From Lysobacteraceae bacterium NML95-0200 (GTDB taxonomy: Bacteria; Pseudomonadota; Gammaproteobacteria; Xanthomonadales; Xanthomonadaceae), in assembly GCA_002798255.1 (NCBI GenBank), contig NWQQ01000019.1:62001-126000 (forward strand): 64,000 bases of DNA, in the 5' to 3' direction. The notes beneath the pieces are model-generated. The model saw only the letters and a list, made by a program, of their open reading frames with translations. It searched no databases and had not been told where the DNA came from. Both the position numbers and the translations under genes were made by a program. Below, in pieces: positions 1 to 64,000 of this stretch (position 1 is the stretch's first letter; every line of letters begins with the position of its first letter).

Positions 1-756
1 GCGTATGCCGCTGACCGCTTCGCGCATCTGGGTGAGTGCATCGCGGGCGATGGCGGCCACCTGCTGCATTTGCCCGGCGGCAGCCTGACTGTCCTTGTCA
101 GCCAGGCGTTGTGCCAGTTCAGCCTTCAAGACCACAGTGGACAGGGTTTGCCCGAGGCTGTCGTGCAGGTCGCGGCCAATGCGTTCGCGCTCGGCCATGC
201 TGGCCAGCCTGCGCACTTCATCCTGGGTCAGCTTCAGCGCCGCCTGCTCGCGCTGGCGCTGCTGCTCCAGATAGTTGAAGAAGAAAATCGTGATACTGAG
301 CAAGGCCACCGTGCCAATATGCAGTCCTGCCCATTGCAGCGGGTAATGGCGCCACACCCATGCGCCATAAATGAGCTGCATCAGCAAAAGCGCCGCCAAT
401 TTGCCGCGCAGGCCGCCATGCAGATAAATCAGCAATGCCCCGGCATAAATCACATAGGTATTGGCAAACGCATTGCAGGGCAGCAAGCCGATACCAAGGA
501 CAAAAACACCGGCCAGCGCCCAGGGCTGGTAACGCCTGTCTGCATGCAGCACACAAAAGTACAGCGGCAAAAACAGCGCGACTGAACATAAAGTCGCACC
601 CCAATGGAACGGCACCTGCCGCCAGTCATCGCTGACGCTCAACCAGCGCCCCAAAAGCGGTACAAACAGGAATGCCAGATAAGCCAGGCTCAGCAATGGC
701 TCCCAGCCATGCTGGGCGGTGTAGTTTTGCAAGCGGGTGGCGAGCGCGCGTTTCAT
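1..756 (-). CDS. Sensor histidine kinase, DesK/NarL type (3' part beyond left edge)
   Basis: An open frame of 252 codons runs from an ATG at 756 off the left edge, so the ATPase domain is not visible. Residues 20-161 contain about six hydrophobic segments, forming a membrane sensor without a sizeable external domain. A short linker leads to ERIGRDLHDSLGQTLS, the phosphoacceptor helix of HisKA_3 kinases, with His198 as the presumed phosphorylation site. The start lies 11 nt after the stop of the ABC permease, so the three genes probably form one operon. In such cassettes the kinase and a LuxR-type regulator usually control the adjacent exporter; the regulator would lie left of the window. The signal sensed cannot be read from the sequence. 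Confidence 0.85.
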   Translation of the reverse strand, partial: MKRALATRLQNYTAQHGWEPLLSLAYLAFLFVPLLGRWLSVSDDWRQVPFHWGATLCSVALFLPLYFCVLHADRRYQPWALAGVFVLGIGLLPCNAFANTYVIYAGALLIYLHGGLRGKLAALLLMQLIYGAWVWRHYPLQWAGLHIGTVALLSITIFFFNYLEQQRQREQAALKLTQDEVRRLASMAERERIGRDLHDSLGQTLSTVVLKAELAQRLADKDSQAAAGQMQQVAAIARDALTQMREAVSGIR

Positions 757-767
757 CACCGACAAGC

Positions 768-1532
768 CTAGCGCATATGCAAACGGCGGATGGCCGGTAG
801 CGCAAACAGCAGCGTGGTCAACAGCAATCCCCCCGCATGCAGCCAGACGGATTTTTCGCTGCCAAGATTCAGGGCCTCCAGCGCCAGTTGCGCCAGGTGA
901 TACAGCGGCCACAGTGGCGCGGCATCGGCCACCCAGGCAGGCAGCATCGACAACGGCATCCACAGGCCGGACAGGAAGGCCATCGGCAGGAACACCAGAT
1001 TGATAATCGCCACCGCGCCATTGGCGCCAGCCAGGCTGCCCAGAAACACGCCCAAGGCTGCAAATGGCAGGGCGCCCAGGGTATGCACTGCCAGCAGCCG
1101 CAGCGACTGCGCCAGCGTCAGCGTGGCCTGGGTAAACAGCAGTGTCAAAATCATCATCAGCAGACTGATGATGAGCGCAAACAGCATCGCCATCCCCAGT
1201 TTGGCAAGCAATACCGCCGACATCGGCATCGGCATCACCCGGCGCAGCCGCATCAGGCCGCTTTCGCGTTCGCTGGCAATGCCCAGCCCTACCCCGAACA
1301 GCGCCGCCATCGCCGAACCAAACACGCCGTAATTGGCCAGCATATAAGGGGCGGCGCTGGCGCTGCCCTTGCCCAGAATCACCGCGAACATCAGGAAAAA
1401 ACACAGCGGAAACAGCAGGGTCGGCAAGTAATAGGAGGGCGTGCGAAAGCTGCGCCGACACTCGTTGATGAATTCCAGCCAGTGGATACGCATCAGCGAT
1501 ACCGCGCCGGGTTTGTGTGTTGTGGCGTTCAT
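768..1532 (-). CDS. ABC-2 type transporter permease
   Basis: 254 aa with six hydrophobic segments in the usual ABC-2 membrane arrangement. A cytosolic N-terminus (residues 1-33) is followed by a first helix at about 34-55, and segments at roughly 75-85, 110-135, 145-165, 170-195 and 228-245. The motif ERESGLMRLRRVMPM between helices 2 and 3 is typical of the coupling region of ABC-2 permeases. Its ATG overlaps the stop of the upstream ATPase gene by 4 nt (ATGA), indicating translational coupling. It is probably an exporter of a drug, lipid or peptide; the substrate is not predictable. Confidence 0.88.
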   Translation of the reverse strand: MNATTHKPGAVSLMRIHWLEFINECRRSFRTPSYYLPTLLFPLCFFLMFAVILGKGSASAAPYMLANYGVFGSAMAALFGVGLGIASERESGLMRLRRVMPMPMSAVLLAKLGMAMLFALIISLLMMILTLLFTQATLTLAQSLRLLAVHTLGALPFAALGVFLGSLAGANGAVAIINLVFLPMAFLSGLWMPLSMLPAWVADAAPLWPLYHLAQLALEALNLGSEKSVWLHAGGLLLTTLLFALPAIRRLHMR

Positions 1533-2422
1533 TCCTGCGGCTCCTGAGTCAAAGCAAGAAAAGCATCGGACAGGCTTGGGCGGGTGACTTCCAGCGCCGC
1601 CAGCATGCTGTCGGCAGCCATTAGCTGCGGCAGCACTTTCAACGCATCAGCCGTGGTGATGAGTAGCTGCCCAGCCTCGTCACGGCGAGCATCCACCACC
1701 TCCGGCCAGGCTGTGACAGCGGCCATATCCAGACGGCTATGGCAGCGGATTTTCTGCAAGGCCACCTGGCGCCTGATTTCATCCACCGTGCCCTCGGCCA
1801 GCACCCGGCCAGCGTCAACCACCAGCACCCGGTCGGCCAGGGTTTCGGCCTCTTCCAGATAATGCGTGGTCAGCACGATGGCCGTACCGCGCTGGCGCAG
1901 CTCGCCGATGGCCGCCCATAAACGGCTGCGCGCATCAATATCCAGCCCCGTGGTTGGCTCATCCAGAAACAGCACTTCCGGCTCGCCGCACACTGCCAGG
2001 GCAAACTGCACCCGGCGCTGCTGGCCGCCGGAAAGCTGTTTGTAGCGGCGCGCTGCCAAGCCTTCCACCCCGGCCAGACGCATGCACGCATCCAGCGCCA
2101 TCGGCTGCGGATAACAGGCGCGGGCAACTTGCAATAATTCCTGCACGGTGGAGGCTTCCGGCAGACTGGCGCTTTGCAGCATCACGCCGATACGGCGGCG
2201 CTGCGCCATTGCACCGGGCGCCTTGCCAAACAACTGCACCACACCCGATTGCGCACGCTCAAGCCCCAGCCACAATGCAATCGCGGTGCTCTTGCCCGCG
2301 CCATTGCGCCCCAGCACCGCCAGCACTTCCCCTGCATGCAGGGCCATATCCAGCCCGTTCAAGGCGCGTACTGCGCCATAGTTTTTGTGCACATTTTCAA
2401 GCTGCGCCAAGACCTGAGCCAT
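1529..2422 (-). CDS. ABC transporter ATP-binding protein
   Basis: 297 aa. Walker A (GRNGAGKST, residues 38-46), signature LSGGQQRR, Walker B (VLFLDEPTTGLD) and the switch histidine in TTHYLEEAE are all intact, so it should be a working ATPase. The C-terminal 80 residues match the extension seen in multidrug and antibiotic ABC-2 exporters. An in-frame extension upstream to 2605 exists but has no family-like sequence. The ATG at 2422 puts MAQVLAQLENVHKNYG at the N-terminus, as expected. It is first in an operon with the permease and sensor kinase. Confidence 0.9.
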   Translation of the reverse strand: MAQVLAQLENVHKNYGAVRALNGLDMALHAGEVLAVLGRNGAGKSTAIALWLGLERAQSGVVQLFGKAPGAMAQRRRIGVMLQSASLPEASTVQELLQVARACYPQPMALDACMRLAGVEGLAARRYKQLSGGQQRRVQFALAVCGEPEVLFLDEPTTGLDIDARSRLWAAIGELRQRGTAIVLTTHYLEEAETLADRVLVVDAGRVLAEGTVDEIRRQVALQKIRCHSRLDMAAVTAWPEVVDARRDEAGQLLITTADALKVLPQLMAADSMLAALEVTRPSLSDAFLALTQEPQE

Positions 2423-2550
2423 CGCCCTGCCCCATTGCCAATGATGGCGACAGCTTGCCGGCATCAGCCCGAAAACAGCAGTGGCAAAGCACAGGCGTTG
2501 CGCATGACAAATGTCACCAGGAATTGAAGAGCCTCTGTCTCCCCAAAAGC

Positions 2551-2577
2551 AAAGCCCCGACACTGGGCCGGGGCTTT
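2551..2577. terminator. Bidirectional intrinsic terminator after rplQ
   Basis: A 9-bp stem AAAGCCCCG/CGGGGCTTT with a 9-nt loop lies 25 nt after the rplQ stop. On the minus strand it is followed by a T-rich stretch (GCTTTTGG), so it can end the long ribosomal protein operon before the ABC cassette. Confidence 0.75.
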
Positions 2578-2601
2578 GAATATCTGCTATCGAACTTGAT
2601 C

Positions 2602-2979
2602 TCACTCGGCGCTCGGTGCTCCCGGGCGATCAACCATTTCGATATAGGCCATCGGAGCGTTGTCGCCAGCGCGGAAGCCGCACTTGAGGATACGCAGGTA
2701 GCCACCCGGGCGGGCGGTGTAGCGCGGACCGACAACGGTAAACAGGGTGCCGACGGCTTCCTTGTCACGCAGGCGCGCAAAGGCCAGACGGCGGTTGGCC
2801 ACCGAATCGACCTTGGCGAGGGTAATCAGCGGTTCGACGACGCGGCGCAGCTCCTTGGCCTTGGGCAGGGTGGTCTTGATGATTTCGTGCTTGATCAGCG
2901 AGGCGGCCATGTTTTTGAACATCGCTTCGCGGTGAGCACTGGTACGGTTGAACTTGCGGCCAGCATTCTTGTGACGCAT
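2602..2979 (-). CDS. rplQ: 50S ribosomal protein L17
   Basis: 125 aa, full length. It begins [20 protein letters not shown], the family hallmark, and ends after the conserved [15 protein letters not shown] block. L17 binds domain III of 23S rRNA near the exit of the peptide tunnel. It is the last gene of the alpha operon (rpsM-rpsK-rpsD-rpoA-rplQ), 162 nt downstream of rpoA, a wider gap than elsewhere in the operon, and is followed by an intrinsic terminator. Confidence 0.98.
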
Positions 2980-3141
2980 GAGTTTGTTCCTTGAATTAAA
3001 AGATTGAGGCGTTGAACTTCGCTGTCGTCATCCTGACGCTTTGATGGACTGCGGATGGTCCGGCGGCGCTTTCCATGAGCCGCAGTGGGCCGATAACCCG
3101 TTAAAACCTTGCCCGCCTGCGAACAGGCGGGCAGGGAAAAA

Positions 3142-4140
3142 TCAACCCAGCATACCGTGCTGGGCAGCACCGGCCGGCGGCCAGTTGTCCAGCTTCATGC
3201 CAAGCGAAAGACCACGCTGAGCCAAGACTTCCTTGATTTCGGTCAAGGACTTCTTGCCAAGGTTCGGGGTCTTGAGCAGCTCCACTTCGGTGCGCTGAAT
3301 CAGGTCACCGATGTAGTAGATGCTTTCGGCCTTCAGGCAGTTGGCCGAGCGCACCGTCAGCTCCAGGTCGTCAATCGGGCGCAGCAGTGCCGGATCAATG
3401 CCGGTACTGGCCTGTTTGGTAGCACCGCGCTCACGCTGGGTGAAGTCACCAAATACCGAAAGTTGGTCGGTCAGGATGTCAGCAGCAGTACGCACGGCTT
3501 CTTCTGCATCAATCGTGCCGTTGGTTTCGATATCCAGCACCAGCTTGTCGAGGTTGGTGCGCTGCTCGACACGGGCGGCTTCCACCGCATACGCCACGCG
3601 GCGCACCGGCGAGAAACTGGCATCCAGCACCAGGCGGCCAATCGCCCGGGTTTCTTCATCCGGACGACGACGGGTAGCAGCCGGCTGATAGCCGAAACCA
3701 CGCTCAACCTTGAGCTGCATGCTGATGGCAACGTCTTTGGTCAGATTGCAGATGACATGCTCGGGGTTCAGTACTTCCACATTGTGGTCGAGCTGGATGT
3801 CGGCAGCAGTCACCACGCCCGCACCGCTCTTGCTGAGGGTCAGGGTGGTGCTGTCGCCGCTTGCCATGCGAATGGCGACATCCTTGAGATTCAAAAGGAC
3901 TTCAAGCACGTCCTCCTGAAGACCCTCGATGGTGCTGTATTCGTGCAGCACGCCGTCAATCGAAACCTCGGTGATTGCACAGCCGGGAATCGAGGACAGC
4001 AGCACACGACGCAGTGCATTGCCGAGGGTGTGGCCGTATCCGCGCTCCAACGGTTCGATAACGACCTTGGCACGATTGCCGGTGGTACGTTCGATTTGGG
4101 GCGCGCGCGGACGCAGCACTTGGTGGGCAGTAGCCGTCAT
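3142..4140 (-). CDS. rpoA: DNA-directed RNA polymerase subunit alpha
   Basis: 332 aa. The N-terminal assembly domain (about residues 1-235) contains [18 protein letters not shown] and the dimerisation helices. A linker leads to the C-terminal domain (about 250-320) with the helix-hairpin-helix [21 protein letters not shown], which contacts UP elements and activators. An ATG 9 nt further upstream exists, but the ATG at 4140 follows an AGGAGATG Shine-Dalgarno at good spacing and gives [12 protein letters not shown], matching xanthomonad RpoA. It lies between rpsD and rplQ in the alpha operon. Confidence 0.98.
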
Positions 4141-4194
4141 GTAGGGCATCTCCTGACGAACCCCCGAGCGGTCGGGGATTCGTGGTTGAGGGGA

Positions 4195-4824
4195 TTACTT
4201 CGAGTACAGTTCGATAATCAGCGCTTCGTTGATGTCCGCAGGCAGATCAGCACGATCCGGCACGGCCTTGAACACGCCAGCGAACTTCTTGGCGTCCACT
4301 TCCACCCAGGAAGGCGAAAGATCCATCTGCTGGGCAACCGTCAGCGCCTCCTGCACGCGCAGTTGCTTCTGGGCACGTTCAGAAAGGCTGATTTCGTCAC
4401 CGGCCTTGACCGCATAGGACGGCAGGTTGACGAACTTGCCGTTCACCAGCACGCCGCGGTGCGACACCAGCTGGCGAGCCGAAGCGCGGGTCACGGCAAA
4501 GCCCATGCGGTAAACGACATTGTCCAGACGGGTTTCCAGAAGCTGCAACAGGTTTTCGCCGGTGTTGCCCTTCTTGTTGGAAGCCTTCTTGTAGTAGTTG
4601 CGGAACTGACGCTCCAAGAGGCCGTAAATACGCTTGACCTTCTGCTTTTCACGCAGCTGGGTGGCGTAGTCGGACATCTTGCCCTTGCGGGCGTTCGGGC
4701 CATGTTGACCGGGCTTTTGTTCCAGTTTGCACTTGGAATCCAGCGCACGCGCCGGCGATTTCAGCGACAAGTCGGCGCCTTCGCGGCGGGCGAGCTTGCA
4801 GGTAGGACCAATATAACGAGCCAT
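4195..4824 (-). CDS. rpsD: 30S ribosomal protein S4
   Basis: 209 aa, the usual gammaproteobacterial length. It starts [19 protein letters not shown] and contains an S4 RNA-binding domain (about residues 97-160, [20 protein letters not shown]). S4 is a primary 16S rRNA binder that nucleates 30S assembly, and in enterobacteria it represses the alpha operon by binding the rpsM leader. The long leader upstream of rpsM here is compatible with that, but the enterobacterial pseudoknot was not demonstrated. Confidence 0.98.
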
Positions 4825-4840
4825 TGTCTTTCAGCTCCTT

Positions 4841-5233
4841 TTAGACGCGACGCTTCTTCGGCGGACGGCACCCGTTGTGCGGGATCGGCGTCACGTCGAT
4901 GATGTTGAGGATTTTGTAGCCGACGTTGTTCAAGGAACGCACGGCCGACTCACGACCCGGACCCGGGCCTTTGATGCGCACTTCCAGCGACTTCACGCCG
5001 TAGTCCAGTGCCGCCTTGCCGGCCTTTTCAGCGGCAACCTGGGCGGCGAACGGGGTGGACTTGCGCGAGCCACGGAAACCGGAGCCACCGGAGGTAGCCC
5101 AGGACAGGGCATTACCCTGGCGATCGGTGATGGTCACAATGGTGTTGTTGAACGAAGCATGGACATGCGCAATGCCGTCGGTGACGACGCGCTTGACCTT
5201 CTTCTTGGTCTTGGTAGCAGAGGGCTTTGCCAT
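4841..5233 (-). CDS. rpsK: 30S ribosomal protein S11
   Basis: 130 aa. The conserved core [22 protein letters not shown] and the C-terminal block [18 protein letters not shown] are intact. S11 sits on the 30S platform and shapes the Shine-Dalgarno binding region. It lies between rpsM (9 nt gap) and rpsD (16 nt gap) in the alpha operon, with a normal start and length. Confidence 0.98.
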
Positions 5234-5242
5234 GTCGATTCC

Positions 5243-5599
5243 TTACTTCTTGATAGCCTTGCGCGGCCCCTTGCGGGTACGGGCATTGGTCTTGGTACGC
5301 TGGCCGCGCAGCGGCAGGCCGCGGCGGTGACGCAGGCCGCGATAGCAGCCCAAGTCCATCAGACGCTTGATGGACATGCCGACTTCACGACGCAAATCGC
5401 CTTCGACAATGTACTTACCGACTTCAGCGCGCAGGCGCTCGACTTCGGACTCGGACAGGTCACGGACTTTGGTGCTTGCCGACACACCAGCGTCTTCACA
5501 GACCTTTTTGGAACGGGTACGGCCAATGCCGTAGATACTTTGCAGCCCCACCCAGATATGCTTCTGGGCAGGCAGGTTGACACCTGCAATTCGCGCCAT
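5243..5599 (-). CDS. rpsM: 30S ribosomal protein S13
   Basis: 118 aa starting [20 protein letters not shown] and ending in the basic tail [18 protein letters not shown] that contacts tRNA in the P site. An in-frame extension to 5803 has no family similarity and was not used. S13 forms inter-subunit bridges with 23S rRNA and L5. It is the first gene of the alpha operon; a 350-bp leader separates it from secY. Confidence 0.97.
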
Positions 5600-5949
5600 A
5601 ACGCGGTCTCCAATCGGTTGATTTTGGCCAGATGCAGAGCAAATGGCCGGGGAAACGGAAAATGATAACAAATATCCCGGCTTCAAGGAAAGCTGCAAGC
5701 CACACAGCTCCGGCATGGGGAGTGTGCCCATGCTCCGGCGAACGAATCTCTGCGAGGCGCGAGCCACACCCGCTACTCTTGCAGGTGCATGACAGAAATC
5801 CACCCGTGCGCGGGATGCCGCCCGGGTCGCCCATCAAACCGATGCGTGAGAGGCATCGGCGCGAATAAGATGCCGAAGGATAACAGACTTCGGCGTTTGT
5901 GTGCGGCTGCCGGAAAATCCGGCAGCCTGTGATTGCTTTTGCTGGCGAA
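5600..5949 (-). other. secY-rpsM intergenic region, no gene; alpha-operon leader
   Basis: 350 bases without a convincing ORF. In many bacteria rpmJ (L36, about 38 aa with a CxxC zinc motif) sits here; none is visible in any frame. The stretch has several perfect inverted repeats: GGCTGCCGGA/TCCGGCAGCC (5905-5927), a GATGC/GCATC pair near 5840-5857, and GCCGAAG/CTTCGGC near 5872-5895. It is therefore probably a structured leader carrying the alpha-operon promoter and any S4-type translational control. No promoter boxes stood out. Confidence 0.6.
5905..5927. terminator. Hairpin just after secY
   Basis: A 10-bp perfect stem with a 3-nt loop starts 23 nt after the secY stop. It lacks a T tract on the minus strand, so it may be a 3'-end stabiliser or partial attenuator between the spc and alpha operons rather than a strong terminator. 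Confidence 0.45.
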
Positions 5950-7293
5950 TCAACGCCCGCGTGTCCCGCCCCTGAGGTTGGCTTTCTTCAGCAGGCTTTC
6001 GTACTGGTGCGACATCAGATGCGCCTGCAACTGGGCGATGAAATCCATCACCACCACCACCACAATCAGCAGCGAAGTGCCACCAAAGTAGAACTGGGTG
6101 GACAGCTCGGTACGCATGAACTCCGGCAGCAAGCAGACGATGACCAGGTAAATCGAGCCTGCCAGTGTCAAGCGTGTCAGCACGCCGTCGATATAGTCAC
6201 CGGTCGCTTTGCCTGGACGAATACCCGGAATCAATGCCCCCGACTTCTTGAGGTTGTCGGCGGTTTCCTGCGAGTTGAACACCAGTGCAGTGTAGAAGAA
6301 TGCAAACCCCATAATCAGGGTCGCCAGCAGAATCAGGTACAGCGGCTGCCCCGGCGTCAATGCCGCAGCAATGCGCTGCATGATGCCTGCACCGCCATCA
6401 TTGCCAAACCACTGCGCCGCAGTCGCCGGGAACATGATGATGGAGCTGGCAAAAATTGGCGGAATCACCCCGGCCATATTGAGCTTGAGCGGCAGGAATG
6501 AGGATTGGTTCTGATAACCACCGCGACCGCCCTGACGGCGTGCATAGTTAACCGTGATGCGGCGCTGACCACGTTCGACAAACACCACAAACCAGGTAAA
6601 GCCGAGCACCAGTGCGGCAACCAGTATGGCCGTTGGCACGCCCATATCGCCGTTCTTGATTTGCTCGAAGGTTTGCACTACTGCGCCAGGCAAGCCCGCC
6701 ACAATACCGGCAAAGATAATCAGCGACACGCCATTGCCGATGCCGCGCTCGGTGATTTGCTCGCCCAGCCACATCAGGAACATGCTGCCTGCGGTCAGTG
6801 CCACCACCGCAGTGAACACAAAACCCATGCCCGGGTTGGTCACCACCGGCGTACCATCCGGTGCAACCTGCCCCTGCAAGGCAGTGGCAATACCGATGGC
6901 CTGGAAAACCGCCAATGGAATCGCCCCTGTGCGCGACCACTGGGTAATCTTGCGGCGACCGGATTCACCTTCCTTCTGGATGGCTTTCAGGCTGGGGAAG
7001 ATCTGCACGCAAAGCTGCATGATGATGGAGGCCGTGATGTAGGGCATCACGTTCAACGCCAGCAGCGACAGACGCTCCAGAGCCCCGCCCGAGAACATGT
7101 TCATCATGTTCACAATGCCCTGCTGCTGCGACATAAAGGCAGTCATCGCCTCGGGATTCACCCCCGGAACCGGGATATGGCAGCCGATGCGGTAGATAAT
7201 CAGGGCACCCAGCACAAACAGCAAACGCTGGCGAAGTTCAGTGAACTTGCCAGCGCCTGCCATGCCGGCCAACGCACTTGCGCTGCGCGACAT
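5950..7293 (-). CDS. secY: Protein translocase subunit SecY
   Basis: 447 aa with ten hydrophobic segments, the core of the SecYEG channel in the inner membrane. The first helix is [21 protein letters not shown]. The plug/TM2 region [11 protein letters not shown] and the cytoplasmic loop [20 protein letters not shown], which contacts SecA and the ribosome, are present. The ATG at 7293 follows GGAGTAATC and gives [20 protein letters not shown]; the in-frame extension upstream overlaps rplO and is not used. It closes the spc operon, 7 nt after rplO. SecE is encoded at 43523. Confidence 0.98.
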
Positions 7294-7300
7294 CGCGGGA

Positions 7301-7738
7301 TTACTCCTCGACCTTGCCGCCAGCGGCTTCAATCGCCGCCTTGGCACCGGCCGTTGCCACCAGACCCTTCAGCACAAAAGCCTTGGTGACTTCACCCTTC
7401 TTGACCACTTTGACTTTCTTGACGCCAGCCGGAATCAGCTTGGCGGCACGCAGCGCAGCGAAATCGACTTCACCGGCTTCGAGCTTGTCCAGCTGGTACA
7501 ACAGCACTTCGGCAGTGTCCTTGGCCATGCGCGAACGGAAGCCGATCTTCGGCAGGCGCATGTACATCGGCATCTGGCCGCCTTCAAAGCCGGCCTTGAT
7601 TTTGCCCTTGCCGGAGCGGGCGAACGAACCCTTGTGGCCGCGACCGGCAGTCTTGCCAAGACCGGAGCCAATGCCGCGACCGACGCGCACGCGCTCGGTG
7701 CGGGCGCCCGGTGCGGGCTTCAACGTATTGAGTTTCAT
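7301..7738 (-). CDS. rplO: 50S ribosomal protein L15
   Basis: 145 aa. The glycine-rich N-terminus ([17 protein letters not shown]) reaches into the 50S core, and the C-terminal globular domain includes [20 protein letters not shown]. Length and composition are typical. It lies between rpmD (3 nt gap) and secY in the spc operon, the usual arrangement. Confidence 0.98.
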
Positions 7739-7741
7739 GAA

Positions 7742-7936
7742 TTATTCCTCCACGCGCACCAGGTAGTGAACCTTGTTGATCAGGCCACGAACCTGCGGGC
7801 TGTCTTTGAGTTCGCGCACGTCATTGAGCTTGTTCAAACCCAGCGCACGCACCGACAGGCGATGCTTGGCCTGCGAGCCGCGCAGACCCTTGACCAGACG
7901 CACCTTCACGGTGCCCGTATTGTTGTTATTGGACAT
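7742..7936 (-). CDS. rpmD: 50S ribosomal protein L30
   Basis: 64 aa with the single L30 ferredoxin-like domain ([20 protein letters not shown], then a C-terminal [16 protein letters not shown]). Its start overlaps the end of rpsE by 11 nt, implying translational coupling. It has a normal bacterial short-form length. Confidence 0.97.
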
Positions 7937-8471
7937 GGAGAATCTCCTCGACCTTCTTGCCGCGCTTGGCAGCGATATTGGCAGGCGAGTGCATCGCGGT
8001 CAGCCCCTTCAGGGTGGCGCGCACCAGATTGATCGGGTTGCGCGAGCCGGTAGCCTTGGCCAGCACGTTCTTGACACCGACCGCTTCCAGCACGGCGCGC
8101 ATCGCACCACCGGCAATCACGCCGGTACCTTCGGAAGCGGGCTGCATGTAAACGCGCGCCGCACCGTGGCCGGATTTCACCGAGTGCCACAGGGTGCCAT
8201 TGTTGAGGTCAACCGTCTTCAGGCTCTTGCGTGCCTGTTCCATCGACTTCTGGATGGCCACCGGCACTTCGCGCGCCTTGCCATAGCCGAAGCCGACTTT
8301 GCCATTGCCATCACCGACCACGGTCAGTGCGGTAAAGGTGAACTGACGACCGCCCTTGACGGTCTTGCTGACGCGGTTGACCGCCACCAGCTTTTCAATC
8401 ATGCCGTCATCGATTTCTTCACGCGGAGCGCGATCACGATCACGGCCACGCGATTGACGTTCTTCTGCCAT
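7926..8471 (-). CDS. rpsE: 30S ribosomal protein S5
   Basis: 181 aa. A basic N-terminal tail ([19 protein letters not shown]) is followed by the S5 double-stranded RNA-binding domain ([19 protein letters not shown]) and a C-terminal domain ([20 protein letters not shown]). The start at 8471 gives the usual N-terminus; ten extra in-frame codons upstream are not conserved. S5 contributes to translational fidelity and the mRNA entry helicase. Spc operon. Confidence 0.97.
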
Positions 8472-8574
8472 TGTGAATTCCTTATGGGTTACTTGCGGCA
8501 TTGCCGCTTATCGTTGTTGGGTGACACATAACCATCGCGGGCGGCCGCGCAAGGCAGCCACCCGAATGGGAATC

Positions 8575-8928
8575 TTAGAACTGCAGGCCGGCTTCACGCG
8601 CCGCATCGGCCAGCGCCTTGATGCGACCGTGGTAGCGGTAACCGGAGCGGTCAAAGGCACAGGACTCGATGCCGGCAGCCTTGGCACGCTCACCAATGAG
8701 GCGACCGACCTTGGCAGCAGCTTCGATGTTCTTGCCGTTCTTCAGGCCATCCATCACATCGGACTGGGTGGTGGAAGCCGAAGCCAGCACCTTGGAGCCA
8801 TCAGCAGTAAACAGCTGGGCATACAGATGCTGACCGGTACGCAGCACCGACAGGCGCGGCACGCCGAGCTTGCGGATATGGGCGCGGGTGCTCTTGGCAC
8901 GACGCAGACGGGCGGATTTCTTGTCCAT
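8575..8928 (-). CDS. rplR: 50S ribosomal protein L18
   Basis: 117 aa, beginning [20 protein letters not shown] with the conserved 5S rRNA-binding core ([15 protein letters not shown] and [20 protein letters not shown]). L18 with L5 anchors 5S rRNA in the central protuberance. A 103-nt spacer to rpsE is somewhat longer than its neighbours but carries nothing recognisable. Confidence 0.98.
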
Positions 8929-8999
8929 TTCTATACTCTCTTGGAAGCTGAAAACATGGGATGCCAGGGTGAAGTTTCAACACTTCACCCGCGAGCGCC

Positions 9000-9527
9000 T
9001 TAGGCTTTCTTGGCTTCCTTGCGGATGATGACTTCGTCGGAATATTTCACACCCTTACCCTTGTAAGGCTCCGGCGGACGATAGGCACGAATCTTGGCGG
9101 CGACCTGACCCACCAGTTGCTTGTCAGCACCGGCCACGACGATTTCCGTCTGGGTCGGGGTGGTGATGGTGATGCCTTCGGGGGTGTTGAACACGACCGG
9201 GTGCGAGAAACCCAGCGCCAGGTTCAGATCCTTGCCCTGCATCGAGGCACGATAACCCACGCCGACCAGCTCCAGCTTGCGCTCGAAACCTTCGGAGACG
9301 CCCTTGACCATATTGGCCAGGATGGCACGCAGCGTGCCGGTCATGGCAACGCGCTCGGGGCTGGCTGCATTCAGCAGGATTTCGTTGTTTTCAACCTTCA
9401 GGTCAATCCCTTCGGGATGGGCGATGGACAGGTTGCCCTTGCCACCCTTGACATTGATCTGACCGTTTTCGTTCTTGATTTCCACGCCCTTGGGCAGAGC
9501 GATCGGCTTCTTGGCTACGCGAGACAT
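9000..9527 (-). CDS. rplF: 50S ribosomal protein L6
   Basis: 175 aa, two tandem L6 domains ending in the family signature [16 protein letters not shown]. The ATG at 9527 gives [17 protein letters not shown]; the preceding in-frame [10 protein letters not shown] overlaps rpsH and is not conserved. L6 lies near the sarcin-ricin loop and the factor-binding site. Spc operon. Confidence 0.98.
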
Positions 9528-9541
9528 GGGATTCCCTCCTG

Positions 9542-9940
9542 TTAGGCCACGAAGCACAGGACTTCACCGCCGACGCCAGCCTGGCGTGCAGCAGCATCGG
9601 TCATGATGCCCTTGGAGGTGGAAACGATGGCAATACCGAGGCCGCCGAGCACTTTCGGCAAATCATTCTTGCCGCGATACTGGCGCAAACCCGAGCGCGA
9701 AACGCGCTTCAGGGTTTCAATGGCAGGCTTGCCCTGGAAATACTTGAGTTCGACCTCGAGCTCGGCCTTGCCGCCGCCCAGGTCTTCAACGCGCAGGTCG
9801 GCGATATAGCCTTCGGCCTTGAGGACGTTGGCGATGGCGACCTTGGTCTTGGAGGACGGCATTTTCACCGTCGGCTTGCCAACTGCAGCGGCATTCTTGA
9901 TGCGCACCAGCATGTCGGCGATGGGATCAGTCATGCTCAT
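9542..9940 (-). CDS. rpsH: 30S ribosomal protein S8
   Basis: 132 aa beginning [20 protein letters not shown] and ending with the C-terminal signature [21 protein letters not shown]8 binds the central domain of 16S rRNA and in E. coli represses the spc operon at the rplE leader. It is separated from rpsN by a 185-bp spacer, unusually long for this operon, with no additional gene seen. Confidence 0.98.
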
Positions 9941-10125
9941 GAATTATTCCTTGAGTCAGCACCGATATCCGCTTTCGCAGAAATCTTGTGGATGGATAAA
10001 CCCGGCAGGCACAAGGCCAACCGGAGCTTGAAGCTTGGAAAGCTGCTTATTGTGCCGCAGATTGCTCCACGGCGCAAGTTTACATGCCAACGGGCAGGCA
10101 TTGCGCCTGCCCGTTGCCGATGCAG

Positions 10126-10431
10126 TTACCAGGAGGCTTTGCGCAGACCTGGCACGTCGCCACGCATGGTGGCTTCGCGCAGCTTGTTGCGGCCCAGGCC
10201 GAACTTGCTGTAAACGCCCTTCGGACGCCCCGTCAAAGCACAACGGGTGGTCTGGCGAACAGGCGAGGAGTCACGCGGCAGTTTCTGCAACTTGACCGAG
10301 GCTTCCATTTTTTCTTCATAGGAAGCGGTCTGGCTCTTCAGGATCTTCTTCAGCGCCTCACGCTTTTCGCCATGTTGCTTGACGAGCTTAGTGCGCTTGA
10401 GATCACGGTTGATCATGCTGGTCTTGGCCAT
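10126..10431 (-). CDS. rpsN: 30S ribosomal protein S14
   Basis: 101 aa, the long zinc-independent (C-minus) form: [20 protein letters not shown] at the start, [20 protein letters not shown] in the middle and PGLRKASW at the end. There is no CxxC-CxxC zinc ribbon. S14 sits in the 30S head near the decoding site. It lies 15 nt after rplE. Confidence 0.98.
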
Positions 10432-10446
10432 GCGTATCTCTCTTGA

Positions 10447-10986
10447 TCAGCGGAACGGGAAGCGGAAGGCTTCAAGCAAAGCCTTGGCTTCTTCGTTGGT
10501 CTTGGCGGTGGTGGTGATGGCGATATCCATGCCACGGGTCGCATCGATCTGGTCGAAGTCGATTTCCGGGAAGATGATCTGTTCCTTCACACCCATGTTG
10601 AAGTTGCCGCGACCGTCAAACGACTTGCCCGAAACACCACGGAAGTCACGCACACGCGGCAGCGAGATATTGATCAGGCGATCAAGAAACTCGTACATAT
10701 GCGCACGACGCAGGGTGACTTTGCAGCCAATCGGCCAGCCGTCACGGATTTTGAACGAAGCCACGGAAATGCGCGACTTGGTGACCACGGGCTTTTGACC
10801 CGAAATCTTGGCCATGTCGGCCACGGCATTTTCCAGCACTTTCTTGTTGGTCGCCGCTTCACCCACACCCATGTTCAGGGTGATTTTGGTGATCTTCGGC
10901 ACTTCCATCGGATTGGTGTAGCCAAAACGCTTCATCAGCGCCGGCACCACTTCTTCCTTGTAGATTTTTTCCAGTCGAGTGGTCAT
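10447..10986 (-). CDS. rplE: 50S ribosomal protein L5
   Basis: 179 aa, the standard bacterial length. It contains [15 protein letters not shown] and the conserved [19 protein letters not shown] block and ends in the usual [19 protein letters not shown]5 binds 5S rRNA and contacts the P-site tRNA and S13. It follows rplX by 11 nt in the spc operon. Confidence 0.98.
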
Positions 10987-10997
10987 AGCTTCATTCC

Positions 10998-11312
10998 TCA
11001 GGCGTCAACCGCCTCGTCGCTGGAGCGGAACACGCGAATCTTGCGTCCATCCTCCAGCACCTTGGTCTTGATGCGCTCGCCCTTGCCGGTGGCCGGGTTG
11101 AACAGCATCACGTTGGAAACATGGATCGAGGCTTCGCGCTCGATGATGCCACCGGGCTGCCCGGCTTGCGGGTTGGCCTTGGTGTGGCGCTTGACCATGT
11201 TGATATTGGACACGACCACGCGGTCGCCCAGGACGCGAATGACATCGCCTTTCTTGCCCTTGTCCTTGCCGGTGATAACGACGACCTGGTCGCCTTTCTT
11301 GATGCGATTCAT
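10998..11312 (-). CDS. rplX: 50S ribosomal protein L24
   Basis: 104 aa with an N-terminal KOW motif ([20 protein letters not shown]). L24 is an assembly initiator on 23S rRNA. The ATG at 11312 is chosen because eleven in-frame codons upstream overlap rplN and lack similarity. It has a normal length and position. Confidence 0.97.
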
Positions 11313-11325
11313 GGTGTCCTCTCCC

Positions 11326-11694
11326 TTACAGCACTTCAGGGGCAAGCGAAACGATCTTCATGAACTTTTCCGAGCGAAGTTCGCGCGTGACCGGCCCGAA
11401 GATACGGGTACCAATCGGTTCATGCTTGTTGTTGAGCAGCACGGCGGCGTTGCCGTCGAAGCGAATCAGGCTGCCATCGGCGCGACGCACACCCTTGCGG
11501 GTACGCACCACGACAGCATTGTAAACATCGCCTTTCTTCACCTTGCCGCGCGGAATGGCTTCTTTCACCGACACCTTGATGATGTCGCCAATGCCGGCAT
11601 AACGGCGCTTGGAACCACCCAGCACCTTGATGCACATGACTTCCTTGGCACCGGAGTTGTCGGCAACGTCGAGGCGGCTTTGCATCTGGATCAT
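11326..11694 (-). CDS. rplN: 50S ribosomal protein L14
   Basis: 122 aa starting [20 protein letters not shown], the family hallmark, and ending [19 protein letters not shown]14 contributes to inter-subunit bridges with 16S rRNA and binds the silencing factor RsfS in other bacteria. First gene of the spc operon proper, 15 nt downstream of rpsQ, with no separate promoter obvious. Confidence 0.98.
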
Positions 11695-11709
11695 GGTAGG
11701 GCCTCCTCG

Positions 11710-11973
11710 TTATTCGGCTGCCTGGGCGAGGACTTCAACCACGCGCCAGTTCTTGGTTTTGGACAACGGTGCGCATTCGACGATGCGAACCAGATCGCCT
11801 TCTTTGCAGGCGTTTTCAGCGTCATGGGCATGCAGCTTGGTGGAGCGGCGGATGTACTTGCCGTACAGCGCGTGCTTGACGTGACGCTCAACCAGCACCG
11901 TCACCGTCTTGTCCATCTTGTTGCTGACCACGCGGCCTTCGACCGTGTGCTGCTTTTTATCAGTGTTATTCAT
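11710..11973 (-). CDS. rpsQ: 30S ribosomal protein S17
   Basis: 87 aa with the OB-fold core [20 protein letters not shown] and [20 protein letters not shown]. The ATG at 11973 follows an AGGA motif; a TTG two codons upstream would add only two residues. S17 is a primary 16S rRNA binder of the 5' domain. Last gene of the S10 operon. Confidence 0.97.
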
Positions 11974-11988
11974 GGTCAATCCTGTGGG

Positions 11989-12177
11989 TTACTGCCCGGC
12001 AGCGCCGAGCAGCATTTTGACACGTGCGATTTCGCGACGAACGCGACGCACTTCGTGGGTCTTGGCCAGCTGGCCGGTCGCCTTCTGCATGCGCAGGGAG
12101 AATTGCTCTTTCTGCAGATCAAGAAGGTGAGCCTTCAGCTCGGCGCCAGACTTTTGGCGGAGTTCTTTCAGTTCCAT
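11989..12177 (-). CDS. rpmC: 50S ribosomal protein L29
   Basis: 62 aa, a two-helix protein ([20 protein letters not shown], then [17 protein letters not shown]). Its ATG shares one base with the rplP stop (TGATG), showing translational coupling. L29 lies at the tunnel exit near the docking sites of trigger factor and SRP. Confidence 0.97.
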
Positions 12178-12590
12178 CAGCGCACCGTCCGGTTCACAAA
12201 TTGGGTGGTCACCGAAAGCTTGGCAGAAGCCAGGCGGAACGCTTCGCGTGCCACTTCTTCGCTGACGCCTTCGATTTCATAGATCATACGACCCGGCTGA
12301 ATCTGCGCGACCCAGTATTCCACATTACCCTTACCCGAGCCCATGCGGACTTCGATCGGCTTTTCGGTAATCGGCTTGTCGGGGAACACGCGGATCCACA
12401 TCTTGCCGCCACGCTTGACGTAGCGGCTGATGGCACGACGGGCAGCTTCGATCTGACGCGCGGTCAGACGGCCGGTTTGCGTGGCACGCAGGCCATACTC
12501 ACCGAACGACACCTGGTTTGCGCTCCAGGACAGGCCTTCATTACGGCCCTTGTGCTGCTTGCGATACTTGGTACGTTTGGGTTGCAACAT
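12177..12590 (-). CDS. rplP: 50S ribosomal protein L16
   Basis: 137 aa starting [20 protein letters not shown]. It contains [20 protein letters not shown] with the conserved Arg of RVFPDKP (the arginine hydroxylated by YcfD in E. coli). L16 positions A-site tRNA. The gene overlaps rpmC by one base and lies 2 nt after rpsC. Confidence 0.98.
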
Positions 12591-12592
12591 GA

Positions 12593-13327
12593 TTAACCCC
12601 TTGCTTCACGTTCGCCACGCGGTTGACGCGGTGCACGAGCAGGACGCTCGCTACGCTCATTGCGCGGCTCTTCGTTCTTTTCCTGGCCCACTTGCGCGAA
12701 GTCGAAGATTTCGCCCTTGTAGATCCAGACCTTGATGCCGATCACGCCATAGGTGGTGTGGGCTTCGGCAAAGCCGTAGTCGATGTCTGCACGCAAGGTG
12801 TGCAGCGGCACGCGGCCTTCGCGGTACCACTCCGAACGGGCGATTTCAGCGCCATTCAAGCGGCCAGCAACATTGACCTTGATGCCGAGTGCGCCAAGGC
12901 GCATGGCATTGCCCACCGCACGCTTCATGGCACGACGGAACATGATGCGGCGCTCCAGCTGCTGGGCGATGGACTCGGCCACCAGCTGTGCATCGAGTTC
13001 AGGCTTGCGCACTTCGCTGACATTGATGTGCGCCGGAACGCCCATCATGTCGGAAACTTCCTTGCGCAGCTTTTCGATGTCCTCACCACGCTTGCCGATC
13101 ACCACGCCCGGACGGGCGGTGTGAATGGTGACGCGTGCGGACTTGGCCGGACGCTCAATGGTGATCTTGCTGATACCGGCTGCGGCCAGCTTCTTGCGCA
13201 GCATGTCGCGAACCTTGAGGTCAGCGGCCAGAAACTCGGCATATTCCTTCTTGCCGGCATACCACTTGGAATTCCAGTCCTTGGCGATGCCAAGACGGAT
13301 GCCTACGGGATGTACTTTATGACCCAT
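12593..13327 (-). CDS. rpsC: 30S ribosomal protein S3
   Basis: 244 aa. An N-terminal KH domain (about residues 39-107, with [13 protein letters not shown]) and the S3 C-terminal domain ([20 protein letters not shown]) are followed by a basic low-complexity tail rich in Arg, Pro and Glu that is longer than in E. coli. S3 lines the mRNA entry channel. It lies 2 nt after rplV in the S10 operon. Confidence 0.98.
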
Positions 13328-13329
13328 GA

Positions 13330-13665
13330 TTACTTGCCCTCGGCGACGACGATGGTGATGTGGCTGGTGCGCTTCAAGATGCGAGTACCACGACCCTTGG
13401 CACGCGCCATGAAGCGCTTCAGGGTGGGGCCTTCATCGACCATGATGGTCTTGACCTTGAGTGCATCAGCATCGGCACCGACATTGTTTTCAGCGTTGGA
13501 AACTGCCGACCACAACAGCTTGTGAATCATGGCAGCGGCCTTCTTGTCACTGAACTTCAGGAGGTCAAGCGCACGGGCTGCGGGCAGGCCGCGAACTTGA
13601 TCTGCCACCAGACGGGCTTTCTGCGGGGAGATGCGCGCGGTGCGCAGGACTGCTTTGGCTTCCAT
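13330..13665 (-). CDS. rplV: 50S ribosomal protein L22
   Basis: 111 aa. The family core ([20 protein letters not shown]) and the extended beta hairpin region near [12 protein letters not shown] that lines the exit tunnel are present. Two start codons lie six bases apart. The ATG at 13665 is preferred because TAAGGAG then sits 8 nt upstream; the earlier ATG abuts the Shine-Dalgarno. Confidence 0.96.
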
Positions 13666-13677
13666 TGTCATCTCTCC

Positions 13678-13947
13678 TTATTTCGACTTCTTGTCGCCGC
13701 CGTGACCTTTGAAGGTACGGGTCAGCGCGAATTCGCCGAGCTTGTGGCCCACCATGTTTTCGTTGACCAGCACCGGCACATGATTCTTGCCGTTGTGGAC
13801 AGCGATGGTGAAGCCCACCATTTCCGGCAGGATCATCGAGCGACGCGACCAGGTCTTGATCGGCTTTTTGGTGTTATTACCCGCTTCTTCCACCTTCTTC
13901 AACAGGTGGTGGTCAATGAACGGGCCTTTTTTGAGTGAACGTGCCAT
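13678..13947 (-). CDS. rpsS: 30S ribosomal protein S19
   Basis: 89 aa starting [20 protein letters not shown] with the conserved [20 protein letters not shown] block. S19 lies in the 30S head next to S13. Normal length, 6 nt after rplB. Confidence 0.98.
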
Positions 13948-13953
13948 GGCCGA

Positions 13954-14781
13954 TTAACTCCTGCGATCGCGCACGATGAACTTCTGGGTGCGCTTGTTCT
14001 TGCGGGTCTTGTAACCCTTGGTCGGGACGCCCCACGGGGTGACCGGGTGCGGATTACCTTGGCCGGCCTTGGCTTCACCACCGCCGTGCGGGTGGTCAAC
14101 CGGGTTCATCACCACACCGCGGACGGTGGGACGCACGCCGCGCCAACGCTTGGCACCGGCTTTACCCAGCTTTTCCAGGTTGTGCTCGACGTTGCCGACT
14201 TCACCGATGGTGGCACGGCATTCCACTGGCACCTTGCGCATTTCGCCCGAGCGCAGGCGCAACGTGGCATAGCCTTGCTCGCGTGCAATCAGCTGCACAC
14301 CGGCGCCGGCAGCACGCGCCATTTGCGCGCCCTTGCCCGGCTTCATTTCGATGCAGTGGATAGTGGTACCCACCGGGATATTGCGCAGCGGCAGGGTGTT
14401 GCCGGCACGAATCGGTGCGGACTCACCCGACAGCACCTGGTCGCCCGCCTTCAGACCCTTCGGGGCGATGATGTAGCGACGCTCACCGTCCACGTACAGC
14501 AGCAACGCGATGTGCGCAGTGCGGTTGGGATCATATTCAATGCGCTCAACCTTGGCCGGAATGCCTTCTTTGTTGCGCTTGAAGTCGATGATGCGGTAGT
14601 GCTGCTTGTGACCGCCACCGATATGGCGGGTGGTGATACGGCCGTGATGGTTGCGGCCACCAGTTTTGCCCTGCTTTTCCAAAAGCGGTGCATATGGCGC
14701 ACCCTTATGGAGATCAGGCGTGACCACGCGAACCGCGCTACGGCGGCCGGCGGAGGTCGGTTTGAAAGTCATCAAAGGCAT
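13954..14781 (-). CDS. rplB: 50S ribosomal protein L2
   Basis: 275 aa. The RNA-binding OB and SH3-like domains and the C-terminal signature [20 protein letters not shown] with its conserved histidine are intact. L2 is needed for subunit association and the peptidyl transferase centre. S10 operon, 10 nt after rplW. Confidence 0.98.
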
Positions 14782-14791
14782 GGTGTACTCC

Positions 14792-15085
14792 TTAGGCCTT
14801 CGCCGTCACGTCGATGGCCTGGCCTTCGGCCAGCTTGACGTAAGCCTTGCGCCAGTCGCTACGGCGACCGGGACGTGAACGGAAGCCTTTCTGCTTGCCC
14901 TTCACGTTGACCACGTTCACCGCCTCGACCTTGACATCAAAGATCTGCTCAACGGCAGCCTTGACATCGGCCTTGGTCGCCGTGGTAGCCACTTCAAAGA
15001 CGTATTGATTAGAAACTTCCTGCAAACGCGCGGTTTTTTCCGAAACGCGCGGCGTACGAATCACTTCATAGATATTGGTGCTCAT
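14792..15085 (-). CDS. rplW: 50S ribosomal protein L23
   Basis: 97 aa beginning [20 protein letters not shown]. The ATG at 15085 overlaps the rplD stop (ATGA), which decides it over the ATG 9 nt upstream inside rplD. L23 is the docking site for trigger factor and SRP at the tunnel exit. Confidence 0.96.
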
Positions 15086-15690
15086 GCCAGCCACTCCTCG
15101 ATTTTCTTCACCGCATCGGTGGTGATGATCACCGAGTCGGAGGCTACCAGCGACACCGGATCCAAGCCCTGCACATCACGTACTTCGACGTAGGGCAGGT
15201 TGCGAGCAGCCAGGTACAGCGATTCACTGGCTTCCTCAATTACCAGCAGCGGGCGCTTGCCTGCTTCCAGCTCCTTGAGCTTGCCAACCAGACCACGGGT
15301 CTTGGGCGAATCCACTTCGATGGCATCCACAACCATCAGGCGATCCTGGCGATTGAGTTCCGACAGAATGGCGGACATCGCAGCGCGATACATCTTGCGG
15401 TTGACTTTCTGCGCAAAGCTGCGCGGCTTGGCCGCGAAGGTCACGCCACCGCCGACAAAGATCGGCGCAGTCAACGCACCGTGACGGGCACCGCCGCCCT
15501 TCTGGCGCTTGGACTTCTTGGTGGTACCACTGACTTCCGAACGGGTCTTCTGCGCCTTGGTACCAGCGCGACCGGCGTTGCGGTAAGCCACCACGACCTG
15601 ATGCACCAGGTCTTCAGAGAATTCACGGCCAAACACCGCGTCGGATACCGACACCTTGCCGCCGTTTTTGATGGTCAGTTCCATGCTCAT
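15082..15690 (-). CDS. rplD: 50S ribosomal protein L4
   Basis: 202 aa. The extended loop that reaches the exit tunnel is visible as [20 protein letters not shown]. In E. coli L4 represses the S10 operon by binding its leader. The ATG at 15690 overlaps the rplC stop by 4 nt (ATGA); a second ATG two codons later is possible. Confidence 0.97.
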
Positions 15691-16343
15691 GCTCCCTTGC
15701 TTGCCGGACGCACGATGACATCACCACCCGGCGCACCCGGCACCGCACCGCGCACGGCAATCAGGCCGCGCTCGGCATCCACCTTCACAACCTGAAGGTT
15801 CTGGGTGGTCTGGGTTTCGGCACCCATGTGACCGGACATCTTTTTACCCGGGAACACACGGCCCGGAGTCTGACGCTGACCAATCGAGCCCGGAGCACGA
15901 TGCGACAGCGAGTTACCGTGGGTGGCATCACCCATGGTGAAGTTCCAGCGCTTGATGGTGCCCTGGAAGCCCTTACCCTTGGTCACGCCCTGGACATCGA
16001 CCAGCTGGCCTTCGGCAAAGATGTCGGCGCGAATTTCGCCGCCCACTTCAAAGCCGGAGAGCTTGTCATCCGCCACGCGGAATTCCCACAGGCCACGACC
16101 GGCTTCCACCTTAGCCTTGGCCAAGTGACCGGCACCGGCCTTGTTGACCAGCGCAGCACGCTTGACACCGGCAGTCACCTGCACGGCGCTGTAACCGTCG
16201 TTTTCGACCGTCTTGATTTGGGTAATGCGGTTCGGGGTGGCTTCAATCAGCGTCACCGGGATGGACTTGCCATCTTCGGTAAACACGCGGCTCATGCCAG
16301 CCTTGCGCCCGACCAGACCCAGTTGATGAATTTTCGTCGACAT
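15687..16343 (-). CDS. rplC: 50S ribosomal protein L3
   Basis: 218 aa. Starts [20 protein letters not shown] and carries the central extension [20 protein letters not shown] with GHMGAETQT (the Gln of this block is methylated by PrmB in E. coli). L3 is an early 50S assembly protein near the peptidyl transferase centre. Second gene of the S10 operon, 13 nt after rpsJ. Confidence 0.98.
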
Positions 16344-16356
16344 GATGATGCGCTCC

Positions 16357-16668
16357 TCAGGTCAACTTGATTTGCACGTCAACACCCGCAGCCAGTTCGA
16401 GCTTCATCAGCGCGTCCACGGTCTTGTCATTGGGGTCAACGATATCGAGCACACGCTTGTGCGTGCGGGTTTCGTACTGGTCGCGCGCGTCCTTGTCGAC
16501 GTGCGGCGAGACCAACACGGTGTAGCGTTCAGTCTTGGTCGGCAGCGGAATCGGGCCACGCACTTGCGCGCCGGTCCGCTTGGCCGTCTCGACAATCTCG
16601 CTGGCCGAGCGATCGATCAGGCGGTGATCGAAGGCCTTGAGCCGAATGCGGATTTTTTGGTCCGTCAT
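16357..16668 (-). CDS. rpsJ: 30S ribosomal protein S10 (NusE)
   Basis: 103 aa, starting [20 protein letters not shown] and ending [11 protein letters not shown]. Besides its place in the 30S head, S10 pairs with NusB in antitermination complexes. The frame stays open upstream to 16950 but that part has no similarity. First gene of the S10 operon. In close relatives tuf normally lies directly upstream; here the CRISPR array begins 395 bp upstream instead. Confidence 0.98.
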
Positions 16669-17063
16669 GACGGAAGTTCCTCGGTTAATAGCCCTGCCTT
16701 TCAGCAAAGCCCCTGCAAACGCAGGAAGTTCAAAAGAGCGACAGGTGAAACGGCTATTTGCGCCCCACCCCGTTACAACCATCCATTCAACAACAATGGC
16801 GGCCCGGTCACCCGGCCCGCCCAGAGCAAAAACAAACGCGCAATGCCCCACACATGGGGAGCCCCACGCGACCTGTCCTTGTCTGGCGAATACGAGGCAC
16901 TCCCTGCACCTCATTTCGCTGGCACCGTGGAAGCATACATCCTTCCACAATCAGTCGCGCATTTTGACACAGACTTCCAGCAAATGCAAAGATTTGTATC
17001 CAAACCTATTGCGCTGCCCGTACGGCATGAACGCCGAATCGCCCGAACCCGGAGCCGAAGAAT
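16669..17063 (-). other. Leader and promoter region of the S10 operon, no gene
   Basis: 395 bases between rpsJ and the distal end of the CRISPR array. No ORF with family character is present. The region must carry the S10-operon promoter because the upstream str operon is cut off by a terminator and the cas locus; one candidate is listed separately. An L4-responsive leader would be expected here from E. coli but no convincing structure was identified by eye. Confidence 0.6.
16961..16989 (-). promoter_or_regulatory. Candidate promoter for the S10 operon
   Basis: On the minus strand TTGCAT (16984-16989) and CAAAAT (16961-16966) are separated by 17 bp, about 290 nt upstream of rpsJ. Each box matches the sigma-70 consensus at four of six positions, so this is a moderate candidate, supported mainly by the need for a promoter downstream of the CRISPR array. 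Confidence 0.35.
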
Positions 17064-17691
17064 TTTCTAAGCTGCCTGTGCGGCAGTGAACAACTGGCTG
17101 ATGTGGTGGCGCTATAGCGGGATTTTCTAAGCTGCCTGTGCGGCAGTGAACAAGAGGCGCTGCTGGCCGACCGCGAGGCCATCTTTCTAAGCTGCCTGTG
17201 CGGCAGTGAACATTTGTGAGCGGCTATCACGCGGCGAGCCATTTTTCTAAGCTGCCTATGCGGCAGTGAACTGGAATGCCTGCGTATCGGACGGTGCGCG
17301 ACTTTTCTAAGCTGCCTATGCGGCAGTGAACCGCCTCGTGCTCGGTCTCCAACCGCGCCAGCATTTCTAAGCTGCCTATGCGGCAGTGAACCCATCGGCG
17401 GTGGCGCCACCGGCTCCACCTTTTTTCTAAGCTGCCTATGCGGCAGTGAACTGGCTCATCAAGTGGACGCTGGACACGCACGATTTCTAAGCTGCCTGTG
17501 CGGCAGTGAACGGTGGCACAAACCCGCTGCTGGCCAGCGCAGTTTTCTAAGCTGCCTGTGCGGCAGTGAACGAAGTGGACCGCACCACCATCGTGATCCG
17601 CCGTTTCTAAGCTGCCTGTGCGGCAGTGAACTATCGCCGAGTTGCATCGCGGCGTGCATCTGTTTTCTAAGCTGCCTGTGCGGCAGTGAAC
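17064..17691 (-). CRISPR. Type I-F CRISPR array, 11 repeats and 10 spacers
   Basis: Eleven 28-bp repeats start every 60 bp from 17064 to 17664, leaving ten 32-bp spacers, the exact I-F geometry. In crRNA orientation (minus strand) the repeat opens GTTCACTGCCG and ends GGCAGCTTAGAAA; CTGCC/GGCAG is the 5-bp Cas6f hairpin. Repeats 4-7 counted from the left (17244, 17304, 17364, 17424) have loop CGCATA where the other seven have CGCACA; otherwise all are identical, including the last. Transcription runs leftward from the leader at 17692-17821, so the newest spacer should be the one at 17632-17663. Spacers are GC-rich and differ from each other; origins unknown. Confidence 0.98.
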
Positions 17692-17821
17692 TAGAGCACT
17701 TCCACTCTAATCTTTTGTTTTTCAAAGAACAATGAGGATTTCCAGCCTGCAAACCCAATTTTCTTTTGGGCTTGTATCTTATTGATTTCAAAGGCCGTCC
17801 TTGGCCATTGAAATTTTTGGG
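17692..17821 (-). promoter_or_regulatory. CRISPR leader
   Basis: 130 AT-rich bases between cas6f and the first repeat. They contain no gene. On the minus strand TTGTTC (17727-17732) and TAGAGT (17704-17709) with a 17-bp spacer form a candidate promoter whose start would fall at the first repeat. An A-rich stretch upstream could host IHF, as in other I-F leaders, but a site was not established. Confidence 0.6.
17704..17732 (-). promoter_or_regulatory. Candidate crRNA promoter in the leader
   Basis: TTGTTC-17-TAGAGT on the minus strand, directly upstream of the first repeat. The -10 box matches consensus at four of six positions. Position and orientation fit pre-crRNA transcription. Confidence 0.45.
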
Positions 17822-18382
17822 TCAAAACAGGGGGACGCTGCCGCCAAGGCTGAGTCCGTGGCTATTGAAGCCGCCTTGGCTGGGCTGTTGGACTGGGCGC
17901 TGATCAAGGTAGAGGCGATAGCGTTGGCCAGTGCTACGGCTGTACAGGGTAACAAAAGGCAAGTCCAGGCGGTCGCCCGAGCCATCAGGGATGCATTCGC
18001 GTGCTGCATCTGCACTCAAGCGATGCCGACGCATGGCACGCTTGCGCATGTTTTTTGCACTCTTGGCCTGACGCCGCCCCACTTGCAGCCAGCCCTGTGG
18101 CTTGGGTGCAGGCATAAGCCTGGTGCTATGCAAGTGGTCGCGCATCCCGCGCAACCAGTCCTGCTGCATCAAGCACTCAAGCGCCGTTTCCTGCCCATGC
18201 AAGCGTAGCTTCAAGCCCAAGGTGGGATAAGCGCCATCACGCCAGCCGGGAAAGCTGATGCCGATGCTGTTTTCTTCAAGCATCACCAAGACGCGATGAA
18301 GTTTCGCCACAAGTGCATCCATCAGCACATGCTGCGGAAATTCATCATCCGGTTGCAGGGTGAATTCGATATAGGCATCCAT
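17822..18382 (-). CDS. cas6f: Cas6f (Csy4) crRNA-processing endoribonuclease
   Basis: 186 aa, the usual Csy4 size. It cuts pre-crRNA 3' of the repeat hairpin and stays bound to it in the Csy complex. MDAYIEFTLQPDDEFPQ matches the family start, and His29 in KLHRVL is the catalytic histidine position. The arginine-rich helix RRQAKSAKNMRKRAMRRHRL inserts in the hairpin groove. The STGQRYRL strand carries the serine of the active site and the C-terminus is GLSLGGSVPLF. The ATG at 18382 is 1 nt from the csy3 stop; the longer in-frame start inside csy3 is rejected. Last cas gene, next to the leader. Confidence 0.96.
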   Translation of the reverse strand: MDAYIEFTLQPDDEFPQHVLMDALVAKLHRVLVMLEENSIGISFPGWRDGAYPTLGLKLRLHGQETALECLMQQDWLRGMRDHLHSTRLMPAPKPQGWLQVGRRQAKSAKNMRKRAMRRHRLSADAARECIPDGSGDRLDLPFVTLYSRSTGQRYRLYLDQRPVQQPSQGGFNSHGLSLGGSVPLF

Positions 18383-18383
18383 C

Positions 18384-19415
18384 TCAAGCCTCGCCGAATA
18401 CGCCACCACGAATCAATACCGCCATGACATAGTGCTGCTGCGCTTCAGTCGGCACTTTGTCTTTCAGCATCCAGCCATCGAACAGGGTATAGAAGTCATC
18501 TTTGCTGCCTTTGGGCTGGCGATAGGCTTTGCCTTGGGTCGTCACTGAACCATAAGGCTCCACGGCAATTGGGCCATTACCCTCCGCCTCTTGATACCAG
18601 TCATCCACGGTGCGCAGGGCATTGCCGATTTTCTGCGAGTGCATGGCGGCGATGCCGTCTTGTTTTGCCCCCACAAAGTAGAGCGTTTTGCTCTTGTCGC
18701 CACGACCACGATCCAGAATCAACTCCTGCGAGGGGAAAACCTCTTGCCCATTCCCAATACGCACATAGGCAGTGATTTGCAGCAGCACATGAGTTTCCCC
18801 ACGCAAACCCTGGGCAATCAAATCGGCAAGGGCTTGCAGCTGTGCCTGCGCATCACTGGGCACATTGAAATCACGCAACGAGAAACTCAGGGCATCAAAG
18901 CGGCCGACAAGCGTTGCTTGCCCCTGCTGAAAGCGGGTGACTTCCACTTCCACATCTTCTGCGCCCACGCGGTTGCGCCACAAGAAGCGGCCATTGGCAA
19001 GATTGATGGCGTAGCGGCGCGCCAGTTCACGGAAACCGTGCCTGGTCGCATAGTCCTGCGCCAAGGTGATGAGCTTTTTCTGATAATCGGCCTTGTTGCA
19101 GGCCGAAGGCTGACCCACGCCCGGCAATACGCGCAAGGTGAAGCGCACCCGCAGGGTGTCGGCATCCATTGGCAGGGCGGCAACATCCACGGTTTGCAGA
19201 TTGGGCTTGTCGATCGCGGCATCGAGCTTGAGCGGGTCTTGCTCAGCAGCTTTCAGGCGATTGGAAATCGTGCCGCGCACCGATTTTTCCTGAAGGCGCA
19301 CCGGCGACCAGCCCCGGTCATCATTGCGCGCCGCCCAATTGCCTGAATGAAAGAGTGCATCGGACGGGTCGAGTTTGCGTTCAAAAGCCAAAACGGAAGG
19401 GGTTTCTTTACTCAT
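18384..19415 (-). CDS. csy3: Cas7f (Csy3), crRNA backbone subunit of the Csy complex
   Basis: 343 aa. Family-typical segments include [50 protein letters not shown] and [13 protein letters not shown]. Six copies normally line the 32-nt spacer, each covering six nucleotides and flipping out every sixth base. A good AGGAGCT Shine-Dalgarno precedes the ATG at 19415, 14 nt after csy2. Ends 1 nt before cas6f. Confidence 0.96.
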
Positions 19416-19429
19416 GATGCAGCTCCTTG

Positions 19430-20410
19430 TCAGTCGAAGATGGAATAAAACTCGTCATCCGAGTCATCGTTACAGCGGTAGTCATTGCGGCAGCGATACA
19501 GGCCTTGCCCGGGCGGGCTATCGGCATACCAAAGCAGTTGCTCTGCGGTTTGCAGCCGGTGCGGGCTAACCCATTCACCCAGCGAATACAGGCTTTCGAC
19601 AAATTGGAACGGCGTGCCTTCATCGCGGGCATTGGCGACCGTTCCCGGTGCCTGCCTCTCTGTCAGCGCGGCATAGCCCACCGGGATGGGCACGACCCAA
19701 CCACTGCCTTTGGGCCGGTCATGCTGCCAACGGCCTTCCTCGTTGTCATAACGCCAGTTCAGGCGCGAGCGCGATAGCCAGGCATCCAGCACCGTGGCTT
19801 CAGGGTTTTCTTCACGCAATGTAGTGAGTGCTTCTGCCAGCAGGTCATCACGCGCCACCAGCGCAAAGCCGGGCAACAGGCGCAGGCGAAGCCGCTCAAA
19901 AAGTGCCTGCCGGCCAGCTGCATCGCCGGTCATCGCCACCCAGTACGGTGCGGTGTAACGCTTTGCCGGCAACAGCACGCCACCTGCAATGCGCATGGTC
20001 TGCACCATTTGCGCTATTTGCTCTGCCAAGGCCTGGTCCGCCGCTTCATCCATACCAAGCTTGACCCAATCCACTGCCAACACCAAACTGATTTGCAGAT
20101 GAATGCGACCTTCTTCCACAATCGCAGCCGTTTTTCCATCTCTTCCAATGGGATTACGCGTCAGGCTGAAGCCCTTGATATAGGCATCGTTCACCAGCAC
20201 CTGATGGCGATGGCAGACCACACCCACGGCGCGGAACTTCAACCCCGAAATGCCTGAGGCAACCAGCTTGCGCTGCAAAGCCCACATCAAGCCGATAAAG
20301 GCCGTCATGGCAGGGAAGCCATGGGTCAGCGGGCTGGAGATAGCATTGGCTGCCTGCACCTGCAAGCGCGGCAAGACCAGCAAATGGCTGTAATCCGGGC
20401 AGTGACTCAT
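19430..20410 (-). CDS. csy2: Cas5f (Csy2) subunit of the Csy complex
   Basis: 326 aa. Starts [20 protein letters not shown] and contains [20 protein letters not shown], characteristic of Csy2. In the complex it caps the 5' handle of the crRNA with Csy1. The ATG at 20410 overlaps the csy1 stop by 4 nt (ATGA), which decides it over a longer in-frame start within csy1. Confidence 0.95.
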
Positions 20411-21771
20411 GCCGATACCTCCGTGTGCCAATCGCGGCTGGATGGCAAGTCACGCCGAATCGGATTCGGCCAGTCGGTATCCACCAAAGCCTGTCGCGCA
20501 AAATGACGCAACTCGACACTGCCGACGGCAAAGCCGTTATCGCGCAGCCATTGATTGAGCCATTGCGCAAAACGCTCGGCAATTTCATCCGGCCAATCCT
20601 GCCTCTGCCAAGCCGCCTTGAAGATCTCGTCTGCGGCATAGCCATCCGGGTCTTGAGCCTGATCCCGATTGGGCAGCCGAGCACGCTCCGGGTCAAGCCA
20701 GAGCTGTTCGCAAAGAGGGAGCCTGCAGGCGGCATCACGCGTCCAGCCGGGCGGATAGGAATCTCGCACCGTGACTGCAAAGGCAGCCAAAATGCTGCCC
20801 AGCCGCTGTTCCATGGCACGGCGCTTCTGGTCTTGCTGCATCCGTCGCTGCTTATACGTGCCAAGATGCCGTGCAAGTGCTTCAAGCTGCTGCTGCATGT
20901 CCTGGAAATGCAAAAGGCGCATGAAGGCGGTATCCAGATTCAGAAAGCTGCGTGGACGGTAACCATTCCAAATCGGGGGGAATGAGGCCAGCAAATAGTT
21001 GCTGCCGCCACGTTCGCTATTGAGCTGCGAAATGTTCTGTGGCTTGGTGCCGCCCAGCTTGCGAATGGCAAGTTCGGGATATTCTGGAATTTGCATATCG
21101 CTGGGCTTTTTATCCCGCCGCGCGCGCCTAGCCTCGACAATGGCCACATCAAAGCGGCTGTATTGAATGGCCTCGTGTACCGCTTGCACCAAGCTGCTGG
21201 GAAACATCGGCTGCAACAGGATGTATTCACTGTCATCACCGGCATCCTCGCCTGTGCACCAATACAACTGCTTGGCATAGGTGTGGCTGGCGTAGCTGTC
21301 CGCCTCACGCTGCAAGCTGCAAAAAGCATCAGCATAAGCCCTGGCGGTGTCGGGATTGTCTGACAGTGCTGCAAGCAGGTCGGTATCTGCTTGCAGCAAC
21401 CAATCCAACAAACGCTGACCTTCCACTTCCAGCCTCAGCAATTTGTAAACATCCAGTGCTGCGGCATTGCCCACGACATCTTCGGCAAACTGCATGCCCA
21501 ATACATGCGAGCCAAGTTCATCACGAGCCGGCAAATTGGCAGGCGGCACAAACAGGCTGCTGCCTTTGGCATCGGGGTGCGTCGCTTTCAGCACATGGGT
21601 GACCATCTGAATTTGTGCCACGCGGCGCGCGGCATCAGCCAGCCAAGTGTCATAGTCATATTTGGCCGCCTGCGCTGAATCGGCAGCCTCTGCGCCTTTG
21701 AGCTTGGCATCGCGACGCTCCTTGATAAAGCGAGCGATAGCCTCATAAAACTTTTGCTTACGTGAATCCAC
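20407..21771 (-). CDS. csy1: Cas8f (Csy1), large subunit of the Csy complex
   Basis: 454 aa. The signature GGTKPQNISQLNSERGG (about residues 240-256) followed by SNYLLASFPP identifies it; Cas8f reads the 5'-CC PAM. The start is GTG at 21771, preceded by AAGGAG at 21782-21787; an in-frame stop just upstream rules out earlier starts. First gene of csy1-csy2-csy3-cas6f, tightly packed with overlaps. The operon is separated from cas2-3 by 389 bp containing a strong minus-strand promoter, a palindrome beside the start and a mini-CRISPR, so its expression is probably controlled there. Confidence 0.95.
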   Translation of the reverse strand: MDSRKQKFYEAIARFIKERRDAKLKGAEAADSAQAAKYDYDTWLADAARRVAQIQMVTHVLKATHPDAKGSSLFVPPANLPARDELGSHVLGMQFAEDVVGNAAALDVYKLLRLEVEGQRLLDWLLQADTDLLAALSDNPDTARAYADAFCSLQREADSYASHTYAKQLYWCTGEDAGDDSEYILLQPMFPSSLVQAVHEAIQYSRFDVAIVEARRARRDKKPSDMQIPEYPELAIRKLGGTKPQNISQLNSERGGSNYLLASFPPIWNGYRPRSFLNLDTAFMRLLHFQDMQQQLEALARHLGTYKQRRMQQDQKRRAMEQRLGSILAAFAVTVRDSYPPGWTRDAACRLPLCEQLWLDPERARLPNRDQAQDPDGYAADEIFKAAWQRQDWPDEIAERFAQWLNQWLRDNGFAVGSVELRHFARQALVDTDWPNPIRRDLPSSRDWHTEVSA

Positions 21772-21787
21772 GGGTAATCAACTCCTT

Positions 21788-21804
21788 ATGACCATAGTGG
21801 TCAT
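21788..21804. promoter_or_regulatory. Perfect palindrome upstream of csy1 (putative operator)
   Basis: ATGACCA-TAG-TGGTCAT, a 7-bp perfect inverted repeat with a 3-bp centre, 17 bp upstream of the csy1 GTG and just upstream of its Shine-Dalgarno. On the minus strand TATACC (21806-21811) directly precedes it, so a protein bound here would cover a start site. The length and symmetry suit a dimeric repressor; the protein is unknown. Confidence 0.5.
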
Positions 21805-21852
21805 GGTATAGAATGCCCGCAGCAATCTGCTGCGAGTGGTTTTAGATGGATG

Positions 21853-21869
21853 GGCTCCTGATCGGAGCC
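21853..21869 (-). promoter_or_regulatory. Hairpin directly after the mini-ORF
   Basis: GGCTCC/GGAGCC with a 5-nt loop, beginning at the base after the mini-ORF stop codon. There is no T tract. Its arms are complementary to those of the 5' hairpin at 21953-21982, so the two could exchange partners. Confidence 0.5.
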
Positions 21870-21902
21870 TTAACCTCTTAAGGCGCGATGTGTGCCAATC
21901 AT
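21870..21902 (-). CDS. 10-codon mini-ORF with perfect Shine-Dalgarno (CreT-like toxin or leader peptide)
   Basis: Encodes MIGTHRALRG. AAGGAGGT at 21907-21914 is a full match to the anti-Shine-Dalgarno, 4 nt before the ATG. It lies about 80 nt into the transcript predicted from the csy promoter. Codons 8 and 9 are UUA and AGA, normally rare in GC-rich genomes. CreT toxins of CreTA modules are tiny ORFs of this design that trap rare tRNAs and are silenced by Cascade bound through CreA at their promoter. The promoter upstream here has such a target. An attenuator leader peptide for csy1 is the main alternative. The signals are plain to see; the function is inferred. Confidence 0.5.
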   Translation of the reverse strand: MIGTHRALRG

Positions 21903-21952
21903 CTCGACCTCCTTACTTTCTTCGCCGAATTGATGGGATACCAGATTGCTCT

Positions 21953-21982
21953 GAACGGCTCCCGTTGCAGCGGGAGCCGTTC
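21953..21982 (-). promoter_or_regulatory. 12-bp hairpin at the 5' end of the csy transcript
   Basis: GAACGGCTCCCG/CGGGAGCCGTTC with a 6-nt loop, perfect over 12 bp. The predicted start of the csy transcript (about 21980) falls at its edge, so the mRNA would begin in a stable stem-loop, which commonly protects 5' ends. It lacks a T tract on either strand, so it is not a normal terminator. Confidence 0.6.
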
Positions 21983-21986
21983 ACCT

Positions 21987-22014
21987 ATATTACCTACCCA
22001 GAACTTAATGTCAA
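21987..22014 (-). promoter_or_regulatory. Promoter of the csy operon / mini-ORF
   Basis: On the minus strand a perfect -35 TTGACA (22009-22014) and TAATAT (21987-21992) are 16 bp apart, the strongest sigma-70 promoter in the cas locus. The start would be near 21980, giving a leader of about 209 nt before csy1. A protospacer-like target of the neighbouring mini-CRISPR begins 2 bp upstream of the -35 box. Confidence 0.75.
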
Positions 22015-22015
22015 T

Positions 22016-22043
22016 CCATTGCCTGGGAAATTTCAATATCCAT
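22016..22043 (+). promoter_or_regulatory. Cascade target site T1 for the pseudo-spacer, next to the csy -35
   Basis: A 5'-CC PAM at 22016-22017 is followed from 22018 by a match to the 26-nt pseudo-spacer at positions 1-5, 7-11, 13-17, 19, 23 and 24. Over the first 19 positions only 6, 12 and 18 mismatch. These are exactly the bases flipped out of the guide-target duplex in type I effectors, so effective pairing would be unbroken over the seed and mid region. Too short a match for expected cleavage; placed for steric repression. Confidence 0.7.
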
Positions 22044-22073
22044 TGCTTGGAATACTTTACAAGCCCCGAGCTG
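22040..22073 (+). promoter_or_regulatory. Second seed-match site T2, upstream of the mini-CRISPR promoter
   Basis: CC at 22040-22041 is followed by ATTGCTTGG (22042-22050), identical to pseudo-spacer positions 1-9. The rest matches poorly in register, though TTT-CAAGCCC recurs with a one-base shift. A complex here would end next to the extended -10 at 22072-22080, so it could feed back on the mini-CRISPR's own transcription. T1 and T2 footprints overlap. Confidence 0.5.
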
Positions 22074-22080
22074 GTAGAAT
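22072..22080 (+). promoter_or_regulatory. Extended -10 promoter of the mini-CRISPR RNA
   Basis: TG-G-TAGAAT on the plus strand (TG 22072-22073, -10 box 22075-22080, five of six to consensus). No clear -35 at normal distance, which an extended -10 can tolerate. The predicted start, about 22087, falls at the first base or two of pseudo-repeat 1, so the RNA would have essentially no leader. Confidence 0.6.
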
Positions 22081-22085
22081 CCAAT

Positions 22086-22113
22086 CAACCCTGCCGTACA
22101 GGCAGCTCAGAAA
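22086..22113 (+). repeat. Pseudo-repeat 1 (22/28 identical to array repeats)
   Basis: Differs from the array repeat at positions 1, 2, 3, 5, 12 and 22. The hairpin stem and the AGAAA end are kept; the changes cluster at the 5' end, which the mature RNA would not contain, plus one loop base and one handle base. Confidence 0.85.
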
Positions 22114-22139
22114 ATTGCTTGGGAGATTTCCAAGCCCTA

Positions 22140-22167
22140 ATCCACTGCCGCATAGGCAGCTTACGGG
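22140..22167 (+). repeat. Pseudo-repeat 2, 3' end degenerate
   Basis: Bases 4-24 equal the CATA-loop variant of the array repeat; bases 1 and 3 and the last four are changed. This keeps exactly what the 3' hairpin of a crRNA needs and discards the next 5' handle. It overlaps the cas2-3 stop codon (22161-22163). Confidence 0.85.
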
Positions 22168-25100
22168 GAATACGCACTTCCCCTCTCATCTAGTACCCCC
22201 AGCACCAGGTCCCAATACCATTGATTGAGGCCTGTGCGCTTCGGGGCTTCAACTTCGGTATAGCGTTTGGCTGCATCCATCAGGCTGATGGACTTTTCTT
22301 CTGCCAAAGGCCTTAAAAGCTCAAGCAAGTCAAACTGCATCCAGGGCGAAATACCGGGGGCAATTTCTAGTTTCAACGACTTAACCTCGCCTTTTGCCGA
22401 GGCGTACAGGCTGTGCTTTCCGTCTTGCAAAACGAAGTGAGCCTCAAGGCAGGTTTCATCTTCGTCTGGCAGGAACACGAAGGTTTGCTCACCATAGGAC
22501 GAGTCGCGGAATGGTTGCTGCTGCGGCATGGCCCAGGTCAGGTGCGCCAGCGGCAATGTCCAGAAGGTGCTGGCATTGGGCTCCTGTGGCTTGTCGGTGC
22601 GCAGCGACAAATACATACGCGCATGCTCCAGATCCACCAGCCGACTTTGCCATTGCAGATCATGGATGCTCTGCGCACGTTGGATACGCGGGCGGGCATC
22701 AAGGACTTGGTAGTGCTCGTCGGGCAGCAGGATTTGCAAGTTGTTGCTGCTCATGCGCAGCGGACGTGCTTTTTTATCGAGCAGGGAGGATTGCTCCTCC
22801 TCAAACCCCGGCCGGATAAATGCCGCCTCCCCCGGCTTCTCGAAACTGCGCAGGTTGCGCTCGAAAATCAGCACATTCGGGCTATCCGGGCTTCCCTCAC
22901 GATGCCGCCACACCCGTCCGGCCAGCTGGATCAGCGAGCGCATGGAAGAAGGCTCAACCACAGCCCAGTCGTAATCGTGGTCACGCCCCACCTCGGCCAC
23001 GGGACTGGCCAGCACCACAAACACATGATTCTTGGCGGGATAACGCGCCAATAGTTCACGCACTTCCGGATGCGACAGCACCGGGTCGGTTTCGCCACGA
23101 CGGTCCAGCACCTTGTCCAGTACGCGCTCGATTTCCGAGCGCATCAGCAACGGGAAGCGCGCGTGATATACGCAGAGATGGATATGGGTATCGGCAGGCG
23201 CGCCTAACCGGAACAACTCTCGCGCCACCTCCTGCAATGGGCCGATGTTCGCCATGCGCACCAGCCCAAAGCTCACCTGTTTGCCGCTGCTCATGTCCGT
23301 TTGTGCATGGCGTTGATGGGCTTGCAACATGGCCGCCTGCACCTGCACGGCAAACGCCTTGCGGATTTCTGGCTCGGTTTTTGCAGCAATCTCCAGCGGC
23401 AACAATTCACCCTTGCGCCTGGGCGCTTCCCGGCTCAATGCCTTGATGCGCTTTTCAATGAATGTCTGATGTTGCGTCTTGAACTGCGCCAAGTCACTGC
23501 ATGCAGCCGCTTCAACGCGATATTCGTCCACCCAAAGGCAGGCGACTTCCGGCGTGCTGGCCTGCCCGCCATGCTGGCCGCGATTACGCTGGTAATGGGC
23601 ACGGCCTGCCGCATACGCCTGATACAGCCCCTGCACCAAATCCGGCGGCAGCGTGGCTGATGACAACAACACCCGGCTCCCCAGAAGTCCCGCCCAATGC
23701 ACCAGCCTTGCCAGTGCCGGAATATCGGCCAGGTCAAAATCATCCGGCTCATCCAGTACCAGGTCACTGCTCATCAGCCGCAGCATCGGTGCAATTTGCC
23801 GCCCGGCGCGCTGCGCTTCGGTAGCCGGAGTCAGATGGTCAATGGTGCACACCAGCACCGGCGCGCTCAACAGGCTTTTGATGCGTGCATCTTGCAGCGC
23901 CATGCGCAGCAGTGGGTGGTCGGCAGTATGCCCTTCGTAAACGACACTGCCTTCCTCCTCCATCAAGGCCTGGCTTGAAGCCGAGCCGCTGCGCTCTGCG
24001 CGCTGCTCGTGATACTCGAATAGTTCACGGCTTGCTGCACCGCCCACCCGGATGGCGATGTCATCCTCATTCAGCCCCAAGTCTTTCTGAAAAGAACGCC
24101 CGGTTTGCAGGGTCAAGCTGCGCAGGCCGACGGCAAAGCTGCAACGCATCCCGCGCTGCGGGTTGGCCAGTGCTGCCATGATGCGGGCATTGGCCAGCGT
24201 CTTGCCGCGTCCGGTAGAGGCCATATTGATGATGAAAGCGCCATGCTCGTCTGCCCTGTGGCGCAGGCTTTCTGCTGCATCAAAGGCTTTGTCCTGCCAG
24301 CGAAAGCGCGCATCTTTGCTGCGCTTTCTAAACCGCTTGTGTTGCAGATGCGGCAAATGCCCGGCAAAGCTCGGCAAGTGATGGCCGATATAGCCTGCAT
24401 CCCGGGTCACGCCCAGCAAATGCTCGTCCAGCTTCTGCTTGAGCTTGCCATCGCTATCGGTATTGGCATACAGGGTGCAGGCTGCATCGCCTGTGACACG
24501 GCGCCCATCCCCAGGCTTCAGTGATGAATAATGGTGGTCGGCCAGCATCAGTCCCATGCGGGCGATATGCATGACATACGGGTTTTCCAGCCATGCGCCC
24601 TTGCCCGCTTTGGCCTGCAACTCCAGCAATTGCCGTGCAAGCCGGGCGGCACGCGCCCGCCATGCGGGCAGCAAGACCGGCAGCTCGCCTGCCATTTGCC
24701 AATAGGGCTGCAATTGGCTTGGCGATGCCTCGGCAAGCTCGGGGTTCCAATCGTTCCAGCCAACACGGATGCTTTGCCATAGTTTTTCTGGCTGCAAATC
24801 CAGCGGATTGAACTTTTCAGACTTCTTCCCAAACCACGGGTTTTGCGTGTTCTGGACGACCGGCAAAGTCAGCAATCGATGATGTGTCACCACCAGCCAG
24901 GCGATTGCAGCGGCCAGCGGCGGCAAATCCTTGAACGGCGGTTTGCTGCCAGCATCCAGACCATCGCGGAACAGGCGCGCGCTATCCAACCAAGTGGCAT
25001 CATCTTCTGCGGTGGGCGCTGCCAAACGCTGCAACCAGCTGGCATCGTCATCGGTGCCCACAAAGGCCAGAAATAGCCGCAGTGACAGCCATTCGTGCCG

Positions 25101-25538
25101 GTACAGATTGCGCTCGAACTGCTGGCTGCGCAGCCGCTTCTGGAACGAAACGCTGGCTTTGCCAAGGTCATGCAGCAATGCGGCCATCTGCATCAACAGA
25201 CGGATATCTTCAGCGCTATGCCAGTCGTTTTCATCGTCGGCGCGTATCACATTGCCTCGCGTGGTGTTGGTCGGCACTGCACCCTGAGCATTGAAGCGCG
25301 TGGCATCGCCCACCACCCACAACAGTTCGGAATGGTTGATGCCGCGTATCCAGTGACAAGCCACGGCGGTATTTTTACGCGCCGTTTTGCGCAGCAAACG
25401 GCGCAGCGTATCCAGCCCATCCCGGGTTATCGGCGTTTGCCAGGTGCGCTCACCGCGCCGTTCGGCGAACTGGTCAAGAATACGGCGGGTCTGCTTTAGC
25501 GCCTGGCCACGGCACTCGGAAATCAGCAGGATATTCAT
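22161..25538 (-). CDS. cas3: Cas2-3 fusion, nuclease-helicase of type I-F
   Basis: 1125 aa. Residues 1-90 are the Cas2-like domain typical of type I-F, used with Cas1 for adaptation. An HD nuclease follows (WHSAEDIRLLMQMAALLHDLGKAS; His123-Asp124 as the HD pair). The superfamily 2 helicase has Walker A STGRGKT, a DEPD Walker B and motif III LLSSATLPP. The C-terminal 200 residues form the accessory domain. It is recruited by target-bound Csy complex to degrade DNA. The ATG overlaps the cas1 stop by 4 nt. The stop codon lies inside a degenerate CRISPR repeat read on the other strand. Confidence 0.97.
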   Translation of the reverse strand: MNILLISECRGQALKQTRRILDQFAERRGERTWQTPITRDGLDTLRRLLRKTARKNTAVACHWIRGINHSELLWVVGDATRFNAQGAVPTNTTRGNVIRADDENDWHSAEDIRLLMQMAALLHDLGKASVSFQKRLRSQQFERNLYRHEWLSLRLFLAFVGTDDDASWLQRLAAPTAEDDATWLDSARLFRDGLDAGSKPPFKDLPPLAAAIAWLVVTHHRLLTLPVVQNTQNPWFGKKSEKFNPLDLQPEKLWQSIRVGWNDWNPELAEASPSQLQPYWQMAGELPVLLPAWRARAARLARQLLELQAKAGKGAWLENPYVMHIARMGLMLADHHYSSLKPGDGRRVTGDAACTLYANTDSDGKLKQKLDEHLLGVTRDAGYIGHHLPSFAGHLPHLQHKRFRKRSKDARFRWQDKAFDAAESLRHRADEHGAFIINMASTGRGKTLANARIMAALANPQRGMRCSFAVGLRSLTLQTGRSFQKDLGLNEDDIAIRVGGAASRELFEYHEQRAERSGSASSQALMEEEGSVVYEGHTADHPLLRMALQDARIKSLLSAPVLVCTIDHLTPATEAQRAGRQIAPMLRLMSSDLVLDEPDDFDLADIPALARLVHWAGLLGSRVLLSSATLPPDLVQGLYQAYAAGRAHYQRNRGQHGGQASTPEVACLWVDEYRVEAAACSDLAQFKTQHQTFIEKRIKALSREAPRRKGELLPLEIAAKTEPEIRKAFAVQVQAAMLQAHQRHAQTDMSSGKQVSFGLVRMANIGPLQEVARELFRLGAPADTHIHLCVYHARFPLLMRSEIERVLDKVLDRRGETDPVLSHPEVRELLARYPAKNHVFVVLASPVAEVGRDHDYDWAVVEPSSMRSLIQLAGRVWRHREGSPDSPNVLIFERNLRSFEKPGEAAFIRPGFEEEQSSLLDKKARPLRMSSNNLQILLPDEHYQVLDARPRIQRAQSIHDLQWQSRLVDLEHARMYLSLRTDKPQEPNASTFWTLPLAHLTWAMPQQQPFRDSSYGEQTFVFLPDEDETCLEAHFVLQDGKHSLYASAKGEVKSLKLEIAPGISPWMQFDLLELLRPLAEEKSISLMDAAKRYTEVEAPKRTGLNQWYWDLVLGVLDERGSAYSP
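22165..22183 (+). terminator. Weak hairpin after the mini-CRISPR
   Basis: GGGGAA/TTCCCC with a 7-nt loop, followed on the plus strand by TCTCATCT. A possible weak terminator for the small RNA, lying antisense in the end of cas2-3. Confidence 0.35.
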
Positions 25539-26506
25539 GCGCGGCGCCCATGCATGGCGATGTCTTTCAAGGTCTCAATCATGAAATCCAGTGCCTCCAT
25601 GCGGGTCAGTTGCTCAATGCAGGTCTGCCGGAATGCCTGCTCCTCATCGCCACGCATGGCCGAGACAAAGGCTTGCGGCAATATCACCGCGTCCTTGACC
25701 AAGTCAGCCACATCAAATACCAAGCCACCGCGCCGGGTCTTGCCATGCAATACGGCCAAGCCATGCGGCAGCCCCAGCACCCAGGTGGCGCTGGCCGCCA
25801 GCCCATAGGCCAGATAATTGCCGTGATCCAGAAAACGGTTGGCGGGGTCAAGGCCGGTGCCGCGCTTGGCCCGACTAAAGTCGCCATAGCCACTGGTGCG
25901 CGCAGCCAACGCAAACAAGGCTTTGCTGAGCCTGGCTTCTTCGGTCAGCAGTGCGGTGATATCGGGGCAACTGGCAACCACTTGTGCAGATTTTTCCAGC
26001 AACTTTTTCAGTGCACCGGCATCCACCTCAAAACCGGTCTCGCGCAATGGCTTTGAGTTCTGCCACTGCTGTGCAATACAGTGCAAACGCGCTTGCTGTA
26101 GTTGCTTGGCCGCCGCAAGCCTGGCCTCATCATCAAACCAGAACGATACCCAGGCTTGCAGATATTCGGTGGAGCGGTATTCGCTCTGCGGGCTGAACCA
26201 GGCCACATCAATATCCACCTCGTTGGCAGAAAACAGTGGCGTGCCGCCACCGCCACAAAAGCCCACCATCACTCCAGCCTTGGCAAACTCACGCATCGCC
26301 GCCTGCGTGACCGAAGTGCCCGTCCCCAGCAGCACGACCGAAGTATTGGCGATGGGGATATTCCAGTACAGCGATTGCTTGCCGGCATCGGTGACGTATT
26401 CCACCCGCCCGCCATTGACCAGCACCCGGCAATGCTGCAGGTAATAGATATTGGCACGCTTGGATAGCAGGATGGTTTTAAGGTCGGAAGCGGCAATATC
26501 GTCCAT
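25535..26506 (-). CDS. cas1: Cas1 spacer integrase (type I-F)
   Basis: 323 aa from the ATG at 26506. An N-terminal beta domain (SKRANIYYLQHCRVLVNGGR) is followed by the all-alpha catalytic domain with NEVDIDVAWFSPQSEYRSTEYLQ, EEARLSKALFALAARTSGYG and LAYGLAASATWVLGLPHGLAVLHGK, containing the metal-binding Glu, His and Asp residues. An in-frame start 22 codons upstream is less likely because MDDIAASDLKTIL is the usual I-F start. Translationally coupled to cas2-3. About 65 bp separate the start from the tuf terminator, which must hold its promoter. Confidence 0.95.
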   Translation of the reverse strand: MDDIAASDLKTILLSKRANIYYLQHCRVLVNGGRVEYVTDAGKQSLYWNIPIANTSVVLLGTGTSVTQAAMREFAKAGVMVGFCGGGGTPLFSANEVDIDVAWFSPQSEYRSTEYLQAWVSFWFDDEARLAAAKQLQQARLHCIAQQWQNSKPLRETGFEVDAGALKKLLEKSAQVVASCPDITALLTEEARLSKALFALAARTSGYGDFSRAKRGTGLDPANRFLDHGNYLAYGLAASATWVLGLPHGLAVLHGKTRRGGLVFDVADLVKDAVILPQAFVSAMRGDEEQAFRQTCIEQLTRMEALDFMIETLKDIAMHGRRA

Positions 26507-26570
26507 GGGATGTCCACTCAAAAAAATGCACTTTAGCGCAGCATCCGCTTGCTTTCCCATGCACAAAAAC

Positions 26571-26597
26571 AAACCCCCGGCTTATCGCCGGGGGTTT
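26571..26597 (-). terminator. Intrinsic terminator after tuf (copy 1)
   Basis: AAACCCCCGGC/GCCGGGGGTTT, an 11-bp stem with a 5-nt loop. On the minus strand it runs into TTTGTTTTTG. It insulates the cas operon from the highly expressed str operon. Confidence 0.88.
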
Positions 26598-26626
26598 GAG
26601 TATTGCCTTGTGGCAGATATCAAGAA

Positions 26627-27817
<1,191 letters not shown>

Positions 27818-27871
27818 TTCTGGAACCTCTGTTTAGATGATTGAATTTGGGATGGAAAGCATGATGGAGGT

Positions 27872-27904
27872 GGCTGCTGCGGTCAATCACGAACCGCAGC
27901 AGCC
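27872..27904. terminator. Hairpin between fusA and tuf
   Basis: GGCTGCTGCGGT/ACCGCAGCAGCC, a perfect 12-bp stem with a 9-nt loop, starting 8 nt after the fusA stop. No T tract follows on the minus strand, so it may act as a processing or stability element rather than a terminator. Confidence 0.45.
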
Positions 27905-27912
27905 AAGCTCAA

Positions 27913-30012
27913 TCAGCCGTTTTTCTTCATGGCCGCTTCAGCGATATTGGCCGGTGCTTCAGCGTAGTGGTCAAATTCCATGGTGAAGGTGGCGCGCCCC
28001 TGCGACATCGAACGCAGGCTGGTGGCGTAGCCGAACATTTCGCCCAGCGGAATCATGGCATTGATGATCTTGCCCGAGGGGCTGTCATCCTGGCCTTGCA
28101 GGATGCCGCGACGACGGCTCACGTCACCCATCACGTCACCCAGGTAGTCTTCCGGGGTCACGATCTCGACCTTCATGATGGGTTCGAGCAGCACCGGGCT
28201 GGCCTTGTGGAAGCCCTCCTTGAAGCCCATCGAGCCGGCGATCTTGAACGCCATTTCCGAGGAGTCCACTTCGTGGTAGGAGCCGTCCACCAGACGCACC
28301 TTCACGTCCACCACCGGATAACCGGCGAGGATGCCGTTGGCCATCGCTTCCTGGATACCCTTGTCCACGGCCGGGACGTATTCCTTCGGCACCACGCCAC
28401 CGACGATGGCGTTTTCGAACACATAACCGGCACCCGGTTCCTGCGGCTCGATTTCCAGCCAGACGTGACCGAACTGACCCTTACCACCGGACTGGCGCAC
28501 GAACTTGCCTTCGGACTTGACGGCCTTGCGGATGGTTTCACGATAGGCCACCTGCGGCTTGCCGACGTTGGCTTCGACGTTGAATTCGCGCTTCAGGCGG
28601 TCAACGATGATGTCCAGGTGCAGCTCACCCATACCGGCGATGATGGTTTGACCGGACTCTTCGTCGGTACGCACGCGGAACGAGGGGTCTTCCTGTGCCA
28701 GACGGCCAAGTGCAATGCCCATCTTCTCCTGGTCGGACTTGGTCTTGGGCTCGACCGCCATCGAGATCACCGGCTCCGGGAAGCTCATGCGTTCCAGCAC
28801 AATCGGGGCATCCTGGGCACACAGGGTGTCACCGGTGGTGACGTCCTTGAGACCCACGGCTGCGGCGATGTCACCGGCCAGCACTTCCTTGATTTCGTCA
28901 CGCTGGTTGGAGTGCATCTGCAACAGGCGGCCAATGCGCTCCTTCTTGCCCTTGACCGAGTTCAGCACTTGCTCACCGGCGTTCAGCACGCCCGAGTACA
29001 CGCGGAAGAAGGTCAGCGAGCCCACGAACGGGTCGGTCATGATCTTGAACGCCAGCGCCGAGAACGGTGCCTTGTCGCTGGATTCGCGGGTCAGTTCCTT
29101 GGTTTCGTCATCCATATCGACGCCACGCACGGCCGGCACGTCCACCGGCGAAGGCAGCAGCTTGATGACGCCATCGAGCATCGCCTGCACGCCCTTGTTC
29201 TTGAACGCAGTACCGCAGAACATCGGCACGATTTCGGTCTTCAGGGTACGCTCGCGCAGGGCGTTGACGATTTCTTCCTCGCTCAGCTCTTCGCCGCCGA
29301 GGTACTTGTCCATCAGTTCTTCGTTGGCTTCGGCAGCCGATTCCACCATGAAAGCGCGGGCTTCTTCCGCCTGGGCTTGCAGCTCGGCCGGGATATCGCG
29401 GTATTCAAAGCTCAGACCCTGCGAAGCGCTGTCCCAGTGGATGGCCTTCATCTTCAGCAGGTCAACCACGCCCTCAAAGTTGTCCTCGGCACCAATCGGC
29501 ACTTGCATCGGCACCGGGTTGGCACCCAAGCGTGCCTTCAGCTGGTCACGCACCTTGAAGAAGTTGGCACCGGTACGGTCCATCTTGTTCACGAATGCGA
29601 TGCGCGGCACTTGGTACTTGTTGGCCTGACGCCACACGGTTTCGGACTGCGGCTGCACGCCACCGACGGCACACAGCACGAACACTGCACCGTCGAGCAC
29701 GCGCAAGCTGCGCTCCACTTCGATGGTGAAGTCCACGTGCCCGGGGGTGTCGATGATGTTGAAGCGGTGTTCCGGCATGGACTTGTCCATGCCCTTCCAG
29801 AACGCAGTCGTTGCTGCCGACTGAATGGTGATGCCGCGTTCCTGTTCCTGCTCCATCCAGTCCATGGTGGCGGCGCCATCATGCACTTCACCGAGCTTGT
29901 GGCTCTTGCCGGTATAGAACAGGATGCGCTCGGACGTGGTGGTTTTACCGGCATCGATGTGCGCCATGATGCCGAAGTTGCGGTAACGCTCAATAGGAGT
30001 GGTGCGTGCCAC
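27913..30012 (-). CDS. fusA: Elongation factor G
   Basis: 699 aa. GTPase domain with [17 protein letters not shown] and NKMD; five-domain architecture ending at [11 protein letters not shown]. Drives translocation and, with RRF, ribosome recycling. The start is GTG at 30012 giving [20 protein letters not shown], the usual N-terminus; 42 further in-frame codons upstream lack similarity. Str operon, between rpsG and tuf. Confidence 0.97.
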
Positions 30013-30189
30013 GATCGTCTCTCTTTGTTTGTTTGCCCGAAAAAACCGGGCTTTCAGATGGCCGGACGCCGCCTTGACGGCGGCATCCGGGTGAATTCGC
30101 GAAAAATCGCTGGTATCGCGCTTTCGCGATGCACTCACCGGCAGATGCCGATGCTTGCGACCAGCGGCAAGCCGCCGGTCATGAAGCCA

Positions 30190-30657
30190 TTACCAACGGA
30201 AGTGCGCAAACGCCTTGTTGGCATCGGCCATGCGATGCGTTTCTTCGCGCTTCTTGATGGCGCCGCCACGGTTTTCCGAAGCGTCCAGGAGCTCGGCGGC
30301 CAGCTTGCGCGGCATCGAGTTTTCACCGCGCTTGCGGGCGGACTCGATCAGCCAGCGCATTGCCAGCGCCATGCGGCGGGAAGCGCGCACTTCCACCGGC
30401 ACCTGATAGGTCGCACCACCAACGCGGCGGGACTTCACTTCAACAGTCGGGGCGACATTGCCCAGTGCCTTTTCAACCAGCTCCAGCGGGTTGTCGTTCT
30501 TTTCGCCGATGACGTCCATGGCGCCATAGACGATTTTTTCGGCCACGGACTTCTTGCCGCTCAACATGACCATGTTGATGAAGCGGGCGATGGTTTCGCT
30601 ACCGTGCTTGGGATCGGGCAGCACCGAGCGCTGCGGGGTATTGCCTTTGCGGGACAT
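30190..30657 (-). CDS. rpsG: 30S ribosomal protein S7
   Basis: 155 aa starting [20 protein letters not shown] with the core [20 protein letters not shown] and [17 protein letters not shown]. Primary binder of the 16S 3' domain; in E. coli it represses the str operon. A 177-bp gap to fusA is longer than usual but holds no gene. Confidence 0.98.
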
Positions 30658-30749
30658 TGATTTCTTCTCGTGTATTCATTGCGCCCAAAACGGGCGCGGG
30701 AAGCATCAGCGATGCAAGGGGATGCGGCGAAATGCGCCGCACTCGCGTA

Positions 30750-31121
30750 TCACTTCGGACGCTTGGCGCCGTACTTGGAGCGACGCTGGCGACGCTTGGC
30801 CACACCGGCAGCGTCGAGCGAGCCACGCACGGTGTGGTAACGCACACCCGGCAGGTCCTTCACACGACCGCCGCGAATCAGCACCACACTGTGCTCTTGC
30901 AGGTTGTGACCTTCGCCACCGATGTAGGAAATGACTTCATAGCCATTGGTCAGACGCACCTTGGCCACCTTGCGCATCGCCGAGTTCGGCTTCTTCGGGG
31001 TGGTGGTGTAAACGCGGGTGCACACGCCACGACGCTGCGGGCAGTTTTGCAGCGCAGGCGAGGTGCTCTTGTAGGTTTCAGGGCTGCGCGGCTTGCGCAC
31101 GAGCTGATTGATGGTTGCCAT
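30750..31121 (-). CDS. rpsL: 30S ribosomal protein S12
   Basis: 123 aa from the ATG at 31121 ([20 protein letters not shown]). The decoding loop [20 protein letters not shown] keeps wild-type lysine at the position mutated in streptomycin resistance, and [12 protein letters not shown] has the second lysine and the Asp that is methylthiolated in many bacteria. The in-frame 16 codons upstream are not conserved. First gene of the str operon. Confidence 0.98.
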
Positions 31122-31358
31122 GCTTTTCCAGTTGTATCTGCGGCTCGAGGGCCTTGGGAGTTGACTCACCCCGAAACCGGGGCAAACAAAAAAACTTTAG
31201 CCTGCACACGGTTTACCCGTGGCAAGCTGCCAAAAACGTACGGGCCTGCGCCTTGACGCAACCACCGCACAACCCCGCGCATCCTTGTGCCGAACACGAA
31301 GTGCTTCCTGCCCTTCATTTCGGGTACTGGGTGGCACAAGGCCACCGAAAACTCACAA

Positions 31359-31387
31359 AGCCTACGAGGATTGCTTTTGCTTGTCAA
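31359..31387 (-). promoter_or_regulatory. Promoter of the str operon
   Basis: Perfect TTGACA (31382-31387), 17 bp, then TAGGCT (31359-31364) on the minus strand. It sits between the rpoC terminator and rpsL, where the rpsL-rpsG-fusA-tuf transcript must begin. Confidence 0.75.
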
Positions 31388-31520
31388 GTCCCCGCAAGAC
31401 CCTGCGACTACGCGCGGGGTGACAGGGGTTTGCTTGCGACGGCGCGCAGTAAGGATTCGCAACGACCAGGCTGCGGACACGGGAAACGCGCTGTATAGGC
31501 TGATGGAGCTTGCCAAAACA

Positions 31521-31549
31521 CGAAAAGGCCGGGTTTCCCCGGCCTTTCG
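31521..31549 (-). terminator. Intrinsic terminator of rpoBC
   Basis: AAAGGCCGGG/CCCGGCCTTT with a 4-nt loop, 22 nt after the rpoC stop. The minus strand then reads TTTTCGTGTTTT, a good T tract. Confidence 0.88.
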
Positions 31550-31570
31550 TATTACCGCAGTGCCCAGGGC

Positions 31571-35806
<4,236 letters not shown>

Positions 35807-35876
35807 GGGTTATCTCCGGGAGTGGCAAGCAGGGTGAGCGGGGAAAGGCGGCAGCGTCTGGCCGCCGCCTGCCACA

Positions 35877-40046
<4,170 letters not shown>

Positions 40047-40390
40047 GAAAACACCTTCATTGTCACGGGATGGCGCCTGAACGCCATCAGGTTGACCGGA
40101 ACCGTCCGGGGGACGCGAGCCATAGCAAGAAGTTGCTGGTATTGCCGGCACCAGCACGCCCTCTGCCACTACTTCTGCTATTGGCTCCACGGGCACAAGA
40201 CCCGAAAACATCAGGCAGGAAGCCTGCCCAAACCTTCGTCAAAACAACGGCTTGGGCAGATGGCCGGCCTGCTTCTGGACGTTTGCGGGCAAGAGACAAA
40301 AACTCCGCCCCATCAAACGACCAAAGGCCGAGAGCGTTTTGCGCTCCCAGCCCTGGGCGTGTCGCCGGAAAACCGGCGACGGTATCGCAC
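40047..40390 (-). other. rplL-rpoB intergenic region, no gene
   Basis: 344 bases. In E. coli this gap holds a partial attenuator and an RNase III site. Here a perfect 8-bp hairpin (40361-40380) stands 10 nt after the rplL stop, and GCCCAA/TTGGGC arms lie near 40227-40258. No ORF or clear promoter was found. Confidence 0.6.
40361..40380 (-). terminator. Attenuator-like hairpin after rplL
   Basis: GTCGCCGG/CCGGCGAC with an AAAA loop. The minus strand has no T tract after it, which fits a partial attenuator lowering rpoBC relative to rplJL. Confidence 0.5.
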
Positions 40391-40765
40391 TTACTTGAGT
40401 TCGACCTGGGCGCCAGCGGCTTCCAGATCTTTCTTCATCTTTTCGGCGTCTTCCTTGGACACGCCTTCCTTCACGGTCTGCGGTGCGCCTTCGACCATGT
40501 CCTTGGCTTCCTTCAGACCCAGGCCGGTGATGGCGCGGACGGCCTTAATCACTTCAACCTTCTTGTCGCCGGCAGCCTTCAGGATGACGTCGAATTCGGT
40601 CTGCTCTTCAGCCGGGCCTGCAGCAGCGGCCGGACCTGCAGCCACAGCCACCGGAGCGGCAGCGGACACGCCGAACTTTTCTTCGATGGCCTTGACCAGT
40701 TCCATCACTTCCATCAGGTTCTTTTCAGCGATGGCGTCAACGATTTGTTCGTTGGTAAGAGACAT
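40391..40765 (-). CDS. rplL: 50S ribosomal protein L7/L12
   Basis: 124 aa. N-terminal dimerisation helices ([20 protein letters not shown]), an Ala/Pro/Gly hinge ([20 protein letters not shown]) and a C-terminal factor-binding domain ([20 protein letters not shown]). Forms the stalk that recruits translation GTPases. 51 nt after rplJ. Confidence 0.98.
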
Positions 40766-40816
40766 GAGATTTACCTTAAAAGTAGTTTCAAATGGGTTGT
40801 TGGGCCAAAGCCGGCA

Positions 40817-41341
40817 TCAGCCTTCGGCCGGGGCTTCAGCAGCAGCGGTGTCACCGCCTTGTTTGTCGGCCACTGCCTTGACGGCGCGGGCAAACATCGA
40901 GGCCGGTTCGGCCAGCACGCGGGCCAGCATGCCCAGCGCCTGGTCGAGGGTCGGCAACGAAGCCAGCACTTCGACATGGCTGGCGGGGTATTGCTGACCA
41001 CCGACTACGACAAGCTTCGGTTGCAACTTGTCATTGCCTTTGGCGAACTCCTTGATCAGGCGACCGGCAGCGCCGGGTTCCTCAGTCGAGAACGCATACA
41101 GCAGCGGGCCTACGAGGTCGTCTTTGGCGACTTCGAATTCCGTGCCTTCAACAGCACGCGAGGCCAGGGTGTTCTTGATGACTTTCAAGTACACGCCGGT
41201 TTCACGCGCTTTCTTGCGCATCGCGGTCATTTGCTCGACCGTGGTGCCTGCGTATTCGGCTGCAATCAAGGAGTGCGCCTTGCCGGCGACTTGCGCCACT
41301 TCGGCAACGACGTCTTTCTTTTGGGACAGATTCAGAGCCAT
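40817..41341 (-). CDS. rplJ: 50S ribosomal protein L10
   Basis: 174 aa starting [20 protein letters not shown]; a start two codons earlier is possible. The L7/L12-binding C-terminal helix region ([20 protein letters not shown]) is present. Base of the ribosomal stalk; with L12 it usually represses its own leader. A 348-bp leader precedes it. Confidence 0.97.
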
Positions 41342-41635
41342 AAGCACTCCTGTTGGGATTGCCGCAGACCGCTCCAGCGGCTTGCGGGACGTGTTGATGC
41401 CTTCCCTGACATCCGGGGATCAACCCCTGGTGCGCTTCTGAACCGGGACAACCCGTGAAACTTCCAGAAGGGCGACCATCTGCGCAGGATGCTGTTGCTG
41501 ATTAAGCAGCCCCGCTTGCATCGACGGCGATTCCCTGCCATGCCGAGCTTCCCTGCCCGTCGTCAATGCGCGCTGACCACTCCTGCGGTCTTTGATGGCT
41601 CTGCGCAGGGCGCAGCGCCTTCAAACGGGACGCGG

Positions 41636-41664
41636 ATTCTATCCGCATCAAAACGCCCCGGCAA
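41636..41664 (-). promoter_or_regulatory. Promoter of rplJL-rpoBC
   Basis: TTGCCG (41659-41664), 17 bp, TAGAAT (41636-41641) on the minus strand; -10 five of six, -35 four of six to consensus. The -35 box lies inside the upstream terminator stem. Confidence 0.6.
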
Positions 41665-41675
41665 GCTGCCGGGGC
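41655..41675 (-). terminator. Terminator or attenuator after rplA
   Basis: GCCCCGGC/GCCGGGGC with a 5-nt loop, 14 nt after the rplA stop, followed on the minus strand by GTTTTG. Probably partial, since rplKA and rplJL are often cotranscribed. Confidence 0.65.
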
Positions 41676-41689
41676 GCGGTACTTCAAAA

Positions 41690-42388
41690 TTACTTCAGGT
41701 TCAGCGAGGACTGATCCACCGTAACCCCCGGCCCCATGGTGGAGCTGAGCGACACTTTCTGCAGATAGGTGCCCTTGGCGCTGGAGGGCTTGGCCTTGAT
41801 CAGGTCAAGCAGCAGCGCGGTCAGGTTTTCCTTCAGCTTTTCAGCGTCAAAGTCGGCCTTGCCGATGGTGCAGTGGATGATGCCAGCCTTGTCGGTACGG
41901 TAGCGCACCTGACCGGACTTGGCGTTCTTGACCGCTTCTGCCGGATTGGCGGACACCGTGCCGACCTTCGGGTTCGGCATCAGGCCGCGCGGACCCAGCA
42001 CGGTACCGAGCTTGCCGACCACGCGCATCGCGTCCGGGGTGGCAATCACCACGTCGTAGTTCAGCTCGCCGCCCTGCATGCGCTCGGCCAGGTCGTCCAT
42101 GCCGACCGCATCAGCACCGGCAGCCAGGGCTTCATCAGCCTTGGCGCCGGCGGGCACGAACACCGCCACGCGCACCGATTTGCCGGTACCGGCCGGCAGC
42201 ACGGTGGAGCCGCGCACCTGCTGGTCGGACTTGCGCGCATCCACGCCCAGACGCACCGCCACGTCCACGGCTTCGACGAACTTGGCCTTGCTGTTGTCCT
42301 TGATGATCTTCAGGGCTTCATCAATCGGGTATGCCTTGCCCGGCTCAACCGCAGCGGCAATTGCTTTTTGTCGTTTGGTCAGTGCCAT
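41690..42388 (-). CDS. rplA: 50S ribosomal protein L1
   Basis: 232 aa starting [20 protein letters not shown]. The two-domain L1 fold includes the conserved [16 protein letters not shown] and [15 protein letters not shown] at the end. Forms the E-site stalk; in E. coli it represses the rplKA mRNA. 3 nt after rplK. Confidence 0.98.
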
Positions 42389-42391
42389 GTC

Positions 42392-42820
42392 TTATTCCTC
42401 CACCGTCAGACCCATCGAGCGAGCCGAGCCCGCGATGGTGCGCACTGCTGCGTCAAGGTCGGCAGCAGTCAAATCCGGTTCCTTCGCCTTGGCGATATCT
42501 TCCAGCTGGGCGCGCGTGACCTTGCCCACTTTCTGGGTATTGGGACGGCTGGAGCCGGACTGGATACCGACGGCCTTCTTCAGCAGGATGGTCGCCGGCG
42601 GCGTCTTGGTGATGAAGGTAAAGGTACGGTCGGAATAGGCCGTGATAACGGTCGGAATCGGCAGACCCGGCTCCAATTTGGCGGTTGCCGCATTGAATGC
42701 CTTGCAGAATTCCATGATGTTGAGGCCGCGCTGGCCAAGCGCCGGGCCGACCGGCGGCGACGGGTTGGCTTGACCCGCCTTCACCTGCAGCTTGATGTAG
42801 CCAATGACTTTCTTTGCCAC
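42392..42820 (-). CDS. rplK: 50S ribosomal protein L11
   Basis: 142 aa from a GTG at 42820 ([20 protein letters not shown]). The proline-rich [20 protein letters not shown] and the C-terminal 23S-binding domain ending [12 protein letters not shown] are typical. L11 is needed for RelA activation and is the thiostrepton site. The 23 in-frame codons upstream reach toward nusG and are not conserved. Confidence 0.97.
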
Positions 42821-42921
42821 GTTAGTTTTCTCCTGGAGTCTCTCGCCTGCACGCCAAGGGCTGCGGGGCTTCTCCGTTACATGAAACAAGGCACAGGCAA
42901 ATGCTGCGCCTCACCTTGAGG

Positions 42922-43500
42922 TCAGACGGACTTTTCCACCTGACCAAATTCCAGTTCCACCGGGGTGGAACGGCCGAAAATCAGCACCGCCACACGGACA
43001 CGGCTCTTTTCGTAATTGACTTCTTCAACCACGCCATTAAAGTCGTTGAACGGGCCATCGGTAACGCGCACCATTTCGCCCGGCTCGAACAACACCTTGG
43101 GACGCGGCTTTTCAACGCCATCCTGCACACGTTGCAGGATGGTATCGGCTTCGCGGTCGCTGATCGGCAGCGGCTTGTCCGCCGTGCCACCGATAAAGCC
43201 CATCACTCGCGGGGTTTCCTTGACCAAATGCCAGGATTCGTTGTCGATGCGCGGAATGCCGTTGTCATCATGGGTGGCGATTTGCACCAGCACATAGCCG
43301 GGAAAGAACTTGCGCTCGGAACGGCGCTTTTGGCCGGAGCGCATTTCCACGACCTCTTCAGTCGGCACGATGACATCGCCAAAACGCGATTCCATTTCCA
43401 TGCGCACAATACGGTCACGCAGCGATTGCGCCACGGTCTTCTCAAAGCCGGAATAGGCATGCACCACATACCAGCGTTTGTTGTCGGTCGTGCTTTCCAT
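42922..43500 (-). CDS. nusG: Transcription termination/antitermination factor NusG
   Basis: 192 aa. N-terminal NGN domain ([20 protein letters not shown]) binds RNA polymerase; the C-terminal KOW domain ([20 protein letters not shown]) binds Rho or S10. Couples transcription and translation. Lies between secE (22 nt gap) and rplK, the canonical order. Confidence 0.98.
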
Positions 43501-43522
43501 CGTTATCCCTTTGCCTTGCCCA

Positions 43523-43903
43523 TCAGCGCCACAGCAGCTTGGTAAACTGCGAAATCAGAAGGTCAAAGCCGCCCAGCAGCAGGCTGATGACCACCACCAC
43601 AATCATCACGATCCAGGTGGTACGCATGGTTTCCTGACGGGTGGGCCAGACTACCTTGCGCAATTCAAAACGGGTTTCGTAGAAAAACTCGCGAAGTTTC
43701 GGCCCCAGGCTCGAGCTCATGAATACCCCGGCACCGGCAATCAGCCCCAGCACCACCGAACCAACGCGCAGCCAGCTGTTCCATTCATTCTGGAACCAGT
43801 AATACACAAATACGCCGGCTGCCACCAGCAAACCAGCGATTACAAACTTGGCGATATCGGCGCTGGAAGCGCCGTTCTTGTCTTGGACGACCTTGGTGTT
43901 CAA
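43523..43903 (-). CDS. secE: Preprotein translocase subunit SecE
   Basis: 126 aa. Three hydrophobic segments (about 19-36, 46-64 and 97-118) with the conserved amphipathic stretch [17 protein letters not shown] before the last one, as in gammaproteobacterial SecE. The start is taken as TTG at 43903 because GAGGAA lies 8 nt before it and no ATG fits; 13 further in-frame codons lead to an ATG overlapping nothing but lack a ribosome site. Clamps SecY in the channel. Confidence 0.9.
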
Positions 43904-43977
43904 GCCGCGAGTTCCTCGGTTGAGCTGCGGCTGCCAGGGCATTCCGCATCATTCACCCACCCCGCGACCGGGATGGT

Positions 43978-44053
<76 letters not shown>

Positions 44054-44146
44054 ACATGGTTTGACTTTACTGCAAATGGCAACGGCGGCAAACGCCGCCT
44101 TTGCCGTGTGGTTGCCACCCTTGCAGCAAGGGCGGCAACTTTATCA

Positions 44147-45337
<1,191 letters not shown>

Positions 45338-45387
45338 TTCTCTACTCGGGTCTGGTCAGGGATGATTCGGTGATAAACCGATGAAGA

Positions 45388-45463
<76 letters not shown>

Positions 45464-45490
45464 GGATTCATGTGTGGCGGGACAACCCAA

Positions 45491-45564
<74 letters not shown>

Positions 45565-45592
45565 ACCGGGAGATTTCGGCGCATCAGCAAGA

Positions 45593-45678
45593 TGGTGGAG
45601 GGAGGTGGATTCGAACCACCGAAGGCGTAAGCCAGCAGATTTACAGTCTGCCCCCGTTGGCCGCTTGGGTATCCCTCC
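45593..45678 (-). tRNA. tRNA-Tyr (GTA)
   Basis: 86 nt with encoded CCA and the long variable arm of class II tRNAs. Acceptor GGAGGGA, anticodon GTA in loop CTGTAAA. First RNA of the tRNA-tuf unit. Confidence 0.96.
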
Positions 45679-45710
45679 GTCGTTTTTGCTGACGGGCGAA
45701 ACAGCTCGCT

Positions 45711-45738
45711 ATTCTGCCATGCTTTATGCGGATGTCAA
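45711..45738 (-). promoter_or_regulatory. Promoter of the tRNA-Tyr/Gly/Thr-tuf unit
   Basis: Perfect TTGACA (45733-45738), 16 bp, CAGAAT (45711-45716) on the minus strand, about 25 nt upstream of mature tRNA-Tyr. The GC-rich start region is typical of stable-RNA promoters. Confidence 0.72.
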
Positions 45739-45772
45739 CGGGTCAATACAAAAATTTTTCACCTTCGTAGCC

Positions 45773-46849
45773 TCAATGCGCTGGCGCGTCGCGCCCGGCG
45801 ACCTTGTAGGCAGCGGTTTTGACATCGCCCTGCAAGGTTTCGCTGGCATAAATCGCCACCTGCGGAGGCGCCTTGACGCTCACCCAGCCGCGATACATGC
45901 CGGGGGTATTGAACGGGAAGGCATAACCACCATCGGCGGTCATCACCAGTGCGCCGCCATCGCCGCCCAGGGCTACGATTTCTTCATTGATGACCTTGCC
46001 GCCGGCCTGCGCTGCGCTCTCGCCACGATGCGCCACGCGGGCGCAAATATTGTGCGCGGCGGCAGTGCGGATATAGAACTCGCCCCAGCCGGTACCGGAT
46101 ACCGCGCAGCGGCTGTCTGCCCAGGTACCGGCACCAATCACCGGGCTGTCGCCCACACGATTCCAGCGTTTGTTGGTCATGCCGCCGGTGGAAGTGCCTG
46201 CAGCCAGATGGCCTTGCGCATCAATCGCCACCGCACCGACCGTGCCGACATAGCGGCGATATTCAGCCTCGTCACTGCGTGCAGCCTGCTTGCCTGCTTC
46301 TTCTGCCAGGCGGCGCTGCAATTGCTGCCAGCGTTTTTCGGTGCGAAACCAGTCCGGCTCCACCAAGGTCAGGCCTTTTTCTTCTGCAAAACTTTCCGCG
46401 CCCTGCCCGGTCAGCATCACATGCGGGGATTGCTCCATCACCGCCTGCGCCAGGGTAATCGGGTTTTTCACCCGCCTGACGCCCGCCACGGCGCCGGCGC
46501 GCTGGCCATTGCCGAGCATCAGCGAGGCATCCAGCTCATTGTGGCCTTCATGGGTGAAGACCGCGCCACGCCCGGCATTGAAATAGGGGCTGTCCTCCAG
46601 TACCACGATGGCGGCAATCACCGCTTCTTGCGCACTTTTGCCCGCTTTGAGAATCGCCTGACCGCGCAGCAAGGCTTCTTGCAGGGCAGTCCGTGCACCG
46701 GCTTCTTCTGCTGCGCTCAAATCCCCCGGCGCCACGCCTGCGCCGCCGTGGATGATGAGCTGCGGGGTGACGGTTTTCTTCGGGGCTTCATCAGCCAGTG
46801 CTGCAGCAGGCAAAGCCAACATCAATGCAGCAGTCAACAAGGTACGCAT
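45773..46849 (-). CDS. Secreted isoaspartyl peptidase / plant-type L-asparaginase
   Basis: 358 aa Ntn-hydrolase. A signal peptide (MRTLLTAALMLALPAAALAD) is followed by the alpha subunit starting TPQLIIHGGAGVAPG. The autocleavage/catalytic Thr is in GTVGAVAID (about residue 200), and AAGTSTGGMTNKRWNRVGDS is the conserved substrate region. Such enzymes hydrolyse beta-aspartyl dipeptides and asparagine; this one should be periplasmic. Its ATG is 10 nt after the stop of a cyanophycinase-like gene, so the pair probably processes beta-Asp-Arg released from cyanophycin. That substrate is an inference. Confidence 0.9.
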   Translation of the reverse strand: MRTLLTAALMLALPAAALADEAPKKTVTPQLIIHGGAGVAPGDLSAAEEAGARTALQEALLRGQAILKAGKSAQEAVIAAIVVLEDSPYFNAGRGAVFTHEGHNELDASLMLGNGQRAGAVAGVRRVKNPITLAQAVMEQSPHVMLTGQGAESFAEEKGLTLVEPDWFRTEKRWQQLQRRLAEEAGKQAARSDEAEYRRYVGTVGAVAIDAQGHLAAGTSTGGMTNKRWNRVGDSPVIGAGTWADSRCAVSGTGWGEFYIRTAAAHNICARVAHRGESAAQAGGKVINEEIVALGGDGGALVMTADGGYAFPFNTPGMYRGWVSVKAPPQVAIYASETLQGDVKTAAYKVAGRDAPAH

Positions 46850-46859
46850 GGAGAACTCC

Positions 46860-47879
46860 TCAAGGTTTCAGGGGAACCGCCGGGGCGAACTGCAATTGCC
46901 CGGCGTGGATGGAGGCTTTTGATTCAAAGGCCGGATTTTCAACCTGCCAAGTGCGGGCATTGACCCGGCTTTGCGTGCCGATGCCGGTCACCTGCCAGTC
47001 TTGCGCCTGCAGCGCCTGGCCTGCCTCCAGGGTAAATGCGCCCGGACGAAACAGCCAGGCATAGCCGCCAGTCCGGCTATACAGCCTGCCCTGCCCAGCT
47101 GCGTCGATACATAACGCGGTTTCCTCATCCACGCCCAGCCCCAGCAAGGGCGCTGTGCCATCGCGCTCGGCCAGATGCGCCAGCATGGTCATCAGCCGCG
47201 CCTGGCGCTGGCGTTCATTGAAATGGGTATCGGTCAGGATGCCGCTGGAATACAGCGGCTCAAGACGCAGGAAATCACTCACCAGGGTCATGGCCGGGGT
47301 GCGCGCATCCGCCAGCGCCTGCGCTGATGTCAGGCTGCCGCCATCCAGTGCGCCATACACATGCCGCCCCTGCACCGCCAATCCGGCACTGGTGCCGCCC
47401 AGCGGCTTGCCTGCCGCCACATGGCGATTGATGGCCGCCTGCACCGGCGTGTCCTGCCAGAAACGCAGATAGCGCGCCTGGTCGCCACCGCCGATGAAAA
47501 TGCCGTCGGCGCTTTCAATCACGGCCAGCACTTCCGGGTCAAACGCCGCTTCACGGCTGTGAAACACCAGTGTGCGCACCGAAGTTACGCCGCCAATCCG
47601 CCGGTACATTTCGCGCTGATTCTGGTTCTGCATCGAGGCGCGCAGCACCACGATATGCCCGTGACCTGCGCGCCCGAAAAACCAGCGAAAAGCCTCTTGC
47701 GGCCATTCACCGCCACCGACCAGCATCAGTCCTGGCTGCATCCTGCCGGGTGTTGCCGCAGTCACATCGCCGATTTGGTAATAGTCATAGGCCGCGCGCT
47801 GGCCGCCGGAAACGCTTGCACAGCCCGCCAGCAGTGCACCCAGCAAGCTCAGGCTGTACATGAGCAGCTTTCTTATCAT
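46860..47879 (-). CDS. Cyanophycinase-like S51 peptidase, lipoprotein
   Basis: 339 aa from the ATG at 47879, after GGGAGG. The N-terminus MIRKLLMYSLSLLGALLAGC has a lipobox (LAGC), so it should be anchored to a membrane outside the cytoplasm. The S51 nucleophile motif GGTSAGLAV with ADGIFIGGGDQARYL upstream fits the cyanophycinase branch, and DEETALCID is a typical later motif. Cyanophycinase cuts multi-L-arginyl-poly-L-aspartate into beta-Asp-Arg. Operon with an isoaspartyl peptidase and divergent from a TonB receptor. A different peptide substrate is possible. Confidence 0.85.
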   Translation of the reverse strand: MIRKLLMYSLSLLGALLAGCASVSGGQRAAYDYYQIGDVTAATPGRMQPGLMLVGGGEWPQEAFRWFFGRAGHGHIVVLRASMQNQNQREMYRRIGGVTSVRTLVFHSREAAFDPEVLAVIESADGIFIGGGDQARYLRFWQDTPVQAAINRHVAAGKPLGGTSAGLAVQGRHVYGALDGGSLTSAQALADARTPAMTLVSDFLRLEPLYSSGILTDTHFNERQRQARLMTMLAHLAERDGTAPLLGLGVDEETALCIDAAGQGRLYSRTGGYAWLFRPGAFTLEAGQALQAQDWQVTGIGTQSRVNARTWQVENPAFESKASIHAGQLQFAPAVPLKP

Positions 47880-48032
47880 GCCTCCCAACCCCTGTCCGGA
47901 TAGCCAAGCCGACTTTGTTTTAGCACGAAACACCAAGCATTCCGAGGCGCCCATTCATGCGGCTATGCAGCAATACAAGATGTAAAAACTCTGTTATCAC
48001 TGCCGCCGTAGGCACTCTCACGGGAGATTCTC

Positions 48033-50777
48033 ATGCGCAAGACAGTCCTTGGTCATGCCATCTTTTCTGCGTTGACGCTCACCCCGGCGCTGGCGTGCGC
48101 GCAAGCCGCATCCACCGAAGCAACGGCCTCGCAGCCCCTGGACAAAATCACCGTCACCGGCTCGCGCATCCCGCGCACGCAAGTGGAAGGCCCGGCCGCC
48201 ATCACCGCCATCTCCGCCGAACAAATCCAGGCCAGTGGCTTTACCTCGGTGCCGGAGCTGTTGCGCTCGCTGACGCAAAACGGTGGCGAAACCCAGGGGC
48301 AGCAGTCCTCGATGGGCGCAGCCACCACGCCGGGCGCGCAACAGGTCAGCCTGCGTGGCCTCGGCGCCAATCACACGCTGATATTGATCAACGGCCGCCG
48401 CGTGGCCGACTTCCCGCTGCCACTGCAAGGGCGCAGCAATTTCACCGATGTCGGCAATATTCCGCTGGGCATGATTGAGCGCGTGGAAGTGCTGACCGGC
48501 AGCGCATCGGCCATTTATGGTTCGGATGCAATGGCCGGGGTCATCAACCTCATCCTGAAAAAATCCGCCGACGGCACCCACATCGACTATCGCTATGGCA
48601 ATAGCAGCCGCGGTGGCGGCCAGTCACAGCGCCTGACCCTCACCAGCGGCTTCGAGCGTAATGCCTTCAGTGCGGTATTCGGGCTGGAAGTACAAAACAA
48701 GAAGCCGCTTTGGAGCACCCGGCGCAGCATACAAAACTCCACCTTGAATGCCCCCGATGCCGATAGCCGCCTGCCACGGCTGATTGCCGAAATTTATGAC
48801 GATGACGCAGGCGAGAACATCGCGCCGGGCGATGCCTGCGCGGCCATGGGGCATCTCAACGAAGGCACCACGACGCTGGCCAATGGCGATTATGGCGCCT
48901 ACTGCGGCAGCGAGCGCGCCATCGCCTACAACACCATCGAGCAGCAGCGCAAAGGCATCAATGCCTATGCCGCGATGCGCTATCAATTTTCGGAGAACTT
49001 GGATTGGTTTGCCGACCTGCAATGGGGGCGACACAAAGTGGCGCTGCTCAATACCCCGACCCGCTGGGCCTTCCAAGACCCGGCTTCCACCCGCAATTAC
49101 GCCAATGTGTTCTACAACGCCCATAGCGGACGTTATGAAGCCTGGTGGCGGCAATTTGCACCGGAAGAAATGGGCGGCATCCGTCGCGCCATGAACCGCA
49201 ATACACAGAAAACCCTTGCCGTTGCCACCGGGCTTGAAGGCACCTGGGGCGAGGACTGGCAATGGCAGGCGGCGCTCAACCACGCGCAATACAAGGCCGA
49301 TGTACGCTTTGCGCGCATCCATGCCGAGGCCGCCAATCGCCTGTTCCTGGGCGAGCGCCAGGGCTATGACAGCGACGGTTATGCCATCTACAACACCGAC
49401 CCCGAGCGCCTGTTCCGCCCGCTCAGTGTGGCCGAATACGACGCGATTGCCGCGACCTCGACCTTCCGCCCGAAGGCACAGACCGACACGCTCTCGCTCA
49501 CCGTCAACAACCCCGCGCTGTTCTCGATGCCCGCCGGGGATGCCGGTTTTGCCGGCGTTCTCGAATATGGCCGCCAGTCCTATGCCATCCATCCCGACCC
49601 GGTGGCACTCACTACCGGCTATTACGGTGCCCGCTATGGCGATGGCAGCGGCAAGCGCAATCACTGGAGTGTGGCAGGCGAAGCCCGCATCCCGCTGCTT
49701 GCCAGACTCGATGCCAGCCTTGCCGGTCGCTATGACCGCTACCGCTATGCCGGCAATCAGCCCGGCAAATTCACCTACCACCTGGGGCTGGAATGGCGGC
49801 CGCTGGACAGCCTGCTGCTGCGCAGCTCCTACGGCACCGGCTTCCGCGCCCCCGACCTGCACTACCTGTTTGCCGGCGAGGACTATTTCCGCACCCGCGC
49901 CACCGACCATTACCGCTGCCGCCTGGCCAACCCGGATGCACCGATTGCCAACTGCCGCAGCAGCCTGCGCCGTGCCCGCGTCACCAATATCCGCACCGGC
50001 AACCCGGCGCTGGACGTGGAAACCAGCACCTCGCTGACCGCCGGTATCGTCTGGTCGCCCACGGCGGACTTCGATATTTCGCTGGACTACTACCGCATTC
50101 GCATCCGCAACCAGGTGCAAGATTTCAGTATCGACGCACTGCTGCGCCAAGAGGCCGATTGCCGTCTGGGACAGACTCCGGGCGGCAGTCCGGTGGATGC
50201 GACATCGCCCAGTTGCGTGGATGCCATTGCCCGGGTGATGCGCGATGGCGCAACGCTGACCGGCGTGCGCTTCAACCCCATCAATATCTCGCGGGAGGAG
50301 ACTTCCGGCTTCGACCTTGCCAGCCACTATCGCCTGCGCACCGAAAATGCCGGTGACTTCCGCTTCCGCGCCAGCTATAGCTGGGTACACAAACACACTA
50401 GCCAGCAATATCCGGGCGACCCGATAGAGAACCAGCTGGCCGTGGATACGGGTTATTACATCCCGCGCAGCAAGGCCAATATCGGCCTTGCCTGGGAGAA
50501 AGGGCCAATGGGACTTAACCTGTACGGGCACCGGCTGGGACGGATTTCCAACTACGACAACAATGCCTGGACGCCCGCCACCTGGCGTCTGAATGCCGGT
50601 GCGCATTACGACATCAGCCCGCAGCTGGGCATCGCCCTGTCGGTCAACAATCTGCAGGACAAGATGCCGCCGCGCGATGCGACCTATAGCTCATACCCCT
50701 ATTACGATATTTCCTGGTATGACGCGGTGGGGCGCAGCTACTGGCTGCAACTGAGCTGGAAAATCGGCAAGCAGTGA
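48033..50777 (+). CDS. TonB-dependent outer-membrane receptor
   Basis: 914 aa. Signal peptide (about 1-25), then LDKITVTGSRIPRTQ, a TonB-box-like start typical of xanthomonad/caulobacter receptors with GSRI. The plug (about 40-165) contains VSLRGLGANHTLILINGRRV and GSASAIYGSDAMAGVINLIL. A 22-strand barrel follows, ending YWLQLSWKIGK. Start has AGGGA-like GGGAGATTC upstream. Transcribed away from the peptidase pair across 153 bp; it may import the oligopeptide that the pair digests. Ligand not determinable from sequence. Confidence 0.93.
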   Translation: MRKTVLGHAIFSALTLTPALACAQAASTEATASQPLDKITVTGSRIPRTQVEGPAAITAISAEQIQASGFTSVPELLRSLTQNGGETQGQQSSMGAATTPGAQQVSLRGLGANHTLILINGRRVADFPLPLQGRSNFTDVGNIPLGMIERVEVLTGSASAIYGSDAMAGVINLILKKSADGTHIDYRYGNSSRGGGQSQRLTLTSGFERNAFSAVFGLEVQNKKPLWSTRRSIQNSTLNAPDADSRLPRLIAEIYDDDAGENIAPGDACAAMGHLNEGTTTLANGDYGAYCGSERAIAYNTIEQQRKGINAYAAMRYQFSENLDWFADLQWGRHKVALLNTPTRWAFQDPASTRNYANVFYNAHSGRYEAWWRQFAPEEMGGIRRAMNRNTQKTLAVATGLEGTWGEDWQWQAALNHAQYKADVRFARIHAEAANRLFLGERQGYDSDGYAIYNTDPERLFRPLSVAEYDAIAATSTFRPKAQTDTLSLTVNNPALFSMPAGDAGFAGVLEYGRQSYAIHPDPVALTTGYYGARYGDGSGKRNHWSVAGEARIPLLARLDASLAGRYDRYRYAGNQPGKFTYHLGLEWRPLDSLLLRSSYGTGFRAPDLHYLFAGEDYFRTRATDHYRCRLANPDAPIANCRSSLRRARVTNIRTGNPALDVETSTSLTAGIVWSPTADFDISLDYYRIRIRNQVQDFSIDALLRQEADCRLGQTPGGSPVDATSPSCVDAIARVMRDGATLTGVRFNPINISREETSGFDLASHYRLRTENAGDFRFRASYSWVHKHTSQQYPGDPIENQLAVDTGYYIPRSKANIGLAWEKGPMGLNLYGHRLGRISNYDNNAWTPATWRLNAGAHYDISPQLGIALSVNNLQDKMPPRDATYSSYPYYDISWYDAVGRSYWLQLSWKIGKQ

Positions 50778-50796
50778 TTGCCATCGCCACAACGGC

Positions 50797-50823
50797 AACG
50801 CCCGGCAGGATTTGCCGGGCGTT
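50797..50823. terminator. Terminator after the TonB receptor gene
   Basis: AACGCCCGGCA/TGCCGGGCGTT, 11-bp stem with a 5-nt loop, 20 nt after the stop. A short T run follows on the plus strand; on the minus strand it can also serve the comEA-like gene. Confidence 0.75.
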
Positions 50824-50845
50824 TGCATATCGGCACGCTGGCGAC

Positions 50846-51205
50846 TTATTTATTACCACCGGTGCTGGCCACACGCCTCTGCGCAGGCTGGGCTACGCTG
50901 CGGGAGGCCGGCGCAGCCTGTGCCGCAGCTGCCCCGCCCACACTCATGCGGTCGATATTGCGCTCTACCGTGGCAAGACCGATACCCCGCACATTCGCCA
51001 ATTCTTCCACGCTCTTGAACGGGCCGTTCTGCTCACGGTAGGCAACGATTGCCTGCGCCTTGGCAGGCCCGACATTCACCAGCACGCGACTGAGTGCTTC
51101 GGCATCGGCGGTATTGAGGTTCACCACTTCATTGGCAAAGGCATTGGCAGCGATGAGGCACAGCAACAGCAACAGCGCCTTGACGGAGAAAAATACGGTT
51201 TTCAT
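50846..51205 (-). CDS. ComEA-like helix-hairpin-helix protein
   Basis: 119 aa. Signal peptide MKTVFFSVKALLLLLCLIAA, cleavage near ANA-FAN, then the HhH pair VNLNTADAEALSRVLVNVGP and FKSVEELANVRGIGLATVER, and a low-complexity Ala/Gln tail. Periplasmic DNA-binding protein of the ComEA family, which pulls in DNA during natural transformation; some small members have other roles. The ATG at 51205 is chosen for the signal peptide. Confidence 0.85.
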   Translation of the reverse strand: MKTVFFSVKALLLLLCLIAANAFANEVVNLNTADAEALSRVLVNVGPAKAQAIVAYREQNGPFKSVEELANVRGIGLATVERNIDRMSVGGAAAAQAAPASRSVAQPAQRRVASTGGNK

Positions 51206-51411
51206 GACCAGCTCCTTTATCTGCAACCCGGCCATTCCGGGCAAGTTCAGTGTCCTGATTGCAGCTGCCCATCGCCATCATCCAGCACCACCTATGGCTG
51301 ACAGCCAAGGCGCATTGAAACTGTCGGACTTTTGCCTGCCATGCAGGCAGACAAGCGGGTATTTGCCCCTGCAACAAAGACGATTCAGGCATCAGCTCGC
51401 CTGCCAAAAGC

Positions 51412-51436
51412 AAAGACCCGCCGGCGGCGGGTCTTT
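51412..51436 (-). terminator. Terminator after ychF
   Basis: AAAGACCCGCC/GGCGGGTCTTT with a 3-nt loop, 11 nt after the ychF stop; the minus strand continues GCTTTTGG. Confidence 0.8.
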
Positions 51437-51446
51437 GGATGGCGCA

Positions 51447-52538
51447 TTACACATTGAAACGGAAGTGCAGCACATCGCCTTCCTGTACACGGTATTCCTT
51501 GCCTTCCAGACGCAGGCGGCCAGCCTCTTTGGCGCCGGCTTCGCCCTTGTATTGGATGAAGTCATCAAAGGCGATGGTTTCGGCGCGGATAAAGCCCTTT
51601 TCAAAGTCGGTATGAATCACTGCGGCGGCCTGCGGCGCGGTGGCGCCTTTCTTCACCGTCCAGGCGCGCACTTCCTTGACCCCGGCAGTGAAATAGGTCT
51701 GCAGACCGAGCAGGGTGTAGGCGGCGCGAATCACGCGGTTGAGGCCGGGTTCTTCAAGGCCGAGGTCGGCAAGGAAGGTGTCGCGGTCGGCATCGTCCAG
51801 CTGCGAGAGTTCTTCTTCGATGGCGGCTGACACCGGCACCACCTGCGAGCCTTCGGCCTCGGCATGGCGGCGCACCGCATCCAGATGCGGGTTGTTCTCG
51901 AAGCCATCCTCCAGCACATTGGCCACATACATCACCGGCTTGATGGTGAGCAGGAACAGGTCGCGGATCACCGCCTGCTCGTCCTCGTCCAGCCCCAGTG
52001 CGCGCACCGGACGCCCCGCATCCAGGCCTTCACGCACGCGGCTCAGCACTTCCACGCGCCGTTTGGCGTCCTTGTCGCCACTTTTGGCATTGCGCTCGGC
52101 GCGTTGCAGGGCTTTTTCCACCGATTCCAGGTCAGCCAGCGCCAGCTCGGTGTCGATGGTTTCGATATCGGCCAGCGGGTCAACCTTGTTGCTGACGTGA
52201 ATTACGTCCGGGTGCTCGAAGCAGCGCACCACATGGGCGATGGCATCGACTTCGCGGATATTGGCCAAGAACTTGTTGCCCAGCCCCTCGCCCTTGGCCG
52301 CACCGGCCACCAGTCCGGCGATATCGACAAACTCCACGGCGGTAGGAATGGTGCGCTCGGGCTTGACGATTTCAGCCAGCGCATCCAGACGCGGGTCGGG
52401 CACCGGCACCACACCAACATTCGGCTCGATGGTGCAGAACGGAAAATTGGCCGCAGCGATACCGGCGCGGGTCAGGGCATTGAACAGGGTGGACTTGCCG
52501 ACGTTCGGCAAACCGACGATGCCGCATTGAATGGCCAT
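51447..52538 (-). CDS. ychF: Ribosome-binding ATPase YchF
   Basis: 363 aa, OBG family. G1 GLPNVGKST, switch [19 protein letters not shown], a central coiled coil (about 130-200) and a C-terminal TGS domain ending LHFRFNV. YchF prefers ATP over GTP and binds the 50S subunit. It lies directly downstream of pth, a widespread gene pair. Confidence 0.97.
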
Positions 52539-52572
52539 GAAAAATCCTCAGAAAAATCGCCGCGCAAAGCCT

Positions 52573-53169
52573 TCAAGCCTTGCCGCGGCAGGAATTGGAA
52601 GTATGCAGGCGCTTCATCGCCTCGTTGAAATTGCCAGCCAGCGCCAGCGGCAGTACGTCGATGGCCGCATCAATAGCGCGCTGGGTCAATACCTCGTCCT
52701 CGCCGCTGGCACGCCCCAGCACCCAGCCGACCACACGCTCTTTGTGGCCGGGGTGACCGATGCCCACGCGCAGGCGGTGGAAGGCGCCATGGCCGAGCAC
52801 GCGCATGATGTCGCGCAGGCCGTTCTGGCCGCCGTGACCGCCATCGAACTTCAGACGGATATCGCCGGGCGCCAAGTCAAGCTCGTCATGCGCCACCAGC
52901 ATCTGCTGCGGCGCAATTTTCCAGAACTGCAACGCCGCCAGCACCGATTTGCCCGACAGGTTCATGAAGGTGGCGGGCTTGAGCAACCATACCTCCTGCC
53001 CGGCGATGCTGGCTCGCGCCACACTGCCAAACAGCTTGCCTTCGGCGCGCCAAGCCGCACCGGCATTTTCTGCCAGGGCATCCACAAAACGAAAACCCGC
53101 ATTGTGGCGGGTTCCGGCGTGTTCGGCTCCGGGGTTGCCAAGGCCGACGATCAAACGCAATTCACTCAT
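52573..53169 (-). CDS. pth: Peptidyl-tRNA hydrolase
   Basis: 198 aa from the ATG at 53169 (MSELRLIVGLGNPGAEHAGT). Catalytic His in TRHNAG, Asn in PATFMNLSG and Asp in VAHDELDLAPGD are present. Recycles peptidyl-tRNA from stalled translation. The ten in-frame codons upstream are not conserved. Between rplY and ychF. Confidence 0.97.
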   Translation of the reverse strand: MSELRLIVGLGNPGAEHAGTRHNAGFRFVDALAENAGAAWRAEGKLFGSVARASIAGQEVWLLKPATFMNLSGKSVLAALQFWKIAPQQMLVAHDELDLAPGDIRLKFDGGHGGQNGLRDIMRVLGHGAFHRLRVGIGHPGHKERVVGWVLGRASGEDEVLTQRAIDAAIDVLPLALAGNFNEAMKRLHTSNSCRGKA

Positions 53170-53211
53170 AAAGCAAAGGCGGTGCAGATTTCGCTGCACC
53201 GCCCCGGGCGA

Positions 53212-53841
53212 TTATTCGCCTTCACCTTCGCCCTCGGCAGCCGGGGCTTCATCTTCCACATGACCCTTGCCATAGCGCGCCACGGCCACGGCCGGGTTGA
53301 ATTCGTCGCTGATGGCATGTGCCAGGCGCACGCCTTCGGGCAGCTTGACATCGGACAGGTGCACGGTGTCACCGGCCTTGATGCTGCCCAGATCCACTTC
53401 GATGAACTCCGGCAGATGGCGCGGCAGCATCACCACTTCCACATCGTTGAGTTCGCTGGTGACGGTCACTTCAGCGGACTTGCCGGCCGGCGAATTTTCG
53501 ATGTTGGTGAAGTGCAGCGGCACGCGCACGGTGATTTCCACGCCCTGCGGGATGCGCTGGAAATCCAGGTGCATGATGATTTGCTTGTACGGATGGCGCT
53601 GCATATCACGCAGCAGCACGCGCTCGACCTTGCCATCGATATCCAGGCTGATCAGCGAGGAATAGAACCAGTCATGCTGCTGAGCCAGCCACACCGGCTC
53701 CTGGTTCAGGGTGATGCTCTGTGGCGCTTCGCCGCCACCGTAGATGACCGCAGGCAGCTGACCGGCACGACGCAGGCGGCGGCTCGCACCTTTCCCCTCG
53801 TCCTTACGGGCAAATGCCACAAGTTTGTGTTGGTTGGACAT
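53212..53841 (-). CDS. rplY: 50S ribosomal protein L25, Ctc form
   Basis: 209 aa. The N-terminal 5S rRNA-binding L25 domain (about 1-90) is followed by the beta-rich CTC domain and an acidic tail (AAEGEGEGE). Longer than the 94-aa E. coli protein, as in most non-enteric bacteria. ATG at 53841 gives MSNQHKLVAFARKDEGKGAS. 43 nt before pth. Confidence 0.95.
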   Translation of the reverse strand: MSNQHKLVAFARKDEGKGASRRLRRAGQLPAVIYGGGEAPQSITLNQEPVWLAQQHDWFYSSLISLDIDGKVERVLLRDMQRHPYKQIIMHLDFQRIPQGVEITVRVPLHFTNIENSPAGKSAEVTVTSELNDVEVVMLPRHLPEFIEVDLGSIKAGDTVHLSDVKLPEGVRLAHAISDEFNPAVAVARYGKGHVEDEAPAAEGEGEGE

Positions 53842-53949
53842 GTTGTCTCTCACTTAAGGTTCATTGAAAGCCGCATCGCTGCGGCAGGGCGACTCCCCCG
53901 CGACCAGAGGAGCCGATTTGCGCAGCTTGCACTGCGCGAATGCTTTGAA

Positions 53950-54906
53950 TCAATCCACGTACAGGGAGCTGACCGATTCGCCGAAGGCAATCCGGCGGAT
54001 GGTTTCGGCCAGCATCTCGGCCACGGAAATCTGGCGAATTTTGTCACAAGTCCGCGCCGCATCGGAGAGCGGAATGGTATCGGTCACCACCAGCTCGTCC
54101 AATGCCGAGCGGGTGATATTGTCGATGGCAGGCCCCGACAACACCGGATGGGTGATGTAGGCGGCCACCTTGGCAGCGCCGTTTTCCTTGAGCGCGGCAG
54201 CGGCAGCGCACAGCGTGCCGGCGGTATCGACGATGTCATCGACCAGTACGCAATTCTTGCCGGCCACATCGCCGATGATGTTCATCACCGTAGCGACATT
54301 GGCGCGCGGGCGGCGCTTGTCGATGATGGCCAAATCGGCATCGTCCAGGCGCTTGGCGATGGCACGGGCACGCACCACACCGCCGACGTCGGGCGAGACC
54401 ACCACCATGTTTTCGGTGCCGTACACGCGCCAGATGTCGGCCAGCAGCAGGGGCGAGGCATAGACATTGTCCACCGGCACATCGAAAAAGCCCTGGATCT
54501 GGTCGGCATGCAAGTCCAGGGTCAACAGCCGGTCGGTCTTGACCGCACTGAACATGCTGGCAGCGACCTTGGCGGTAATCGGCACACGCGCCGAACGCGG
54601 GCGACGATCCTGGCGGGCATAGCCGAAATACGGCACCACCGCAGTGACCTTGCTGGCCGAGGCGCGCTTGAGCGCATCAATCAGCACCAGCAGCTCAAAC
54701 AAGTTTTCCGCCGAAGGCGCACAGGTCGGCTGAATGACGAAAACGTCCTTGCCACGCACGTTTTCTTCGATTTCCACCTGGACTTCGCCGTCGGAGAAGC
54801 GCCCGACCAGCGCCTTGCCCATGCGGATACCCAGCTCGTCACAAACGGCCTTGGCCAGCGGGCGATTGGCGTTACCGGAGAAAACCAGCAAATTGCTACC
54901 GTCCAT
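53950..54906 (-). CDS. prs: Ribose-phosphate pyrophosphokinase
   Basis: 318 aa from the ATG at 54906 ([20 protein letters not shown]). Contains the FSDGE loop, [13 protein letters not shown] flexible loop, and the PRPP-binding [10 protein letters not shown]. Makes PRPP for nucleotide, His and Trp synthesis. The in-frame upstream codons to 54966 lack similarity. Lies after tRNA-Gln and ispE, the common gammaproteobacterial order. Confidence 0.97.
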
Positions 54907-54998
54907 CGTCAATCCTGAAGCAAACCCTGAAAAGAAAAACGGACGAATGAGAAAGCGGGCGACCATGCGCTGTGCAATTCATCATTCGTCCTGTTGTA

Positions 54999-55073
54999 TG
55001 GCAGGGGCGGAAGGATTCGAACCTACGCATGCCAGGATCAAAACCTGGTGCCTTAACCACTTGGCGACGCCCC
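54999..55073 (-). tRNA. tRNA-Gln (TTG)
   Basis: 75 nt with encoded CCA. Acceptor GGGGCGT, anticodon loop TTTTGAT with anticodon TTG, T-loop GTTCGAATC. It directly abuts the ispE stop codon (55073), so it is probably processed from an ispE-prs transcript. Confidence 0.97.
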
Positions 55074-55957
55074 TAAATTTGCGTTGTGCTCTCCAGTGCA
55101 TCCAGTAGTGGTGAGCGCGCTGCACCTGTCACCACTTGCGTTTGCAACGACAAGGGTAACCGGGCTTGCGCGGCTCGGGCTTCATCCAGCGTGGAAAACT
55201 CGACGAAGCAACCACTGCCGCTGCCGGTGAGTCTGGCTTTGCCAATGCTTGCCAATGCCTCCAGCGCTGCTGCGACTGCCGCTTCACGCTTTCTGAGCAC
55301 CGGCTCGAACGCATTGCCGACCCGTTCCCCGGAGAGGAAGTTGCGTATTGTGGCCGGCTTTGCGTTGCGAGTCAATTCTTTTGATTGAAAAAGTTCAGCC
55401 GTCGGCACATGCACCCCCGGAAAGGCCAGTACATAGGCCGCCTCCGGCAGCTCAACCGGAGTGATGCGCTCGCCCACACCTTCTGCCCAGGCATTGTGCC
55501 CATACACAAATACCGGCACATCTGCGCCCAGTTGCAAGCCCAGCTGCGCAAGTCTTGCCACCGGTAGGTTCAACTGCCACAGCCGGCTCAATACCCGCAG
55601 CACGGTGGCCGCATCCGAGGAGCCGCCGCCAAAGCCACCGCCTGCCGGGATGCGTTTTTCGATGGCGATATCCGCCCCCATCGGGCAGCCGGTTTCGGCC
55701 TGCAACAAGCGCGCGGCACGCACTGCCAGGTCATCGGCCTCGGCCACCCCGGCAACAGAATCGCCCACACGGCAGATACGGCCATCCGCGCGCAGCCGCA
55801 GATGCACGCGATCACCCCAGTCCAGCATGCGGAACACGGTTTGCAGCGTGTGATAGCCATCCGCGCGGCGGCCAGTGATTTCCAGCATCAGATTGAGTTT
55901 GGCAGGCGCCGGCCAGGCGCTCCAGCCATCGCTTGCAGGAAATTCACGGCTATTCAT
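55073..55957 (-). CDS. ispE: 4-diphosphocytidyl-2-C-methyl-D-erythritol kinase
   Basis: 294 aa GHMP kinase. [20 protein letters not shown] at the start holds the catalytic Lys region, [14 protein letters not shown] is the ATP-binding loop and [12 protein letters not shown] the third GHMP motif. Fourth step of the MEP isoprenoid pathway. The start overlaps the lolB stop by 4 nt; the stop overlaps the 5' end of tRNA-Gln by one base. Confidence 0.96.
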
Positions 55958-56571
55958 TGCGCCTCACTCCAGGTATCCACCACCAGCCGCACGCGGTTCT
56001 GCCCCTGGCTTGCACTGATGCGTGCAGGCCATTGCCCGCCGGGGGTGAACTCGATATGCCAGCCGTTTTGCACCAGCCCAAGCAGCCTGCCATCGGCGGC
56101 AAAGCGGTATTGCAAAACCGCCATATCCGGGGCGGGACGACCCCGCAGCCAGTGCTGCAAGGCCGAGACTGGAATATCCCAGCCGGTGATTTCCCGCAAC
56201 AGGATTTGTGCATCAGCGCCATGCCGGGCACCTTCAAGCAGGCCATGAATCACCGCCCCGTCATCGGCCACCGAAAGCTGCCAGCTTTGCCGGGTCAGCG
56301 GCGCCGAAAGCATCACCCGGTAGCCTTCTGCGCCTTGCTGCTGCCATTCAATGCGGGCATTGCCGCTCTGTGTACCGCTAACCATCGCCACCCGGCCGGT
56401 CATTGCCCAATGCGCATCGACTTCTGCCGGCAGTGCTGCAATCTGCAGCTTGCAAGTTTCGCTCTGCGTATCGGCACTACACACCAGGGCAGGCGCTTGC
56501 GGGCGCGGCGGCTGCCCGGCGCAGGCAGCAAGTGTCAGCACACAGCTGATGACAAAAATTTTGAGTTTCAA
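55954..56571 (-). CDS. lolB: Outer-membrane lipoprotein LolB
   Basis: 205 aa. Lipobox LAAC after [17 protein letters not shown]. The LolB fold motifs [12 protein letters not shown] and [20 protein letters not shown] are visible. Receives lipoproteins from LolA and inserts them in the outer membrane. Overlaps both neighbours by 4 nt (ispE and the TPR gene), so the three are translationally coupled. Confidence 0.92.
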
Positions 56572-58274
56572 AGTTCGGCTCCGGTGACTTGCAAGGCACG
56601 CTTCAAGGCGCGGTGCTCGGGATCCAGTTTGCGCGCCTGGTCAAAATACTGCCGGGCTTCATCACGCCGTCCCATCACCCACAGCACTTCGGCGATATGC
56701 GCGGCGACTTCGGCATCGCGATGCAGCACAAAGGCGCGCTTGAGCTGTACCAGGGCTTGTTTATGCCTGCCCAGCCGGTACAGCACCCAGCCATGGCTGT
56801 CGATGATGGCGCCATTGTCCGGCTCGGCCACGCGGGCGCGGTCAATCAGCGCCAGGGCTTCCCGATAGCGGCGGGTGCGGTCGGCCAGCGTATAGCCCAG
56901 GGCATTGAGCGCCATCACATTGTCCGGCTCAATCAGCAAAATTTTGCGCAAGCTGGCCTCGGCGCGCTCGATATCGTCAAAGCGCTCCCAGGCCAGCGCC
57001 TGCGCATAAAGAATGTCGATGTCATCGGGCAATGCCAGCAAGCCGCGCGCATAGGCGTCCAGCTCTCCTTCGCGGTCGCCATCCTGCTGGCGCAGCTCTG
57101 CCTCGGCCAGAAAACCATCACGGCGCGGGTCATCGTCCCAGGCGTCCTTTTGCACCTCACCCGGCACGCTGTTTTGCAGGGCGCGCAATTGTGCATAGGC
57201 TTCGTCCTTGCGCCCCAGGGCATGCAGAACCACCGCGCGGCGCAGCTGCAACACATGCATCCATTGCGGCGCCTCGATGCTGTCATACCATTCAAGCGCG
57301 GCCGGATATTGCTTGAGCATTTCCGCCATCTGCCCAAGGAGCAGCCGGTAACGCGGCTCGGCATCAGCCGGTGGCGGCTGCATCTGCCGATACAGTGCCT
57401 CCAGCCCTTGCTGATTACCGGAGCGCTCCAGCAGCGATGCGCGCAGCGCCTGGATTTGCAGGTTTTGCGGCTCTTCAGAGAGCAACTGCTCGGCAGTGGC
57501 CAGCTCGCCCATACGCTGATATTCATCGGCCAGGGCGATACGCAACTGCGGATGCGCATCCACCCGGCTGCGCGCTTCGGCCAGTTTCCGCATCGCGCCG
57601 GGCTTGTCATCGGCAGCCAGGGACAGCGATGCCTGCAACAGCAAGACGTGCGGCTCATCGGGAAAATTCCCGGCAACCGTTTCCAGAATCTGCCCGCTCA
57701 GCTGCATCTGCCCCGATAGCTGCGCCAGCCTCGCAAACGGCAGCACGGCTGACCAATTATCCAGCGGCAGCCGCCCGCGCTGGTAGAGCCGCGCCAATAC
57801 CCAGGCGACATCGGGATTGTCTGCATTCACCGAAGACAGCACCCACAAGGCATTGCGCCAGCCTTCAGGAACGGACGAGGCCAGCAATTTTTCCAGGGCT
57901 GCCAGCGCCCTGCCGCGCCGCCCCTGCCGCAATGCCAGCATCGCTTCAACCGTATCCATGTCCCGCGATGGCGCTGCATGACGCTGCCAGAGGGCAAACG
58001 CCGCACTCGCCACCGGCATGTCACCGGCCAGCAATGCAATATGGGTGGCGCGCTCGGCAAGTTTGGCATCGCCAGCGCTGCGTGCGGCCTGCAAATAGTG
58101 GCAGGCGGCCTCGTCCAGCTTTCCGGCCTGTACCGCAAATTCGCCTGCCATGCCGGAAGCCAGCGCCGCTTCGCCGGGCATTGCCTTGTCACAGGCGGCC
58201 GCCAGCGGCAACGGCGCAAACGCCAGCAATAGCGGCAATAACAGCTTGGAAATACAACGAGCTTCGTTAGACAT
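56568..58274 (-). CDS. Secreted tetratricopeptide repeat protein
   Basis: 568 aa from the ATG at 58274. Signal peptide with hydrophobic [18 protein letters not shown], possibly a lipoprotein with Cys at the cleavage site. The rest is alpha-helical with degenerate TPR units along its length; the clearest are near the C-terminus ([40 protein letters not shown]). Homologous proteins are regularly found between hemA and lolB in related bacteria; role unknown, presumably an outer-membrane assembly scaffold. Confidence 0.85.
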
Positions 58275-58338
58275 GGGCAGCAGCGTAAAATGCGCTTTGG
58301 TTCCAGATTGCTGCCAGCTTAAACGCAAGCCGCTGAAT

Positions 58339-59637
58339 ATGCCGAGCACCCCCACTTTCCACGCATTGGGTGTCAATCATCAAACCGCCCCGGTTGCTCT
58401 GCGCGAGCGTCTGGCGTTTGATGCTGCCGCCTTGCCGGAAGCGCTGGCGGCACTGAAAGCCATGCCGGGCGTGCATGAGGCAGCGATTTTGTCCACCTGC
58501 AACCGCACCGAGTTGTACGCGATTGCCGATGGCGAAGGCACCGCCTTGCGCGACTGGCTGGCCGAGCGCCCCGGCGAGCGCCTGCCACTGGATGCCTATC
58601 TGTACCGGCATCAGGATGTCGATGCGGTGCGTCACCTGTTCCGCGTCGCTGCCGGGCTGGATTCGCTGGTGCTGGGCGAGCCGCAGATTCTGGGGCAGGT
58701 CAAGGATGCCTGGACACAGGCGCGCGATGCCGGCAGCCTCGGCAGCCAACTGGACCGGCTGTTCCAGCAGGCCTTTGGCACTGCCAAGCACGCCCGCACC
58801 CATACCCGTATCGGCCAGCATCCGGTATCGGTGGCCTCCACTGCCGTGCGGCTGGCGCAGAACACCTTTGCCCGCCTGGAAGATTCGCATGTGCTGCTGA
58901 TTGGCGCGGGCGAAACCATCGAGCTCACCGCCAAACACCTCTCCGAAGGCCGGGTCAAGCGGCTGATGGTCGCCAACCGCACGCTGGCGCATGCCCAGGA
59001 CATCGCCAGCCGTCATGGCGGTTTTGCCCTGCCCCTGTCCGAGCTTGAGCGCCATCTGGCCGAGGCCGATATCGTGTTTTCCGCCACCGCCGCGCGCGAC
59101 CCGATTTTGTTGAAGCCGCAAGTCGCCGCCGCGCTCAAGGCGCGCAAACACCGCCCCATGCTGCTGATGGATCTGGCCGTGCCGCGCGATATCGCACCGG
59201 ATATTGCCGAGCTTGCCGATGTGTTCCTGTACACCGTGGACGATCTGGAGCGCGCGCTGGAAGAAAACCGCCGCAGCCGCCGCGAAGCCGCCGAGGAAGC
59301 CGAAACCATCGCCGCGCTGCATGCCGAGCGATTCATGGCGCGCATCCGGCTACTGCGCCACGATGCGCCAGTACGCCGCCTGCGCGCCCATGGTCAACTG
59401 GCGCGCGATGAAGCCATGCGCAAGGCACAGCGGCTGCTGTCCAGTGGCGCCGACCCGCAGGCCGCGCTGGACTTGCTGGCACATACCCTGACCAACCGCC
59501 TGCTGCACGCGCCCACCATCGCCCTGCGCGATGCCGCTGCCAATGGCGATGGCGAACTGGCGCGCGCCATTGACCGCCTGTTCCCGCCCCTGCCCGATGC
59601 CGACGACCATGCAACCGACGCTACGCCGCAAGCTTGA
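58339..59637 (+). CDS. hemA: Glutamyl-tRNA reductase
   Basis: 432 aa from the ATG at 58339 ([20 protein letters not shown]). The catalytic Cys is in [13 protein letters not shown], the NADPH domain has [18 protein letters not shown] and the C-terminal dimerisation domain is complete. Converts Glu-tRNA to glutamate-1-semialdehyde, the first step of C5 tetrapyrrole synthesis. Divergent from the TPR gene over 64 bp. Overlaps prfA by 29 nt. Confidence 0.97.
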
Positions 59638-60694
59638 AGTCCTTGTTGAGCGCCGCGACGAGCTGGAACGCCTGCTGGGCGAGCCTGCCGTCATCGGCAA
59701 TCAAAACGAATTTCGCCGCCTCTCGCGCGAGTTTGCCCGGCTTGAGCCGCTTGCCCGGGCACTGGCCGATGAAGCGCGCGCACGCGCTGACCTTGCCACC
59801 GCCGAAGAGATGCGCGCCGACCCGGAGCTGGCGGAGTTGGCCGCAGATGAAATCGAAAGCGCCCGCAACCGTTTGGACACGCTGGAAACCCAATTGCTGG
59901 CGCATCTTTTGCCGCGCGATGCCCGCGATGACGGCAGCCTGTACCTGGAAGTACGCGCCGGCACCGGCGGTGACGAGGCGGCGATTTTTGCCGGCGACCT
60001 GTTCCGCATGTACAGCCGCTATGCCGAGCGCATGGGCTGGCGGGTGGAGGTGGAATCGGCCAATCCCGGCGAGCATGGCGGCTTCAAGGAAATCGTCGCC
60101 CGCATTGAGGGCGAAGGCGCCTATGCGCGGCTGAAGTATGAATCCGGCACCCACCGGGTGCAGCGCGTACCGGCCACCGAGTCGCAGGGCCGCATCCATA
60201 CCTCGGCGGCGACGGTCGCCATCATCGCCGAGGAAGCCGGTGATATCGACATCCAAATCAACCCGGCTGACCTCAAAATCGACACCTTCCGTTCCAGCGG
60301 CGCCGGTGGCCAGCACGTCAACAAGACCGAATCGGCCATCCGCATCACCCATCTGCCCACCGGCGTGGTGGTGGAGTCGCAGACCGAGCGCAGCCAGCAC
60401 GCCAACCGCGACAAGGCGATGAAGCGTCTGGCCGCGATGCTGGCCGAGGCCGAGGCCGAGCGCCGCCAGGCGGCACAGGCGGCCGAGCGCAAGCTGCAAG
60501 TGGGCAGCGGCGACCGCAGCCAGCGTATCCGCACCTATAACTACCCGCAGGGACGCATCACCGACCATCGCGTTGAAGGCCTGACCCTGTATGACCTGCC
60601 GAACATCATCGAAGGCCAGCTCGATGCACTGATTGAGCGACTGATGCACGAGGCGCAGGCCGATGCACTGGCACAGCTGATGGCCGAATCTTGA
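59609..60694 (+). CDS. prfA: Peptide chain release factor 1
   Basis: 361 aa from the ATG at 59609. GGQ loop [20 protein letters not shown], codon-recognition region with [16 protein letters not shown] (PxT-type motif near it), and the usual C-terminal helix. Reads UAA and UAG. The start inside the hemA end is normal for this gene pair; an ATG four codons earlier (MPTTMQPT) is the alternative. Confidence 0.96.
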
Positions 60695-60774
60695 CCGCCG
60701 CTGCACTGCCTGCTGCCAAAATCAGGCAAGATGCCCCCATCCCCCCGCACAGGGCATGCCCTGACAGGACTGCT

Positions 60775-61218
60775 ATGAAAACCCAAGTACGCCAGGCCGA
60801 GCTTGAAGATGTCGATGCACTGGTTCCGCTGTTTGACGCCTACCGCCAGTTCTACGACCAGCCCAGCGACCTGCCCCGCGCCCGCAACTGGCTGCGCGCG
60901 CGCATCGGCAATAACGAGTCAGTGGTGCTGATTGCCGAGCAGGGCGATAGCGCCCTGGGCTTTGCCCAGCTCTATCCGATGTATTCCTCGGTGCAGACCG
61001 CGCGCATCTGGGTGCTGAACGATATCTATGTGCCGCCGGAAGCGCGCCGCCGCGGCATCGCCAAGGCGCTGCTGAAAGCCGCCATCGACTACGCCCGCGC
61101 CGATGGCGCCAGCCATCTGCAACTGGAAACCGGCCGCCGCAACGAAGCGGCACGCGCACTGTATCGCGCATCCGGCTGGCAGGAAGACGATACCCAGTGG
61201 TATTCGGTCAAGCTATGA
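60775..61218 (+). CDS. GNAT-family N-acetyltransferase
   Basis: 147 aa. The acetyl-CoA pyrophosphate loop is ARRRGIAKALLKAAIDYA after the beta strand RIWVLNDIYVPP, and QLETGRRNEAARALYRASGW is the usual C-terminal motif. The ATG at 60775 follows GGACTGCT. Substrate not predictable; close types acetylate amines or act on protein N-termini. Confidence 0.9.
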   Translation: MKTQVRQAELEDVDALVPLFDAYRQFYDQPSDLPRARNWLRARIGNNESVVLIAEQGDSALGFAQLYPMYSSVQTARIWVLNDIYVPPEARRRGIAKALLKAAIDYARADGASHLQLETGRRNEAARALYRASGWQEDDTQWYSVKL

Positions 61219-61261
61219 AGCCCACCGCTATGGCGTTGCGCGCGGGCGCACCAGGGATGCA

Positions 61262-61651
61262 ATGACCCGCATCAATATCGTGCCGCCCGCCGAGCTGTGC
61301 GACCAGCACCTCCTGGCCGAGCACCGCGAACTGACCCGCATCCCCAATCTGGTGGCGCGCGGCAAGTTCAATCTTGCCGGGCAGCCTGCCGAGTACAAAC
61401 TGGGCGAAGGTCATGTGCGGTTTTTCTTCGACAAACTCGCCTTTTTGCAGCGCCGTTACCTGGCGCTGCATCAGGAATGTTTGCGACGCGGCTTCAAGGT
61501 CAGCGATATCTGGCCGGCCGATTTGCCCGCTGACCCGGCACTTTGGCGCGACTATCAACCCACGCCCGAGGCACTGGCCATCAACCGCGAACGCATTGCC
61601 CTGCGCATGCCCGCCAGGGCGCGCTTTACTGCCCCGCGTGCGGATGCTTGA
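61262..61651 (+). CDS. Pyrimidine-dimer DNA glycosylase, T4 endonuclease V family
   Basis: 129 aa. MTRINIVPPAELCDQHLLAE aligns with phage T4 DenV. Thr2, whose amino group is the nucleophile after Met removal, and the catalytic Glu23 (in AEHRELTRI) are both kept, as is GEGHVRFFFDKLAFLQRRY. Excises UV cyclobutane dimers with an AP-lyase cut. Starts 43 nt after the acetyltransferase stop. Its last 26 bp overlap the convergent YihY gene. Found sporadically in bacteria, so horizontal spread is likely for the family. Confidence 0.9.
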   Translation: MTRINIVPPAELCDQHLLAEHRELTRIPNLVARGKFNLAGQPAEYKLGEGHVRFFFDKLAFLQRRYLALHQECLRRGFKVSDIWPADLPADPALWRDYQPTPEALAINRERIALRMPARARFTAPRADA

Positions 61652-62942
61652 GCCGCAGCGAGCGATACACACTGCCGACACTGCGCTGCAACAGCTCGCG
61701 TAGCGGCAGGCGCAGCTCATCGACCACCGCCATTACCGCGCTGCCCAGTGCATCTTGCTGGCAGGGCAGCTCCACCTCGTGAACCGGGATGCGCAAACGC
61801 CCGGCGCTGTACAGCTCGGCCATGCGCACGCTTTCCAAATCGCGTGCCAGCAGCCAGCCGCCGCTTTCGGCACGCACCACGATATTGGCGCTTGCCAACT
61901 GGCATAGCATTTCTTGCAGCAGGGTATCGGTCAGCATCGGCTCCAGTTGCCGCAATTCATCGCCATGCAGGCCACGCCCCTGGCTGCGCGCCTCATGAAA
62001 GCGCCCCAAAAGGCGCAGCATGCCGTAGATTTCGTAGCCTTCGGGCAGGCGCAAGCTTTGCGGCTGATAGCGGAATGCCGACAGGCTGGAGGCAAACGAT
62101 GCGCCCAGCAATACCGCCACCCAGCTGAAATAGGTCCACATCAGCAGCACCGGCAACAAGGCCACCGAGCCGTAGATGCGCTCATAGGTATTGAAGTTGC
62201 CCAAAAACACCCCAAGCCCCCATTTCACCAGCTCAAAACCGCCCACCCCCAGCAGTGCGCCTGCCAGCGCATGGCGCCATTTCACCGTGCGGTGCGGCAC
62301 CACCCGGTAGATGGCCGTGAATGCGCCCAGCTCAATCAGAACCGGCGTGGCGCTGAGCAGCAGGCTTTCCAGCCATTGCCCCGGCTGGGAATCGAATATC
62401 GCCAGCGCAAAGAATTGCGCCGAGAGCGCCATGCTGGCCACCGCAAACAGCGCGCCCAGGGTCAGCACCGTCCAGTACACCAGAAAACGGCCCAGCTTGG
62501 GCCGTGTGCTCGGCACCCGCCAGATGCGGTTGAAAATCGCCTCGACGCTGCTCAGCGTAATCAGCAGCGATATCACCAGTACCACCGTGCCCAGCACGGT
62601 CAGCGCATTGGCGTTTTCGGAAAATTGCAGCAGGTATTCTTCGACCGCGCGCGCCGATGAGGGCACGAAGTTCATGAAGATGTAATCGCTCAATTTCTCT
62701 GCCCAGCGCCCCTCGGTGAACACCTTGAACGCCGAGAGCGTGCTGAAAATCACCGTCACCAGCGGCACCAGCGCAAACAGGCTGATATAGGCCAGCGAAC
62801 CGGCCGCCTCGAACAGGCGGTCATCGACAAAACGCTGCCAGACAAAACGGGCAAAGCTCAGCAGGCGCCCCCGGTCGGTGGCATGCTCAAACACCCTGCG
62901 GGCATCATGCTGGATACGGTCGGTGAAAGAGAGTCGGCGCAT
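61626..62942 (-). CDS. YihY/BrkB-family membrane protein
   Basis: 438 aa. Six hydrophobic helices in the first 300 residues with the family motifs EAAGSLAYISLFALVPLVTV, VEAIFNRIWRV and WTYFSWVAVLLGASFASSL, then a soluble C-terminal region of about 130 residues resembling a winged-helix-type extension. Despite old annotation as ribonuclease BN it is not a nuclease; function unknown. Convergent overlap with the glycosylase gene and 56 bp from the divergent WrbA start. Confidence 0.9.
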   Translation of the reverse strand: MRRLSFTDRIQHDARRVFEHATDRGRLLSFARFVWQRFVDDRLFEAAGSLAYISLFALVPLVTVIFSTLSAFKVFTEGRWAEKLSDYIFMNFVPSSARAVEEYLLQFSENANALTVLGTVVLVISLLITLSSVEAIFNRIWRVPSTRPKLGRFLVYWTVLTLGALFAVASMALSAQFFALAIFDSQPGQWLESLLLSATPVLIELGAFTAIYRVVPHRTVKWRHALAGALLGVGGFELVKWGLGVFLGNFNTYERIYGSVALLPVLLMWTYFSWVAVLLGASFASSLSAFRYQPQSLRLPEGYEIYGMLRLLGRFHEARSQGRGLHGDELRQLEPMLTDTLLQEMLCQLASANIVVRAESGGWLLARDLESVRMAELYSAGRLRIPVHEVELPCQQDALGSAVMAVVDELRLPLRELLQRSVGSVYRSLRLKHPHAGQ

Positions 62943-62998
62943 TGCACAAGACTACCCCATACACTGTGCATCCTGATTGGCAACTGACAACCCGAACG

Positions 62999-63589
62999 AT
63001 GGAAATTCTGGTGCTGTATTTCAGCCGCAACGGCTCGGTGGCGGCGCTGGCGCGGCAAATCGCCCGCGGCGTGGGCGAGGTCGCCGGCATGTCTGCGCGC
63101 TTGCGTACTATGCCGCCGGTCGCCCCGCAAACCGAAACCGCACTGCCGCCGGTGCCCGAAAGCGGCGCGCCCTATGTCTCGGCTGATGACCTGCGCGAAT
63201 GCGCAGGACTGGCGCTGGGCAGCCCCACCCGCTTTGGCAATATGGCCGCTGCCGTCAAGCATTTTCTCGACACGCTTGGCAGCGAATGGGCCAACGGCAC
63301 CCTGATTGGCAAGCCCGCCGGGGTGTTCACCTCCAGCGCCACCCAGCATGGCGGCCAGGAATCGACCCTGCTGTCGATGATGATTCCGCTGCTGCACCAC
63401 GGCTGCGTGATTACCGGCATTCCTTTCAGCGAGGCGGCGCTGTCCTCCACCCGCAGCGGCGGCACCCCCTATGGCCCCAGCCATGTGGCTGGCAGTGATG
63501 CCGATGCCACGCTCAGCGATGAAGAAGCTGAACTTGCGCGCGCCTTTGGCCGTCGCCTGGCAGGGCTGGCCAGGAGGCTGGGCGCATGA
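62999..63589 (+). CDS. wrbA: NAD(P)H:quinone oxidoreductase, WrbA family
   Basis: 196 aa flavodoxin-like protein. FMN phosphate loop YFSRNGSVAALARQIARGV, flavin-contact GSPTRFGNMAAAVKHFLD and SSATQHGGQESTLLS are typical of WrbA. Two-electron reduction of quinones, protecting from oxidative stress. The ATG at 62999 gives MEILVLYFSRNG; the in-frame codons back to 62942 are not conserved. Confidence 0.92.
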   Translation: MEILVLYFSRNGSVAALARQIARGVGEVAGMSARLRTMPPVAPQTETALPPVPESGAPYVSADDLRECAGLALGSPTRFGNMAAAVKHFLDTLGSEWANGTLIGKPAGVFTSSATQHGGQESTLLSMMIPLLHHGCVITGIPFSEAALSSTRSGGTPYGPSHVAGSDADATLSDEEAELARAFGRRLAGLARRLGA

Positions 63590-63927
63590 AGGGCATGAGT
63601 GGCGCACACAAAACCGTGCTGGTTTCGCTCCTCGGCATTGCCACGCTATATACGCTGGGCTTTCAGGGACACTGGCTGCGGGTCAGCTTCAATGCCCTGC
63701 CGCCGCTGCTGTTTGCCGCCGCCATCGCCCTGCGGGTTCGCACCGCCACCTTCTGGGCCAGCATCATGGCGCTGTTCTGGTTCTCCTACGGGGTGATGGA
63801 AGCCTGGGCATGGCAAGGCAGCGCCCGCCTGTATGCCCTGGGCATCACCGCACTCTCCATCGTGGTGATTGTGGCTGGCAGCTGGGCGGGACTCATCGCA
63901 CGCTTTGGCAAAAAACCGCAGGACTAA
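63586..63927 (+). CDS. DUF2069 membrane protein
   Basis: 113 aa with four hydrophobic segments (about 9-24, 35-48, 55-72 and 82-104) and FWASIMALFWFSYGVMEAW, characteristic of DUF2069. The ATG overlaps the wrbA stop by 4 nt, the usual WrbA-DUF2069 pairing. Function unknown. Confidence 0.88.
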   Translation: MKGMSGAHKTVLVSLLGIATLYTLGFQGHWLRVSFNALPPLLFAAAIALRVRTATFWASIMALFWFSYGVMEAWAWQGSARLYALGITALSIVVIVAGSWAGLIARFGKKPQD

Positions 63928-63948
63928 ACGCCTGTTCAAGCAGCGCAA

Positions 63949-63973
63949 GCCGGGCGGCACGCCCCCGCCCGGC
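63949..63973. terminator. Hairpin after the DUF2069 gene
   Basis: GCCGGGCGG/CCGCCCGGC with a 7-nt loop, 21 nt after the stop. No T tract on either strand. A TGA on the minus strand at 63979-63981 could end a gene entering from the right (last residues SLPTLG), which would make this a shared convergent hairpin; too little is visible to call that gene. Confidence 0.5.
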
Positions 63974-64000
63974 AGAAATCAGCCCAGGGTCGGCAGGCTG

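What the first reader, a model, noticed from the sequence alone, without database searches (positions are those of the whole stretch)
22086..22167. Antisense two-repeat mini-CRISPR between cas2-3 and csy1: a CreR/CreA-type regulatory guide RNA
Seen: two degraded I-F repeats flank a 26-nt pseudo-spacer, on the strand opposite the cas genes and the main array, with an extended -10 promoter starting at the first repeat. Degradation spares exactly what Cas6f and Csy1/Csy2 need: handle and stem of repeat 1, stem of repeat 2; the unused 5' part of repeat 1 and 3' part of repeat 2 have drifted. Known: CreA and CreR RNAs in other loci have this design and direct Cascade to repress a promoter instead of cutting. 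Inferred: this RNA does so here for the csy operon.
Basis: partly seen in the sequence, partly recalled or inferred. Interest (0 to 1): 0.93.

Follow-up and report, generated by a model that had tools for sequence, protein, structure and literature searches.

The report
CRISPR-guarded RNA toxin beside csy1
Between two CRISPR genes lies a tiny CRISPR-like guide RNA whose target is the promoter of a neighbouring miniature gene that looks like a poison RNA, so the cell would probably be punished if it lost its CRISPR defence.

Summary
In detail: two degenerate I-F repeats (22086-22113, 22140-22167) flank a 26-nt pseudo-spacer opposite the cas genes. The pseudo-spacer matches two neighbouring sites (22018, 22042), each with a CC PAM; site 1 mismatches only at 6, 12 and 18 of its first 18. 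Site 1 abuts TTGACA of the one sigma70-like promoter the scan found there. Its first product is not csy1 but a 200-nt leader with a 5' hairpin, a perfect Shine-Dalgarno and a 33-bp mini-ORF: the anatomy and position of the type I-F CreTA toxin-antitoxin of Acinetobacter. 39 of 92 distinct csy1 loci carry such a guide with its own CC-flanked target. Mini-ORFs picked blind to codons (28 loci) mostly carry adjacent rare codons, 16 of 28 at codons 8-9, and the pair switches between hosts. Here it is TTA-AGA, the two rarest sense codons in 15 genes of this genome. A codon complementary to the start codon, usually codon 5, recurs. Best reading: a CreTA addiction module whose CreT probably sequesters rare tRNAs. 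Control of csy genes by readthrough stays possible. No expression data exist.

The parts
22086..22113 (+). psi-repeat 1 of creA; supplies the 8-nt 5' handle CTCAGAAA at 22106-22113
   Evidence: 21/28 to array repeat; Rfam CRISPR-DR4 E 1.4e-4
22114..22139 (+). creA pseudo-spacer (26 nt)
   Evidence: first 17 nt match target 1 except positions 6 and 12
22140..22167 (+). psi-repeat 2 of creA; supplies the 3' stem
   Evidence: 22/28 to array repeat; Rfam CRISPR-DR4 E 4.3e-3
22106..22159 (+). predicted mature 54-nt CreA RNA
   Evidence: inferred from the usual Cas6f cut (recalled); not observed
22072..22080 (+). extended -10 (TGGTAGAAT) of the creA promoter
   Evidence: read; TAGAAT also 14-16 nt before the psiR1 stem in L038 and L039; not listed by the promoter scan
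22016..22037 (+). CC PAM plus target site 1 (16/20; mismatches at 6, 12, 18, 20)
   Evidence: shuffled-spacer P 0/1000
22040..22061 (+). CC PAM plus target site 2 (14/20; first 9 nt perfect), upstream of and running towards the creA promoter
21987..22014 (-). creT promoter TTGACA-16-TAATAT
   Evidence: only sigma70-like site found in 21600-22300 (shuffles expect 0.6); TTGACA and TAATAT unchanged in both sister species
21953..21982 (-). 5'-terminal 12-bp hairpin of CreT RNA
   Evidence: fold of 206 nt, z -5.2; identical in both sisters
21908..21914 (-). Shine-Dalgarno AAGGAGG of the mini-ORF
21870..21902 (-). creT mini-ORF, 33 bp, ten codons and stop
21876..21881 (-). tandem rare codons TTA AGA (codons 8-9)
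   Evidence: the two rarest of 61 sense codons in 15 own genes
21853..21869 (-). stem-loop directly after the mini-ORF stop
   Evidence: a stem-loop downstream of the mini-ORF is also described for archaeal CreT
21818..21834 (.). hairpin near csy1, followed on the - strand by GGCATTCTAT; similar hairpin plus GATTCTAC seen by eye in many relatives
   Evidence: role unresolved
22117..22135 (-). pseudo-spacer palindrome followed by AATTTTCT: terminator-like for transcripts leaving cas2-3
   Evidence: palindrome not kept in L039
17064..17691 (-). main CRISPR array, 11 repeats
20407..21771 (-). csy1
   Evidence: TIGR02564
22161..25538 (-). cas2-3; its stop overlaps psi-repeat 2
   Evidence: TIGR02562

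Best explanation
The element is a type I-F CreTA module (CRISPR-regulated RNA toxin-antitoxin). The + strand mini-CRISPR is creA: its RNA is cut by Csy4, loads the Csy complex, and through about 15 base pairs beside a CC PAM places it on site 1, against the -35 box of the - strand creT promoter, so RNA polymerase is kept off without cutting. The gene kept silent is creT: a short RNA with a stabilising 5' hairpin, a perfect Shine-Dalgarno and a ten-codon mini-ORF holding TTA-AGA, the two rarest codons of the host. If Csy proteins are lost or blocked, creT is switched on and arrests the cell, most likely by tying up the single-copy tRNA-Leu(UAA) and tRNA-Arg(UCU). Site 2, towards the creA promoter, may let CreA also limit its own synthesis. 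Shown by sequence: repeats, spacer, targets, PAMs, promoter motif, mini-ORF, conservation. Inferred: transcription, processing, repression, toxicity and its mechanism.
For: Site 1 matches 15/18 with CC PAM; 0 of 1000 shuffled spacers did as well. Over 39 loci (each kept for a match of 11/18 or more) the match is 0.87-1.00 at positions 1-5 and 7-11, 0.64-0.90 at 13-17, but 0.23, 0.23 and 0.13 at 6, 12 and 18, the pattern of a type I effector (recalled). 40 of 92 distinct loci have a psi-repeat 1 and 39 of these have a CC target at 11/18 or better (34 at 13 or better); of 3447 control windows 22 had a psi-repeat 1, 3 also a target of 11 or more, 0 of 13 or more. Sister NML08-0793 changed spacer and target together at positions 10, 17 and 19 (letters). 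A scan with slightly looser cut-offs recovers the published Acinetobacter LoGeW2-3 module (that hit also meets the strict ones), whose mini-ORF shares ACA CAT at codons 4-5 and length with ours. Mini-ORFs picked blind to codons: rarest adjacent pair P<0.05 in 26 of 28, at codons 8-9 in 16 of 28, rarer than in both other frames in 21 of 28. Codon 5 complements the start codon in 22 of 28 (3.2 expected; 1, 4, 9, 3 and 1 of 28 at codons 2, 3, 4, 6, 7). Own TTA and AGA are the two rarest codons; one tRNA gene each among 46. From the 5' hairpin to csy1 (211 nt) the sisters differ at 4 and 1 positions, while csy1 is 94.1 and 93.3% identical.
Against: No transcript or toxicity data. In WCHA45, per the paper, synonymous changes at codons 2, 3 and 5 abolished toxicity, and a start-codon hairpin with a 23S-matching loop was invoked; that speaks against rare codons as the cause there. 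In our three sister genomes the inner hairpin pair (4:12) is A-A, unpaired, and the folds show another hairpin, so by the published rule toxicity could be weakened. In NML08-0793 pairing with the target was also lost at positions 11 and 14. The rare-pair test failed in L062 and L095 (P 0.08, 0.18) and in L077 the rarest pair is at codons 2-3. 11 of 39 creA loci had no mini-ORF by the blind rule (3 of them, L041, L045 and L086, have one by eye). No terminator was found between creT and csy1. 11 of 53 negative loci have gaps over 210 nt.
Confidence: 0.77

Rival explanations
1. CreR: the guide represses the csy operon itself as a feedback that senses crRNA and Csy supply; the mini-ORF is incidental leader.
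For: The targeted promoter is the only sigma70-like one found upstream of csy1 in 21600-22300; no terminator follows creT here; 7 of 39 relatives have the target within 90-174 nt of the csy1 match and no mini-ORF by the blind rule, as does Psychrobacter L168 by inspection.
Against: The leader has a strong Shine-Dalgarno and mini-ORF in 28 of 39 loci, with rare codons and a start-codon complement in most of them; csy1 expression needs none of these, and 38 loci with gaps of 210 nt or less have no such region.
Confidence: 0.13
2. Both: CreA represses one promoter that drives creT first and, by readthrough, csy1-csy4, so the same switch is an addiction module and a Csy autoregulator.
For: Same promoter, same direction, no terminator found between; CreT-type and direct-to-csy1 layouts both occur in the family.
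Against: csy genes could be read from upstream of cas1, as is likely in loci with gaps of 210 nt or less; hairpins lie between creT and csy1.
Confidence: 0.35
3. The mini-ORF is an attenuator leader peptide: ribosomes stalling at rare codons shift the downstream hairpins and control csy1.
For: Rare codon pairs followed by hairpins upstream of csy1 in many loci.
Against: The codons switch between Leu, Arg, Ile and Ser without any evident link to amino-acid metabolism; no terminator-like hairpin in 24 of 28 loci, this one included; the Acinetobacter homologue is reported toxic by experiment.
Confidence: 0.06
4. Toxicity as published for WCHA45: a start-codon hairpin whose loop contacts 23S rRNA, not tRNA sequestration.
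For: A codon complementary to the start codon at position 5, 6 or 7 in 26 of 28 loci, inner pair formed in 19 of 26 and outer in 21 of 26.
Against: The inner pair, essential in WCHA45, is broken in all three sister genomes here; it does not explain the switching rare codons.
Confidence: 0.3
5. A decayed mini-array without function.
For: Repeats are degenerate.
Against: Periodic match to a PAM-flanked site, paired changes in a sister species, presence in gamma- and betaproteobacteria.
Confidence: 0.02

Closest known systems
CreTA of Acinetobacter sp. WCHA45 / LoGeW2-3 (type I-F; PMC10097628, outline, sections 6, 8-12, 15 and 29 read, plus found passages)
   Same: Same cas3-csy1 gap, divergent creA and creT, two psi-repeats, CC PAM, partial pairing (mismatches at 6, 11, 18 in WCHA45; at 6, 12, 14 in LoGeW2-3), Shine-Dalgarno, 33-bp mini-ORF, CAT at codon 5.
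   Different: Here the target lies upstream of -35 instead of downstream of the promoter; two tandem sites; TTA-AGA instead of AGA-AGG (LoGeW2-3); inner hairpin pair lost; other family (Lysobacteraceae).
Haloarchaeal tRNA-sequestering CreT (H. hispanica AGA-AGA, H. hubeiense AUA-AUA; PMC8501985, abstract, Discussion and found passages read)
   Same: Mini-ORF with two consecutive rare codons and a downstream stem-loop, under crRNA-like CreA control.
   Different: Type I-B in H. hispanica, archaeal, no sequence likeness sought; here the codon pair lies at codons 8-9 and varies between hosts.
CreR, crRNA-like autorepression of cas genes (types I-B, I-E, V-A according to one passage seen in PMC13131331; also passages of PMC12737573)
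   Same: Guide with partial complementarity to a promoter in the cas locus.
   Different: The first gene after the promoter is a mini-toxin, not cas; the passage seen names no type I-F example.
CrePA, CRISPR-repressed protein toxin (PMC12737573, found passages only)
   Same: CreA-like control of a toxin.
   Different: In the window no protein gene fits between cas2-3 and creA, as the cas2-3 stop overlaps psi-repeat 2; several relatives carry type II TA genes there, not shown to be under CreA control.

Membership tests
CreTA (type VIII toxin-antitoxin) | creA with repeat-like psiR flanking a psi-spacer, near cas genes | tested here: met
CreTA (type VIII toxin-antitoxin) | psi-spacer partly complementary to a PAM-flanked site at the creT promoter | tested here: met
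   paired changes in a sister species
CreTA (type VIII toxin-antitoxin) | divergent mini-gene with Shine-Dalgarno and mini-ORF behind the target | tested here: met
CreTA (type VIII toxin-antitoxin) | CreT RNA is toxic and CreA with the Csy complex represses it | not testable with these tools
   no experiment
I-F CreT of the WCHA45 kind | start codon in a 5-bp stem including the 4:12 pair | tested here: not met
   four pairs possible, 4:12 is A-A
I-F CreT of the WCHA45 kind | 33-bp mini-ORF with CAT as codon 5 | tested here: met
tRNA-sequestering CreT | two adjacent rare codons in a short mini-ORF with strong initiation signals | tested here: met
tRNA-sequestering CreT | toxicity lost on synonymous change of the rare codons or relieved by extra tRNA | not testable with these tools
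   no experiment
CreR | targeted promoter drives cas genes | tested here: inconclusive
   csy1 is 200 nt downstream behind the mini-gene, no terminator seen

The most novel reading that the evidence does not exclude
Bacterial type I-F CreT is a host-tuned tRNA trap: a start-codon hairpin (start codon paired with codon 5) followed three codons later by two codons matched to the rarest of each host (TTA-AGA, TTA-TTA, AGA-AGA, TCA-TCA, ATA-ATA and others), and the family re-tunes the codons as it moves between hosts. One guide RNA silences the trap, limits its own promoter through a second operator, and by readthrough also meters the csy operon.
Probability: 0.4. Interest if true: 0.8.

Novelty: new variant of a known kind. 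Interest (0 to 1): 0.66.

Why it matters
The target of bacterial CreT is stated as not identified in the characterised Acinetobacter case, and that paper says small size and poor conservation have impeded systematic discovery. Three simple rules found here (mismatches at 6/12/18 next to CC, a codon near position 5 complementary to the start codon, a rare codon pair often at 8-9) describe most of the 28 to 39 modules found in 92 loci and give a direct test: exchange two codons. If true, CRISPR-Cas in many gamma- and betaproteobacteria is held in place by a tRNA trap adjusted to the codon usage of its host.

Tried and rejected
CreR as the sole reading was weakened once the mini-gene was seen between target and csy1. 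A pattern for the Acinetobacter-like mini-ORF gave 0 of 369 genomes of the class; I did not check how many of these carry I-F. A first version of the background control counted CRISPR arrays (247 of 2604 windows psiR1-like, 46 with a target of 11 or more); it was repeated with 400 windows of more than one candidate set aside. Swapped spacers reached 11/18 in 123 of 1640 pairs and 13/18 in 37, against 41 of 41 (by selection) and 35 of 41 for own spacers (41 because two duplicates were still in); swaps between sister loci were not removed. A first codon-usage reference used ORFs of both strands and seems to have misjudged some loci, such as L051 and L054; one search used csy-strand genes only. 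The choice of mini-ORF was blind to codons, but its position window (90-170) was set after seeing the sequences. All P values ignore relatedness (26 distinct mini-ORFs among 28). Duplicates between the two locus sets were removed before counting (8 rows left out; 105 to 92). Plain alignment of 28 CreT leaders gave only two invariant columns, so no covariance model was built. Of 17 plasmid records with a csy1 match I fetched 6; 4 of these 6 showed a guide plus target at looser cut-offs, L165 and L167 did not. Papers: PMC12737573 and PMC13131331 only as found passages; PMC9458426 outline and abstract only; the original CreTA (Science 2021) and CreR (2023) papers did not turn up in my searches and are known to me through the papers above and recall. 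I saw no statement that I-F CreT carries rare-codon pairs; this rests on searches, none of which asked for rare codons in I-F as such, and on PMC10097628 passages (12 of 17 places shown). Its supplements were not read, and codons 8-9 of WCHA45 itself I have not seen.

Full report
What is there. The window carries a type I-F CRISPR-Cas locus on the - strand: cas1, cas2-3, csy1, csy2, csy3, csy4 and an 11-repeat array. In the gap between cas2-3 and csy1 two degenerate repeats stand on the + strand, 22086-22113 and 22140-22167, with 26 nt between. Rfam's CRISPR-DR4 model finds both, below its gathering score. The host genome (2.38 Mb) has close relatives Lysobacteraceae bacterium NML07-0707 and NML08-0793.

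The target. The pseudo-spacer matches two sites on the same strand just upstream of it, both preceded by CC, the I-F PAM. Site 1 (22018) matches 16 of 20, with mismatches at 6, 12, 18 and 20. Site 2 (22042) matches 14 of 20, the first 9 perfect. No shuffled spacer out of 1000 did as well as site 1. Site 1 ends against TTGACA of a - strand promoter, TTGACA-16-TAATAT, the only sigma70-like site the scan found in 21600-22300. Site 2 lies between site 1 and the extended -10 of the guide's own promoter (22072-22080, read).

What the promoter makes. Going towards csy1, the transcript would begin with a 12-bp hairpin (21953-21982), then AAGGAGG and a 33-bp mini-ORF, ATG ATT GGC ACA CAT CGC GCC TTA AGA GGT TAA (21870-21902), then a stem-loop, another hairpin, and csy1 about 200 nt from the promoter. 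Over the 211 nt from that hairpin to csy1 the two sister species differ from the window at 4 and 1 positions (98.1 and 99.5% identical), while csy1 itself is 94.1 and 93.3% identical. In NML08-0793 spacer and target have changed together at positions 10, 17 and 19, while pairing was lost at 11 and 14 (letters).

Relatives. A csy1 search found 25 of 297 genomes of the family, and a scan of named genomes kept the best 80 of 393. After removing duplicates, 92 loci remain. 40 have a psi-repeat 1 in the gap and 39 of these have a CC-flanked target of at least 11/18 (34 of at least 13). Of the 53 others, 38 have a gap of 210 nt or less, 11 a longer gap, and 4 are unknown. Controls: of 3447 windows elsewhere in the same loci 22 had a psi-repeat 1, 3 also a target of 11 or more, 0 of 13 or more (400 windows with more than one candidate were set aside, and without that step the background is higher, 247 and 46 of 2604). 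Averaged over the 39 loci, which were kept for a match of 11/18 or more, the match is 0.87 to 1.00 at positions 1-5 and 7-11, 0.64 to 0.90 at 13-17, and 0.23, 0.23 and 0.13 at positions 6, 12 and 18. Type I effectors flip out each sixth base (recalled), so this is what a guide working through the Csy complex should look like. 11 of 39 loci have a second site of at least 11/18.

The published system. CreTA of Acinetobacter I-F lies in the same gap, with the same divergent layout, CC PAM, Shine-Dalgarno and a 33-bp mini-ORF (PMC10097628). My scan, at slightly looser cut-offs, recovers the module of strain LoGeW2-3, one of the three named there, from its plasmid. Its mini-ORF is ATG TTT AGC ACA CAT TTA GTT AGA AGG GTC TAG. 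The window's module is therefore filed under CreTA by position, layout and guide-target logic. Toxicity itself is untested.

How the toxin may work. I chose mini-ORFs by Shine-Dalgarno and spacing alone, blind to codons, and obtained one in 28 of the 39 creA loci; three more (L041, L045, L086) were seen by eye. In 26 of 28 the rarest adjacent codon pair is rarer than expected from the host's csy genes at P<0.05 (not in L062 and L095), in 16 of 28 it sits at codons 8-9, and in 21 of 28 it is rarer than in both other frames. The pair changes from locus to locus, among them TTA-TTA, TCA-TCA, ATA-ATA, AGA-AGA, AGA-TTA, AGG-AGA, TTA-AGA. In this genome TTA (2 of 6417) and AGA (4 of 6417) are the two rarest of 61 sense codons in 15 genes of the window, and among 46 tRNA genes there is one tRNA-Leu(UAA) and one tRNA-Arg(UCU). 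Haloarchaeal CreT toxins sequester rare tRNAs with two consecutive AGA or AUA codons and also have a downstream stem-loop (PMC8501985). Separately, codon 5 is complementary to the start codon in 22 of 28 loci against 3.2 expected (codons 2, 3, 4, 6, 7: 1, 4, 9, 3, 1 of 28), and codon 5, 6 or 7 in 26 of 28. This extends the start-codon hairpin found in WCHA45.

Results against this reading. For WCHA45 synonymous changes at codons 2, 3 and 5 are reported to abolish toxicity, and the authors propose contact with ribosomal RNA. In our three sister genomes the inner hairpin pair 4:12 is A-A, which by their data should harm that mechanism. L062, L077 and L095 do not show a clear rare pair at the expected place. 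P values ignore relatedness. No terminator was found between the mini-gene and csy1 (4 of 28 loci have one, 1.2 expected), so the guide may also control csy1-csy4. In 7 of 39 loci (L029, L040, L060, L061, L063, L069, L117) the target sits within 90-174 nt of the csy1 match with no mini-ORF found, and there a CreR reading fits.

Verdict. The guide-RNA idea is strongly supported. The stated target unit (csy operon) is not shown and is probably secondary to a CreT mini-gene. It belongs to a known kind, with a variant anatomy (targets upstream of -35, tandem sites, host-tuned rare codons) that makes the open question of how bacterial CreT acts directly testable.

Noticed in passing
L040, L041, L051, L060-L063, L065, L072, L076, L086, L089, L090, L095, L104, L106, L107, L115, L117, between the cas3 stop and csy1 (or creA): Long cas3-csy1 gaps also hold genes on the strand opposite csy1 that are or look like type II toxin-antitoxin genes. 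Ten proteins from 8 of these loci were scanned: Pfam calls PIN, Phd/YefM, HepT, nucleotidyltransferase, HTH_3, BrnT, MqsA and PaaA2; the rest is by eye. L065, L076, L090, L104 and L107 have no creA by my scan. In L040 and L041 a Phd/YefM-like gene seems to start just after psi-repeat 2 (as L018 and L017). The gap may be a stack of addiction modules.
   Followed up: partly
window 16357-27817: The whole I-F locus sits between tuf and rpsJ, inside the ribosomal protein cluster and in its direction; the two sister species (L038, L039) have the same arrangement.
   Followed up: partly
L060 and L069 (betaproteobacteria), L168 (Psychrobacter plasmid): CreA targets lie close before csy1 without a mini-ORF: candidate type I-F CreR.
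   Followed up: partly
window 22117-22135: The pseudo-spacer is itself a palindrome followed on the - strand by AATTTTCT, a terminator-like signal that could shield creT from transcripts leaving cas2-3; the palindrome is absent in NML08-0793.
   Followed up: partly
window 21818-21834 and relatives: By eye, a hairpin followed by GGGGATTCTAC or similar stands before csy1 in many CreT-bearing loci. Its complement reads TANAAT like a -10 box pointing away from csy1, so an antisense RNA to creT is conceivable.
   Followed up: no
L162:3001-3079 (Acinetobacter sp. ANC 7974 plasmid): The only plasmid record hit by the whole gap sequence (77% over 18% of the query) lies beside a type I-Fv cas6f gene; whether it is an array or a creA was not looked at.
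   Followed up: no
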